Below, in pieces: positions 1 to 64,000 of a DNA stretch of 64,000 nt. The stretch spans positions 1,054,001-1,118,000 of the forward strand of contig NZ_CP160631.1 of assembly GCF_040783975.1 (NCBI RefSeq), written 5' to 3'. Positions within the stretch are counted from its first letter, which is position 1, and each line of letters opens with the position of its first letter. The translations under genes were made by a program, and so were the position numbers. This stretch comes from Pantoea sp. Ep11b. GTDB taxonomy: Bacteria > Pseudomonadota > Gammaproteobacteria > Enterobacterales > Enterobacteriaceae. The notes under the pieces are model-generated. The model did no database searches, had not been told where the DNA came from, and worked only from the letters and a program-made list of their open reading frames with translations.

Positions 1-29
1 CCGGTGTGCTGAGTAAATTTATTCGCCAT
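1..29 (-). CDS. leuD: 3-isopropylmalate dehydratase small subunit LeuD, N-terminal fragment
   Basis: Only the first nine codons are in the window (ATG at 29-27), reading MANKFTQHT, the start of the small subunit of isopropylmalate isomerase. The gene continues leftward beyond base 1. It lies 3 bases downstream of the leuC stop in the same orientation, as in the leuABCD operon. The identification rests on the short peptide and on operon position. Confidence 0.85.
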
Positions 30-32
30 GAC

Positions 33-1439
33 TTAAGCTCCTGTCGTCAGTTCACGGATGTCGGCAAAGTGGCCGGTCACGGCCGCCGCTGCGGCCATCG
101 CCGGGCTGACCAGATGCGTCCGGCCACCGCGGCCCTGACGGCCTTCAAAGTTACGGTTGCTGGTGGAGGCGCAGCGCTCGCCCGGATTCAGACGGTCGTT
201 ATTCATCGCCAGACACATCGAGCAGCCCGGCAGACGCCATTCAAAGCCCGCTTCCAGGAAGATTTTATCCAGACCTTCCGCTTCAGCCTGCGCCTTCACC
301 GGACCGGAACCCGGTACCACCATCGCAATCACGCCCGGCGCGACCCTGCGGCCTTTGGCGATCGCGGCCGCCGCACGCAGGTCTTCAATACGGGAGTTGG
401 TGCAGGAGCCGATGAACACCTTATCAATCGCGACGTCGGTCAGACGGATGCCGGGCTGCAGGTTCATGTAGGCCAGCGCTTTTTCCGCAGAGGCGCGCTC
501 CACCGGATCGGCAAACGAGGCCGGATTCGGGATCAGCTGATCGACTGCGATCACCTGGCCCGGGTTGGTGCCCCAGGTCACCTGCGGCGCAATCTCTTCC
601 GCCTGCAGCGTCACCACCGCATCATAGTGCGCGCCCTCGTCAGACTTCAGCGTGCGCCAGTACTCTACGGCCTGATCCCATTTCTCACCCTGCGGCGAGA
701 ACTGGCGACCCTTCAGGTAGCTGAAGGTCGTCTCATCCGGTGCGACCAGGCCCGCTTTCGCGCCCATTTCGATCGCCATGTTGCACAGGGTCATACGGCC
801 TTCCATGCTCAGCGCCTGGATCGCCGGGCCGCAGAATTCAACCACATAGCCGGTACCGCCTGCGCTGCCGGTTTTGCCGATGATCGCCAGCACGATATCT
901 TTTGCGGTAATGCCGGTGGAAGCCTGACCCAGCACTTCGATCTTCATGGTTTTAGCCCGACCCTGTTTCAGCGTCTGAGTGGCAAACACATGCTCGACTT
1001 CAGAGGTGCCGATACCAAAGGCCAGCGAGCCAAAAGCGCCGTGCGTCGCGGTGTGCGAGTCGCCGCAGACGATGGTCATGCCCGGCAGCGTCATGCCCTG
1101 CTCAGGGCCGATAACGTGGACGATGCCCTGGAAAGGGTGGTTCAGGTCATACAGCTGGACGCCAAACTCTGCGCAGTTCTTCATCAGCTCCTGCATCTGA
1201 ATACGCGCCATCTCGCCGGAGGCATTGATGTCTTTGGTCTGCGTCGAGACGTTGTGATCCATGGTGGCAAAGGTTTTGCCCGGCTGACGGACTTTACGCC
1301 CGTGCGCGCGCAGCCCGTCGAAAGCCTGGGGCGAGGTCACTTCATGGATCAGGTGACGATCGATGTAGAGTAACGGCGTTTCATTCGGCGCTTCGTGAAC
1401 GACATGAGCATCAAATAACTTCTGGTATAAGGTTTTCAT
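33..1439 (-). CDS. leuC: 3-isopropylmalate dehydratase large subunit LeuC
   Basis: Large subunit of the [4Fe-4S] isomerase that converts 2-isopropylmalate to 3-isopropylmalate in leucine synthesis; it works with LeuD in the cytoplasm. The 468-residue product has the aconitase-family motifs [23 protein letters not shown] and GCSMCLAMN, which supply the three cluster-binding cysteines. The frame is open further upstream, but the start at 1439 ([12 protein letters not shown]) matches the family N-terminus and lies 4 bases after the leuB stop. The upstream extension would overlap leuB and has no family similarity. Confidence 0.97.
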
Positions 1440-1443
1440 TGTT

Positions 1444-4100
<2,657 letters not shown>

Positions 4101-4141
4101 CGTAATCATCCTTATGCGTTTTCTGGCCTGGCAACGAGCAT

Positions 4142-4170
4142 AAAAAAACCCGCGACAGGCGCGGGTTTTT
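4142..4170 (-). terminator. leu operon attenuator terminator
   Basis: On the minus strand a GC stem (CGCGGG pairing with CCCGCG, loop of 5) is flanked by A and U runs, forming an intrinsic terminator. It lies between leuL and leuA, about 20 bases after the leader-peptide stop. This is the position of the attenuator in the enterobacterial leucine operon. Confidence 0.9.
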
Positions 4171-4189
4171 AACTTTCAGCAGGTTTGAA

Positions 4190-4273
4190 TCAGTGTCTGA
4201 TTCCGCCCACAAGTCTACCGCGCAAGCTGTGTGCGTTTAGTAGTAGACCGAGAAGGCGAGCAAAACGAAACAT
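4190..4273 (-). CDS. leuL: leu operon leader peptide LeuL
   Basis: A 27-codon frame reading MFRFARLLGLLLNAHSLRG and then RLVGGIRH. Six of its residues are leucine, including a CTA-CTA-CTA run at codons 10-12, and a TAAGG ribosome site precedes the ATG. In the enterobacterial model, ribosome stalling at these leucine codons when charged tRNA-Leu is scarce prevents formation of the downstream terminator. The VGGI-x-H ending resembles E. coli LeuL. It is too short for ordinary ORF calling but is well supported by position, codons and the attenuator. Confidence 0.93.
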   Translation of the reverse strand: MFRFARLLGLLLNAHSLRGRLVGGIRH

Positions 4274-4308
4274 GGATTCAAACCTTATAGAATGTTGTGC
4301 TGCACATA

Positions 4309-4337
4309 TTGGTACTGGAATCACCGGGGGATGTCAA
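4309..4337 (-). promoter_or_regulatory. leu operon promoter
   Basis: A consensus -35 TTGACA (4337-4332) is followed after 17 bases by TACCAA (4314-4309) on the minus strand. The sequence TTGACATCC and the CCAGTA before the -10 closely resemble my recollection of the E. coli leu promoter. Transcription would begin near 4302, about 30 bases before leuL. Confidence 0.75.
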
Positions 4338-5002
4338 CCTTCAATGCAGGGTTATTCTGCGCGGTGCGGAAGGAAGATATTCTGTTATTTAACGGTCAGG
4401 CAGCGGATTAAACAGCAGGGTAACGGCGGCAGCAGTCACGCCCTTGTGCTGCGCGGCTTATTCAGCTCCTTTATGCGTTTATATTCATGAAATAAAAGGC
4501 ATTTAATCCTGGCCTGACTCAGGCTAAGCACAGAATTTATCACCTCCGGGTTAGCATAATCGCATGTGCATGACTGATTTAATGGTTAATTACGCCAGAA
4601 AAGAAAAATGTCAGACGATTGTGGGCTGGAGCCAGGCGTAATAAGTTTTCGTTATTTCTTAGATCACGCTGAAAATAATTTCTTCCTCAGCATTTTCCGC
4701 TGCGGTTCTGCGGCGCAATTAGTTTAATCCGCGCAGCCAATTCTTTTCGGGCAGAGCCTTTACGCCCCCGCCATTTAATTTACGCGGGTTTGCGGTTTGC
4801 CTGCCCGGTTAAGTGCGGTTATGGTAATCGACCTACTCTCAGAACAATGAACGCAGCAGATTTCTCTGTAACCGGACCGCGACCGCTGTGTCGCTGTCGT
4901 GAATAAACATACGTTTTAGATTGGCAAAGCAGTTACCGGCGCGATGTGACAGGCCCAGCGGGCCTGTCCGCAGCGTCAGGTTCTGCAGCCTGGAGGCAGA
5001 AG
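4338..5002. other. Gene-free leuL-ilvI intergenic region (no leuO)
   Basis: About 660 bases without a credible gene. It is AT-rich between about 4500 and 4760. In E. coli this interval holds leuO, encoding a LysR-type regulator, followed by the Lrp-regulated ilvIH promoter; no LysR-like helix-turn-helix frame exists here on either strand. The right half presumably carries the ilvIH promoter, but I could not assign a convincing -35/-10 pair. The 101-residue plus-strand frame at 4185-4490 overlaps leuL and the leu promoter and resembles nothing known. Confidence 0.7.
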
Positions 5003-6727
5003 ATGGAGATGTTGTCAGGAGCCGAAATGGTCGTCCGTTCGTTAATCGATCAGGGCGTTAAGCAGGTATTCGGTTATCCGGGTGGCGCAGTGCTGGATAT
5101 TTACGATGCGCTGCAAACCGTCGGAGGTATCGATCACATTCTGGTACGCCACGAGCAGGGTGCGGTGCATATGGCAGATGGCCTGGCGCGCGCGACCGGC
5201 GAAGTCGGCGTGGTGCTGGTCACCTCCGGCCCCGGCGCGACCAATGCGATTACCGGTATCGCCACCGCCTATATGGATTCGATTCCGCTGGTGATTCTGT
5301 CGGGCCAGGTTCCTTCGTCCCTGATTGGTTATGACGCCTTTCAGGAGTGCGATATGGTCGGCATCTCCCGCCCGGTGGTGAAGCACAGCTTCCTGGTGAA
5401 AAGCACTGAAGAGATCCCCGGCGTCCTGAAGAAGGCGTTCTGGCTGGCCGCCAGCGGACGGCCAGGCCCGGTGGTGATCGACCTGCCAAAAGATATTCTG
5501 AACCCGGCGAATAAGCTGCCTTATCACTGGCCTGAGACGGTCAGCATGCGCTCTTACAACCCAACCATTCAGGGGCACAAAGGGCAGATCAAACGCGCCC
5601 TGACTACACTGCTGGCCGCGAAGAAGCCGGTGATTTACGCCGGTGGCGGTGCCATTACCGCAGGCTGCGAAGCAGAACTGCTGCAGCTGGCCGAAAGCCT
5701 GAACGTGCCGGTGACGACCTCGCTGATGGGACTGGGGGCGTTTCCGGGCACCCACCGTCAGTGTGTCGGTATGCTGGGCATGCACGGCACCTACGAAGCC
5801 AATATGACGATGCACAACGCCGATCTGATTTTTGGCGTCGGCGTCCGCTTCGATGACCGCACCACCAACAATCTGGCGAAATATTGCCCCAACGCCACGA
5901 TAATGCATATCGACATTGACCCGACCTCTATCTCCAAAACGGTGGCGGCCGATATTCCGATTGTGGGTGATGCGAAGCAGGTACTGCAGCAGATGCTGGA
6001 GTTGCAGGCGCAGAGCGACAGCCCGTCGGGCAGCGAGAGCCTGCACGACTGGTGGCAGGCGATTGAAGGCTGGCGCAGCCGTCACTGTCTGGAGTTTGAT
6101 CGCACCAGCGACAAAATCAAGCCGCAGGCCGTGATCGAAACCATCAGCCGCCTGACCAAAGGCGAGGCCTATGTGACCTCGGATGTGGGCCAGCACCAGA
6201 TGTTTGCGGCGCTCTATTATCCGTTCGATAAACCGCGTCGCTGGATCAACTCCGGCGGTCTCGGCACGATGGGCTTCGGCCTGCCTGCCGCGCTGGGCGT
6301 GAAGATGGCGCTGCCGGAAGAGACGGTTATCTGCGTCACGGGCGATGGCAGTATCCAGATGAATATTCAGGAGCTGTCGACCGCGCTGCAGTACGATCTG
6401 CCGGTGCTGGTGCTGAACCTGAATAACCGGGTGCTGGGCATGGTGAAGCAGTGGCAGGATATGATCTACTCGGGCCGTCACTCTCAGTCTTATATGGAGT
6501 CGCTGCCTGATTTCGTCCGCCTGGCAGAAGCCTATGGCCACATCGGGATCGCCATTGAGCATCCGGCAGAACTGGAAGAGAAGCTGACGCTGGCGCTGGA
6601 AACCCTGGCGAAGGGGCGTCTGGTCTTTGTGGATGTCACCGTTGACGGTAGCGAACACGTCTACCCGATGCAGATTCGCGGTGGCAGCATGGATGAGATG
6701 TGGTTAAGCAAAACGGAGAGGACATAA
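5003..6727 (+). CDS. ilvI: Acetolactate synthase isozyme III large (catalytic) subunit IlvI
   Basis: Thiamine-diphosphate enzyme that makes acetolactate and acetohydroxybutyrate for valine, leucine and isoleucine. The 574-residue protein starts [18 protein letters not shown] behind a GGAGG site at 4992-4996. It has the FGYPGGAVL and [11 protein letters not shown] segments (catalytic Glu) and the ThDP motif GDGSIQMN...LNNR near residues 445-475. A longer in-frame start at 4946 lacks similarity. The ilvH start lies 2 bases downstream, so the two subunits are co-translated. Confidence 0.97.
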
Positions 6728-6729
6728 TT

Positions 6730-7221
6730 ATGCGTCGTATTTTATCAGTTCTGCTGGAGAATGAATCCGGCGCATTATCCCGTGTCGTCGGCCTGTTCTC
6801 GCAGCGTGGCTACAACATCGAAAGCCTGACCGTGGCACCGACTGACGATCCGACCCTGTCGCGGATGACTATCCAGACTGTGGGCGATCAGAAGGTGCTG
6901 GAGCAGATCGAGAAGCAGCTGCACAAGCTGGTCGATGTCCTGCGCGTTACCGAACTGGGCCAGGGTGCTTACGTTGAGCGCGAAATCATGCTGGTGAAGA
7001 TTCAGGCCAGCGGTTATGGCCGCGAAGAGGTGAAGCGGAATGCCGAGATCTTCCGCGGTCAGATTATCGACGTGACGCCAACGCTGTACACGGTTCAGCT
7101 TGCAGGCACCAGCGACAAACTGGACGCCTTCCTGAACTCCGTGCGCGAGGTGGCTGAAATCGTTGAGGTGGCGCGCTCCGGTATCGTGGGCGTTTCACGC
7201 GGCGATCGCATCATGCGTTAA
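6730..7221 (+). CDS. ilvH: Acetolactate synthase isozyme III small (regulatory) subunit IlvH
   Basis: Regulatory subunit that activates IlvI and confers valine feedback inhibition. The 163-residue product has an N-terminal ACT domain ([20 protein letters not shown]) with the glycine-containing loop that binds valine in this family, and a C-terminal ferredoxin-like domain. The start chosen is the ATG directly after the ilvI stop, matching the E. coli protein in length; the frame extends into ilvI but that extension has no similarity. Confidence 0.96.
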
Positions 7222-7250
7222 TCACGCAGCGTGATCATCGATCCTGACCT

Positions 7251-7277
7251 AACCCGGCGAAATGCCGGGTTTTTTTA
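7251..7277 (+). terminator. Intrinsic terminator of ilvIH
   Basis: Perfect 8-bp stem AACCCGGC/GCCGGGTT with a 5-base loop, followed by a run of T, 30 bases after the ilvH stop. Confidence 0.9.
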
Positions 7278-7415
7278 TTTTTTATGCGCCAGGCGGATTA
7301 CATTCAGAAAAGCGGTTGCTCCGCGCACTTTTCTGCTGTTAGATGAGAGTCATAGGTTATCCATAGCGTAACTGCGGCTATTCTGCCGCAACGCGGAGTT
7401 GATGGTGGGGTTATC

Positions 7416-8426
7416 GTGAAGCTGGATGAAATCGCGCGTTTAGCAGGCGTATCGCGCACCACGGCCAGTTATGTCATCAATGGCAAAGCGCGGCAGTATC
7501 GTGTCAGCGACAAAACCGTTGAGAAAGTGATGGCGGTGGTTCGTGAGCATAATTATCACCCTAATGCGGTGGCCGCCGGGCTGCGCGCCGGGCGCACGCG
7601 CTCGATTGGATTAGTGATTCCCGATCTGGAAAACACCAGTTACACCCGTATTGCCAACTATCTTGAGCGGCAGGCGCGCCAGCGCGGCTACCAGCTGCTG
7701 ATCGCCTGTTCAGAAGATCAGCCCGATAACGAGATGCGCTGCATCGAGCATCTGCTCCAGCGGCAGGTCGATGCGATCATCGTCTCAACCTCGTTACCGC
7801 CGGAACACCCTTTCTATCAGCGCTGGATCAACGATCCGCTGCCGATCATCGCGTTAGACCGGGCGCTGGATCGTGAGCACTTCACCAGCGTCGTCGGTGC
7901 CGACCAGGACGATGCGCAGACGCTGGCCGCTGAATTGCGTCAGCTGGATGTCAAAAATGTACTTTTCCTGGGGGCGCTACCTGAGCTCTCCGTGAGTTTC
8001 CTGCGCGAAATGGGCTTCCGTGACGCCTGGAAAGGCGATTCCCGCCCGATAGACTACATCTACTGCAACAGTTTTGAGCGGACCGCCGCCGCCGCGCTGT
8101 TTGAACGTTATCTTGAAGATCACCCGATGCCGGAGGCGCTGTTTACCACCTCCTTTGGTCTGCTGCAGGGGGTGATGGATGTGACGCTGAAACGAGACGG
8201 GCGCCTGCCGACCGAGCTGGCGATTGCCACCTTTGGCGACCACGAACTGCTCGATTTTCTTGAGTGTCCGGTGCTGGCCGTCGGGCAGCGTCATCGCGAT
8301 GTGGCAGAGCGCGTGCTGGAATTAGTTTTAGCCTCGCTGGATGAGCCCAGAAAACCGAAACCGGGTTTAACCCGCATCCGGCGTAATTTATACCGGCGCG
8401 GACAATTAAGCCGAAGAGTGAAATGA
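7416..8426 (+). CDS. cra: Catabolite repressor/activator Cra (FruR)
   Basis: LacI-family regulator of carbon flow between glycolysis and gluconeogenesis; fructose 1-phosphate relieves DNA binding in the known homologue. The 336-residue protein starts with GTG and has the N-terminal helix-turn-helix [20 protein letters not shown], a hinge helix near residues 48-58 and a periplasmic-binding-protein-like core. The first 130 residues are almost identical to E. coli Cra. It is flanked by terminators and stands alone between ilvIH and the mra promoter, as in E. coli. Confidence 0.96.
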
Positions 8427-8432
8427 ATCTCA

Positions 8433-8462
8433 GGCGGGTATTACCATGCCCGCCCGCTTTAT
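8433..8462 (+). terminator. Probable terminator of cra
   Basis: Stem GGCGGG/CCCGCC (8433-8438 with 8449-8454), extended by a G-T and an A-T pair, 7 bases after the cra stop. The trailing sequence has only a short T run, so termination strength is uncertain. Confidence 0.55.
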
Positions 8463-8831
8463 TTCACGATTTAACTGATTAAATAAACAGGTCGGCGTAA
8501 AAAAGCGTAAATTCTCCTCATCAAATCTAACAAAGCAGAAAGCACGAATTTTATTATCTGCTTACAACTTCAACAAACTTCCCGGCCCCGTAGCTCCTGA
8601 ACCCGCTGGGCTTCCTTTCAGAAATCCCCTAAAATGCCGCAGCTTTATGCCGGACTGCGATAAATATTAAGTCGGTCACATTGTTTCATTTTTAAGCGTT
8701 TTTTCACAGGTCGTTTTTTTTATTCAGATATTCATTGGCTTAATTTTTACTTTTCTCTTTCATTCGATTATATCGTCGCCAGAGATTAATTTTGCGCTCT
8801 GTAAAGAGTGATATTCAGCTACCGCTCCGGC
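8463..8831. other. AT-rich gap between cra and the mra promoter
   Basis: About 370 bases with no credible coding frame on either strand and many A/T runs, including TCGTTTTTTTTATTC near 8711. Nothing could be assigned. It ends at the -35 element of the mra promoter. Confidence 0.6.
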
Positions 8832-8860
8832 TTGACAACGATTTCCCCGGGTCCTTAAAC
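8832..8860 (+). promoter_or_regulatory. mra promoter of the division/cell-wall cluster
   Basis: A consensus -35 TTGACA at 8832-8837 and TTAAAC at 8855-8860 are separated by 17 bases. The expected start is near 8867, about 55 bases before mraZ. In E. coli this promoter is needed for most genes from mraZ to ftsW. Confidence 0.75.
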
Positions 8861-8867
8861 TCGTTTC

Positions 8868-8902
8868 GTGGTAAAAAGTGGGATAAAGTGGTGTAAACGG
8901 GT
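8868..8902 (+). promoter_or_regulatory. MraZ operator: four 10-bp-spaced repeats
   Basis: GTGGT, GTGGG, GTGGT and CGGGT begin at 8868, 8878, 8888 and 8898, exactly one helical turn apart, immediately after the predicted transcription start. TGGG-type repeats of this spacing in mraZ 5-prime regions are the known binding sites of the ring-shaped MraZ protein, so mraZ is probably autoregulated. The fourth repeat is the most degenerate. Confidence 0.8.
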
Positions 8903-8922
8903 GACCAGGAGGAGAGACTGGC

Positions 8923-9381
8923 ATGTTCCGCGGAGCAACGTTAGTCAATCTCGACAGCAAAGGGCGGCTCGCCGTACCGACGCGCTATCGCGATTTGCTG
9001 ATCGGGGAGTCTCAGGGGCAGATGGTCTGTACCATCGACCTCCACCAGCCATGCCTGTTGCTTTATACCCTGCCCGAATGGGAAATCATTGAAAAAAAGC
9101 TGGCACGCCTTTCCAGTATGAATCCACTTGAGCGTCGTGTGCAGCGTTTGCTGCTGGGCCATGCCAGTGAATGTCAGATGGACAGCGCGGGCCGCCTGCT
9201 GCTGGCGAACACGCTTCGGCAGCATGCAAAATTAACCAAAGAAGTGATGCTGGTTGGACAGTTCAACAAGTTTGAGCTGTGGGATGAACAGACCTGGTAT
9301 CAACAAGTCAGGGACGATATTGACGCAGAACAGTCGGCTCAGGAGCCTTTATCTGAGCGGTTGCAGGACTTGTCGCTATAG
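8923..9381 (+). CDS. mraZ: Transcriptional regulator MraZ
   Basis: AbrB/SpoVT-fold DNA-binding protein that represses its own promoter and the cluster behind it. The 152-residue product has the duplicated MraZ half-domains: [22 protein letters not shown] at the N-terminus and [17 protein letters not shown] in the middle, each with the DxxGR signature. An AGGAGGAG ribosome site precedes the ATG. It is the first gene of the cluster, 2 bases before rsmH. Confidence 0.97.
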
Positions 9382-9383
9382 CT

Positions 9384-10325
9384 ATGCAGGAAAATTTCAA
9401 ACATACCACCGTACTGTTGGACGAGGCGGTTAACGGCCTCAATATCAGGGAAGACGGTATTTACATCGACGGCACCTTTGGTCGCGGTGGTCATTCACGC
9501 CTGATTCTTTCTCAGCTGGGAGAGAAGGGCAGGCTGATCGCTATCGATCGGGACCCGCAGGCGATTGCTGCCGCTGCCGACATCACTGACCCGCGCTTTT
9601 CCATTATTCATGGTCCTTTTTCCGCCCTCGCAGAGTATGTGACAGAACGGGATCTGGTCGGGAAAATTGATGGCATCCTGCTGGATCTGGGCGTCTCCTC
9701 GCCGCAGCTGGATGATGCGGAACGCGGCTTCTCCTTTATGCGTGACGGGCCGCTGGATATGCGCATGGACCCTTCCCGGGGTCAGTCTGCCGCAGAGTGG
9801 CTGCTGAATGCGGAAGAGGCTGACATCGCCTTCGTCCTGAAAACCTACGGTGAAGAGCGATTCGCTAAGCGCATCGCCCGGGCTATCGTCGAACGCAATC
9901 GCGAACAGCCGATGACCCGCACCCGGGAACTGGCTGAAGTTATTGCCGTCGCCACACCGGTAAAAGATAAGTTCAAGCATCCGGCCACGCGCAGCTTCCA
10001 GGCCATTCGTATCTGGATTAACAGTGAGCTGGAAGAGATCGACACTGCCCTGAAAGGTGCGGTTGAGGTACTGGCTCCGCAGGGGCGTCTCTCGGTGATC
10101 AGCTTCCATTCCCTGGAAGATCGGCTGGTTAAACGCTTTATGCGCGACCAGAGTCGCGGGCCGCAGGTGCCTGCCGGGCTGCCGATGACCGAACATCAGC
10201 TGCGCGCCCTGGGTGGCCGGGAACTGAAACTGCTCGGCAAAATGTCGCCGGGTGATGCAGAAGTTGCCGAAAACCCACGCGCCCGCAGCTCGGTATTACG
10301 TATCGCGGAGAAAACCGACGCATGA
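9384..10325 (+). CDS. rsmH: 16S rRNA (cytosine-1402-N4)-methyltransferase RsmH
   Basis: S-adenosylmethionine-dependent methyltransferase acting on C1402 of 16S rRNA in the ribosomal P site. The 313-residue protein has the Rossmann motif [12 protein letters not shown] near residues 33-44, [14 protein letters not shown] for the substrate pocket, and [11 protein letters not shown] near the C-terminus. It overlaps ftsL by 4 bases (ATGA), so translation is probably coupled. Confidence 0.97.
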
Positions 10326-10642
10326 TCGGTAACGAGCGTCACAGTCTGCCCGCCGTCATCGGCGGGGATCTGCTGCGAAAGGGCAAGATTCCGGTGCTGT
10401 TGCTGATCGCCGTAGTGGTGTCGGCTGTGCTGGTGGTGACCACTACCCACAAAACACGCCTGCTTACCGCACAGCGTGAGCAGCTGGTCCTGGAGCGTGA
10501 CGCGCTGGACATTGAGTGGCGCAACCTGATTCTGGAAGAGAATGCCCTGGGCGACCACAGTCGTGTCGAACGCATTGCCACCGAGAAGCTGCAACTGCAG
10601 CACGTTGATCCTTCACAAGAAAATATCGTGGTGCAGAAATAA
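10322..10642 (+). CDS. ftsL: Cell division protein FtsL
   Basis: Small bitopic divisome protein that forms the FtsQ-FtsL-FtsB complex. The 106-residue product has a short cytoplasmic N-terminus, a single membrane span (about residues 24-42, [19 protein letters not shown]) and a periplasmic heptad-rich coiled coil ([16 protein letters not shown] onward). It overlaps the rsmH stop and precedes ftsI by 16 bases. Confidence 0.95.
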
Positions 10643-10658
10643 GGATTTCAGATAGCGA

Positions 10659-12425
10659 ATGAGCGGTACAGGCAGAACGCTGAAGTTAAAGAAACCGGAA
10701 GATAAGGCCAGCTTTGTAAGCTGGCGTTTTGCGTTGCTGTGCGGCTGTATTTTGCTGGCGCTGGGAGGCCTGCTGTCGCGGGTGGCCTGGCTGCAGGTGA
10801 TTAATCCGGGCAAGCTGGTTAAAGAGGGCGATCTGCGCTCACTGCGCGTTCAGGCGGTGCCGACGTCGCGCGGGATGATCAGCGACCGCGCCGGACGCCC
10901 GCTGGCGGTGAGTGTGCCGGTGAATGCGATCTGGGCCGATCCCAAAGAGCTGCACGCCGGGGGCGGCGTGACGCTGGACAGCCGCTGGAAGGCGCTCTCC
11001 GATGCGCTCTCGATTCCGCTCGATCAGCTGGCAGCCCGCGTTAATGCCAATCCCAAAGGCCGCTTTGTCTATCTGGCGCGCCAGGTCAATCCGGCCATCG
11101 GCGACTACGTCAAAAAACTCAAACTGCCGGGTATTCATCTGCGCGAAGAGTCGCGCCGCTACTATCCTGCCGGGCAGGTGACCTCCCATCTGATTGGCTT
11201 CACCAACATCGATGGCCAGGGCATTGAAGGCATCGAAAAGAGCTTTGATAAGTGGCTCACCGGCGCGCCGGGCGAAAGAACGGTGCGTAAAGATCGCTAT
11301 GGCCGGGTCATTGAAGATATCTCTTCCGTGGACAGCCGCGCCGCCCACAACCTGACGCTCAGCATCGATGAGCGGCTCCAGGCGCTGGTCTACCGTGAAC
11401 TCAACAACGCTGTCGCCTTTAACAAAGCGGAGTCGGGAACAGCGGTGCTGGTGGACGTGAACACCGGCGAAGTGCTGGCGATGGCCAACAGCCCGGCTTA
11501 CAACCCGAACAACCTCAGCAACACGCCGAAAGATCTGATGCGCAACCGCGCGATCACCGACATCTTTGAGCCAGGCTCGACTGTGAAGCCGATGGTGGTG
11601 ATGACGGCGCTGCAGCGTGGCGTGGTCAGAGAGAACAGCGTCCTGAATACCGTGCCGTACCGCGTCAATGGTCATGAGATCAAGGATGTGGCGCGCTACA
11701 ACGAACTGACCCTGACAGGGGTTTTGCAGAAGTCGAGTAACGTCGGTGTTTCACGTCTGGCGTTAGCGATGCCCTCCTCAGCGCTGGTAGAAACTTACGC
11801 GCGCTTTGGCCTGGGTAAACCGACCAATTTGGGGTTGGTCGGGGAAAGCAGTGGCTTATACCCTAAAAAACAACGGTGGTCTGACATAGAGAGGGCCACC
11901 TTCTCTTTTGGCTACGGGCTAATGGTAACGCCGTTACAGTTAGCGCGGGTCTACGCAACGATTGGCAGCTATGGCATTAACCGTCCGCTGTCGATCACCA
12001 AAGTCGATCCCCCCGTCGCGGGTCAGCGCGTCTTCGATGAATCACTGGTTAAAACCGTGATGCATATGATGGAAAGCGTGGCGCTGCCCGGCGGCGGCGG
12101 CGTCAAAGCGGCCATCAAGGGCTACCGGATTGCGATAAAAACCGGTACGGCGAAAAAGGTCGGTCCGGACGGACGTTACGTCAATAAATACATTGCTTAT
12201 ACCGCAGGCGTGGCGCCTGCGAGTCATCCCCGATTCGCGCTGGTGGTGGTGATCAACGATCCACAGGCCGGCAAGTATTACGGCGGTGCGGTTTCCGCAC
12301 CGGTGTTTGGTGCCATCATGGGCGGCGTACTGCGCACCATGAACATTGAGCCGGATGCGTTACCGACAAATGACAAGAACGAGCTGGTGACTAACAGAAG
12401 TGAGGAAACAAGTGACAGATCGTAA
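10659..12425 (+). CDS. ftsI: Peptidoglycan transpeptidase FtsI (PBP3)
   Basis: Septum-specific transpeptidase. The 588-residue protein has an N-terminal membrane anchor (about residues 21-40), a pedestal domain and the three catalytic boxes: [10 protein letters not shown] with the acylated serine near residue 307, KSSNVG, and KTGTAKK near residue 494. Length and motifs match E. coli FtsI. The last 14 bases overlap the start of murE. Confidence 0.97.
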
Positions 12426-13899
12426 CCTGCGCGACTTACTCGGCCCCTGGGTGCCAGGCGCGCCGGCGCGCCCTTTGCGCGACATGACCCTGGACAGCCG
12501 CCTGGCGGCTTCTGGCGATCTGTTTGTCGCGGTTGCAGGCCACCAGGTCGACGGACGCCGTTTTATTCCACAGGCGATCGCGCAGGGCGTGGCGGCGGTG
12601 GTGGCGGAAGCCGAGGGTGAAGCGGCTGACGGCGAGATCCGTGAAATGCACGGGGTGCCGGTCATCTATCTGGCCCAGCTGCCTCAGCGTCTGTCGGCGC
12701 TGGCAGGCCGCTTTTATCAGCAGCCGGGCGAAAAGCAGACGCTGATTGGTGTCACCGGCACCAACGGTAAAACCACGACCACACAGCTGCTGGCGCAGTG
12801 GGCAGCGCTGCTGGGTGAAACCAGCGCGGTCATGGGCACCGTCGGCAATGGGCTGGTCGGTCACTTATCGGCGGCGGAAAACACCACCGGTTCGGCGGTC
12901 GATGTTCAGCATCTGCTGCACGATCTGGCCGAAAAAGGGGCGACCCTGACCGCGATGGAAGTCTCGTCGCACGGCCTGGTGCAGCATCGCGTGGCGGCGC
13001 TGCCGTTTGCCGCCGCGGTCTTTACCAATCTCAGCCGCGATCATCTCGATTATCACGGCGATATGCAGGGCTACGAGTCAGCCAAGTGGCTGCTGTTTTC
13101 TGAACACCAGGTCGGCCAGGCGATCCTGAACGCGGATGATGAGGTCGGCCGTCGCTGGCTGGCGCGCCTGCCTGATGCCGTCGCCGTAACGCTGGAAGAT
13201 AACCTGCAGCCGGGCTGCCGGGGCCGCTGGCTGAAAGCCGATGCGGTGACCTATCACGACAACGGTGCGCACATCCGCTTCAGCTCCAGCTGGGGCGATG
13301 GCGAGATCGACAGCCCGCTGATGGGCGCCTTCAACGTCAGCAACCTGATGCTGGCGCTGGCAACGCTGCTGTCGCTGGATTATCCGCTGACCACGCTGGT
13401 CAGTGTGGCTTCGCAGCTGCAGCCGGTCAACGGGCGCATGGAAGTCTTCAGCGCCGCAGGAAAACCCACGGTGGTGGTGGATTATGCCCACACACCGGAT
13501 GCGCTGGAAAAGGCGCTGGAAGCGGCCCGCCTGCACTGCAAAGGCAAACTCTGGTGCCTGTTTGGCTGTGGCGGCGATCGCGACAAAGGCAAACGTCCTC
13601 TGATGGGCGCGATCGCTGAGCAGTATGCGGATGTCGTGGTCATTACGGATGACAACCCGCGCAGCGAAGATCCTCAGGCGATTGTAAACGACATTCTGAC
13701 CGGATTGCTGGACCCCGGCCGCGCACGCGTGGTCGCCGGCCGTGCGCAGGCGGTCACTAACACCATTATGCAGGCGCAGCCCGACGATATCGTGCTGGTG
13801 GCTGGCAAAGGCCATGAAGATTATCAGATCATCGGTAATCACCGTCTCGACTATTCCGATCGTGCCACCGTTGCGGCACTGCTGGGAGGCGTAGCATGA
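12412..13899 (+). CDS. murE: UDP-MurNAc-L-Ala-D-Glu:meso-diaminopimelate ligase MurE
   Basis: Cytoplasmic ATP-dependent ligase adding meso-diaminopimelate to the peptidoglycan precursor. It has the ATP loop [16 protein letters not shown] and the DNPRSEDP segment, the DNPR signature of DAP-specific MurE. The GTG at 12412 after GAGGAAACA gives [18 protein letters not shown] and 495 residues, the E. coli length. The frame extends 12 bases further upstream into ftsI without similarity. It overlaps murF by 4 bases. Confidence 0.96.
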
Positions 13900-15254
13900 T
13901 CCCGGTTTCATTACAGACGCTGGCGCAGATCACCGGCGGCACGCTGCACGGCAGCGATCTGACGCTGAATGAGGTGACCACTGACACCCGCCGCGTGACC
14001 GCAGGCAGCCTGTTTGTGGCGCTGGTCGGCGAACGCTTTGATGCTCACGACTTCGCCGCCGATGCGATTGCCAGTGGCGCGCAGGCGCTGCTGGTGAGTA
14101 AGCATTTACCTGTCGCTGTGCCGCAGGTCGTGGTTGCGGATACCCGCCTCGCCTTTGGCAGACTGGGCGCGTGGGTGCGTCAGCAGTCCACCGCGCGCGT
14201 GGTGGCACTGACCGGCTCCTCCGGCAAGACCTCAGTTAAAGAGATGACGGCCGCGATTCTGCGTCAGTGCGGCGAAACGCTCTACACGGCGGGCAACCTG
14301 AACAACGATTATGGCGTGCCGATGACGCTGCTGCGGCTGACCGCAGAGCATCAGTATGCGGTGATCGAACTGGGTGCGAATCATCAGGGCGAAATCGCCT
14401 ACACCACCGATCTGGTGAAGCCGGAAAGCGCGCTGGTAAACAACCTGGCCGCTGCCCATCTGGAAGGTTTTGGTTCACTGGAAGGTGTTGCCAAAGCCAA
14501 AGGCGAGATTTTTCAGGGCTTACCGGCTCAGGGGATCGCCATTCTGAATGCCGAAAGCAATGACTGGCCCAACTGGCAGCGCACACTGCAGGATAAAACA
14601 GTGTGGCGCTTCTCGCCGCAGGCGGCAGAGTGTGATTTTTCCGCCCACGATATCCGCATCGCGCAGGATGGCACCCATTTCGTGATGAAGACGCCGCGCG
14701 GCACGATCGACATCGTGCTGCCGCTGCCGGGACGTCACAACATCGCTAACGCCCTGGCGGCCGCGGCGCTGGCGCTGTCGGTGGACGCTCCGCTCAGCGC
14801 CGTTCAGCAGGGACTCAGAAACCTGCAGTCGGTGCCGGGTCGCCTGTTCCCGGTTCGCCTCTCTGCGAATCAGTTGCTGCTGGATGACAGCTACAACGCC
14901 AACGTCGGGTCGATGACCGCCGCCGCGCAGGTGCTCTCAGAGATGCCAGGCTACCGGGTGCTGGTCGCGGGTGACATGGCGGAACTGGGCGACGAAACAG
15001 AAAAATGTCACCGCGAAGTCGGAGAAGCGGCGCGTGATGCCGGTATCGATCGCGTACTGACCACCGGCAGATTCAGCCATTTTATCGGCGAAAGCAGCGG
15101 AGTTGGCGAACATTTCAGCGATAAGACGGCGCTGACTGAACGTTTGCGTCAGTTGTTGTCCGAACACTCAGAAATTACAGTCTTGATAAAAGGTTCACGT
15201 AGTGCCGCCATGGAGCAGGTAGTACAGAGCTTAAAGGAGAAAGGAACATGTTAG
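13896..15254 (+). CDS. murF: UDP-MurNAc-tripeptide:D-Ala-D-Ala ligase MurF
   Basis: Adds the D-Ala-D-Ala dipeptide to make the UDP-MurNAc-pentapeptide. The 452-residue protein has the Mur-ligase ATP loop [12 protein letters not shown] near residues 107-118, [13 protein letters not shown] in the central domain and [13 protein letters not shown] in the C-terminal domain. It begins inside the murE stop (ATGA) and its end overlaps the mraY start by 7 bases. Confidence 0.97.
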
Positions 15255-16330
15255 TCTGGCTGGCCGAGCATCTGGTCGCTTTTTATTCCGGCTTTAACGT
15301 CTTTTCGTATCTGACGTTTCGCGCCATCGTCAGCCTGCTGACCGCGTTATTTCTCTCGCTCTGGATGGGACCGCGCCTGATCGCCTGGCTGCAGAAATTA
15401 CAGATTGGCCAGGTTGTCCGTAACGATGGCCCGGAGTCACACTTCAGCAAGCGCGGCACGCCTACGATGGGCGGCATTATGATCCTGACCTCCATCACCG
15501 TCTCCGTGCTGATGTGGGCCTATCCCTCTAATCCGTACGTCTGGTGTGTGCTGTTCGTCCTGATTGGCTTCGGCATCATCGGCTTTGTCGATGACTACCG
15601 CAAAGTCGTGCGCAAAGACACCAAAGGCCTGATCGCCCGCTGGAAATATTTCTGGATGTCAGTGATCTCGCTGGGCGTGGCCTTCGGACTCTATGCGGCG
15701 GGCAAAGATACACCCGCGACCCAGCTGGTGGTGCCTTTCTTTAAAGACATCATGCCGCAGCTGGGCCTGTTCTATGTGCTGCTGGCCTACTTTGTAATTG
15801 TCGGCACCGGTAACGCGGTCAACCTGACCGATGGCCTGGATGGTCTGGCTATCATGCCAACCGTATTTGTCGCGGCGGGCTTTGCGCTGGTCGCCTGGGC
15901 CACCGGTAACGTCAAATTTGCGGAGTACCTGCACATCCCTTATCTGCGTCACGCGGGTGAACTGGTGATCGTCTGTACTGCCATCGTTGGGGCAGGGCTG
16001 GGCTTCCTCTGGTTTAACACCTATCCGGCTCAGGTCTTTATGGGCGACGTCGGCTCGCTGGCGCTGGGCGGCGCACTGGGCACCATCGCCGTACTGCTGC
16101 GTCAGGAATTTTTGCTGGTGATCATGGGCGGCGTGTTTGTGGTTGAAACGCTGTCGGTGATCCTGCAGGTGGGATCGTTCAAGTTACGCGGCCAGCGTAT
16201 TTTCCGCATGGCGCCGATCCATCACCACTATGAACTCAAGGGCTGGCCGGAACCGCGCGTGATTGTGCGCTTCTGGATCATTTCGCTAATGCTGGTGCTG
16301 ATTGGCCTGGCCACGCTGAAGGTGCGTTAA
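15248..16330 (+). CDS. mraY: Phospho-MurNAc-pentapeptide transferase MraY
   Basis: Integral membrane enzyme that transfers phospho-MurNAc-pentapeptide to undecaprenyl phosphate, giving lipid I. The 360-residue protein has about ten membrane segments and the family motifs [19 protein letters not shown] (catalytic aspartate pair), NLTDGLDGL and [13 protein letters not shown]. The start is behind an AAAGGAAC site inside the end of murF. Confidence 0.97.
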
Positions 16331-16332
16331 TC

Positions 16333-17649
16333 ATGGCTGACTATCAGGGTAGAAAAGTCGTCATCATCGGGCTGGGCCTGACCGGGCTCTCCTGTGTTGA
16401 TTTCTTTTTAGCGCAGGGCGTAACGCCTCGCGTGATGGACACCCGTGTCTCGCCGCCGGGGCTGGAAAAACTGCCCGGCCAGGTTGAACGTCATCTGGGC
16501 GGACTCAACGGCGACTGGCTGCTGGCCGCCGACCTGATTGTGGCCAGCCCGGGTATCGCGCTGGCGCACCCGGTGCTCAGTGAAGCGGCAGACGCCGGTA
16601 TCGAAATCGTCGGTGACATTGAGCTGTTCTGCCGCGAGGCGCAGGCCCCGATCGTGGCGATTACCGGCTCTAACGGCAAAAGCACCGTCACCACGCTGGT
16701 CGGCGAGATGGCAAAAGCGGCGGGCTGGCAGGTGGGCGTCGGCGGCAATATCGGCCTGCCTGCGCTGAGCCTGCTGCAGACTCCGGCACAGCTCTATGTG
16801 CTGGAACTCTCCAGTTTTCAGCTGGAGACCACCAGCAGCCTCAAAGCGGCGGCGGCCACCGTGCTGAACGTCAGCGAAGATCATATGGATCGTTATCCGC
16901 TGGGCATGCAGCAGTATCGCGCGGCCAAACTGCGGATCTACGAGAACGCCCGAACCTGCGTCGTTAACGCCGATGATGCGCTGACGATGCCGGTGCGCGG
17001 CGCAGATAACCGCTGCATCAGCTTCGGTATCGACTTTGGCGACTACCACCTTAACAAGCAGCAGGGCAGTATCTGGCTGCGGGTGAAGGGCGAGAAAGTG
17101 CTGAACACGGCCGAAATGAAGATGGTGGGACAGCACAACTACGCGAACGCGCTGGCGGCGCTGGCGCTGGCCGATGCGGTCGGTCTGCCTCGCGCCTCCA
17201 GTCTGGCTGCCCTGACGCAGTTCAGCGGCCTGGCGCACCGTTTTCAGCTGGTCCATGAACATCAGGGCGTGCGCTGGATTAACGACTCCAAAGCCACCAA
17301 CGTCGGCAGCACCGAAGCGGCGCTGAACGGCCTGCAGGTAGAGGGAACTCTGTGGCTGCTGATGGGCGGGGACGGAAAGTCTGCCGACTTCTCGCCGCTG
17401 CTTCCCTGGCTGCAGGGCGACCATATCCGCCTCTACTGCTTTGGCCGCGATGGTGATGCGCTGGCGGCACTGCGTCCGGAGATTGCTGTGCGCACGGAGA
17501 CGCTGCGTCAGGCGATGGAGCAGATTGCGCCACAGGTCCGGTCTGGCGACATGGTGCTGCTGTCGCCCGCCTGCGCCAGCCTTGACCAGTTCCGTAACTT
17601 TGAGCAGCGCGGTGAGCAGTTCGCGCAACTGGCGAAGGAGCTGAGCTGA
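16333..17649 (+). CDS. murD: UDP-MurNAc-L-alanine:D-glutamate ligase MurD
   Basis: Cytoplasmic ligase adding D-glutamate, the second residue of the stem peptide. The 438-residue protein has an N-terminal Rossmann domain ([12 protein letters not shown]), the ATP loop [13 protein letters not shown] near residues 111-123 and a C-terminal domain with [12 protein letters not shown]. It starts 2 bases after mraY and its last base is the first base of ftsW. Confidence 0.97.
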
Positions 17650-18863
17650 TGCGTATTCCTGGTGCCGGTGTGGCGCAATTCTTTGGCGGACGCCTGAAAG
17701 ACTGGGTCATGGGCGCACGCGAGAGCGATGACACGTCGCTGGTGCTCTATGACCGCACGCTGCTATGGCTGACGCTGGGCCTGGCGGTGATCGGTTTTGT
17801 GATGGTGACATCGGCCTCAATGCCGGTCGGTCAGCGTCTCAACGATGACCTGTTCTACTTTGCCAAGCGTGATGCGTTCTATATTGCGCTGGCCTTTGGT
17901 ATGGCGCTGGTCACGCTGCGGGTGCCGATGGATTTCTGGCAACGTTACAGCAACGTGATGCTGATGGTGACGGTAGCGATGCTGCTGATTGTTCTGGTGG
18001 TCGGTAGCTCGGTTAACGGGGCCTCGCGCTGGATCGCGCTGGGGCCACTGCGTATTCAGCCTGCCGAGCTGTCGAAGCTCTCCCTGTTCTGCTATCTCGC
18101 CAGCTACCTGGTGCGCAAGGTAGAGGAGGTGCGTAACAACTTCTGGGGCTTCTGTAAGCCGATGGGCGTGATGGTGGTACTGGCGGTTTTACTGCTGGCG
18201 CAGCCCGACCTCGGAACGGTCGTCGTACTCTTTGTGACCACGCTGGCGATGCTGTTTCTGGCGGGTGCCAAACTGTGGCAGTTCATGGCCATCATCGGCT
18301 CCGGTATTTTCGCGGTGATCCTGCTGATTATCGCCGAACCTTACCGTATGCGCCGTGTGACCTCGTTCTGGAATCCGTGGGAAGATCCCTTTGGTAGCGG
18401 CTATCAGCTGACGCAGTCGCTGATGGCATTTGGTCGCGGCGAATTCTGGGGCCAGGGGCTGGGTAACTCCGTACAAAAGCTGGAATATCTGCCGGAAGCG
18501 CATACCGACTTTATTTTCGCCATCATAGGGGAAGAACTCGGCTACGTCGGTGTGGTATTGGCACTTTTAATGGTATTCTTCGTCGCTTTTCGTGCGATGT
18601 CGATTGGTCGCCGTGCACTGGAGCTGGATCAGCGTTTCTCCGGCTTTCTGGCCTGTTCGATCGGGGTCTGGTTCAGCTTCCAGGCGCTGGTTAATGTCGG
18701 GGCCGCCGCCGGTATGCTGCCGACCAAAGGTCTGACGTTACCGCTGATCAGCTACGGTGGGTCGAGTCTGATCATTATGTCGACGGCCATCGTCTTTTTA
18801 TTACGCATAGATTATGAAACGCGCCTGGCGAAAGCGCAGGCGTTTACCCGAGGTGGTCGATGA
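17649..18863 (+). CDS. ftsW: Lipid II polymerase FtsW of the divisome
   Basis: SEDS-family glycosyltransferase paired with FtsI for septal peptidoglycan. The 404-residue protein has ten predicted membrane spans. SEDS signatures include [28 protein letters not shown] and [14 protein letters not shown]. It is about ten residues shorter than E. coli FtsW because of a shorter cytoplasmic N-terminus; residues from [20 protein letters not shown] onward align directly. It overlaps murG by 4 bases. Confidence 0.96.
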
Positions 18864-19918
18864 GCGGTAAGCGATTGATGGTGATGGCAGGCGGAACCGG
18901 TGGACATGTCTTTCCCGGTCTGGCTGTCGCCCATCATCTGATGGAGCAGGGCTGGGAGGTGCGCTGGCTGGGTACGGCCGACCGTATGGAAGCCGATCTG
19001 GTGCCAAAGCATGGCATCGACATCGACTTTATCCGCATCAGCGGATTACGCGGCAAAGGCCTGAAAGCCCTCCTGCAGGCCCCGCTGCGCATTTTCAACG
19101 CATGGCGTCAGGCGCGCCGCATCATGAAAGCCTGGCAGCCGGATGTGGTGCTGGGCATGGGCGGCTACGTTTCGGGCCCCGGCGGTCTGGCGGCCTGGAG
19201 TTGTGGCATTCCGGTGGTGCTGCATGAGCAGAATGGCATCGCCGGATTGACTAACAAGTGGCTGTCGAAAATCGCCACCAAAGTGCTGCAGGCTTTCCCG
19301 GGCGCCTTCCCCGCCGCTGATGTGGTAGGAAACCCGGTGCGTACCGATGTTCTGGCGCTGCCGCTGCCTGCGCAGCGGATGGCTGGTCGTCACGGCCCCG
19401 TGCGGGTGCTGGTGATTGGCGGCAGTCAGGGCGCACGGATACTGAATCAGACCCTGCCGCAGGTCGCGGCGCGGGTGGGTGATGAGATCACCCTGTGGCA
19501 CCAGACCGGTAAAGGGGCGCTGCCCGAAACCGAGAAAGCCTATCAGCAGGCCGGTCAGAGCCGGCACAAGGTGACCGAGTTTATTGATGATATGGCGGCC
19601 GCCTACGCCTGGGCGGACCTGGTGGTGTGTCGCTCTGGTGCGTTAACCGTGAGCGAAGTCGCTGCCGCAGGTTTACCGGCGATTTTTGTGCCGTTTCAGC
19701 ATAAAGATCGCCAGCAGTACTGGAACGCGCTGCCGCTGGAGAAAGCGGGCGCCGCCAGAATTTTTGAGCAGCCGCAGTTTACGGCGGAGGCCGTCGCGGA
19801 TCAGCTCCGCCACTGGGATCGCGCAACACTGCTGACGATGGCTGAACAGGCCCGTCAGGTGGCGATCCCCGATGCGACCGAACGGGTCGCTCAGGAAGTG
19901 GCTCGCGCCGCAAAGTAA
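18860..19918 (+). CDS. murG: Lipid II synthase MurG (N-acetylglucosaminyltransferase)
   Basis: Peripheral membrane GT-B glycosyltransferase that converts lipid I to lipid II. The 352-residue protein has the N-terminal glycine-rich loop [27 protein letters not shown] and [12 protein letters not shown] in the second Rossmann domain, and the UDP-GlcNAc signature [18 protein letters not shown]. It overlaps the ftsW stop. A 70-base gap to murC follows, the longest before ftsA within the cluster. Confidence 0.97.
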
Positions 19919-19942
19919 TCATTCCGGTCAGCGCGTCTGACC

Positions 19943-19961
19943 TGTACCCGGAGCGGGTACA
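19943..19961 (+). other. Perfect hairpin in the murG-murC gap
   Basis: TGTACCCG and CGGGTACA form an 8-bp perfect stem with a 3-base GAG loop in the only sizeable gap of this part of the cluster. No T run follows, so it is not a conventional terminator. It could affect mRNA processing or stability or the relative translation of murC; function unknown. Confidence 0.5.
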
Positions 19962-19988
19962 AACTGAAAGAGCAGGTAATTGAGAGCG

Positions 19989-21464
19989 ATGAATACACAA
20001 CAATTGGCAAAACTGCGTTCTATTGTGCCCGAGATGCGTCGCGTCCGGCACATCCACTTTGTCGGCATCGGTGGTGCGGGCATGGGCGGTATTGCCGAAG
20101 TGTTAGCAAATGAAGGCTACCATATCAGCGGTTCAGATCTGGCCCCTAACCCGGTGACACAGCATCTGACCGGACTGGGTGCCACCATTTATTTTAACCA
20201 TCGCCCTGAGAACGTCACCGATGCCAGCGTGGTCGTGGTGTCCAGCGCCGTTTCGCAGGATAACCCTGAACTGGTGGCGGCCCGCGAACAGCGTATCCCG
20301 GTGATCCGCCGTGCGGAGATGCTGGCTGAGCTGATGCGCTTCCGTCACGGCATCGCCGTTGCCGGGACGCATGGCAAAACCACCACCACGGCGATGGTTT
20401 CAAGTATTTATGCGGAAGCGGGTCTCGATCCGACCTTCGTTAACGGCGGCCTGGTGAAAGCCGCAGGCACCCATGCGCGCCTGGGTCACAGCCGCTATCT
20501 GATTGCCGAAGCGGATGAGAGCGATGCGTCGTTCCTGCATCTGCAGCCGATGGTGGCGATTGTGACCAACATCGAAGCCGATCACATGGACACTTATCAG
20601 GGCGATTTCGGGAACCTGAAGCAGACGTTTATTAACTTCCTGCACAACCTGCCGTTTTATGGTCGCGCAGTGATGTGCGTGGATGATGCGGTGATCCGTG
20701 ACCTGATCCCGCGCGTGGGACGCCATATCACCACTTACGGCTTCAGCGACGATGCGGATCTGCGGATCGAGAACTACGAGCAGCTGGGTGCCCAGGGCCA
20801 TTTCACCCTGATCCGTCAGGATAAAGCGCCGCTGAAGATTACGCTGAACGCGCCGGGCCGTCACAACGCCCTGAACGCGGCCGCCGCCGTCGCCGTCGCC
20901 AGCGAAGAGGGCATTGAAGACAATGCAATTCTGGCTGCGCTGGAGAGTTTCCAGGGTACCGGTCGTCGCTTTGATCTGCTGGGTGAGTTCCCGACAGAGC
21001 CGGTCAATGGTCAGCCAGGCAGCGCGATGCTGGTGGATGACTACGGCCATCATCCCACCGAAGTGGATGCGACGATCAAAGCCGCACGCGCAGGCTGGCC
21101 GGATAAAAAGCTGGTGATGGTGTTTCAGCCGCACCGCTACAGCCGGACCCGCGACCTGTTCGACGATTTTGCCAACGTGTTGTCCCATGTGGATGTGCTG
21201 CTGATGCTGGATGTTTACTCGGCCGGTGAAACCGCCATTCCGGGGGCTGACAGCCGTTCGCTGTGCCGGGCGATCCGTAACCGTGGCAAGGTCGATCCGA
21301 TCCTGGTCACGGAACATGAGGCCCTGCCGGAGATGCTGGCGCCGCTGCTGTCAGGTAACGACCTGATTCTGGTTCAGGGTGCCGGAAACGTCGGCAAAGT
21401 GGCGCGTAAACTGGCTGAGATCAAACTCCAGCCAGCGCCTGAAGCGGAGGATCGTCATGGCTGA
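19989..21464 (+). CDS. murC: UDP-N-acetylmuramate:L-alanine ligase MurC
   Basis: Adds L-alanine to UDP-MurNAc, the first amino acid of the stem peptide. The 491-residue protein has [17 protein letters not shown] near the N-terminus, the ATP loop [12 protein letters not shown] and [13 protein letters not shown] in the C-terminal domain. The ATG at 19989 ([16 protein letters not shown]) matches the E. coli start and length; an in-frame TTG three codons earlier is less likely. Its end overlaps ddlB by 8 bases. Confidence 0.97.
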
Positions 21465-22377
21465 TAAAGTGGCTGTATTAATGGGCGGCACCTCGGCAGA
21501 GCGCGAGGTTTCGCTGAATTCAGGTCAGGCCGTTGTCGCCGGATTACGGGAAATGGGGATTGATGCCGAGGGCATCGACACCCGCGACGTCTCTGTGCTG
21601 ACGCTGAAAGAGCAGGGCTTCACCAAAGCCTTTATCGCGCTGCATGGCCGGGGCGGAGAGGATGGCACGCTGCAGGCCGTCCTGGAGTTTCTGCAACTGC
21701 CCTATACCGGCAGCGGCGTGATGGCCTCGGCGGTGACTATGGACAAGCTGCGTACCAAACTGCTGTGGCAGGGGCGTGGCTTACCTTCAGGCCGCTTTGT
21801 CTGGCTGACACGTCAGCAGTGTGATGCCGGACTGGATGCCGCGTGTCACGCGGAGATTGCGGCGCTGGGCTTGCCGCTGTTTGTTAAGCCCGCCTGTGAA
21901 GGCTCCAGCGTGGGTATCAGCCGGGTCAACGATCTGAGCGCGCTGCCTGCGGCGCTGGAACTGGCGTTTAAGCACGACAACGATGTGCTGGTTGAGGCGT
22001 TTCTCAGCGGCGCGGAGTATACCGTGGCGATTGTGGGCGACCGCATCCTGCCGGCCATCGAAATAAAGAGCGCCAGCGAGTTCTATGATTATGAAGCAAA
22101 ATACATTTCTGACGATACTCAGTACCTCTGTCCGGCAGATTTAAGCCCTGAACGCGAGGCGGAGCTACAGCAGCTGGTGCTGGCCGCCTGGCGTGCGCTG
22201 GGATGCAGCGGCTGGGGACGGATAGATGTGATGACCGATGGGGCAGGGCACTTCCAGCTCCTGGAGGCGAACACCTCGCCGGGTATGACCAGTCACAGCC
22301 TGGTGCCGATGGCGGCAAAACAGGCGGGCATGAGTTTCCCGCAGCTGGTTGCCCATATTCTGGAGCTGGCCGACTGA
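21457..22377 (+). CDS. ddlB: D-alanine:D-alanine ligase DdlB
   Basis: ATP-grasp enzyme making D-Ala-D-Ala for MurF. The 306-residue product has [17 protein letters not shown] near the N-terminus, [23 protein letters not shown] in the nucleotide-binding part and [17 protein letters not shown] at the magnesium site. The ATG at 21457 follows a GGAGGATC site inside murC; the longer upstream frame is murC sequence read out of frame. FtsQ begins 1 base after the stop. Confidence 0.97.
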
Positions 22378-22378
22378 T

Positions 22379-23218
22379 ATGTCACAGGCGGCGATGAGAG
22401 TTCGAAACCGTGAACCGCAGGAGCGTATTCGCACCGGCCGCAGTAACGGAGCCCGACTGTTCGGCATCATTTTTTTGCTGACCGTTATCGGGATTATGGT
22501 GGCTGGCGGACTGGCGGTGCTGAAGTGGATGAATGATGCGTCCCGGCTGCCGTTATCGAAACTGGTGGTGACAGGGCAGACGCACTACACCACGCACGAT
22601 GATATCCGCCAGGCGATTCTGTCGCTGGGTCCGCCCGGCACGTTTATGTCTCAGAATGTGGATATCCTGCAGCAGCAGATTGAGCGGCTGCCCTGGATTA
22701 AGCAGGTCAGCGTGCGTAAGCAGTGGCCGGATGAGCTGAAAATCCATCTGGTCGAGTACACGCCGGTGGCGCGCTGGAATGATTTGCATATGGTGGACGC
22801 GGAAGGCGTTTCCTTCAGCGTACCCGCCAGTCATGTCGGCAAAGAGGTACTGCCGATGTTGTATGGGCCGGAAGGGAGTGAGAAAGAGGTCCTGGCGGGC
22901 TATCACAGCATGGATGATGTGCTGAAAGCCCGGAAGTTTACGCTGAAGGTGGCGTCGATGACGGCCCGGCGTTCATGGCAACTGGTCACCAGCGATGATA
23001 TCCGCATCGAACTGGGACGCAGCGACACGATGAAACGACTGAATCGCTTTATTGAGCTCTATCCGGTGCTGCAGCAGCAAGGTCAGAACGAGAGCAAACG
23101 TATCAGCTACGTGGATTTGCGATACGACTCTGGTGCTTCTGTGGGCTGGACACCGGTCGTGATGGAGCCACAGGACAGTAATCAGCAACAGAACCAGGCA
23201 CAGGCTAAACAACAATGA
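22379..23218 (+). CDS. ftsQ: Cell division protein FtsQ
   Basis: Bitopic divisome protein bridging early and late division proteins. The 279-residue product has a basic cytoplasmic N-terminus, one membrane span (about residues 25-46), a periplasmic POTRA domain ([20 protein letters not shown]) and a beta domain ending in [12 protein letters not shown]. The start [12 protein letters not shown] is like E. coli FtsQ; the frame extends upstream into ddlB without similarity. Its stop overlaps ftsA by 4 bases. Confidence 0.96.
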
Positions 23219-24471
23219 TCAAGGCAACGGACAGAAAACTGGTAGTTGGACTCGAAATCGGCACTGCGAAGGTTGCCGCCCTGGTTGGGGAAATTCTGCC
23301 CGATGGTATGGTCAACATTATTGGGGTGGGCAGCTGCCCGTCCCGTGGTATGGATAAAGGTGGCGTAAACGACCTTGAGTCGGTGGTGAAATGCGTTCAG
23401 CGCGCCATCGACCAGGCTGAGCTGATGGCAGACTGCCAGATCTCCTCCGTCTACCTTGCTTTATCGGGCAAACATATCAGTTGTCAGAACGAAATCGGGA
23501 TGGTTCCGATTTCCGAAGAGGAAGTGACTCAGGATGATGTGGAGAACGTCGTCCATACCGCGAAATCGGTTCGTGTGCGCGACGAGCATCGCATCCTGCA
23601 TGTCATCCCTCAGGAGTACGCCATCGACTACCAGGAAGGGATCAAAAACCCGGTGGGTCTGTCCGGCGTGCGTATGCAGGCGAAAGTGCACCTGATCACC
23701 TGCCACAACGACATGGCGAAGAACATCGTCAAAGCCGTTGAGCGCTGCGGACTGAAGGTCGATCAGCTGATTTTTGCCGGTCTCGCCTCCAGTTTTGCCG
23801 TACTGACTGAAGATGAACGTGAGCTGGGCGTATGTGTTGTCGACATTGGTGGCGGTACAATGGACATTGCCGTATATACCGGCGGCGCTTTACGGCACAC
23901 TAAGGTGATTCCATATGCAGGTAACGTCGTGACCAGTGACATCGCCTATGCGTTTGGTACACCGCCGACGGACGCTGAAGCGATCAAAGTGCGCCATGGC
24001 TGCGCACTGGGTTCGATTGTCGGCAAAGATGAGAACGTTGAAGTGCCGAGCGTGGGCGGACGTCCACCGCGCAGCCTGCAGCGTCAGACGCTGGCAGAAG
24101 TGATTGAGCCGCGTTACACCGAACTTTTGAATCTGGTCAATGACGAGATTCTGCAGTTACAGGAACAACTGCGTCAGCAGGGCGTGAAGCATCATCTGGC
24201 CGCAGGCATTGTCCTGACCGGGGGTGCCGCGCAAATCGAAGGACTGGCGGCCTGTGCGCAACGCGTATTCCATACGCAGGTGCGTATCGGACAGCCGCTG
24301 AATATTACCGGCCTGACTGACTATGCGCAGGAGTCGTACTACTCCACCGCAGTGGGACTGTTGCACTACGGCAAAGAGTCGCACATGAACGGTGATGCAG
24401 AGACCGAAAAACGTGTCTCAGTAGGCAACTGGTTCAAGCGTATTAACAGTTGGTTAAAAAAAGAGTTTTAA
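23215..24471 (+). CDS. ftsA: Cell division protein FtsA
   Basis: Actin-like ATPase that tethers FtsZ to the membrane and recruits later divisome proteins. The 418-residue protein has the phosphate-1 segment [32 protein letters not shown] in the second actin subdomain, [11 protein letters not shown], and the C-terminal amphipathic membrane-targeting helix [15 protein letters not shown]. It overlaps ftsQ and lies 71 bases before ftsZ. Confidence 0.97.
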
Positions 24472-24542
24472 TTTTTGTGAAAGGGGATCATGCTGTTTTC
24501 TTTTGTGATCTCCAGGCGACAGGCACATAACGGAGAGAAATC

Positions 24543-25697
24543 ATGTTTGAACCTATGGAATTAACCAACGACGCGGTGATTAAAGTCATCGGCGTCGGTG
24601 GCGGCGGCGGTAACGCCGTAGAGCACATGGTACGCGAGCGTATCGAAGGTGTGGAATTCTTTGCTGTGAATACCGACGCGCAAGCGCTGCGTAAAACAGC
24701 TGTCGGCCAGACCATCCAGATCGGTAATAACATTACCAAGGGTCTGGGTGCGGGTGCGAACCCGGAAGTGGGCCGTAACTCTGCAGAAGAAGATCGCGAA
24801 GCACTGCGTTCTGCGCTGGAAGGGGCAGACATGGTGTTCATCGCAGCCGGCATGGGCGGCGGTACCGGAACCGGTGCAGCACCTGTAGTCGCTGAAGTGG
24901 CTAAGGATCTGGGTATCCTGACGGTGGCTGTGGTTACCAAGCCGTTCAACTTCGAAGGCAAAAAGCGCATGGCGTTTGCCGAGCAGGGGATCGCTGAACT
25001 CTCTAAACATGTGGATTCCCTGATCACCATTCCAAACGACAAGCTGCTGAAAGTGCTGGGTCGTGGCATCTCTCTGCTGGATGCATTTGGTGCGGCGAAC
25101 GACGTGCTGAAAGGCGCTGTCCAGGGTATCGCCGAGCTGATCACCCGTCCGGGCCTGATGAACGTCGACTTTGCTGACGTGCGCACCGTGATGTCCGAAA
25201 TGGGCTATGCGATGATGGGTTCCGGCGTTGCGTGCGGTGAAGATCGTGCGGAAGAAGCGGCTGAAATGGCGATCTCAAGCCCACTGCTGGAAGATATCGA
25301 TCTCTCTGGCGCGCGCGGCGTGCTGGTCAACATCACGGCGGGCTTCGATCTGCGTCTGGATGAGTTCGAAACCGTGGGTAACACCATCCGCGCCTTCGCG
25401 TCTGATAACGCGACCGTCGTGATCGGTACCTCACTGGATCCGGAAATGAATGACGAACTGCGCGTCACCGTGGTGGCAACCGGTATCGGCATGGACAAGC
25501 GTCCTGAAATCACGCTGGTGACCAACAAGCCAGCCAGCCAGCCAGTGATGGATCATCGCTATCAGCAGCACGGTATGTCACCGCTGCCGCAGGAGCAGAA
25601 ACCGGCGGCTAAAGTGGTTAACGAGCAGCCTGCACAGTCGAACAAAGAGCCTGATTATCTTGATATTCCGGCCTTTTTACGTAAGCAGGCCGATTAG
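24543..25697 (+). CDS. ftsZ: Cell division GTPase FtsZ
   Basis: Tubulin-like GTPase forming the cytokinetic ring. The 384-residue protein has [15 protein letters not shown], the tubulin signature [14 protein letters not shown] near residues 105-118, and the C-terminal peptide [14 protein letters not shown] that binds FtsA and ZipA. A GGAGAGAAATC ribosome site precedes the ATG. Promoters for ftsZ are known inside ddlB-ftsA in E. coli; I did not assign them here. Confidence 0.98.
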
Positions 25698-25798
25698 GAT
25701 TAACCCGATAATTGGGATTCTCCGCTCTTTGTGCTAAAGTGTCTGCCCGCTGGTAAAGTATACTGGCGGTCGGAAAGGTGATACTGCGAGATAATGCG

Positions 25799-26716
25799 AT
25801 GATCAAACAAAGGACATTAAAACGTATTGTTCAGGCGACTGGCGTCGGTTTGCATACCGGCAAGAAAGTCACCCTGACCTTACGCCCTGCGTCGGCTAAC
25901 ACCGGGGTCATCTATCGTCGCACCGACTTGAATCCACCGGTAGATTTTCCGGCTGATGCAAAATACGTGCGCGACACCATGCTGAGCACCTGCCTGGTGA
26001 ATGATGAAGGCGTACGTATTTCAACGGTTGAACACCTCAATGCCGCCCTTGCGGGTCTGGGTATCGACAACATCATTGTTGAAGTTGATGCGCCAGAGAT
26101 CCCGATCATGGACGGCAGCGCAGCACCGTTTATCTATCTGCTGATGGATGCGGGTATCGAGCAGCTCAACAGCGCGAAGAAATTTGTGCGCGTTAAGCAG
26201 GCCGTGCGTGTGGAAGAGGGTGACAAATGGGCCGAGATCAAACCTTATAACGGTTTCTCGCTCGATTTCACCATCGACTTTAAACACCCGGCGATCGACT
26301 CCAGCTCACAGCGCTATGCGATGAACTTCTCTGCTGACGCCTTTGTTCGTCAAATCAGCCGGGCGCGTACATTTGGCTTTATGCGTGAAATCGAATATCT
26401 GCAGTCTAAAGGCCTGTGCCTGGGCGGTAGCTTAGATTGTGCGATAGGCCTGGATGATTTCCGCGTACTGAATGAAGAAGGCCTGCGTTTTGAAGACGAG
26501 TTTGTCCGTCACAAAATGCTGGACGCCATTGGCGACTTGTTTATGTGTGGCCACAACATCATTGGCGCATTCACTGCGTTCAAATCGGGCCATGCGCTGA
26601 ACAACAAGCTGCTGCAGGCGGTTCTGGCGAAGCAGGAAGCCTGGGAATGGGCAACCTTCGAAGACGAAGCGGAACTGCCGCTGGCATTCAAAGCACCGAA
26701 TCTGGTTCTGGCGTAA
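25799..26716 (+). CDS. lpxC: UDP-3-O-acyl-N-acetylglucosamine deacetylase LpxC
   Basis: Zinc deacetylase catalysing the committed step of lipid A synthesis. The 305-residue protein has [16 protein letters not shown] with the first zinc histidine, [14 protein letters not shown] with the second histidine and the aspartate, and GHALNNKLL with the general-acid histidine. The ATG at 25799 ([21 protein letters not shown]) matches the family; the frame begins earlier at GTG 25778 without similarity. It is followed by a strong terminator that closes the cluster. Confidence 0.97.
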
Positions 26717-26732
26717 CGCCTCCGGAACGTGA

Positions 26733-26786
26733 AACGGCTGGTTATGCTGACACCCTCTCCGGTCAGCGGCACCAGCCGTTTTTTTA
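26733..26786 (+). terminator. Terminator of lpxC and the dcw cluster
   Basis: Long hairpin: outer stem AACGGCTGGT/ACCAGCCGTT (10 bp), inner stem GCTGAC/GTCAGC, followed by a T run beginning at 26779. It lies 16 bases after the lpxC stop. Confidence 0.9.
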
Positions 26787-27015
26787 TCCCCTCTTTCTCC
26801 CCCCGATCGCTGCGAGCGCACTCGCAAAACGCGATTTCCGCTGCTGAATTGCTGAGCAATCACGCGCGTTTTCTCACACCGCCACTTTAATCTCAGGTGT
26901 GGATGCCCCACATTAATGTTACTATCTGTGGCGCTTTTACAGGCCGACATCCGTTGCGCTTCGTGGCGGGTACACAAAAACAAGAGCGCAGCATAGTATG
27001 CGCGATGGAAAGGTT

Positions 27016-27522
27016 GTGATCGGGATTCTTCAGCGCTGGCGACAATTAGGTAGACGCTATTTCTGGCCTCATCTCCTGTTGGGGATGGTTGCGGCCAGCT
27101 TTGGCCTGCCAGCCTGCGCGCAAAGCTCCGAACTCAACGCTTCGTCTGAATCGCCTGCCAGCAGCCTGTTTCTGGGCAACGCCACTCGTTTTGACCACCT
27201 GATCCGGCTTCAGGAAGCGTCCCGGCGCCCGAGCTTCAGCGTCGACTACTGGCACCAGCACGCAATCCGCACCGTTATCCGTCATCTCTCCTTTACGCTG
27301 GCGCCCCAGGCGCAGGCGGAGCAGCAGCCGTTACCGCTGGCAGCACAAAAGCTGGCGCTGATCGACTCCCTGCACAATTTACTGACATCACACTCTGCGC
27401 TGCACACTGCATCGCAGCAGCTTGCTGTTCCCCCGCTTTTTATGGCCGTTACCCGCTCCTGGGTCGAGTGGCATGCCAGCGTGCATGGCATTCGCGCCGG
27501 GCCTGCCCGATTGTTCTGCTAA
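27016..27522 (+). CDS. secM: Secretion monitor SecM, regulator of secA translation
   Basis: Translation-arrest peptide whose stalling, relieved by SecA pulling on the chain, controls secA. The signal-sequence region RRYFWPHLLLGMVAAS and VDYWHQHAIRTVIRHLSF are nearly identical to E. coli SecM, and GIRAGP lies five residues from the C-terminus. The arrest region differs: the bases give RSWVEWHASVHGIRAGP, where E. coli has FSTPVWISQAQGIRAGP. The Phe is Arg and the Ile after Trp is His; Trp and GIRAGP remain. Start: GTG at 27016 gives MIGILQRWRQ, like E. coli; an in-frame ATG at 26998 is an alternative. Confidence 0.88.
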   Translation: MIGILQRWRQLGRRYFWPHLLLGMVAASFGLPACAQSSELNASSESPASSLFLGNATRFDHLIRLQEASRRPSFSVDYWHQHAIRTVIRHLSFTLAPQAQAEQQPLPLAAQKLALIDSLHNLLTSHSALHTASQQLAVPPLFMAVTRSWVEWHASVHGIRAGPARLFC

Positions 27523-27596
27523 TCTTTTTGGTTTTATTCACTCTGTTTAGATTTCGCAGCCCGCAATATGCCGGCTGAATTGAGAATATATTTACT

Positions 27597-30299
<2,703 letters not shown>

Positions 30300-30314
30300 G
30301 ACTGACCGCTGAAT

Positions 30315-30340
30315 AAAAAGGAGCCGCTGGCTCCTTTTTT
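30315..30340 (+). terminator. Terminator of secA
   Basis: Stem GGAGCC/GGCTCC with a 3-base loop, preceded by an A run and followed by TTTTTT, 15 bases after the secA stop. Confidence 0.9.
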
Positions 30341-30464
30341 ACGCCTTTGCCCTGAACCGGCACTGCCTGAGCAGACAGCGCCGCGCCGGGCTAAAGCGGT
30401 TAACTTCCGCAGAGGCATGCTCTAAAATCATCACTCATTCATTGATTACAACCGGATACTCTTC

Positions 30465-30860
30465 ATGAAGCACCTGCAGGTTGCAGTAGGCATCATTCGT
30501 AATGCCAATAAACAGATTTTCCTTGCCCAGCGCGCGGCGAGTTCTTACATGGCGAATAAATGGGAGTTTCCTGGCGGTAAGATTGAAGCGGGCGAAAGCG
30601 CCGAACAGGGACTGATCAGGGAACTGCATGAAGAGACCGGCATTGAGGTTACCGAGGCGCGTCCGGTGGGTCATGCAGACCACACCTATGAAGACCTGCG
30701 TGTGACGCTGCACTTCTTCCTGGTGGAGGGGTGGAAAGGCGAGCCGTGGGGCAAAGAGGGACAGCCGCAGCGCTGGGTCGATCAGCAGGCGCTGGTGGCA
30801 GATGAGTTTCCGCCAGCCAATCACCCGCTGATTGCGCGTCTGGTCGCGGGCGAACTCTGA
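30465..30860 (+). CDS. mutT: 8-oxo-dGTP diphosphatase MutT
   Basis: Nudix hydrolase that removes 8-oxo-dGTP from the nucleotide pool and so prevents A:T to C:G transversions. The 131-residue product carries the complete Nudix box starting at Gly37-Gly38 (GGKIEAGESAEQG, then IRELHEETG) with catalytic Glu53, Glu56 and Glu57. It lies after secA as in E. coli, separated by the secA terminator, and converges on yacG. Confidence 0.96.
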   Translation: MKHLQVAVGIIRNANKQIFLAQRAASSYMANKWEFPGGKIEAGESAEQGLIRELHEETGIEVTEARPVGHADHTYEDLRVTLHFFLVEGWKGEPWGKEGQPQRWVDQQALVADEFPPANHPLIARLVAGEL

Positions 30861-30862
30861 GG

Positions 30863-30885
30863 GAATGGGGCGGTGCGCCCCATTC
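30863..30885. terminator. Bidirectional hairpin between mutT and yacG
   Basis: A perfect 10-bp stem GAATGGGGCG/CGCCCCATTC with a GTG loop lies between the convergent stops of mutT (30860) and yacG (30891). On the plus strand it is followed by a short T run (CTTTAA). Confidence 0.7.
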
Positions 30886-30890
30886 TTTAA

Positions 30891-31088
30891 TCAATGATCC
30901 TGTTCACTCCAGTTTTCACTGTCATTCATGTCGTCGCTGCTGGGGATCCGCTTCTCTTCAGCGGCCCATTCCCCTAAATCAATAAGCTGGCAGCGCTTAC
31001 TGCAGAAGGGACGCCACGGGCTCAGCTCATCCCAGATGACATCTTTGCCGCACTGCGGACAGGAAACGGTCATAACATCTTGCTGCAT
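30891..31088 (-). CDS. yacG: DNA gyrase inhibitor YacG (zinc protein)
   Basis: Small zinc-binding protein reported in E. coli to bind GyrB and inhibit gyrase. The 65-residue product has the Cys4 site Cys10-x2-Cys13-x15-Cys29-x3-Cys33 and the conserved [19 protein letters not shown] segment, followed by an acidic tail. The ATG at 31088 has a GAGGT ribosome site 4 bases upstream. It is the last gene of coaE-zapD-yacG, 8 bases after zapD. Confidence 0.94.
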
Positions 31089-31096
31089 GGTTACCT

Positions 31097-31840
31097 CTAA
31101 CAACAGGCCAGTTGAAAATTAAGGCGGGCCGGGACTTCACCCTGCTCGCTGTCAAATGGCATAAAACGGATGGCGTAACGGCTCTTGTGGCCGGAGACCT
31201 GGGGATAGAGCGCATCGTCCAGTGACAGCTGCAGCCGCAGCAGATCGGCCCCTTCGGCATTATCCTGATAAAAACCATTAAGGCTGGTCTGCAGATGGAA
31301 GGTGCCGGACTGACGGATCAGATCCAGCACCATCGCCAGCGCATGATGCAGCGGCTCCAGCGTCTGCATCCAGGCTTCGACCTGGGCATCGCGCGTCTCC
31401 TGGGGCAGATGCAGCCAGATGTGCAGACCTGGTAAATCAAAGCTGCAGCAGCCGCCGGGGATGCTCAGGCGCTGGCGGACGAGGGCAATAAGACGATCCT
31501 CGCGCAGCTGCTGGCCCATTCGCGGCGCATTCATCAGCTGGGTTGACTGAATTCTCAGTTTATCACTGAGGGCATTAACCAGTGTCATATCGACACCGGG
31601 CACATCAGCCCAGGCACGTAATTTCTGCTGCTGACGCTCAAGCTCTTTCAGCAGCTCGGTACGCATGTCACCCCGCTCGAAAATGTCGAGCAGTTCGGCA
31701 ATCACACGGAAAAAGGTCAGCGCATTCACCGTCTTATCCAGCGGGGTGGTCTCATCCAACTGGTTAATCAGAAACTCAACCCGTAGCCAGGTGCGCATTT
31801 TTTCATTCAGTGGGTGTTCAAACAGAACGGGTGTGCTCAT
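31097..31840 (-). CDS. zapD: Z-ring associated protein ZapD
   Basis: Cytoplasmic protein that binds the FtsZ C-terminal tail and bundles FtsZ filaments. The 247-residue product begins [27 protein letters not shown], the helical domain, followed by a beta-rich domain ([32 protein letters not shown]). Its length equals E. coli ZapD. The long upstream extension of the frame is antisense coaE sequence and was not used. CoaE ends 4 bases upstream. Confidence 0.95.
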
Positions 31841-31844
31841 GGTA

Positions 31845-32453
31845 TTAATCCTGTTTCGTTGCCGCCAGCCTGAGGTAGCGCTGATGAAGTCTGGCAACCT
31901 GTGGCAAGGCATCATCGGGCTCGCCACTATTATCAATAATGTCATCGGCACAGGCGAGGCGCTGCTGACGCGTGGCCTGTGCGGCAAGAATACGTTGTGC
32001 CTGCGCGGCGGTGAGGCCATCACGCTGCTGCGTGCGCGCTAACTGTGTTGCTTCATCGACATCCACGACCAGCACTCTGTCAGCCTGGTGCTGTAACTGG
32101 TTTTCCACCAGTAGCGGCACGACCCAGAGCACATAAGGTGAGGTGGCCTGCGCGATCAGCGCGCGTGTCCGGGCATTAATCAACGGATGGAGCAGCGCGT
32201 TTAACCAGCTTTTCTCTTCCGGCTGCTGAAAAATAATGTCGCGAAGCCGGGCACGATCAAGCGCCCCCTGTTGCGTGACGATCGATGAACCATAGCGCGC
32301 CTGAATGGCCTGCAGAGCCGGGGTACCCGGCTCGACCACCTCACGGGCGATCAAATCCGCATCAATAATCTTCACGCCAGATGCGGCAAATGCCCGGGCA
32401 ATGGTACTTTTTCCACTGCCGATTCCTCCGGTAAGCGCGACGATATAGGGCAT
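31845..32453 (-). CDS. coaE: Dephospho-CoA kinase CoaE
   Basis: Last step of coenzyme A synthesis: phosphorylates the 3-prime hydroxyl of dephospho-CoA. The 202-residue protein has the P-loop GGIGSGKS at residues 9-16, then [10 protein letters not shown] and [12 protein letters not shown] of the substrate region. The start [10 protein letters not shown] at 32453 has AGGTG upstream; an ATG seven codons earlier is less likely. First gene of coaE-zapD-yacG, divergent from guaC. Confidence 0.95.
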
Positions 32454-32594
32454 GTTTTTCACCTGACTTCTCATCCGGACCGGGGTTCAGGGTAATGATC
32501 TGGCAAAAAAACGCAAAAATGGGCGACAGATCACACCGGGAAAGCACAACTAAATTTAACGGATTGTAGCGTAAATAAAGTGAAATTCGCAGTC

Positions 32595-32622
32595 TTGTCG
32601 CAACGCAGGAGGCGCGTATCAT
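32595..32622 (+). promoter_or_regulatory. Possible guaC promoter
   Basis: TTGTCG (32595-32600) and TATCAT (32617-32622) are separated by 16 bases and would start transcription about 60 bases before guaC. The assignment rests on element similarity and position only. Confidence 0.45.
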
Positions 32623-32687
32623 AACGTCACTGGAGCTGTGCTTATTTCGTGAAGAACGATTCATTGCCACTTACCAGGACACTGTTT

Positions 32688-33728
32688 ATGCGTATCGAAG
32701 AAGATCTGAAACTGGGCTTTAAAGATGTGTTAATCCGCCCAAAACGCTCCACGCTGAAAAGCCGCTCGCAGGTTGAGCTGGAACGCAGCTTTACCTTCCG
32801 TCATTCGGGACTGCGCTGGAGCGGCGTGCCGATCATCGCCGCCAACATGGACACCGTCGGCACCTTTTCGATGGCCGAGGCGCTGTCCAGCTTCAATATC
32901 CTCACCGCGGTTCACAAACATTACAGCGTCGATGAGTGGCGCGCTTTTATTCAGCGCGTGCCCGCCGCGGTACTGAAGCAGGTCATGGTATCGACCGGGA
33001 CCTCAGAGGCCGATCTCAGTAAGCTGGTTGCAATTATGGCGCTGTCTCAGGATTTGCAGTTTATCTGCATCGATGTCGCTAACGGCTACTCGCAGCATTT
33101 TGTCGATTTTCTGCAGCGGGCGCGTGAGATGTTTCCGACCAAAACGATTTGTGCCGGTAACGTGGTCACGGGCGAAATGGTGGAAGAGCTGATCCTCTCT
33201 GGCGCGGATATCGTGAAGGTTGGCATCGGCCCCGGCTCAGTCTGCACCACCCGGGTAAAAACCGGTGTCGGTTATCCGCAGCTGTCGGCCGTTATTGAGT
33301 GTGCTGATGCGGCGCATGGCCTGAGCGGACAGATCGTCAGCGATGGTGGCTGTTCTGTGCCCGGCGACATCGCCAAGGCGTTTGGCGGCGGAGCAGACTT
33401 CGTGATGCTGGGCGGAATGCTGGCGGCGCATGATGAATGTGAAGGGCAGATCGTCGAAGAAAATGGCGAAAGTTTTATGCTCTTCTACGGCATGAGCTCT
33501 GAGTCAGCGATGAAGCGTCACGTCGGTGGTGTCGCGCAGTACCGCGCAGCGGAAGGTAAGACCGTGAAGCTGCCGTTACGCGGCCCGGTGGATGACACCG
33601 CCCGCGACATTCTGGGTGGACTGCGTTCCGCCTGCACGTATGTCGGAGCGGAGCGCCTGAAAGAGCTAACCAAGCGCACCACCTTTATCCGCGTTAACGA
33701 GCAGGAAAACCGCGTTTTCAACCGGTAG
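32688..33728 (+). CDS. guaC: GMP reductase GuaC
   Basis: NADPH-dependent reductive deamination of GMP to IMP in purine interconversion. The 346-residue TIM-barrel protein starts [21 protein letters not shown] and carries the catalytic cysteine in [18 protein letters not shown], near residue 186. It has no CBS-domain insertion, which separates it from IMP dehydrogenase. The in-frame ATG at 32649 lacks similarity. A terminator hairpin follows and separates it from the convergent hofC. Confidence 0.96.
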
Positions 33729-33734
33729 GATTGG

Positions 33735-33756
33735 GGGGCGCAGGCTTGCGCCCCTT
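33735..33756 (+). terminator. Hairpin terminating guaC
   Basis: Stem GGGGCGCA/TGCGCCCC (8 bp, 4-base loop) in the gap after guaC, followed by TTAATG. The T run is short. The hairpin also lies at the end of the convergent hofC. Confidence 0.6.
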
Positions 33757-34954
33757 AATGTATCGCATCGCCCAGCCCGAAGACCGGCAGGTACATCGCA
33801 ATCACCAGCGTACCGACAATGCCGCCAGTCACTATCATCATCATCGGTTCCAGCGAGGCCGCCAGCGTATCCGCGCGTTCACGGGTTTCCGTTTCATGCC
33901 ACTCCGCCAGACGGGCCAGCATCAGATCCAGTGCACCCGCCTCTTCGCCGACCCGTATCAGCTGACTGCATAACGGGGTGAACAGGGGATGATGGATGAG
34001 CGCCTGATGGAGCGGATTCCCCTGAGCAATGTGCTGCTGCAGGCCGGCGATCGCCTCCTGCCACAGCAGGGAGGAGAGCGTCACTTCTACGGCGGTCAGG
34101 CCCTGCAACAGCGTCAGGCCTGCGCGCTGTGTCAGATTGAGAATGGTATAGATCTGCGTCAGTTGTGCGCCCCGCCACAGCCCGGACAGCAGGGGGATAC
34201 GCAGAAAGATAGCCTGCTCACGGCGTTGCCAGCCCGCAGAGCGCCGTCGCAGCTGATGCCAGGCCACCAGCAGCAGCGAGATGCCGGTGGCTGCCACCGC
34301 GCCCCAGGCCTGAAGTCCCGCAGATAACTGCATAACCGCGGCCGTAAAGGCGGGCAGCGGCGCATCGAAAGAGGCATACACGGCGACAAACTCCGGCAGC
34401 ACAAACAGCAGCATGCCGCAGGTGACGGCCATTGCCACCAGCAGGATAAACAGCGGATAGCGCAGCGCCTTCGTGACCTGATGACGTAACTGCTGCTGCC
34501 GGCTCTGCTGCCGGGCCAGTTCGCTGCAACAGACATCCAGCTGACCGGTCAGCTCGCCGACCTCCATCAGGGCCGGATAGAGCGCCGGGAAGATCTGCGG
34601 CCATTCCCGCAACGCCTGTGAAAATGGCGCACCGCTGAGCACCCGATGATGCAGCGCACGCATCAGCGCCCGCCAGCCGGGATGCGGATGGCCTTCCGCC
34701 AGCAAAGCGAGGCTCTCTGCCAGCGGCAGGCCCGCCTTAAGCAGGGTAGCCAGTTGCCTGATCAGGTCGACCCTGGGCTGCCATTTCCACGCTTTCTGAG
34801 GCCAGACTTTCTCTCTCTTCCAGCTCCCCGGCAGAAGATCACGTTGCGCCAGCATCAGCAGCAGATTATCACTGTCGATCGCCAGCAGCTGGCCGCTGCA
34901 CAACTGACCCTGGCTATCAACCGCCTGCCAGCGATATAAACAGGTATTATCCAT
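33755..34954 (-). CDS. hofC: Type IV pilus inner-membrane protein HofC (PilC/GspF family)
   Basis: Polytopic platform protein of type IV pilus-like or type II secretion assemblies. The product of about 399 residues contains two GspF repeats (near residues 60-180 and 265-385) with three hydrophobic segments: about 165-190 (PLFILLVAMAVTCGMLLFVLP), 205-235 and 375-395. An internal ATG-GAT overlaps the hofB stop, so hofBC are coupled; the start could be 34954, 34957 or 34966. In E. coli the homologous genes are poorly expressed and their role is unclear. Confidence 0.88.
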   Translation of the reverse strand: MDNTCLYRWQAVDSQGQLCSGQLLAIDSDNLLLMLAQRDLLPGSWKREKVWPQKAWKWQPRVDLIRQLATLLKAGLPLAESLALLAEGHPHPGWRALMRALHHRVLSGAPFSQALREWPQIFPALYPALMEVGELTGQLDVCCSELARQQSRQQQLRHQVTKALRYPLFILLVAMAVTCGMLLFVLPEFVAVYASFDAPLPAFTAAVMQLSAGLQAWGAVAATGISLLLVAWHQLRRRSAGWQRREQAIFLRIPLLSGLWRGAQLTQIYTILNLTQRAGLTLLQGLTAVEVTLSSLLWQEAIAGLQQHIAQGNPLHQALIHHPLFTPLCSQLIRVGEEAGALDLMLARLAEWHETETRERADTLAASLEPMMMIVTGGIVGTLVIAMYLPVFGLGDAIH

Positions 34955-36332
34955 CATCCAGTCCAATCACCCGTTGCATCTCTTCCAGCGAGGTATCGCC
35001 CCGGCTTACCGCTTCCAGGCCAGACACCAGCAGGGTACGCAGACCCTGCTGTTTTGCCAGCGTGAGCAGATTATCCAGCGGCATATCGGCGGCGATCGCA
35101 TTTTGTAACCGGGCATTGATCGGCAGCAGTTCAAACAGGGCCAGTCGGCCAAAATAGCCGGAAAAACAGTGGTCGCAGCCGGGCGCGCGCCAGGTCTGCA
35201 GTGTGCCGGGCCAGAGGTCGGGAGGATAGTGCGCCACGGCCTGAGCAGGCTGGCGGCAGTGCGGACAGAGCCGCCGCACCAGACGCTGAGCAACGATCAG
35301 TTTCAGCGCCGGGCCCAGAAGATAGCCGGGGATGCCCATCTGACGCAGTCGGGTCAGAGTTTCGGCAGTGGAGTTAGTGTGCAGCGTCGACAGCACCAGA
35401 TGGCCGGTCTGCGCAGCTTTCACTGCAATCTCTGCCGTTTCTGCATCCCGGATTTCGCCCACCATAATCACATCCGGGTCCTGTCTCAGCAGCGCCCGCA
35501 GCACGCGGTTAAAATCGAGGCCGTTTTTTGTATGGATCTGCGTCTGGTTAATGCCGGGTAACGGGATCTCAACGGGGTCTTCCACGCTGCACAGGTTCTT
35601 CTCCGGGGTATTCAGGGCGCTGAGTCCGCTATAGAGCGTAAACGTCTTGCCGCTGCCGGTCGGGCCGGTCACCAGTATCAGCCCCTGCGGCTGGGCAAGC
35701 GCGGCGCAGAACAGCCTGAGCTGGGCCGCGGGGAGGCCAAGCTTATCCAGTGACAGCGCTGCGCCTTCACTCTGCAGCAGCCGGACCACGGCTTTTTCGC
35801 CGCCATAGACGGGTAGCGTAGCCAGGCGAAAGGAGGCTGGTTTTCCGGCGATCTCCAGACTGAACTGACCATCCTGCGGCAACCGGCGTTCGGCGATATC
35901 CAGCCCGCCGAGGATTTTCAGTCGTGCCAGCAGCGCCGCAGGCGGAATGGCGGGCAGGGCGGAGAGAGGATGCAGAACGCCGTCGATACGCAGTCGCACG
36001 CGCAGCCCCTCGCGGCCGGGTTCGATATGAATATCCGAGGCACGACGCTCCAGGGCCTGACGCAGGATCAGCTGCGTCGCCTCAACGGCTGACTCTGCCG
36101 GTGGTGCTTCACGCGCGACCAGAGGCGTATCCGCATGCTGGCGCTGGTCGAGCCGGGCCTGCGGCCAGCATTCGATCTCAATCTGGCACTGGCTGGCAAA
36201 ATGAAGGGCTTCAGCCAGGCCCGGCGGCGCACTCTCCGCCACGGCAACGCGCAGATTGCTGGCGTCATGGTGCAGAACCACGGCGCGATAGCGCTGACAC
36301 AGAGCCGCAATTGCGGCATCAGGCTTCTCCAT
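34947..36332 (-). CDS. hofB: Type IV pilus assembly ATPase HofB (PilB/GspE family)
   Basis: Secretion-family ATPase powering pilin polymerisation. The 461-residue protein has Walker A GPTGSGKTFTLYS, the aspartate boxes around VEDPVEIPLPGINQTQ, Walker B DPDVIMVGEIRD and the zinc tetracysteine CPHCRQ...CDHC, all typical of PilB/GspE. The start MEKPDAAIAALCQRYRA at 36332 matches the E. coli length and overlaps the end of ppdD by 14 bases. Confidence 0.93.
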   Translation of the reverse strand: MEKPDAAIAALCQRYRAVVLHHDASNLRVAVAESAPPGLAEALHFASQCQIEIECWPQARLDQRQHADTPLVAREAPPAESAVEATQLILRQALERRASDIHIEPGREGLRVRLRIDGVLHPLSALPAIPPAALLARLKILGGLDIAERRLPQDGQFSLEIAGKPASFRLATLPVYGGEKAVVRLLQSEGAALSLDKLGLPAAQLRLFCAALAQPQGLILVTGPTGSGKTFTLYSGLSALNTPEKNLCSVEDPVEIPLPGINQTQIHTKNGLDFNRVLRALLRQDPDVIMVGEIRDAETAEIAVKAAQTGHLVLSTLHTNSTAETLTRLRQMGIPGYLLGPALKLIVAQRLVRRLCPHCRQPAQAVAHYPPDLWPGTLQTWRAPGCDHCFSGYFGRLALFELLPINARLQNAIAADMPLDNLLTLAKQQGLRTLLVSGLEAVSRGDTSLEEMQRVIGLDDG

Positions 36333-36774
36333 CGCTGGCTCCTTTATCCGCGAAGCGGAACTGCGCCAGACAATTGTCACGCAGGCTGCTGTTGCTGCTG
36401 GTGCAGCTCCGCTGCCAGCTGATGCCGCCCTCGCTGCTGTCCCAGATCGGCACCATTTCGACACTCAGGCCATTCAGACTCTCCTGACCGGTCAGGGTAA
36501 TCACCCCGCTTGCCACGCTAAGAGCGGAGACATAGCGTGAGCCGCGGGCGGCGGGAATGCCCGCTTCTCCGGCCTGGCACTGTGCAGGGCCGCCGTGTTC
36601 CATTGCACACAGCTCTACTGCCGTTTTGTAGGGCACCATCGTCTGGAGCATATCGGTCAGGGCTGCCCGTTGCAGGTAGTTCTGATACGCGGGCAGGCCG
36701 ATGGCGCTTAAGATCGCCACAATCCCCACCACAATCATCAGTTCCACCAGGGTAAATCCACGTTGATTCATCAT
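36319..36774 (-). CDS. ppdD: Major prepilin PpdD (type IV pilin-like)
   Basis: Prepilin with a short basic leader and the type III signal NQRGFTLVELMIVVGIVAIL: cleavage is expected between Gly and Phe, with Glu at mature position 5. The globular part has two cysteine pairs and the conserved stretch TGQESLNGLSVEMVP. The AGGAG site at 36787-36783 fits ATG 36774 best; ATG 36771 is also possible. First gene of ppdD-hofB-hofC. The prepilin peptidase needed for maturation is not in the window. Confidence 0.93.
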   Translation of the reverse strand: MMNQRGFTLVELMIVVGIVAILSAIGLPAYQNYLQRAALTDMLQTMVPYKTAVELCAMEHGGPAQCQAGEAGIPAARGSRYVSALSVASGVITLTGQESLNGLSVEMVPIWDSSEGGISWQRSCTSSNSSLRDNCLAQFRFADKGASDGEA

Positions 36775-36948
36775 CACATCGTCTCCTGATTAAGAAGACA
36801 ACAGGGTAAAAATCACGGGTGATGAAAGACAGTGCGCGAGAAGCGAACCGGAAAGCGGGCTGCAGAGAGATTTCAGCATTGCAGCGCAGTCGAAACTGCG
36901 CCGGAAGCAGGGTCGCAAAATTGCCGTCCCGGATGACGGCAGGGCAGG

Positions 36949-37857
<909 letters not shown>

Positions 37858-37930
37858 TTATAAAAGTGCAGTAACAGAGGCGGTCACAATAGCCTGAACC
37901 GCCACGCTGTACCAGATCTGACGCTGATTT

Positions 37931-37948
37931 TGTTTAGTATACTTAACT
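37931..37948. promoter_or_regulatory. NadR-like box upstream of nadC
   Basis: TGTTTA-GTATAC-TTAACT resembles the NadR site TGTTTA-N6-TAAACA (first half exact, second half 4 of 6). It lies 86 bases upstream of nadC, in the shared region with ampD. In E. coli NadR is known for nadA, nadB and pncB, not nadC, so this is tentative. Confidence 0.3.
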
Positions 37949-38042
37949 TGATGCGCCCATTCGTAACAACCCGGACACACTAAGAGGCAAGAATCCTTTA
38001 TTATTCATGCTATTCTCATCCAGGCAGAACAAGGAATCCGGT

Positions 38043-38594
38043 ATGAAAATCAAACAGGGCTGGCTGACCGGGGTGCGTCACGTCCCCTCAACACATTGCA
38101 ACGAACGCCCTGACGATGAGGCGCCTTCGCTGCTGGTGATCCACAATATCAGCCTGCCACCGGGTGAATTTGGCGGGCCGTGGATCGATCATCTCTTTAC
38201 CGGCACACTGCCGCCTGATGCCCATCCCTACTTTGCCGATATCGCCGCCCTGAAAGTGGCGGCACACTGCCTGATCCGTCGTGACGGGGAGATCGTGCAG
38301 TATGTCTCTTTTGATAAACGCGCCTGGCATGCCGGGGTATCGCAGTTTGAGGGCCGTGAAAACTGCAACGACTTCTCAATAGGCATCGAGCTGGAAGGGA
38401 CAGACAGTGAGCCTTATACCGGGGCGCAATATCGGGCCCTGCAGCAGGTGACGCAGTTGCTGCTGCAGCACTATCCATTAACGCCTTCACGTATCACGGG
38501 GCATAGCGATATCGCACCGGTACGCAAAACCGATCCCGGACCTGCTTTTGACTGGGACTATTACAGACAGCTGTTAACGCAGCCCACATCCTGA
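38043..38594 (+). CDS. ampD: 1,6-anhydro-N-acetylmuramyl-L-alanine amidase AmpD
   Basis: Cytoplasmic zinc amidase that cleaves the peptide from anhydro-muropeptides during wall recycling; its loss derepresses AmpC beta-lactamase where ampR-ampC exist. The 183-residue protein has the first zinc ligand in [16 protein letters not shown], the catalytic region [11 protein letters not shown], and [19 protein letters not shown] with the other two ligands (His and Asp). The ATG at 38043 matches the family start; the frame opens 12 codons earlier. ampE follows after 16 bases. Confidence 0.96.
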
Positions 38595-38610
38595 TTTTTG
38601 CGGGGTCAGT

Positions 38611-39465
38611 ATGACGTTGTTTACCTTGTTGTTAGTTTTAGGCTGGGAGCGCCTGTTTAAACTGGGCGAGCACTGGCAGCTCGACCATCGGCTGGAGCCG
38701 GTTTTTCGCCATCGCCGTCATTTCTCGCTGGTGCGCACATTGCTGATGACCGTGCTGGCGATGGCGCTGACCGCACTGGTGATCTGGAGCCTGAAAGGGC
38801 TGCTGTTCGGCGTGCTGCAGCTGCTGTTCTGGATCGTCACCGGCCTGCTCTGCATCGGTGCCGGTTCGGTTCGTCAGCACTATCACCACTATCTGAAAGC
38901 CGCCAGTCATGACGATGAGGCGGCGCATCAGGCGATGGCGGCCGAGCTGACGCTGATCCACGGTGTACCGGTGGAGTGCAGCGAACGCGAATTTCTGCGT
39001 GAACTTCAGAACGCCCTGATCTGGATAAACTTCCGCTTCTATCTGGCCCCGATGTTCTGGCTGGTGGTGGGCGGCCCCTGGGGGCCGGTGCTGCTGGTGG
39101 GCTACGCATTTCTGCGCGCCTGGCAAAGCTGGCTGGCAAAGCAGGGCACGCCGATGGCGCGTGCGCAATCAGGTGTGGATGCGATTCTGCACCTGCTTGA
39201 CTGGATCCCGGTGCGGCTGGCGGGCGTAGCTTACGCGCTGCTGGGCCACGGCGAGAAAGCGCTGCCTGCCTGGTTTGCCTCGCTGACCGACCGCCATCGC
39301 TCTCAGTATCAGGTGCTGACGACGCTGGCTCAGTTCTCCCTGTCGCGCGACCCGCATACCGACAAAGTTGAAACGCCACGGGTTGCCGTGGCGTTAGCGA
39401 AGCGGACCTCACTGGTGCTGGTGGTCGCCGTGGCGTTGCTGACGATTTACGGCACGCTGGTGTGA
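38611..39465 (+). CDS. ampE: Inner-membrane protein AmpE
   Basis: Membrane protein of the CobD/AmpE group, cotranscribed with ampD and proposed to act in beta-lactamase regulation. The 284-residue product starts [19 protein letters not shown], has hydrophobic segments near residues 40-60, 66-86, 142-170 and 265-283, and the family segment [27 protein letters not shown] (residues about 124-150). Its last 19 bases overlap the convergent GH43 gene, which is not the E. coli arrangement. Confidence 0.93.
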
Positions 39466-40406
39466 TCAGCGGGGGGCACACCAAAATCGGGTGTGCCATC
39501 TTCCCGCCAGTGGAAATATTTCAGACGAGTATGGCGGTTCGGATCCCAGAGCGGATCGCCCTCAATTTCCGTGTAGTTGCGGGCGTGGTACACCAGCACG
39601 TCGCGCCCCTCTTCATCGCGGGTAAAACTGTTGTGACCCGGCCCATACTGATGGTTGTCCCAGCTGGACGCAAACACCGGCCGGGCAGATTTCTGCCAGG
39701 CAGAAACATCCAGCGGGTCAGCATCAGCGTCAATCGACAGAAGGCCCAGGCAGTAATTCTCATCAGTAGCACTGGCGGAGTAGGTCACAAACAGCCGATC
39801 GCCGTGACGGATCGCCGCCGGTCCTTCATTGACGCTAAACCCTGCACACTCCCACTCATATTCCGGCCGGCTCAGCATGACCGGCGTGCCTTTCAGCGTC
39901 CAGGGATTCAGTAATTCGGCCAGATAGAGGTTGGAGTTACCGGGAATCAGGGGATCCTTCTGCGCCCAGAGATACCAGTTTTTGCCCTGATGAACGAAGT
40001 GGGTGGCATCCAGCGAGAAGCTGTCAAACTGACTGAAGACACGGCGGCAGGGCTGCCATGGCCCCTGCAGGGGATCGTCGGCGTCACAGACCAGCGCGTA
40101 CATCCGGTGCTGAAACAGTCCCTCTTTGATGTCGCGTGTGGGAGCAGCAGCGAAATAGATCACCCACTGACCTTCAATGTAGTGCAGTTCGGGCGCCCAG
40201 ATTAATTCGCTGCAGGGGCCGCTCTCTGGCTTGTGCCAGACCACCACCGCTGCGGCACTGCGCAGGCCTGCCAGCGTGGTGGCGCGGCGGATCTCAAGCC
40301 GGTCATACTCCGGGACCGAGGCCACGAAATAGTAGTGCTGATCATGGTGCAGGATAAAGGGGTCGGCGCGCTGCGTAATAAAGGGGTTTGGCCAGGCTGT
40401 CATCAT
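39447..40406 (-). CDS. Glycoside hydrolase family 43 protein (arabinofuranosidase/xylosidase-like)
   Basis: Five-bladed beta-propeller glycosidase of 319 residues, likely releasing arabinose or xylose from plant-derived oligosaccharides. The catalytic base is the Asp in [12 protein letters not shown] (residue 15), the pKa-modulating Asp is in SFSLDATHF, and the proton donor Glu is in [10 protein letters not shown]. No signal peptide is present, so it acts in the cytoplasm on imported oligosaccharide, fitting the overlapping symporter gene upstream (ATGA). Exact substrate cannot be read from the sequence. It is inserted between ampE and aroP, which adjoin in E. coli. Confidence 0.88.
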
Positions 40407-41815
40407 TTTACCTCTCCGGTTGGGGTGACCGCCTCGTCGCGCAGGCGAACCGAGTGCAACTCACGGAAATTCTGGCGGCGCAGGGCGAGATCCTGCTGAA
40501 TAGTAAGCATCATTTTGCGGTCAACCTTCAGCAGCCTGACCACGCCAGCGGTAATCAGATAGCCGACGCCCGGAATAACGGTGAACAACAGCATGATGCC
40601 GTTAATCGCCTCCGGCGACTGCTGTTTTGCCCCCGCGTTGTAGCCATAGATCGACAGCAGAAAGCCGACCATCGCACCGGCGACGGCCAGTCCCACCTTG
40701 AGGAAGAAGAGGTTGCCGGAGAAGCTGATGCCGGTGATGCGTTTACCGGTTTTCCATTCGCCGTAGTCATCCACATCGGCCATCAGTGACCAGTGCAGCG
40801 GTGACGGGATCTGATGCAGGATATTCAGCACAAAGTAGGCGACGACCACCATTACCGTGGCGTGAGGATCGATCCAGTAAAAACCACTGGAGAAGAGAGC
40901 CAGCGCGATATTGGTCCAGAAGAAGACTTTGAGTTTGCACCAACGATCGGTGAGGAGTTTCGCCAGTGTGCTGCCGACCATCATGCCAATCACTCCCAGG
41001 CTGATAAACAGCGTGGCGAAGTGGGTTGACTGACCCATGACCCAGGTCACGTAATACATGGTGGCCGCCATGCGGATAAAGCCGGGGCAGACATTACAGA
41101 AGGTCAGCAGCAGAATACGCACCCACTGGTCGTTCTTCCAGACGTCACGCAGATCTTTTTTCAGGTCATCGTTGCTCGGCACGGCAGGGTGGATACGTTC
41201 ACGAACCGTCGCAAAACAGAAGAGAAACATCGCCAGTCCGATGGTAGCGAGGACTGTCATCGCCATCTGATAACCGCGGGCTTTATCTGCGCCGCCAAAC
41301 CATTCCGCCATCGGCAGCAGCGACATGGAGAGTATCAGCGTGGCGATACCGACCATCACAAAACGGTACGACTGGCAGGAGACGCGCTCACCGGGATCGT
41401 TGGTAATCACGCCGCCCAGCGAGCAGTAGGGGATGTTGATGGCGGTGTAGGTCAGCGACATCAGGAAGTAGGTCACAAAGGCCCAGATGACCTTGTTGTG
41501 ATACGTCCAGTCGGGGGTGGTAAACATCAGGATGCTGAACAGCACGTAGGGCACGGAAACCCACAGCAGCCAGGGGCGAAAACGTCCCCAGCGACTCTGG
41601 GTACGATCGGCGATCGCGCCCATAATCGGGTCGGTGACCGCATCCAGTACCCTGACCGACAGCAGCAGGGTGCCCACCAGCGCCGGAGCAAGGCCAAAAA
41701 CATCGGTGTAGAAGTAGTTCAGGAACAGCATGATGGCCCCGCCAATCATGTTGCATCCGGCATCGCCCATGCCATATCCCAGTTTTTCCCGAAACGAGAG
41801 GGCTCCATCTTTCAT
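40403..41815 (-). CDS. Glycoside-pentoside-hexuronide (GPH) family sugar:cation symporter
   Basis: Membrane transporter of 470 residues with about twelve spans, of the GPH group that includes MelB, XynP and YagG. Signatures are KLGYGMGDAGCNMIGG at the N-terminus, the RVLDAVTDPIMGAIADRTQSRWGRFRPW loop between helices 2 and 3, and MADVDDYGEWKTGKRI after helix 10. The ATG at 41815 has an AGGA site; a longer frame adds six residues. Coupled with the GH43 gene, it probably imports a xylo- or arabino-oligosaccharide. Confidence 0.9.
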   Translation of the reverse strand: MKDGALSFREKLGYGMGDAGCNMIGGAIMLFLNYFYTDVFGLAPALVGTLLLSVRVLDAVTDPIMGAIADRTQSRWGRFRPWLLWVSVPYVLFSILMFTTPDWTYHNKVIWAFVTYFLMSLTYTAINIPYCSLGGVITNDPGERVSCQSYRFVMVGIATLILSMSLLPMAEWFGGADKARGYQMAMTVLATIGLAMFLFCFATVRERIHPAVPSNDDLKKDLRDVWKNDQWVRILLLTFCNVCPGFIRMAATMYYVTWVMGQSTHFATLFISLGVIGMMVGSTLAKLLTDRWCKLKVFFWTNIALALFSSGFYWIDPHATVMVVVAYFVLNILHQIPSPLHWSLMADVDDYGEWKTGKRITGISFSGNLFFLKVGLAVAGAMVGFLLSIYGYNAGAKQQSPEAINGIMLLFTVIPGVGYLITAGVVRLLKVDRKMMLTIQQDLALRRQNFRELHSVRLRDEAVTPTGEVK

Positions 41816-41970
41816 GAGATTTTTCCTGCGCATCCAGTGTGAACAGGAATTATTGGCATTATGTCAGCGGGATGAACGGGAGTAATTCGTCGTGAAGATG
41901 GATTAAACAGGTGCGGAGAAATAAGTGTGAACTGGATCAGGCCAGAAAAGGCGGGTTGCGCGGCGAGAAA

Positions 41971-41999
41971 GAGTGCAACCTTCACCGAAGGTTGCACTC
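41971..41999 (-). terminator. Terminator of aroP
   Basis: Perfect 12-bp stem GAGTGCAACCTT/AAGGTTGCACTC with a 5-base loop, 13 bases after the aroP stop. On the minus strand it is followed by TTTCTC. It separates aroP from the GPH symporter gene. Confidence 0.8.
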
Positions 42000-42011
42000 C
42001 GCATCAGCGCA

Positions 42012-43367
42012 TCAGGCTTGCTGTGTTTTGTTCTTAATGAAGTAGCCGATAGCCAGAATCACCAGCCAGACCGGGATCAGCCAGACGGAGATCGCCATGC
42101 CCGGCGTGGTCGCCATCAGCACCAGAATCGCCGCCATGAAGACCAGGCAAATCCAGTTCCCCGCCGGATAGAGCAGCGCTTTAAAGCGGGTCGTGACGCC
42201 CTGCTGATCTTTCTTACGACGGAACTTCAGGTGCGCCAGGCTGATCATCGCCCAGTTAATCACCAGCGCAGAGACCACCAGTGACATCAGCAGTCCAAAA
42301 GCTTCGCCTGGCATCAGATAGTTGATCAATACGCAGAGCGCAGTAGCGACGGCTGAAACCAGAATGGTTAACACCGGCACGCCGCGGCGATCCACCTTCA
42401 GCAGCGCTTTGGGTGCGTTACCCTGCTGTGCCAGACCAAACAGCATACGGCTGTTGCAGTAGACGCAGCTGTTATAGACCGACAGCGCCGCCGTCAGGAT
42501 CACGACGTTCAGCGCATTCGCCACCATCGCATCGCCCAGCTCATGGAAAATAAAGACGAACGGGCTGACTTCAGAGGTGACGCGATTCCACGGCATCAGA
42601 GAAAGCAGCACGGCCAGCGAACCAATGTAGAAAATCAGGATGCGCCACAGCACCTGGTTGGTCGCTTTCGGAATGCTTACTTCCGGATTATCCGCTTCGG
42701 CTGCGGTGATACCGACCAGCTCCAGCCCGCCAAATGAGAACATGATAATCGCCATCACGGTTACCAGTCCGCCGATGCCGTGCGGGAAGAATCCGCCCTG
42801 TTCCCAGAGGTTGCGCACGGTCGCCTGCGGACCTGCATGACCGCTGAACAGCAGCCAGCCACCAAAGAGGATCATGCCAATCACCGCCAGCACTTTGATG
42901 ATGGCAAACCAGAACTCCATCTCACCGAACACCTTAACGTTGGTCAGGTTGATGGCGTTGATCATCACGAAGAAGATAGCGGCCGAGGCCCAGGTCGGAA
43001 AATCGGGCCACCAGAACTGGATATATTTGCCCACGGCGGTCAGCTCCGCCATCGCAACCAGCACGTAGAGAACCCAGTAGTTCCAGCCAGAAGCGAAGCC
43101 GGCAAAGTTGCCCCAGTATTTATACGCAAAGTGGCTGAAGCTGCCTGCGACCGGCTCTTCCACCACCATCTCGCCCAGCTGGCGCATGATTAAAAAGGCA
43201 ATAAAACCGGCGATCGCATAGCCCAGAATAACGGCCGGTCCGGCGGATTCGATAACCGATGCGCTGCCCAGAAACAGCCCGGTTCCCACTGCACCACCCA
43301 GCGCGATGAGCTGAATATGGCGGTTCTTAAGACCACGTTTCAGCGCTTCGCCTTGCTGTTGTTCCAT
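42012..43367 (-). CDS. aroP: Aromatic amino acid transporter AroP
   Basis: APC-family proton symporter for phenylalanine, tyrosine and tryptophan. The 451-residue protein has twelve predicted spans. The N-terminal stretch LKRGLKNRHIQLIALGGAVG, the GSFSHFAYKYWG loop and FGGLELVGITAAEADNPE are almost identical to E. coli AroP. It is divergent from pdhR, as in E. coli, and a pair of TyrR boxes lies just upstream. Specificity between AroP and PheP-type relatives is inferred from similarity and synteny. Confidence 0.94.
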   Translation of the reverse strand: MEQQQGEALKRGLKNRHIQLIALGGAVGTGLFLGSASVIESAGPAVILGYAIAGFIAFLIMRQLGEMVVEEPVAGSFSHFAYKYWGNFAGFASGWNYWVLYVLVAMAELTAVGKYIQFWWPDFPTWASAAIFFVMINAINLTNVKVFGEMEFWFAIIKVLAVIGMILFGGWLLFSGHAGPQATVRNLWEQGGFFPHGIGGLVTVMAIIMFSFGGLELVGITAAEADNPEVSIPKATNQVLWRILIFYIGSLAVLLSLMPWNRVTSEVSPFVFIFHELGDAMVANALNVVILTAALSVYNSCVYCNSRMLFGLAQQGNAPKALLKVDRRGVPVLTILVSAVATALCVLINYLMPGEAFGLLMSLVVSALVINWAMISLAHLKFRRKKDQQGVTTRFKALLYPAGNWICLVFMAAILVLMATTPGMAISVWLIPVWLVILAIGYFIKNKTQQA

Positions 43368-43412
43368 ACAAACCTCGTGATGTTTTTATTCTTCGTTCGC
43401 AGCGCAGTTCGC

Positions 43413-43452
43413 TGTAATGAAGTGGTTACAATAACGTATTGATAATTTTACG
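43413..43452 (-). promoter_or_regulatory. Paired TyrR boxes upstream of aroP
   Basis: A strong box TGTAAT-GAAGTG-GTTACA (43413-43430) and a weaker box CGTATT-GATAAT-TTTACG (43435-43452) fit the TyrR pattern TGTAAA-N6-TTTACA. Their starts are 22 bases apart, about two helical turns. They lie 46-85 bases upstream of aroP. A strong/weak tandem is the known arrangement for TyrR repression of aroP in E. coli. Confidence 0.7.
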
Positions 43453-43787
43453 GTATCTGGCCTGCTGAATGCTGCCATGCGCTACCCTGGCGACAAGAAT
43501 AGTGATAAGCGAATCGCTTTGCACCTGCTTTCGCCTTTTGTGCTGAGAGTTGACTGAAAAAACGCCGTCCCCGTCACGTCTGATCAGAGAAACTTCTGCC
43601 ACGAAATGCCGCGCATGACGAATAGTTTTCACTTATGGCTGCCGCTGCACTGGGCCGCTAACCGGGTGTAAGGTTTGGTAAAAGTGCATTTGTTTAACAT
43701 TTGCCGCAACGCTGAATTTTCATTTTTTTAACCGCAGGTTAGCGGCAGCACAAGGCCTGGGGAGATGTGAATGTGGCCGGTACCATA

Positions 43788-43816
43788 TAGACACAAGGTG
43801 AATACTTTGTTACTTT
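43788..43816 (+). promoter_or_regulatory. Probable pdhR promoter
   Basis: TAGACA (43788-43793) and TACTTT (43811-43816) are separated by 17 bases. A start near 43823 would place the PdhR operator at about +11 to +27, its position in E. coli. Confidence 0.55.
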
Positions 43817-43832
43817 ACGGGCGCCCCCTGGC

Positions 43833-43849
43833 AATTGGTATTACCAATT
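43833..43849 (+). promoter_or_regulatory. PdhR operator
   Basis: AATTGGTATTACCAATT is a 17-base palindrome (8-base arms around a central T) matching the PdhR site ATTGGTNNNACCAAT. It lies 33 bases before pdhR and supports pyruvate-relieved autorepression of the pdhR-aceEF-lpd operon. Confidence 0.9.
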
Positions 43850-43882
43850 TACTCCGGACGATTGGTTTAATAAGAAGGGATG

Positions 43883-44647
43883 ATGGCTTACAGTAAGATT
43901 CGCCAACCCAAGCTCTCTGACGCTATCGAGCAACAGCTCGAATCCCTGATCATGGAAGGGACCCTGCGTCCGGGAGAGAAGCTGCTCCCTGAGCGCGAAC
44001 TCGCCAAACAATTCGATGTCTCACGTCCATCCCTCCGTGAAGCGATCCAGCGGCTGGAAGCCAAAGGATTATTGCTACGCCGACAGGGTGGCGGAACGTT
44101 TGTGCAGGAGAATCTCTGGCAAAGCATGAGCGATCCACTCGTTGAGCTTCTCGCCGACCATCCGGAATCACAGTTTGACCTGCTGGAAACGCGCCATGCC
44201 CTGGAGGGTATCGCCGCCTATTACGCGGCACTGCGCGGCACGGAAGAGGATCTGTTGCGCATTCGCGACTGTCATCTCCACATTCAGCAGGCGCAGGACA
44301 GCGGCGATTTAGACGCCGAAGCGGACGCAGTGATGCAGTATCAGATCGCTGTCACAGAAGCGGCCCATAATGTTGTGCTTTTGCATTTGCTACGCTCAAT
44401 GGGCCCTATGCTGGAACAAAACGTCCGTCAGAATTTCGAATTGCTCTACTCGCGCCGGGAAATGCTGGCAAAAGTGAGCGGTCACCGCGCCAGAATCTTT
44501 GAGGCGATTGTGGCCCGTGAGCCAGAAAAAGCGCGCGAGGCTTCACACCGTCACCTGGCGTTCATAGAGGAAATCTTGCTGGACAGAAGTCGGGAGCAGA
44601 GCCGTCGTGAACGCTCCCTGCGTCGTTTACAGCAACGTAAGGAATAA
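43883..44647 (+). CDS. pdhR: Pyruvate dehydrogenase complex repressor PdhR
   Basis: GntR/FadR-family repressor responsive to pyruvate. The 254-residue protein has the N-terminal winged helix-turn-helix with [20 protein letters not shown] and [20 protein letters not shown], and a C-terminal all-helical FCD domain with the ligand-pocket histidines in the stretch from residue 140 to 220. Tandem ATGs occur at 43880 and 43883; the second gives the E. coli length. It heads the pdhR-aceE-aceF-lpd operon behind its own operator. Confidence 0.96.
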
Positions 44648-44748
44648 CGTGCGACACAGATCGTACTGACATCAGACGAGCCTGCCGGCATCTGCTTTAA
44701 CAGGCTCCCGATTATTCAACGTATTAGACACAGATAAGGAACACACCC

Positions 44749-47415
44749 ATGTCAGAACGTTTACACAATGACGTGGATCCGATCGAAACTCGTGACTGGC
44801 TACAGGCGATCGAATCGGTCATCCGTGAAGAAGGTGTTGAACGTGCACAGTATCTGATCGATCAGGTACTGGGTGCAGCCCGCAAAGGCGGCGTCAATGT
44901 GGCTGCAGGTTCGTCTGCAATCAGCAACTACATCAACTCTATTGCCGTTGAAGATGAACCCGACTATCCGGGCAACACCTCTCTTGAACGTCGTATCCGT
45001 TCCGCAATCCGCTGGAACGCCATCATGTCGGTGCTGCGCGCATCCAAAAAAGATCTGGAACTGGGTGGCCATATGTCCTCCTTCCAGTCTTCTGCCACGA
45101 TTTATGAAGTGTGCTTTAACCACTTCTTCCGTGCGCGCAGTGACAAGGATGGCGGCGATCTGGTCTATTTCCAGGGCCACATCTCTCCGGGCATCTATGC
45201 CCGTGCGTTCCTCGAAGGTCGCCTGACCGAAGAGCAGATGAATAACTTCCGTCAGGAAGTGGATGGCAAAGGCCTCTCTTCTTATCCGCATCCGAAACTG
45301 ATGCCGGAATTCTGGCAGTTCCCGACCGTTTCTATGGGTCTGGGTCCGCTGTCAGCGATCTACCAGGCGAAGTTCCTGAAATATCTGGAACACCGTGGTC
45401 TGAAAGACACCTCGGCCCAGACCGTTTACGCCTTCCTGGGTGACGGCGAGATGGATGAGCCGGAATCAAAAGGTGCGATCACCATCGCGACCCGTGAAAA
45501 ACTGGACAACCTGGTCTTCATCATCAACTGCAACCTGCAGCGTCTGGATGGCCCGGTCACCGGTAATGGCAAGATCATCAACGAGCTGGAAGGTATCTTT
45601 GCCGGTGCTGGCTGGGAAGTGATCAAGGTCATCTGGGGCGGTCGCTGGGATGAGCTGCTGCGCAAAGATACCAGCGGCAAGCTGATTCAGCTGATGAACG
45701 AAACCGTCGACGGTGACTACCAGACCTTTAAATCCCGTGATGGTGCCTATGTGCGTGAGCACTTCTTCGGTAAATATCCGGAAACCGCGGCGCTGGTTAA
45801 AGATATGTCCGACGATGAGATCTGGTCACTGAACCGTGGCGGTCACGATCCGAAGAAAATCTACGCGGCGCTGAAAAAAGCGCAGGACACCAAAGGCAAG
45901 CCCGTCCTGATCCTGGCGCATACCATCAAAGGCTATGGTATGGGCGACACCGCGGAAGGCAAAAACATTGCCCACCAGGTGAAGAAAATGAACATGGATG
46001 GCGTGCGCTATATCCGTGATCGTTTCAACGTGCCGGTTGCTGATGACAAAATCGAATCACTGCCATATGTGACCTTCGAAAAAGGCTCAGAAGAGCACAC
46101 TTACCTGCATGCGCAGCGCGAGAAGTTAGGCGGTTACCTGCCAACGCGTCAGCCGAAGTTCACTGAAAAGCTGGAAATGCCGGCGCTGGAAGAGTTCAGC
46201 GCGCTGCTGGAAGAGCAGAACAAAGAGATCTCCACCACCATCGCCTTCGTGCGTGCCCTGAACGTGATGCTGAAGAACAAGTCGATCAAAGATCGTCTGG
46301 TTCCGATCCTCGCCGACGAAGCGCGTACCTTTGGTATGGAAGGTCTGTTCCGCCAGATCGGTATCTACAGCCCGAACGGCCAGCAGTATACGCCGCAGGA
46401 CCGTGAGCAGGTTGCGTACTACAAAGAAGATGAGAAAGGCCAGATTCTGCAGGAAGGGATCAACGAGCTGGGCGCAGGTTCATCCTGGCTGGCGGCGGCG
46501 ACCTCTTACAGCACCAACAACCTGCCGATGATCCCGTTCTACATCTACTACTCCATGTTCGGCTTCCAGCGTATCGGCGATCTGATGTGGCTGGCAGGCG
46601 ATCAGCAGGCGCGCGGCTTCCTGGTCGGCGGCACCTCGGGTCGTACGACTCTGAACGGCGAAGGTCTGCAGCATGAAGATGGTCACAGCCACATTCAGTC
46701 GCTGACGATCCCGAACTGTATCTCTTACGATCCTTCTTACGCCTATGAAGTCGCTGTCATCATGCACGACGGTCTGGTGCGTATGTATGGCGAAGCGCAG
46801 GAGAACATTTACTACTACATCACCACGCTGAACGAAAACTACCACATGCCAGCCATGCCGCAGGGCGCGGAAGAGGGTATCCGTAAGGGTATCTACAAAC
46901 TGGAAACGGTAGAGGGCAGCAAGGGCAAAGTGCAGCTGCTGGGCTCAGGTTCTATCCTGCGTCATGTGCGTGAAGCGGCGCAGATCCTGGCGAAAGATTA
47001 CGGTATCGGCTCCGATGTCTACAGCGTGACCTCGTTCACCGAACTGGCGCGTGATGGCCAGGATTGTGAGCGTTGGAACATGCTGCATCCGACAGAAGAA
47101 GCGCGCGTGCCTTACATCGCTCAGGTGATGAACGACGCGCCAGCAGTCGCCTCAACCGACTACATGAAACTGTTCGCTGAGCAGGTTCGTAGCTATGTCC
47201 CTTCCAGCGATTATCGCGTACTGGGTACAGATGGTTTTGGTCGCTCTGACAGCCGTGAGAATCTGCGTCATCACTTTGAAGTTGATGCATCTTATGTGGT
47301 GGTTGCCGCGCTGGGTGAGCTGGCTAAACGCGGCGAGATCGAGAAGAAAGTGGTGGCCGATGCGATCACCAAATTCAATATCGATGCCGATAAAGTTAAC
47401 CCGCGTCTGGCTTAA
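44749..47415 (+). CDS. aceE: Pyruvate dehydrogenase E1 component AceE
   Basis: Thiamine-diphosphate decarboxylase of the pyruvate dehydrogenase complex; transfers the acetyl group to the lipoyl domains of AceF. The 888-residue homodimeric-type E1 has the ThDP motif [14 protein letters not shown] ending in [12 protein letters not shown] (residues about 230-265), the active-site loop region around [19 protein letters not shown] and a pyrimidine domain with [28 protein letters not shown] site precedes the ATG; aceF starts 14 bases after the stop. Confidence 0.98.
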
Positions 47416-47429
47416 GAGGTAAGAGAGTA

Positions 47430-49337
47430 ATGGCTATCGAAATTAAGGTACCGGATATCGGGTCTGACGAAGTTGAAGTCACCGAGATTCTGGTGAAAGT
47501 TGGCGACAAGGTGGAAGCCGAGCAGTCGCTGATCACCGTGGAAGGCGACAAAGCCTCAATGGAAGTGCCGTCGCCACAGGCTGGCGTAGTGAAAGAGATT
47601 AAGATCTCTACCGGTGACAAAGTTGAAACCGGCTCGCTGATCATGATGTTTGAAGCAGAGGGCGCTGCGGAAGCCGCCCCTGCCGCTGCCCCGGAGAAGA
47701 AAGCGGATGCGGCACCTGCGCCAGCCGCGGCTGCGGCCACGGCCAGCAAAGACGTGGCGGTGCCGGATATCGGCGGTGACGAAGTGGAAGTCACAGAGAT
47801 TCTGGTGAAGGTCGGCGATAAAGTCGAAGCCGAGCAGTCACTGATCGTGGTCGAAGGCGACAAAGCGTCGATGGAAGTCCCGGCACCGTTCGCGGGCGTG
47901 GTCAAAGAGATCACCATCTCGACCGGCGACAAAGTCAGCACCGGTTCACCCATCATGGTCTTTGAAGCAGAAGGCGCAGCACCGGCCTCTGACGCGAAGC
48001 CAGCGATGAAAGAAGAAGCGGCATCGGCACCTGCCGCCGCCGCAGGCGCGAAAGAGGTTAACGTCCCGGACATCGGCGGTGATGAAGTCGAAGTCACCGA
48101 GGTTCTGGTGAAAGTCGGCGACAAAGTCGAGGCCGAACAGTCACTGATCGTCGTGGAAGGCGATAAAGCCTCAATGGAAGTGCCTGCGCCGTTTGCGGGG
48201 ACGGTCAAAGAGCTGAAAGTCGCGACCGGCGATAAAGTCAGCACCGGCTCCCTGATTATGGTGTTCGAAGTCGAAGGGGCTGCGCCAGCAGCACCTGCGG
48301 CGGCGAAGCAGGATGCTGCCCCGGCTCCGGCTGCTAAACCTGAAGCGAAAGCCACAGCGCCTGCACCCGCCGCAGCGAAAACGGACAGCAAAGGTGAGTT
48401 CGCAGAGAACGACGCTTACGTTCACGCCACCCCGGTGATCCGTCGCCTGGCGCGTGAGTTCGGTGTAAACCTGGCGAAAGTCAAAGGCACCGGTCGCAAA
48501 GGTCGCATTCTGAAAGAAGACGTGCAGACTTACGTGAAAGAGGCGGTGAAGCGCGCTGAAGCGGCACCGGCTGCTGCCAGCGGTGGCGGTCTGCCAGGCA
48601 TGCTGCCGTGGCCGAAAGTGGACTTCAGCAAGTTTGGCGAAGTCGAAGAAGTCGAACTGGGTCGCATCCAGAAAATCTCTGGCGCGAACCTGAGCCGTAA
48701 CTGGGTGATGATCCCGCACGTTACGCATTTCGACAAAACCGATATCACCGAGCTGGAAGCTTTCCGTAAGCAGCAGAATGCGGAAGCAGAGAAGCGCAAG
48801 CTGGATGTGAAGTACACGCCTGTCGTGTTCATCATGAAGGCCGTGGCGGCTGCGCTGGAGCAGATGCCACGTTTCAACAGCTCACTCTCTGAAGATGCGC
48901 AGAAACTGACGCTGAAAAAATATATCAACATCGGTGTGGCGGTTGATACGCCAAACGGCCTGGTAGTTCCGGTCTTTAAAGACGTGAACAAGAAGGGCAT
49001 CACCGAGCTGTCCCGTGAACTGATGGCGATTTCGAAGAAAGCGCGTGACGGTAAACTGACGGCGGGCGACATGCAGGGCGGATGTTTCACCATCTCCAGC
49101 CTGGGTGGCCTGGGCACCACACACTTCGCGCCGATCGTGAACGCGCCGGAAGTGGCTATTCTGGGTGTCTCTAAGTCGGCGATGGAACCGGTATGGAACG
49201 GTAAAGAGTTTATGCCGCGTCTGATGATGCCGATTTCTCTCTCCTTCGACCACCGCGTAATCGACGGTGCCGATGGTGCAAGATTCATCACCATTGTTGG
49301 CAATATGCTGTCCGACATTCGTCGTTTAGTTATGTAA
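47430..49337 (+). CDS. aceF: Dihydrolipoyl acetyltransferase AceF (E2) with three lipoyl domains
   Basis: Core of the pyruvate dehydrogenase complex. The 635-residue protein has three lipoyl domains with modified lysines at residues 41, 145 and 246 (each GDKASMEVP), joined by Ala/Pro-rich linkers, then a peripheral-subunit-binding domain ([21 protein letters not shown], about 335-370) and the acetyltransferase domain ending in the catalytic [13 protein letters not shown]. Domains two and three are nearly identical to each other, more than either is to the first. It lies between aceE and lpd and is followed by a hairpin. Confidence 0.98.
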
Positions 49338-49345
49338 ATGTAAAG

Positions 49346-49373
49346 AAGGCCGGCGGATGCCGGCCTTCCTTTA
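49346..49373 (+). terminator. Hairpin after aceF
   Basis: Perfect 9-bp stem AAGGCCGGC/GCCGGCCTT with a 4-base loop, 8 bases after the aceF stop, followed by CCTTTAA. It may partly terminate or protect the aceEF message, with lpd also made from its own promoter. Confidence 0.7.
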
Positions 49374-49392
49374 ACGATTCGTCGCGCCGCGG

Positions 49393-49421
49393 TTGGCAGT
49401 TTGTTAACAATTCTGTAAACT
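49393..49421 (+). promoter_or_regulatory. Probable lpd promoter
   Basis: TTGGCA (49393-49398) and TAAACT (49416-49421) with a 17-base spacer, about 75 bases before lpd. E. coli lpd has a separate promoter in this gap because Lpd also serves 2-oxoglutarate dehydrogenase and glycine cleavage. Confidence 0.5.
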
Positions 49422-49497
49422 CTTGCGGTGAAAGTCCCGGTGGAACAAGGGCATTATAAGAACGTCTGACCCGCCGGATATCAATTAAGAGGTCATG

Positions 49498-50922
49498 ATG
49501 AGTACAGAGATTAAAACCCAGGTCGTGGTACTTGGGGCAGGTCCTGCAGGTTACTCTGCAGCCTTCCGTTGTGCGGATTTAGGTCTGGAAACCGTACTGG
49601 TTGAGCGTTACAGCACCCTGGGCGGTGTTTGTCTGAACGTCGGTTGTATCCCCTCTAAGGCGCTGCTGCACGTTGCCAAAGTGATTGAAGAGGCGAAAGC
49701 CCTTGAAGAGCACGGCATTGTGTTTGGTCAGCCCTCTACTGATATTAACAAGATTCGCAGCTGGAAAGAGAAGGTTATCAACCAGTTGACTGGCGGCCTG
49801 TCAGGAATGGCAAAAGGGCGTAAAGTCACCGTGGTTAACGGCCTGGGCAAATTCACCGGTGCTAACACCCTGGTGGTTGAAGGAGAAGGCGGCGCGACCA
49901 CCATCAACTTCGATAATGCCATCATCGCTGCGGGTTCACGCCCTATCGAACTGCCATTCATCCCGCATGAAGATCCACGCGTCTGGGACTCTACCGATGC
50001 ACTGGAACTGAAAGAAGTGCCGAAGCGCCTGCTGGTTATGGGTGGCGGTATCATCGGTCTGGAAATGGCGACCGTGTATCATGCGCTGGGTTCAGAGATC
50101 GACGTGGTCGAAATGTTCGACCAGGTTATCCCGGCTGCGGATAAAGACGTTGTTAAAGTCTTTACCAAGAAAATCAGCAAGAAATTTAACCTGATGCTGG
50201 AAACCAAAGTGACCGCCGTTGAAGCAAAAGACGATGGCATTTACGTTTCGATGGAAGGGAAAAAAGCACCGGGCGAAGCGCAGCGTTATGATGCCGTGCT
50301 GGTGGCGATCGGTCGCGTACCGAACGGTAAAGGTCTGGATGCCGGTAAAGCGGGCGTGGAAGTGGACGACCGTGGCTTCATCCGCGTCGACAAGCAGATG
50401 CGTACCAACGTGCCACACATCTACGCTATCGGCGACATCGTCGGTCAGCCAATGCTGGCGCACAAAGGTGTGCATGAAGGCCATGTGGCAGCCGAAGTGA
50501 TCTCCGGTCTGAAGCACTACTTCGATCCGAAAGTAATCCCTTCTATTGCCTACACCGAGCCAGAAGTTGCCTGGGTCGGTCTGACCGAGAAAGAAGCGAA
50601 AGAGAAGGGTATCAGCTATGAGACAGCGACCTTCCCTTGGGCGGCCTCTGGCCGTGCGATCGCCTCCGATTGTGCAGAAGGCATGACCAAACTGATCTTC
50701 GACAAAGAGACTCACCGTGTCATCGGTGGTGCGATTGTCGGCACCAACGGCGGCGAGCTGTTAGGTGAGATCGGTCTGGCGATTGAGATGGGTTGTGATG
50801 CGGAAGATATCGCGCTGACTATCCACGCTCACCCGACCCTGCATGAGTCAGTCGGTCTGGCTGCAGAGATCTTCGAAGGCAGCATCACCGATCTGCCTAA
50901 CGCGAAAGCGAAGAAGAAGTAA
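49498..50922 (+). CDS. lpd: Dihydrolipoyl dehydrogenase Lpd (E3)
   Basis: FAD-dependent enzyme that reoxidises dihydrolipoyl groups of the pyruvate and 2-oxoglutarate dehydrogenase complexes and the glycine cleavage system. The 474-residue protein has the FAD-binding VVVLGAGPAGYSAAF, the redox disulfide in GGVCLNVGCIPSKALL, the NAD-binding VMGGGIIGLEMATVY and the catalytic His-Glu pair in HAHPTLHESV. The second of two tandem ATGs fits the AGAGG site and the E. coli length. Confidence 0.98.
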   Translation: MSTEIKTQVVVLGAGPAGYSAAFRCADLGLETVLVERYSTLGGVCLNVGCIPSKALLHVAKVIEEAKALEEHGIVFGQPSTDINKIRSWKEKVINQLTGGLSGMAKGRKVTVVNGLGKFTGANTLVVEGEGGATTINFDNAIIAAGSRPIELPFIPHEDPRVWDSTDALELKEVPKRLLVMGGGIIGLEMATVYHALGSEIDVVEMFDQVIPAADKDVVKVFTKKISKKFNLMLETKVTAVEAKDDGIYVSMEGKKAPGEAQRYDAVLVAIGRVPNGKGLDAGKAGVEVDDRGFIRVDKQMRTNVPHIYAIGDIVGQPMLAHKGVHEGHVAAEVISGLKHYFDPKVIPSIAYTEPEVAWVGLTEKEAKEKGISYETATFPWAASGRAIASDCAEGMTKLIFDKETHRVIGGAIVGTNGGELLGEIGLAIEMGCDAEDIALTIHAHPTLHESVGLAAEIFEGSITDLPNAKAKKK

Positions 50923-50936
50923 GTTTCTGCCGCAGT

Positions 50937-50969
50937 GAAAAAAAGCTCCCGTTACGGGAGCTTTTTTTT
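50937..50969 (+). terminator. Terminator of lpd
   Basis: Stem AGCTCCCG/CGGGAGCT with a TTA loop, preceded by an A run and followed by eight T, about 20 bases after the lpd stop. Confidence 0.93.
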
Positions 50970-51094
50970 GCGCCGGATGCCGGGCGGGATGTCTGAAATT
51001 TTTCAGGTCACACAGGAGGCAGTGCTGCTAAGGGGTTGTCCGGAGGAGTTATTGGGGTTATTTTATCCTGACGGGCAACGGACAGGACGTCGCA

Positions 51095-51274
51095 ATGGAC
51101 AGCAGCAGATTAATTGCATAAATCAGAGCTGATGGCTGGGTGCTGATAAGGATAAACGGTAGCCATTACCATTTTACTCATCCTGCTAAACCGGGGCTGG
51201 TTACGGTGCCTCACCCCAAAAAGGACTTACCCATCGGTACGGTAAAAAGCATAAGAAAGCAGGCGAAGATTTAA
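51095..51274 (+). pseudogene. hicA: HicA-family mRNA interferase toxin gene with in-frame stop at codon 9
   Basis: Read in one frame, the bases encode MDSSRLIA-stop-IRADGWVLIRINGSHYHF and then a C-terminal part with VTVPHPKKDLPIGTVKSIRK. This is a full-length HicA (59 codons): an N-terminal helix, the catalytic histidine in the GSHYHF motif and the conserved HPKKD-x-GT ending. Codon 9 is TAA (51119-51121), where the family usually has Glu or a similar residue, so a single G-to-T change would explain it. AGGAC lies 8 bases before the ATG. A GTG at 51140 could start a shortened protein keeping the histidine but losing the first helix. hicB follows after 24 bases. Confidence 0.85.
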
Positions 51275-51298
51275 TCCCGCCTGCGCGAAGAGGTTGAT

Positions 51299-51724
51299 AT
51301 GTTTTATCCCATTGCAATAGAAGCCGGTGATGATGAACACGCCTATGGCGTCATCGTGCCTGATTTACCCGGATGTTTCTCTGCCGGAGAGACGCTGGAT
51401 GAAGCGATAAAAAATGCAAAAGAGGCGATAACCGGGCATATCGAATTATGCGTCGAGCTTGGACATGCGATCCCTGCTGTCTCGACGATTGAGGCGCTGG
51501 CAACCCATCCCGACTATCAGGGTTATATCTGGGCCCTGGTCGATGTTGATGTGATTCGTTTGCTGGGTGGCTCAGAAAAAATCAATGTTACCCTGCCTAA
51601 GTCCCTGATTGATCGCATCGATCGTTGCGTAGCTTCACAGCCTGAATATAAAAGTCGTTCGGGCTTTTTAGCGCAGGTTGCGCTTGAGCGGATCACGGCT
51701 CAGTCCGGCAGGACTGAAAAGTAA
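51299..51724 (+). CDS. hicB: HicB-family antitoxin
   Basis: Antitoxin partner of HicA and probable autorepressor of the pair. The 141-residue protein has the N-terminal HicB fold (degenerate RNase H) with YGVIVPDLPGCFSAGETLDEA, and a C-terminal ribbon-helix-helix segment (INVTLPKSLIDRIDRCVAS ... SRSGFLAQVALERI, residues about 96-134) for DNA binding. AGAGG precedes the ATG. Because the adjacent toxin gene carries an internal stop, it may be an orphan antitoxin or a plain regulator. The next 180 bases to the lysR stop hold nothing recognisable. Confidence 0.9.
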   Translation: MFYPIAIEAGDDEHAYGVIVPDLPGCFSAGETLDEAIKNAKEAITGHIELCVELGHAIPAVSTIEALATHPDYQGYIWALVDVDVIRLLGGSEKINVTLPKSLIDRIDRCVASQPEYKSRSGFLAQVALERITAQSGRTEK

Positions 51725-51902
51725 TTCCGCACTGCGGCTGAAAAAGACAGAGAAAGCGAATGGCTATCTGAGGGTGAGTCACGCAGCTACTGCCCGGCAA
51801 GATATTGCGCTGAAAAGGACATTCTCCTCACCGCGTTAGCGGCTGTAGCCGAACAATCGCAACCGTGGCGTCTCTCTTTTGCGCACCCCGAAATAGGGCG
51901 AT

Positions 51903-52808
51903 TTAAGGCTTACCCTTTTGCTTCTCCTGCGCCACCCGTTCAACAAACATCTGCGCCAGTTCAGCAATGGCGCTGTTGCCGGGCAGCCTCTCTTCATTCA
52001 TATGCATCACCAGCGTACTGCTGCGCCGGCGGCCCTGGCGCAGCGGCAGAGGGCGGAGTTCACCGCTCTCCAGCAGGGCGGCGATATTCTGTTCCGGCAG
52101 CCAGCCATAACCTAACTGATGCTGAACCGCTTCAATCGCAGCCGACAGCGTGGTAAATGACCAGTTCTCCGCCTGCTCGCCATTAACCTCTGACTGCTGC
52201 TGTTGCTGGCGATCCAGAATGGTGACGCAGGGCCAGCGGGCCAGCGTGGCCGCATCCAGCGGGGCCGGTTCGCGGTGCAGCGGATGGTCGCGATGGGCGA
52301 CGGCGACGAAATCGACGCTCATCAGGCTTTCGCCCGCTAACGGCTCTGCGCCATACTGCGCGACCAGCCAGAGATCGGCCTGATACTCTGCCAGTCTGTC
52401 CGGCGTCTCACTGCGGACGATTTCGCTTAACCAGATGCGGACATGCGGATAGCGCTGCTGAAAGGTCTGGAGCACATCAAACAGCAGGGGCTTGGGCAGG
52501 GTGGCGTCAACCATCAGATCGATGCGCGAACGTTCGCCGCGTTGCAGCGCATTCGCCCTGGCCTCCAGCGCACTGAATCCCACCAGTAGCGGACGAACCT
52601 GAGCAAGCAGCTGATGTCCCTCCGCGTTCAGGACGGCGCGACGGCCCTCCTGCTCCAGCAGCGTCATCCCCAGTCGCTGCTGGAGCAGGCCCAGCTGGTA
52701 GCTCAGCGAGGACTGGCTGCGATGATTCTTCTCTGCAGCCAGCGCGAAGCTGCCCGTATTCACCACCTCATCGAGCAGATACCACTGCTCAAGCGTCGTT
52801 TTATACAT
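51903..52808 (-). CDS. LysR-family transcriptional regulator, divergent from padC
   Basis: The 301-residue protein has the N-terminal LysR helix-turn-helix (LEQWYLLDEVVNTGSFALAA ... QSSLSYQLGLLQQRLG, residues 6-50) and a periplasmic-binding-like effector domain with SRIDLMVDATLPKPLLFDVL. It is transcribed away from padC from a 105-base shared region containing inverted repeats. This divergent layout suggests it controls padC in response to phenolic acids such as p-coumarate or ferulate; that role is inferred from context. Confidence 0.88.
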   Translation of the reverse strand: MYKTTLEQWYLLDEVVNTGSFALAAEKNHRSQSSLSYQLGLLQQRLGMTLLEQEGRRAVLNAEGHQLLAQVRPLLVGFSALEARANALQRGERSRIDLMVDATLPKPLLFDVLQTFQQRYPHVRIWLSEIVRSETPDRLAEYQADLWLVAQYGAEPLAGESLMSVDFVAVAHRDHPLHREPAPLDAATLARWPCVTILDRQQQQQSEVNGEQAENWSFTTLSAAIEAVQHQLGYGWLPEQNIAALLESGELRPLPLRQGRRRSSTLVMHMNEERLPGNSAIAELAQMFVERVAQEKQKGKP

Positions 52809-52833
52809 GCTGACTCATCTAAAAATTGAATAA

Positions 52834-52874
52834 TTTAGTGCTAAAAATAGCGTTATTAATCGCTTTTGTAACGC
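52834..52874. promoter_or_regulatory. Inverted repeats in the lysR-padC promoter region
   Basis: Two inverted repeats lie in the divergent region: TTTAG-TG-CTAAA (52834-52845) and GCGTTA-N13-TAACGC (52850-52874). Either could be the site of the LysR regulator. Spacing to padC (40 to 80 bases) fits a LysR activation site. Confidence 0.5.
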
Positions 52875-52913
52875 GCAATAATCTTCTCAACGAAAACAGA
52901 TGAGGAATAAATC

Positions 52914-53423
52914 ATGAGCACTTTTGATAAACATGACCTGTCAGGCATCGTCGGCAAACATCTGGTTTATACCTATGACAACGGCTGGAACTACGAGCTT
53001 TATATTAAAAACGCCAGCACCATCGACTATCGGATTCACAGCGGCATGGTCGGTAACCGCTGGGTTAAAAATCAGCACGTTTATGTCGTTCGTCTGGCGC
53101 AGGACGTCTACAAAGTCTCCTGGACTGAGCCAACCGGTACGGATGTCAGCCTGGCCGTTAACCTGACCGACAAAATTTTCCACGGCACCATCTTCTTCCC
53201 GCGCTGGGTAATGAATAATCCTGAAAAAACAGTCTGCTTCCAGAACGATCATCTGGAAGAGATGGCAGCATTACGCGAAGCGGGCCCGGCTTATCCCACC
53301 GAAATCATTGATGAGTTTGCGACGCTGACCCTGATTCGTGATGTGGGTGAAAACAATGAAAGCGTGGTGGACTGCCCGCCTGACCAGCTGCCAGCCGACT
53401 GGCCAGCCAGCCTGAAAAACTAA
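52914..53423 (+). CDS. padC: Phenolic acid decarboxylase PadC
   Basis: Cofactor-free decarboxylase converting hydroxycinnamic acids (p-coumaric, ferulic, caffeic) to 4-vinyl phenols, a detoxification of plant phenolics. The 169-residue protein has the lipocalin-like family stretches KHDLSGIVGKHLVYTYDNGW, IDYRIHSGMVGNRWVKNQ, WTEPTGTDVSLAVNL and FHGTIFFPRWVMNNPEKTVC, which include the tyrosine, arginine and glutamate residues of the active site. A GAGGAATAA site precedes the ATG. A hairpin follows. Confidence 0.95.
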   Translation: MSTFDKHDLSGIVGKHLVYTYDNGWNYELYIKNASTIDYRIHSGMVGNRWVKNQHVYVVRLAQDVYKVSWTEPTGTDVSLAVNLTDKIFHGTIFFPRWVMNNPEKTVCFQNDHLEEMAALREAGPAYPTEIIDEFATLTLIRDVGENNESVVDCPPDQLPADWPASLKN

Positions 53424-53432
53424 TCATCATTC

Positions 53433-53457
53433 AGAAGAGGCCCGGGCGGCCTCTTCT
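53433..53457 (+). terminator. Probable terminator of padC
   Basis: Perfect 10-bp stem AGAAGAGGCC/GGCCTCTTCT with a 5-base loop, 9 bases after the padC stop. Only a weak T-rich tail follows. Confidence 0.7.
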
Positions 53458-53842
53458 GTTATCTGTTTCAGACGACCCCTTCGCGCTGCCCGCAAAAAAC
53501 GGTCGGCGCACTGCCCGGATTCTGAAAGTCTGCTGCCGCAGGCCGGGAAGCATGGCATGAAACCAAACTGACGCCGTCGTTCTCCTGATATATCCGCGGT
53601 TCGAATCTTTCTGCGCTCACCGCTGCGATAAGCGCCGCGCGGGCGAGCTTCCATTCCGGCAGGTTATCTATTCCTCTGAATCCGTTCACTAAAATTGCGT
53701 CATCGCGGACAGGCCTGCCCGGGAATTTCCGGTCGGTGCATCGGTAGGTGTCGGGTTGGTTCCGGCAGGCTGATCGGGCGGATGCATCGAGAGAGTAGGG
53801 CAGAATGAGCACAGGAGATTATGTTGTATTTTTGTAAACAGA
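53458..53842. other. padC-acnB intergenic region without an assigned gene
   Basis: About 385 bases. Overlapping minus-strand frames (53468-53812, 114 codons; 53427-53654, 75 codons) and a frame on the other phase show no recognisable family, no good ribosome site and biased Arg/Ala/Ser composition typical of chance frames in GC-rich DNA. In E. coli the gene before acnB is yacH; no yacH is seen here. Confidence 0.5.
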
Positions 53843-53871
53843 TTAACAAACATCCGGAATCCTGCTATTCT
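53843..53871 (+). promoter_or_regulatory. Probable acnB promoter
   Basis: TTAACA (53843-53848) and TATTCT (53866-53871) with a 17-base spacer; TG one base before the -10 makes it an extended -10. The leader to the acnB GTG would be about 105 bases. Confidence 0.55.
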
Positions 53872-53980
53872 GCCCTCCGCGAAACCGGGCACCTCAACCT
53901 GGACGAGAAAGGGAAGTGTGTTCTCCATAAGTGAGCAAGGTGGTCGGAAAGCCCTACATAATGAGAGCGAGGATAACGTC

Positions 53981-56578
53981 GTGCTAGAAGAATACCGTAA
54001 GCACGTTGCCGAGCGTGCTGCCCAGGGAATTGTACCTAAGCCTTTAGAGGCTTCCCAGATGGCCGCGCTGGTTGAACTGCTGAAAAATCCACCTGCGGGT
54101 GAAGAAGAATTTTTGACCGATCTGTTGGTCAACCGCGTCCCACCTGGCGTCGATGAAGCGGCGTATGTCAAAGCCGGTTTCCTGGCGGCTGTCGCCAAAG
54201 GCGAAGCAACCTCTCCTCTGATTACTCCTGAAAAAGCGGTTGAACTGCTCGGCACCATGCAGGGCGGTTACAACATTCATCCGCTGATCGAGGCGCTGGA
54301 TGACAGCCGACTGGCTCCAGGCGCGGCGAAAGCCCTTTCCCACACGCTGCTGATGTTCGACAACTTCTATGATGTCGAAGAGAAAGCGAAAGCGGGTAAT
54401 GAATACGCGAAGCAGGTGATGCAGTCATGGGCAGACGCCGAATGGTATCTGTCACGCCCTGAGCTGGCGGAAAAGATCACCGTTACGGTGTTCAAGGTCA
54501 CCGGCGAAACCAACACCGATGACCTCTCTCCGGCACCGGATGCCTGGTCACGTCCCGATATCCCTCTGCACGCCCTGGCGATGCTGAAGAATGCCCGCGA
54601 TGGCATCGAACCGGATGAAGCTGGCAACATCGGCCCGATTAAACAGATCGAAGCACTGAAGACCAAAGGCTTCCCGCTGGCTTACGTCGGTGACGTGGTC
54701 GGAACCGGTTCTTCACGTAAATCCGCCACCAACTCGGTGCTGTGGTTTATGGGCGACGACATCCCGAACGTGCCAAATAAAAAAGGCGGCGGCGTGGTGC
54801 TGGGCAGCAAAATTGCACCGATCTTCTTCAACACGATGGAAGATGCGGGCGCTCTGCCGATTGAAGTGGAAGTGAACAACCTGAACATGGGTGATGTCAT
54901 CGACATCTATCCGTTCAAAGGTGAAGTCCGCAACCACGAAACCAATGAGCTGCTGGCAAACTTCGAACTCAAAACCGAAGTGCTGATCGACGAAGTGCGT
55001 GCCGGTGGCCGTATTCCGCTGATCATCGGCCGTGGCCTGACCAGCAAAGCGCGCGAGTCGCTGGGTCTGCCGCACAGCACCGTATTCCGTCAGGCGAAAG
55101 ATGTGGCAGAGAGCAGCCGTGGCTTCTCGCTGGCGCAGAAAATGGTTGGCCGCGCCTGTGGCGTAACCGGCGTGCGTCCGGGTGCCTATTGCGAACCGAA
55201 GATGACCTCGGTCGGCTCGCAGGATACCACCGGCCCGATGACCCGTGACGAGCTGAAAGATCTGGCTTGCCTGGGCTTCTCGACCGACCTGGTTATGCAG
55301 TCCTTCTGTCACACCGCGGCCTATCCGAAGCCGGTCGATGTGAACACGCATCACACCCTGCCAGACTTCATCATGAACCGTGGCGGTGTCTCACTGCGTC
55401 CGGGCGACGGCATTATCCACAGCTGGCTGAACCGTATGCTGCTGCCGGATACCGTGGGCACCGGCGGTGACTCCCATACCCGTTTCCCTATCGGTATCTC
55501 TTTCCCGGCGGGTTCAGGCCTGGTGGCGTTTGCTGCCGCGACGGGCGTAATGCCGCTCGACATGCCGGAATCGGTGCTGGTGCGCTTCAAAGGTAAGATG
55601 CAGCCAGGCATCACCCTGCGCGATCTGGTTCACGCCATTCCGCTGTATGCCATCAAACAGGGTCTGCTGACCGTTGAGAAGAAAGGGAAGAAAAACATCT
55701 TCTCTGGCCGCATCCTGGAAATCGAAGGTCTGCCGGATCTCAAAGTCGAGCAGGCGTTTGAGCTGTCCGATGCGTCAGCGGAACGCTCCGCTGCGGGCTG
55801 CACCATCAAGCTGGATAAAGCGCCGATTATCGAATACCTCAACTCCAACATCGTGCTGCTGAAGTGGATGATCGCAGAAGGTTACGGCGACCGCCGTACG
55901 CTGGAGCGTCGTGTTGAGAGCATGGAGAAATGGCTGGCCGATCCTCAGCTGCTGGAAGCCGATGCGGACGCGGAATATGCGGCCGTGATCGAAATCGATC
56001 TGGCCGACATCAAAGAGCCGATCCTCTGTGCGCCAAACGATCCGGACGATGCCCGTCTGCTCTCTGACGTTCAGGGTGAGAAGATCGACGAAGTGTTTAT
56101 CGGCTCCTGCATGACCAACATTGGTCACTTCCGTGCCGCCGGTAAGCTGCTGGACAGCCACAAAGGCCAGCTGCCAACCCGTCTGTGGGTGGCACCGCCA
56201 ACCAAGATGGATGCGGCTCAGCTGACCGAAGAGGGCTACTACAGTGTCTTCGGCAAAAGCGGTGCGCGTATTGAGATCCCGGGCTGTTCACTCTGCATGG
56301 GTAACCAGGCGCGTGTGGCAGATGGTTCGACGGTCGTCTCTACCTCGACCCGTAACTTCCCGAACCGTCTGGGAACAGGCGCGAACGTCTATCTGGCGTC
56401 AGCAGAGCTGGCCGCGGTCGCGTCTCTGCTGGGCAAACTGCCTACGCCGGACGAGTATCAGCAATTTATGGCGCAGGTCGATAAAACGGCCAGCGACACT
56501 TATCGCTATCTCAACTTCGACCAGCTGGCGCAGTACACCGAGAAAGCTGACGGCGTGATTTTCCAGACTGCGGTCTGA
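53981..56578 (+). CDS. acnB: Bifunctional aconitate hydratase 2 / 2-methylisocitrate dehydratase AcnB
   Basis: Main TCA-cycle aconitase, also acting on 2-methylisocitrate. The 865-residue protein has the N-terminal HEAT-like and swivel domains ([20 protein letters not shown] region near residues 228-250) and the catalytic part with cluster-ligand cysteines in [12 protein letters not shown] and [17 protein letters not shown]. The start is GTG at 53981 ([16 protein letters not shown]) behind GAGG, giving exactly the E. coli length; an in-frame extension to 53918 has no similarity. Confidence 0.97.
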
Positions 56579-56601
56579 TTCTTCACCCGACAGCGTGAGA
56601 G

Positions 56602-56628
56602 AAGGGGCGATGATTCGCCCCTTTTTTA
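56602..56628 (+). terminator. Terminator of acnB
   Basis: Stem AAGGGGCGA/TCGCCCCTT with a 4-base loop followed by TTTT, 23 bases after the acnB stop. Confidence 0.92.
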
Positions 56629-56768
56629 CGTCTGACGATCGGGCAGCAGGACAATCAAAAGCTGGATTTCGCCAGACAGCCTGTAATAATGCGCGACGTG
56701 TCACACTTTGCTGCACAGGCAGCACGGACACTTATCAGGTGACGCGACGACGTTGAGAGGAACGGGCG

Positions 56769-57146
56769 ATGGAATATGAATTTTTACGCGATGTGACCGG
56801 ACAGATTAAGGTCCGCATGTCGATGGATCATGAAGCGGTCGGCCACTGGTTCAACGAAGAGGTCAAAAACGATCCGGGTCTGCTGGATGAAGTGGAAGCG
56901 GCCATCGAAGATGTTAAAGGCAGCGTGCGTCAGTGGCAGCGCATCGGCAGCGAATACACCATTCTGCTGGATGAGGAGGAGGTGATGATTCGCGCCAATC
57001 TGCTGGCGCTGGAAGATGATGGCATGGAGGAGGGGATGAACTACTACGACGAAGAGAGCCTCTCGTTCTGCGGTATCGAAGACTTCCTGCTGGTGATCGC
57101 CGCCTATCGCCAGTTCGTTAATCAGTATGGTAAACCTGTCCGGTAA
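56769..57146 (+). CDS. yacL: UPF0231 family protein YacL
   Basis: Conserved small acidic protein of unknown function. The 125-residue product shares [29 protein letters not shown] and [20 protein letters not shown] with E. coli YacL and lies after acnB as in E. coli. A GAGAGGAA site precedes the ATG. No transmembrane segment or catalytic motif is evident. Confidence 0.92.
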
Positions 57147-57151
57147 TCACA

Positions 57152-57175
57152 GCCGGGCGACCAGCGTCACCCGGC
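57152..57175. terminator. Hairpin between convergent yacL and SDR gene
   Basis: GCCGGG/CCCGGC stem continued by GAC/GTC around one mismatch, between the yacL stop (57146) and the SDR stop (57183). No T run on either side, so termination is uncertain. Confidence 0.4.
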
Positions 57176-57182
57176 CTGTGCG

Positions 57183-57866
57183 CTAACTCAGCGACGCGCC
57201 GCCGCACATCACCAGCTGCTGACCGGTGATCGCCGCCGCCGCCGGAGAGAGCAGGAAATCGACCAGTCCCGCGACCTCCTCCGGCTGAATGTAACGGCCA
57301 ATCGGCGGCAGGCGGGGCGGTGAACTGGCCCGGCCTGGCTGCTGCAGCATCGGCGTTTCGGTGGCACCGGGCGCCACGATGTTTGCCGTGATGCCACGCG
57401 GGGCCAGCTCTGCGGCCCAGCTGCGGACCATGCCGATCATCGCCGACTTGGTCGCCACATACTGACTGCGGCCCGCCGCGCCGCCTGAGGTACGGCTCCC
57501 CAGCAGCACGATCCTGCCGCCCGCCTGCATCCGCGGCGCAAAGTGATTCGCCAGCTGTTCAGCAGCGGCAACATGCAGCTGCCACAGGCGTGCGCTGGCC
57601 TCGCCGTCCAGCTCTCCCAGCGGCGCGGCCTGCATCATGCCTGCTGCGTGGACCACCGCCTGCGGCACCGGCAGTCTCTCCAGTAACGCCTGCAATGCCT
57701 TGCTGTCGCTGATATCGATCTGATGACTCTGCCAGCCGCTTTCCGCCCGGCTGATGGCTGAGCGGCTCAGGCCCACTACCTGCCAGCCTGCTGTGAGCAG
57801 ACGCTCCGCGATCGCCTGGCCGATGCCGGAGCTGGCCCCGGTCACCAGCGCCATCCGCGCGATCAC
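57183..57866 (-). CDS. Short-chain dehydrogenase/reductase (SDR) family protein
   Basis: Classical SDR oxidoreductase of 227 residues using NAD(P). It has the cofactor motif TGASSGIGQAIAE (residues about 9-21), the NNAG-type strand as VVHAAGMM, the catalytic serine in IVLLGSRTS and the YVATK active-site pair Tyr-x3-Lys, followed by APGATETPM. Start is GTG at 57866, overlapping the stop of the BNR gene; an ATG lies four codons later. Last gene of the minus-strand cluster; it probably oxidises or reduces a sugar-acid intermediate. Confidence 0.87.
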   Translation of the reverse strand: MIARMALVTGASSGIGQAIAERLLTAGWQVVGLSRSAISRAESGWQSHQIDISDSKALQALLERLPVPQAVVHAAGMMQAAPLGELDGEASARLWQLHVAAAEQLANHFAPRMQAGGRIVLLGSRTSGGAAGRSQYVATKSAMIGMVRSWAAELAPRGITANIVAPGATETPMLQQPGRASSPPRLPPIGRYIQPEEVAGLVDFLLSPAAAAITGQQLVMCGGASLS

Positions 57867-59065
57867 GCGTCACCGCCCTGCACCCAGGACTCCTCAACGC
57901 GCACATACTTAATCGCCTGACGATACCAGGTGTAGGCGATATGCAGTTCGCCATTTATCCCCTGTTTGATGCTGGGGTAGGAGAATTCACGGTTCAGCTT
58001 CTGCCGGGAGTTATTGGTCATGCAGTAACCGTCGCCCTCATCCAGATTGCGCTGCAGCGGCCAGCTTTTTCCGCCATCCGTGGAGATTGCCAGCGTCATC
58101 GGTGCGCGTGGCGCGCCCCAGAAGGCGGTACGACCGCTCTGCACCACCGGCTCGGCGGCGACCGCCACGTCACCTTCTCCCGCCTCTTCATCATCTTCGA
58201 TCTCGTCATACAGCGACTGCCGCCGTTCGCTGGCCCCTTCTGCGCTCATGGCGTTGAACACCAGCGCCAGATGACCGTTGCGCAGCGTGGTGACCTGAAG
58301 GGAGGAGTTATTGTTGGGCAGCGACAGCGGCTCAGGCGCGCTCCAGCTCTCACCCTGATCAAAGGAGCGGCTCTGATAGATATGGTCGGCCCAGCGGCTG
58401 CGGTAGAGCGCCAGCAGGGAGCCATCCTCCAGCAGCGTGACGTTCATGTGCACGCAGCCGGTGCTGTCAGGCACGCTGACGTCGCGCCAGCTGCGGCCCT
58501 TATCTTCCGAGATTTTCACCGCGCTGACATCATAGCTGCCGACCCATTTCTCTCCGGGCCGCGTCAGGCAGTAAAAGACCGGCAGCAGCCAGTTGCCGTT
58601 AGGCAGTACCACGATCGGCTGACGAATAAAGGTGCCGGGCTTATCGAGCAGGGTGCGGATTTCGCCCCAGCTCTGGCCCAGATCGTGAGACTGGCGATAG
58701 CGGACGATCGCGGTGTCCTGATTGCCCGACTTCTGCGCCGTCCAGAGCAGCCACAGCACCTGGTCAGGATCAAGGAACAGCACCGGGTTCTGTTCTGAAC
58801 GCCCCGGATCCTCAGAGAGTTTCTCTGCGTCACTCCAGCGATCGCTGCCTTTTTTCAGTCGTGAGCACCAGACAGAGATATCGGCGATCCCCTCCTGAGT
58901 GCCGCCAAACCAGACGCAGAGCAGATCGCCATCGGGCAGCGGCAGCAGGTTGGCGGCATGGTTCTGCGGGCAGGAGGAGGGCAGCATCGCAACCTGCTGC
59001 GCGCTATCCTGCGGGTGCGGCGCAAGCTGGCCGGTACGTTCTGCGGTGACGGTTTCCTGAGTCAT
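57863..59065 (-). CDS. Sialidase-fold (BNR/Asp-box) family protein, cytoplasmic
   Basis: Predicted six-bladed beta-propeller of 400 residues. Four Asp boxes (S-x-D-x-G-x-x-W) are visible: SHDLGQSW, SEDKGRSW, SFDQGESW and STDGGKSW. It matches the BNR-containing sialidase-related group, and three arginine-rich strands may bind a carboxylate. No signal peptide is seen, so it is unlikely to act on extracellular sialoglycans; a hydrolase or lyase acting on an imported acidic sugar is more plausible. It lies between the symporter and SDR genes with 1-base and overlapping junctions, so it belongs to the same pathway. True sialidase activity is unproven. Confidence 0.82.
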   Translation of the reverse strand: MTQETVTAERTGQLAPHPQDSAQQVAMLPSSCPQNHAANLLPLPDGDLLCVWFGGTQEGIADISVWCSRLKKGSDRWSDAEKLSEDPGRSEQNPVLFLDPDQVLWLLWTAQKSGNQDTAIVRYRQSHDLGQSWGEIRTLLDKPGTFIRQPIVVLPNGNWLLPVFYCLTRPGEKWVGSYDVSAVKISEDKGRSWRDVSVPDSTGCVHMNVTLLEDGSLLALYRSRWADHIYQSRSFDQGESWSAPEPLSLPNNNSSLQVTTLRNGHLALVFNAMSAEGASERRQSLYDEIEDDEEAGEGDVAVAAEPVVQSGRTAFWGAPRAPMTLAISTDGGKSWPLQRNLDEGDGYCMTNNSRQKLNREFSYPSIKQGINGELHIAYTWYRQAIKYVRVEESWVQGGDA

Positions 59066-59066
59066 A

Positions 59067-60482
59067 TTAGGCTCCACTTTTTTGTGCGTTGTGTTGCGGT
59101 TGAGGCTGAGACTGACGTGACGGGATGCAGCGGTCAATCACCATAATGATGGCCGGCGTAATCAGCGCCACATACATATTGTCGATACCAAAGGGATTGC
59201 CCATCAGGAACCAGACGGAGGTAACCAGACAGGCGCCAATCAGACCCGCATTTGCGCCGCGCGTGCTCTTAAACCATGGCAGATAGAACGCCATGATGGC
59301 GACCACGGTGATCGACAGACGGATCGCGCGGGTAAAGAAGGAGAGCTTCAACACTTCCGGGAAGAACAGGACAAACAGCAGCGGGAAGAAGCCGATAGCG
59401 ATCGAGATCCAGCGCGTGACCTTAAATTCGCGCTCCGGGGTCGGCTTACGATAGGGCACATAGAAATCTTTCACGACCAGCGAGGCGATAGCCAGGGCAA
59501 CCGTGCCGACGCTGACGAAGATCGAGGCCACCAGCGAGGTGGTGACAATCCCGGCCAGCCACGGTGACATATCCTGCAGAAACACCGGCAGCGCATAGAG
59601 GCTTTTAATATCGGGATGAGCAAACTTCGCCGCCACGCCAATCAGCGCCATCGCCAGGCCGATAGGCAGACAGAAAACAAAGGCGACCCAGGTGGCGCGT
59701 TTCGCAGACTTCACATCTTTGGTGGAGGAGATCGCCTGGATCACAAACTGGGTACAGAAGATCGATCCCACGGTGCCAATCAGCCAGGCCACAATGGTGC
59801 TGGCCCCGACATGCCCATCCCATGTCCAGTAGAACGCGGGCATTTTCTCAATCATCGGCGCAACGCCACCGGTCATTTTCAGCGCCACATAGAGAATAAT
59901 CAGGATCCCGGCGTACTTGATGGCGCTGTGCAGCAGCGTCACCCAGGCGACGCCCTTCATGCCGCCAAACGCGAAGTAGAAAGTACTGACCACCGCCGTG
60001 ATAAAGGCCGCCTGGGTCAGATCGATTTTTAACACGGTGGAGATTGCCGCCGCGCCGCTGATGTAGTTACCGACGTTCACCAGCAGCAGCGCATAGATCA
60101 TGATCAGCGAGATAATATTTTTGGTCGAGCTGCCATATTTCTCGGCGATCGCGCCGGAGATCGTGATCTTCCCGGTGTTATAAATGCGTTTGACCAGAAT
60201 CAGGCCAAACAGCGGAAAACCTATCGCCGCGCCAATGACCGACCAGGAGGCGGCGAAGCCATCCTCAAAGGCCGCCTGTGCAGTCCCGATGGTCGATTTT
60301 GCCCCGATATACTCGGACATCAGCATGATGCCGACAATAAAGGCCGGCATCGCGCGCGAGCCTTCCATAAAGTCGCCGCTGGTTTTACTGCGCAGCCGCC
60401 AGGTCAGCCAGGTGGTAAACAGGATATAGGCGACCACCATGCCGACGATGAGCAAGGTGCTTTCAGTTGAAAATGCTTTCAT
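59067..60482 (-). CDS. Sodium:solute symporter (SSS) family transporter
   Basis: Membrane transporter of 471 residues with about thirteen spans. SSS features are the N-terminal ADGF-like region FMEGSRAMPAFIVGIMLMSEYIGAKSTIG, GGMKGVAWVTLLHSAIKYAG and the sodium-site region around VSVGTVALAIASLVVKDFY. Tandem ATGs occur at 60485 and 60482; GAGG spacing favours the second. It ends 1 base before the BNR gene and lies 79 bases after the aldolase gene. The likely cargo is the acid sugar degraded by the neighbours. Confidence 0.88.
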   Translation of the reverse strand: MKAFSTESTLLIVGMVVAYILFTTWLTWRLRSKTSGDFMEGSRAMPAFIVGIMLMSEYIGAKSTIGTAQAAFEDGFAASWSVIGAAIGFPLFGLILVKRIYNTGKITISGAIAEKYGSSTKNIISLIMIYALLLVNVGNYISGAAAISTVLKIDLTQAAFITAVVSTFYFAFGGMKGVAWVTLLHSAIKYAGILIILYVALKMTGGVAPMIEKMPAFYWTWDGHVGASTIVAWLIGTVGSIFCTQFVIQAISSTKDVKSAKRATWVAFVFCLPIGLAMALIGVAAKFAHPDIKSLYALPVFLQDMSPWLAGIVTTSLVASIFVSVGTVALAIASLVVKDFYVPYRKPTPEREFKVTRWISIAIGFFPLLFVLFFPEVLKLSFFTRAIRLSITVVAIMAFYLPWFKSTRGANAGLIGACLVTSVWFLMGNPFGIDNMYVALITPAIIMVIDRCIPSRQSQPQPQHNAQKSGA

Positions 60483-60561
60483 CATGACCTCGATTGTTCT
60501 GGCAGATGGCGGCCCTCAGGCTCGTTCTCATCTGACCGATAGGGTACAAAGGCGATGGACG

Positions 60562-61446
60562 TTATTGCAGGTAGTGGTTCACGATTTGACGAATCTGCTG
60601 CTGCTCTTCGGCGCTGAACTGCACCGCATAGCGACTTTCACCAACCTCAAAGCCCTGCAGGCTGACCGCTTTTTTCACGGCGGCCGGTGAAAAACCGATG
60701 CTGTAGAGCGCGGTACGCAGGCCGGTGACGCTCTCCTGCGCCTGCTGCGAACCGGCGATATCTCCGGCCCTGAAGCGCGCCCAGATCGCGTTAATGGCCG
60801 CCGGGGCCACGTTCGCCAGCCCGGAAATGGAGGCCGGGCAGCCCTCAACGAATCCCTGATGGATCAGTGAATCCGGGCCGTTCAGGACATCGAAGCCTTC
60901 GCAGTCGGCGGTGGCCTGCAGAAATCCGCGCAGGCTCTCATAGCTGCCGGCGGAATCTTTGATGCCGATGATGTTCGGGTGCGCCGCCAGCGTACGCACT
61001 GTGTCGGGCTGCAGGGTGTTGCCGGTGCGCGCCGGGATGTTGTAGAGGAACAGCGGCACCGTCAGTGCATCCGCCACGCGCTGATAGTGGTCAATCAGCT
61101 CCTGCTGTTTCAGCGGAACAAACCACGGCGTGATCGCGGACACCGCATCCACGCCCAGGCGGCCAATCTGCTGGCCGAGCCGGACGGTTTCGCGGGTCGA
61201 AATCTCCCCGATGTGCGCCACCACCGGCACCCGGCCGTTGGCCTCATCGACGCAGGTTGTGGTGACGGCAATTTTCTCCTGCTCGTTCAGGACAAAGAAT
61301 TCGCCGTTGGTGCCGCCGCAGAAGATCCCGTTACCGGCGTTGATCTGCCGTCTGACCTGCTCGCGCTGCGTCACCGGGTCAAAGGCGCCGTCACGGTCAA
61401 AGGTGGTGACGATGGCCGTCAGAATGCCCTCTATTTTCTTTTTCAT
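60562..61446 (-). CDS. DapA/NanA-family pyruvate-type aldolase (dihydrodipicolinate synthase family)
   Basis: Class I Schiff-base lyase of 294 residues with a TIM barrel. It has the catalytic tyrosine in LYNIPARTG (Tyr135), the Schiff-base lysine in IIGIKDSAG (Lys163) and GGTNGEFFVL (Thr46-Asn47) where DapA has a Thr-Thr pair, so it is not the biosynthetic DapA. The family cleaves or condenses 2-oxo acids with aldehydes, usually yielding pyruvate. The ATG at 61446 has AGGTG upstream. It is followed by the symporter and preceded by the alcohol dehydrogenase, suggesting cleavage of a 2-oxo-3-deoxy sugar acid. Confidence 0.88.
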   Translation of the reverse strand: MKKKIEGILTAIVTTFDRDGAFDPVTQREQVRRQINAGNGIFCGGTNGEFFVLNEQEKIAVTTTCVDEANGRVPVVAHIGEISTRETVRLGQQIGRLGVDAVSAITPWFVPLKQQELIDHYQRVADALTVPLFLYNIPARTGNTLQPDTVRTLAAHPNIIGIKDSAGSYESLRGFLQATADCEGFDVLNGPDSLIHQGFVEGCPASISGLANVAPAAINAIWARFRAGDIAGSQQAQESVTGLRTALYSIGFSPAAVKKAVSLQGFEVGESRYAVQFSAEEQQQIRQIVNHYLQ

Positions 61447-61457
61447 AACACACCTCA

Positions 61458-62606
61458 TTACGCCTGGCAGGAAGGAAACAGGGTCAGATAGATGGCACGC
61501 ACATCGTCGGCGTTGACCCTCATCGGCACATTTTTCATCAGACGCTGAACGTCGAGTGCTGCTTCCACCAGGAAGGGCAGGTGATCCGGGCTGATGCCCA
61601 GAGCTTCGAGACTGGCGGGCAGCTGCAGCCGCTCAACCAGCGCGGTGAAGTAGTCCACCAGCGCATGGGATTTCTCATCGTCGCTTAAACGGCTGTCGGC
61701 ATCGGGCAGCAGATCATAGGCCTGCGCAAACTTACTCACCGCGGCCGGGCGGACGAAACGCATGCAGGGCGCCAGCAGAATGGCGTTGGCGACCCCGTGT
61801 GGCAGATGATATTTGCCGCCGAGCGGATAGGAGAGGGCGTGCACCAGATGCGTACCGGCATGGGCGATGGCGGCGCCGCCGTAGTAAGAGGCCCAGAGCA
61901 TCTCCAGACGCGCCTGTAAATTGTCTGGTTCACGCAGGGTGGTTTCGAGACTGGCGAACAGCTTCTTCATGCCGGTCAGTGCGTAGTTGTCGCTGACCGG
62001 ATTGGCGACGTTGGCCGTGAAGCACTCAATCAGATGGCAGAGCGCATCAATCCCGGTTGAAGAGGCGATGTGGGCGGGCATGCTGGTGGTGAGTTCCGGT
62101 ACCAGCGCCACCACATCCGGCAGCATCACCGGAGAGATAATGCCGACTTTGGTCTCCTTCTCCGGGATAGCCAGAATCGCATTGGGCGTGGCTTCAGAAC
62201 CGGTTCCGGCAGTGGTCGGGATCAGTATTGAGCGGGTGCGGCGCTGCGGTTTTTCACCTGCCAGCAGGGCGTCGAGCGACGGCGCGGCCTCGAGGCAGAG
62301 CACAGAGAGCAGCTTCGCCACATCCAGCACGCTGCCTCCGCCGATGCCGATTACCATATCGGCCTGCCGATGAGGAAGCGCGGCCATGATCGCGGCGACA
62401 TCGTGCTGGCTCGGCTCGGGCGGGACGCTGTTGACCACGCTTAACTGCGGAATCCGATCCCGCAGTTGCCCCATTAATGTTTGCACCGCCGGAATCGCCT
62501 CAATGTTTCGATCCGTGACCACCACCGCTGCCGACACCCCCTGCAGCAAATAGCGCATGTCGTTCAGCGCCTGATAACCGCTGATCACCGTGCTGTTAAT
62601 GTTCAT
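61458..62606 (-). CDS. Iron-containing (group III) alcohol dehydrogenase family protein
   Basis: NAD(P)-dependent dehydrogenase of 382 residues. It has the dinucleotide motif IGIGGGSVLDVAK, TTAGTGSEATPNA, and the four metal ligands in the pattern of FucO: Asp and His in GIDALCHLIE, His in HLVHALSYPLGG and His in LPHGVANAILL. It probably reduces the aldehyde released by the neighbouring aldolase, or oxidises a polyol. First gene of the minus-strand cluster, with AGGGG before the ATG, divergent from the kinase. Confidence 0.9.
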   Translation of the reverse strand: MNINSTVISGYQALNDMRYLLQGVSAAVVVTDRNIEAIPAVQTLMGQLRDRIPQLSVVNSVPPEPSQHDVAAIMAALPHRQADMVIGIGGGSVLDVAKLLSVLCLEAAPSLDALLAGEKPQRRTRSILIPTTAGTGSEATPNAILAIPEKETKVGIISPVMLPDVVALVPELTTSMPAHIASSTGIDALCHLIECFTANVANPVSDNYALTGMKKLFASLETTLREPDNLQARLEMLWASYYGGAAIAHAGTHLVHALSYPLGGKYHLPHGVANAILLAPCMRFVRPAAVSKFAQAYDLLPDADSRLSDDEKSHALVDYFTALVERLQLPASLEALGISPDHLPFLVEAALDVQRLMKNVPMRVNADDVRAIYLTLFPSCQA

Positions 62607-62734
62607 TTCATCCCCTCTTTGCGGTTGCGGCGGAGCAAATGATTAATTTTGCTCAGCGCACTGCGAATTAAATCACTCTGTGTGGCTAAATTTATAAGGC
62701 ATATCGATTTCGATTAATTTGAACTTGCTCACAT

Positions 62735-62756
62735 ATAATCAATCATGATTGATTAT
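62735..62756. promoter_or_regulatory. Perfect 22-bp palindrome between the divergent sugar-acid operons
   Basis: Left arm ATAATCAATCA and its exact reverse complement TGATTGATTAT abut without a spacer. TATAAT sequences occur at 62734-62739 and 62754-62759, so a bound repressor would cover likely -10 regions. A further half-like TAATCAA follows at 62757. The regulator is not in the window. Confidence 0.75.
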
Positions 62757-62793
62757 AATCAAATGCAGCCACAGTGGCCTGACAGGAGTGAGG

Positions 62794-64000
62794 ATGGACG
62801 CATCAATGTGGAAAACAGCGGTGCTGGTTATTGCCGATGACTTTACCGGTGCTAACGATGCAGGCAGCGGACTGGCCCAGGCGGGTGCCCGCGTGCAGGT
62901 GCTGTTTGGCCTGGGGACGTCGGTGCCGGATGCGGCGGATGTGCTGGTGATCAGCACCGACAGCCGGGCCGTCAGTGCCGGGCAGGCGGCTGAGCGCGTC
63001 ACGCAGGTGGTGCAGCACCATGCGGCTCAGTTTCAGACGGGCTGGCTGTTTAAAAAGATCGACTCCACGCTGCGCGGCAACGTCGGGGCAGAAACGGCGG
63101 CGGCGCTGCGCGCCAGCGGCAAAACCCTGGCGCTGGTGGCTCCGGCCGTGCCGCGCCTGGGCCGCACTACGCGGCAGGGCAGCGTGTGGGTCGATCAGCG
63201 TCTGCTGACGCAGACCGAATTTGCCAGCGATCCCAAAACCCCGATCCAGAGCGCCCGCGTCCTCGATCAGATGCAGATCGAGGGCGCGGAGATCGATCTC
63301 GCCACGCTGCGCAGCGATCGGCTCGATGCCGTACTGGCCGCGGCGCAGGGCGTGGTGGTGGTGGATGCCGAAAATGAGGCCGATCTGGCGCGGCTGATCG
63401 CGGCGGCGGCGCAACTGCGCGAGAAGCCGCTGCTGGTCGGGGCCGCCGGATTAAGCGATGCGCTGGGCGCTGCACTTTCGCTTCGCCCGGCCCGGCCGGT
63501 GCTGGCGGTGGTGGGGTCGATGAGCGACAGCGCCCAGCAGCAGATCGCCGCCCTGCAGCAGCAGCGGACCGTTGAGATCGTGGAGGTGGACATCGCCGAG
63601 CTGTTTCAGCAGCCCGCCTGGCCGGAACGGGCGCACTGGATCGCGCAGGCGGCCGACGCACTGCGGGCCGGTCGCCATACGGTGATCCGCACCTGCCAGC
63701 ATCGCGATCAGCGCCACGCGATCGATGCGCTCTGCCAGCAGCACAGCCTGACGCGTCAGCAACTGGGCGAGGCGATCTGCCGCTTACTGGGTGAGATGAC
63801 CTTAAGTCTCTGCCGCGCCGCGCTGCCGCATGCGCTCTATCTGTCAGGCGGCGACGTGGCAATTGCTGTCGCACAGGCGCTGGGAGCCAGCGGCTTCAAC
63901 ATTCAGGGTCTGGTGGCGGGCTGTGTGCCGCACGGGGTTCTGCTTAACAGTGAATTTACTCTGCCGGTGATGACCAAAGCGGGTGGCTTTGGTGATGCAA
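62794..64000 (+). CDS. Four-carbon acid sugar kinase (DUF1537 family, DtnK/OtnK-like), truncated by window end
   Basis: Open frame from the ATG at 62794 (AGGAG 5 bases upstream) to the last base without a stop; 402 codons are visible of a family of about 420. It has VIADDFTGANDAG (Asp15-Asp16), the substrate-binding FKKIDSTLRGN (residues 86-96) and the C-terminal nucleotide segment TKAGGFGDA. Characterised members phosphorylate D-threonate, L-threonate or D-erythronate at the 4-hydroxyl; the substrate here cannot be read from sequence. An alternative ATG is at 62806. A PdxA2-type dehydrogenase might follow beyond the window. Confidence 0.9.
   Translation, partial: MDASMWKTAVLVIADDFTGANDAGSGLAQAGARVQVLFGLGTSVPDAADVLVISTDSRAVSAGQAAERVTQVVQHHAAQFQTGWLFKKIDSTLRGNVGAETAAALRASGKTLALVAPAVPRLGRTTRQGSVWVDQRLLTQTEFASDPKTPIQSARVLDQMQIEGAEIDLATLRSDRLDAVLAAAQGVVVVDAENEADLARLIAAAAQLREKPLLVGAAGLSDALGAALSLRPARPVLAVVGSMSDSAQQQIAALQQQRTVEIVEVDIAELFQQPAWPERAHWIAQAADALRAGRHTVIRTCQHRDQRHAIDALCQQHSLTRQQLGEAICRLLGEMTLSLCRAALPHALYLSGGDVAIAVAQALGASGFNIQGLVAGCVPHGVLLNSEFTLPVMTKAGGFGDA

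Follow-up and report, generated by a model that had tools for sequence, protein, structure and literature searches.

What compound is degraded by a divergent gene cluster that places a DUF1537 kinase opposite an iron-dependent alcohol dehydrogenase (Fe-ADH), a DHDPS-family enzyme, a sodium symporter, a sialidase-like BNR protein and an SDR, and do its two strands serve one pathway? The cluster lies at the end of a 64,000-nucleotide stretch from Pantoea sp. Ep11b, hereafter the window. The six open reading frames were found at the place, on the strand and in the families given by the initial annotation (Table 1), and the minus-strand genes are indeed tightly packed: the GTG start of the SDR gene overlaps the BNR stop codon, 1 base separates the symporter stop from the BNR ATG, and the gap between the aldolase and symporter genes is 76 or 79 bases, depending on the Met picked. 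The aldolase probably starts at the ATG at 61446 (MKKKIEG). The kinase frame extends 50 bases beyond the window, and in the sequence past its end (L004) speD comes next after the regulator gene.

Table 1. Features of the divergent cluster (window positions, or L004 positions where indicated)
Feature	Position	Strand	Remarks
SDR oxidoreductase	57183..57866	-	Last gene of minus-strand operon; GTG start; YVATK motif
BNR_2 sialidase-fold (GH33-like) beta-propeller	57863..59065	-	
Sodium:solute symporter (SSS)	59067..60485	-	Pfam SSF
DHDPS-family class I aldolase	60562..61458	-	Pfam DHDPS, 212 bits
Fe-ADH	61458..62606	-	First gene of minus-strand operon; Pfam ADH_Fe_C and Fe-ADH
Intergenic region common to both strands	62607..62793	.	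Palindrome and CRP-like sequence
D-threonate kinase DtnK (DUF1537)	about 62794..64000, on to stop at 64050	+	NCBIfam NF047819
pdxA2	L004:8019-9023, beyond window		Directly after kinase; start codon provisional; NF002891
DeoR-type regulator	L004:9030-9791, beyond window		After pdxA2; nearest model YgbI

The gene combination had been thought not to match the DtnK-PdxA2 route of D-threonate catabolism. This mismatch fails because the window ends before pdxA2 and the regulator gene: pdxA2 is the gene next to the kinase and its product scored 667 bits against NF002891 (cut-off 583), and the kinase, by its part inside the window, passed the D-threonate kinase model NF047819 with 506.3 bits (cut-off 450). 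Against the 3-oxo-tetronate kinase model NF043035, which represents the OtnK-OtnC route for erythronate and threonate, the kinase reached 122 bits, under the cut-off of 350, and the DeoR-type regulator remained under the cut-off of 400 with 176 bits against its nearest model. The Pectobacterium kinase of the same cluster (L205) aligned over all 442 residues with PDB 4XFM/4XGJ (855 bits), entries deposited under the name "uncharacterized protein" that we take to be the assayed D-threonate kinase. A role of these genes in pyridoxal phosphate salvage or in the detoxification of 4-hydroxythreonine would leave the aldolase, the Fe-ADH, the transporter and the sialidase-fold protein unexplained, and the kinase and PdxA2 match D-threonate models; we hold such a role to be very improbable, although the available passages of a paper on the E. 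coli cluster cite DUF1537 and PdxA in PLP synthesis (PMC12928451) and 4-hydroxythreonine appears, in the accessible part of another, as a substrate of the DUF1537 kinase STM0162 (PMC10971088).

The intergenic region contains a 24-bp perfect palindrome, TATAATCAATCATGATTGATTATA, at 62734-62757. It is adjoined on the minus strand by TGTGA-N6-TCAAA (62718-62733), which we call CRP-like against what we take to be the CRP consensus. The motif TTGATTA/TAATCAA is present in 30 of 31 DtnK//Fe-ADH intergenic regions. This operator-like block is a putative DeoR and CRP site, and its conservation suggests that a DeoR-type repressor, probably with CRP, would govern both strands from one region. Independent regulation of the strands, raised earlier as an argument against a single system, was rejected: one conserved operator-like block, putative in function, is common to both.

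Genomic distribution supports the proposal of one catabolic unit. Of 246 family genomes, 35 contain the Fe-ADH, and these without exception are the ones that contain the aldolase. All 35 also have DtnK, which is present in 60 of the 246 overall; the hypergeometric probability of the aldolase-DtnK association is 1.4e-26, kinship between genomes being ignored. The kinase and Fe-ADH genes are divergent in 31 of the 35, and the arrangement is therefore not due to chance. In E. coli, 1043 of 5426 complete genomes, roughly one in five, count as carriers of the cluster. The enzyme set is also found in rhizobia, in Burkholderia and in the Firmicute Lucifera, in other gene orders and with other transporters. 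Kinases outside Enterobacterales are only about 30% identical to that of the window, and a partial one (L188) obtained 111 of the 450 bits required by the D-threonate model; by BLAST only 13 of 80 passed 90 bits. In an order-wide sample the BNR gene was present in only 4 of 148 genomes, too few for use.

We then considered the enzyme that would feed this pathway. The aldolase fell below all 7 NCBIfam cut-offs listed, with 174.5 bits against the dapA model (cut-off 206) and 157.7 of 281 and 132.8 of 382 bits against two N-acetylneuraminate lyase models. It retains the DapA positions Lys161, Tyr133 and Arg138 and has Phe at the position of Tyr107. A second DHDPS gene lies elsewhere in the genome (384 bits). 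An additional lysine-pathway DapA was rejected on the dapA score and the Tyr107 to Phe change, and NanA on both lyase scores. We take Arg138 of DapA to be the residue that holds the carboxylate group of its substrate aspartate semialdehyde, itself a C4 aldehyde acid, and its retention speaks for the pathway proposed below. Against that pathway, R. leguminosarum and Roseomonas have another aldolase subfamily, which is devoid of this Arg. The DHDPS family is catalytically varied, and an enzyme below every listed cut-off could be a dehydratase or a synthase, the operon then serving another acid. However, the positions of the Schiff-base Lys161 and of Tyr133 are retained, even though dehydratases have them too, and the strict pairing with the Fe-ADH suits an aldehyde product, so that we regard a dehydratase or synthase as highly unlikely. 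We have kept the scheme of the initial annotation in which aldolase cleavage would yield pyruvate and an aldehyde, to be reduced by the Fe-ADH, which we propose is a 4-oxo-threonate reductase. The kinase had been supposed to act on an acid from another branch; this is not supported, the C4 acid being most simply the Fe-ADH product.

Which substrate could supply D-threonate in this way? Kdo, KDN, Neu5Ac, C6 acids and C7 ulosonates were rejected as sources, because we reasoned that their cleavage and reduction yield no C4 acid. When the 8 stereoisomers of the C7 ulosarates were computed, only D-lyxo and D-xylo gave D-threonate. We propose, with a confidence that stands midway between belief and disbelief, that both strands form one unit for a cyclic C7 2-keto-3-deoxy diacid, for which Dha, free or as a small glycoside, is the likeliest candidate. 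Dha is 3-deoxy-D-lyxo-hept-2-ulosarate, a constituent of pectic rhamnogalacturonan II (RG-II) and, to our knowledge, found in plants only there. The symporter would bring in Dha or its small glycoside, and the sialidase-fold protein with the SDR may free or prepare the ulosarate, which is the least certain step. By analogy with the Neu5Ac anomerase YhcH, the YhcH-type protein of most enterobacterial relatives would open the ring. The aldolase, through a lysine Schiff base, would cut C3-C4 to give pyruvate and 4-oxo-D-threonate (D-threuronate), and the Fe-ADH would reduce this aldehyde to D-threonate. According to the curated models, DtnK would then phosphorylate C4 and PdxA2 would oxidise and decarboxylate the product to DHAP and CO2, which is the chemistry of their families. 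For the minus strand, we infer both the reactions and the identity of the substrate.

The same core chemistry could also act on another C7 substrate. This could be the D-xylo epimer or an acid resembling Dha from bacterial polysaccharides, or else a 3-deoxy-heptarate that undergoes oxidation as it enters. The D-xylo epimer likewise yields D-threonate, but we know of no common natural D-xylo-heptulosarate. A PGDH-MFS front end replaces the BNR gene in 11 of the 35 family genomes; the imported compound therefore varies, and this front end suggests a C2 hydroxyl on the entry compound. Furthermore, a BNR relative occurs in 304 plasmid records of a sampled collection, 128 of them from Rhizobium and 78 from Sinorhizobium. 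Since a partner with the sialidase fold agrees with the Dha hydrolase already known, we consider another C7 substrate fairly unlikely. As to the surroundings of the cluster, 28 recurrent flanking groups were listed and 10 were typed, comprising IclR and GntR regulators, a DUF1537 kinase, an ABC ATPase, an M20 peptidase and a caspase-domain protein, together with enolase-superfamily, aldehyde dehydrogenase, aconitase and hydantoinase proteins; no pectinase or other RG-II enzyme was among these 10, which tells against Dha as the substrate.

The BNR protein has no evident signal peptide as judged by eye. A structure search of its model matched GH33 sialidases, indicating a sialidase beta-propeller fold; GH143 was absent among the best 50 matches listed per search, which excludes nothing. 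The sequence alone had no match in PDB at 0.001, and a profile gave weak sialidase matches, including 5MQR at 0.066, presumably BT1020, which was left out of the argument. In four of four HMMER alignments (4yw1, 4yz1, 9eob, 4xe9), over weak stretches of 23-25 bits, the invariant His206 lies opposite a Glu, which we take to be the catalytic Glu of the Tyr-Glu pair, and Arg222 opposite an Arg. By these weak alignments, the protein thus has His in place of the GH33 catalytic Glu, and plain sialidase hydrolysis is therefore doubtful. Tyr363 and Arg320, invariant in 35 sequences, were matched by hand to sialidase motifs and are putative counterparts of the Tyr nucleophile and of another Arg residue.

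Looking for a similar SDR, BLAST gave a hit in 20 of 24 enterobacterial BNR-type clusters and a genome scan in 75 of 80 BNR loci. The YhcH gene is missing from the window operon and present in the other 23 of the 24 BNR-type clusters of the family, which weighs against the Dha route; elsewhere the genome has only a 36% relative. All four core families lie within 8 kb in 39 of the 80 BNR loci, and none of them in 19, of which 17 have the symporter and the SDR. P. piersonii shows the order SSS-BNR-YhcH-SDR, with neither aldolase nor Fe-ADH in the stretch examined. Given P. piersonii and the loci devoid of core families, the BNR protein and the SDR either have a further role as well or work from afar. 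The SDR has no place explained by the Dha route, which counts against it. The symporter, which reaches the cut-off of none of the 9 NCBIfam models listed, probably takes up the substrate. Transport genes of other clusters are of the MFS, SLC13, ABC or TTT type, of which SLC13 and TTT would suit a di- or tricarboxylate.

The sialidase fold, the DHDPS/N-acetylneuraminate lyase family of the aldolase and the YhcH of relatives have a sialic-acid-like character, and the minus strand might degrade a larger ulosonic acid (such as Kdo, KDN or a sialic acid) and reduce the resulting aldehyde to a polyol, sharing only a regulator with the D-threonate genes. We find this unlikely, as no NanK, NanE or arabinose gene is among the typed cluster genes, the aldolase is under both lyase cut-offs, DtnK accompanies every aldolase of the 35 genomes, and the same kinase and PdxA families adjoin the aldolase in unrelated gene orders.

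Altogether, the cluster could equally be or not be the missing Dha catabolic pathway across Alpha-, Beta- and Gammaproteobacteria and Firmicutes, E. coli included. If it is, it provides a source of D-threonate inside cells and explains why, in many bacteria associated with plants or the gut, D-threonate kinases are neighbours of aldolases and of sialidase-like proteins. It would also offer a route for a pectin sugar for whose breakdown we found none described in the open-access literature, and correct the "exo-alpha-sialidase" labels on the BNR family. Finally, two enzymes would receive names, one as a C7 ulosarate aldolase and the other as a threuronate reductase, each testable with one substrate.

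The gene set has been published before for E. coli, with no substrate in the passages available: genomic region GR 6 of strain BEN2908 holds CitT-like transporter, EbgC/NanQ-like, COG4692 sialidase-like, DapA-like, Fe-ADH, DtnK-like, PdxA2-like and GlpR-like genes, and its authors pointed out an S. meliloti relative (PMC12928451). As far as those passages go, the Pantoea cluster shares the sialidase-like, DapA-like, Fe-ADH, DtnK-like, PdxA2-like and regulator genes but has the SSS symporter and the SDR where GR 6 has the CitT-like transporter and the YhcH-type gene. The open-access literature gave no published substrate for the gene set, nothing joining heptulosaric with D-threonate and nothing linking LF82 with threonate, and 3-deoxy-D-lyxo was absent among the matches listed.

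Three known systems can be compared with the cluster. The sialic acid route, NanA-NanT-NanK, has in common with it the pyruvate aldolase family, the YhcH of relatives and a sialidase-fold partner; however, the window aldolase scores under both lyase cut-offs and the kinase is of a kind that acts on C4 acids. YhcH itself is a Neu5Ac anomerase (PMC8141875). The GH143 Dha hydrolase of Bacteroides thetaiotaomicron, in the accessible part of its description, is a five-bladed sialidase-like propeller that keeps the Tyr-Glu pair (PMC6811678). On that description, it resembles the BNR protein in its propeller, with Dha as the proposed common sugar, whereas the BNR model matches GH33 sialidases, with His where these have Glu.

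The third is the DtnK-PdxA2 pathway of D-threonate, reportedly described by Zhang et al. in 2016. Here too the kinase, the dehydrogenase and the DeoR-type regulator are consecutive, and the first two pass curated models. The difference lies in transport. Nine loci whose kinase does not adjoin an Fe-ADH gene were inspected, and neighbours were typed in five of them: a KdgT permease adjoins the kinase in L082, L089 and L092 (Pfam), the permease of L088 is 75% identical to that of L082, and L090 has a porin at the kinase and an aldolase elsewhere in the genome. A KdgT-type permease thus accompanies the kinase in 4 of the 9 loci, and in the window the divergent Fe-ADH-aldolase-transporter operon stands in its place. 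We therefore propose that D-threonate is imported at those loci and made inside the cell here.

The cluster of the window consists of five linked minus-strand genes that diverge from a kinase gene. The initial annotation had assigned gene families on both strands, which Pfam upheld for all six ORFs, and it had proposed looking at the sequence beyond base 64000; there, pdxA2 and a DeoR-type regulator gene follow the kinase. Both the kinase (DtnK) and PdxA2 belong to D-threonate families, passing the curated models for D-threonate kinase (506 bits, cut-off 450) and for PdxA2 of the D-threonate route (667 bits, cut-off 583), respectively. The BNR protein is predicted to adopt a sialidase fold. 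In E. coli K-12 speD directly follows yacL, and in the window genome the whole cluster sits between these two genes; it is therefore either an insertion in the window genome or a loss in K-12.

Genes of the cluster and its 3' surroundings (L004, same genome read beyond the window end)
Feature	Position	Strand	Basis
SDR, BNR_2, SSS symporter, DHDPS-family aldolase (60562-61458), Fe-ADH	5 ORFs in 57183-62606	-	ORF calling + Pfam
DUF1537 kinase	divergent from Fe-ADH, extends beyond base 64000	+	ORF calling + Pfam
pdxA2, then DeoR-type regulator	directly 3' of kinase, outside window, to L004:9791		same-genome read-on
speD, speE	after DeoR-type regulator	opposite strand	same-genome read-on

Four cluster proteins were searched against the same 246 Enterobacteriaceae genomes (aldolase and DtnK, E 1e-60; Fe-ADH, E 1e-100; BNR, E 1e-30), with matches in 35 genomes for the aldolase, 35 for Fe-ADH, 60 for DtnK and 25 for BNR. 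Aldolase and Fe-ADH are found in exactly the same genomes, and DtnK occurs in all 35 of them; the hypergeometric value for this 35 of 35 (1.4e-26) is overstated because the genomes are related. In 31 of the 35 a short intergenic region separates the divergently transcribed DtnK and Fe-ADH genes; the exceptions are G097, G257, G283 and G375, the last of which is split over two contigs. At L112 (G097) and L132 (Pantoea ananatis) pdxA2 still adjoins Fe-ADH and no neighbouring kinase was found; in G097 a relative of DtnK lies on a different contig. All BNR genomes but one (24/25) fall inside the set of 35. The odd one out, G171 (locus L130; stated completeness 49%), carries fragments of the whole cluster across several broken ORFs.

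Downstream of Fe-ADH and the aldolase, two alternative front ends occur: the BNR set in 24 of the 35 genomes (annotated examples, K. pneumoniae and P. ananatis) and a PGDH-like D-2-hydroxyacid dehydrogenase with an MFS transporter in 11 (P. vagans). BLAST against reference proteins found a YhcH-family gene in 23 of the 24 BNR-type clusters, the symporter in 22 and the SDR in 20; the window holds the sole cluster lacking YhcH, with one weak relative elsewhere in the genome. The stretch of P. piersonii examined carries SSS-BNR-YhcH-SDR but neither aldolase nor Fe-ADH. Therefore, the core is Fe-ADH, aldolase, DtnK and PdxA2, and the entry steps vary.

The intergenic regions between DtnK and Fe-ADH share a conserved block, about TGATTATATTCAATCA-n3-TTGATTATATGTGAGCAA. 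There are 42 copies of TTCAATCA or its complement, spread over 21 of the 31 regions, compared with 45 in the remaining 604 kb of the loci and a mean of 1.0 in Markov copies, and TTGATTA or its complement is present in 30 of 31; as both words were picked after inspecting the same regions, the counts describe conservation and are no independent test. Because of this block and the single DeoR-type gene in the same cluster, both strands may be under common control, through the predicted regulator and a candidate operator.

We infer every minus-strand reaction and the substrate of the cluster as follows. The aldolase would split a C7 2-keto-3-deoxy diacid, releasing a C4 aldehyde acid that Fe-ADH would reduce to D-threonate, the substrate of the kinase; both the C7 diacid and the C4 aldehyde acid follow from the premise that Fe-ADH reduces the aldolase product to D-threonate. 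That the aldolase and Fe-ADH supply the kinase with its substrate is probable. By Fischer bookkeeping, just two of the eight stereoisomers, D-lyxo and D-xylo, yield D-threonate, the D-lyxo isomer being 3-deoxy-D-lyxo-hept-2-ulosarate (Dha), to which we give an even chance of being the substrate itself. In the nine loci examined whose kinase does not adjoin Fe-ADH, another ORF always lies beside or near the kinase; four of the nine were typed, as KdgT permease (L082, L089, L092) and porin (L090), and the ORF of L088 is 75% identical to KdgT of L082. Eight of the nine genomes have no aldolase at E 1e-60, and that of L090 (G257) carries one elsewhere. On a simple reading, D-threonate would be imported at these nine loci and produced internally in aldolase/Fe-ADH clusters.

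Numbered after the window genome's own DapA, the window aldolase keeps Thr44, Tyr133, Arg138 and Lys161, with Asn45 and Phe107 at those positions. Arg138 of DapA binds the carboxylate of aspartate semialdehyde, which is an amino-deoxy analogue of the proposed aldolase product. This Arg is kept in the Agrobacterium, Azospirillum (L155), Lucifera and Pectobacterium aldolases, Lys replaces it in L185 and L194 (Burkholderia, Paraburkholderia), and Val, Met or Phe stands there in the aldolases of R. leguminosarum, Roseomonas, L151 and L174. The same slot of the gene set is thus filled by two dissimilar DHDPS subfamilies, one bearing a basic residue at the Arg138 position and the other lacking it. 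The aldolases of L133, L134, L151 and L174 contrast in subfamily with that of the window.

In the Firmicute Lucifera butyrica (L188), a kinase gene that is partial because the locus stops within it stands in a row with genes for PdxA, aldolase, PGDH, MFS, Fe-ADH, SSS, BNR and YhcH. R. leguminosarum and A. fabrum have the same five enzyme families re-ordered, with ABC transporters and GntR-type regulators. At S. meliloti locus L136 the aldolase, BNR, Fe-ADH and kinase families were detected and PdxA was not; Roseomonas L133 has Fe-ADH, BNR and a different aldolase type next to a TTT binding protein, kinase and PdxA being absent from this stretch. A genome scan confirmed at least 577 BNR relatives; among the best 80, analysed over 8 kb or as far as the contig reached, the four core families are all present in 39, partly present in 22 and absent from 19. 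The symporter and SDR occur in 17 of these 19 core-less loci, and 13 are, by record title, Bradyrhizobium loci with SSS-BNR-SDR (L156-L161, L163, L165, L166, L170, L172, L178, L180). In some of the latter a gene for an enolase-superfamily protein (L157) or for an M20 peptidase (L163) lies near by. A kinase is found in 49 of the best 80 at a low threshold and above 90 bits in only 13; outside Enterobacterales its substrate may be D-threonate.

We found no paper in the open-access library searched treating heptulosaric acid together with D-threonate. In plants, Dha is confined to rhamnogalacturonan II (PMC12168206). E. coli YhcH opens the ring of cyclic Neu5Ac for its aldolase (PMC8141875), and by analogy YhcH-bearing clusters would fit a cyclic ulosonate as substrate; four YhcH-type proteins score 93, 110, 118 and 124 bits, all below the curated anomerase cut-off (160) and above the general family cut-off. 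In E. coli LF82 the cluster lies between glnS and nagE and includes YhcH and an SLC13 permease, together with a TerC-family membrane protein gene (L131 10860-11618) placed after the aldolase gene and before BNR or the reverse, flanked by these two. Of 5426 complete E. coli genomes, 1043 contain a place that covers 80% or more of Fe-ADH and aldolase taken together. The E. coli version of the cluster is described in PMC12928451 as region GR 6 of strain BEN2908, with no substrate proposed; the paper ties its kinase and PdxA2 to PLP synthesis and notes the S. meliloti parallel.
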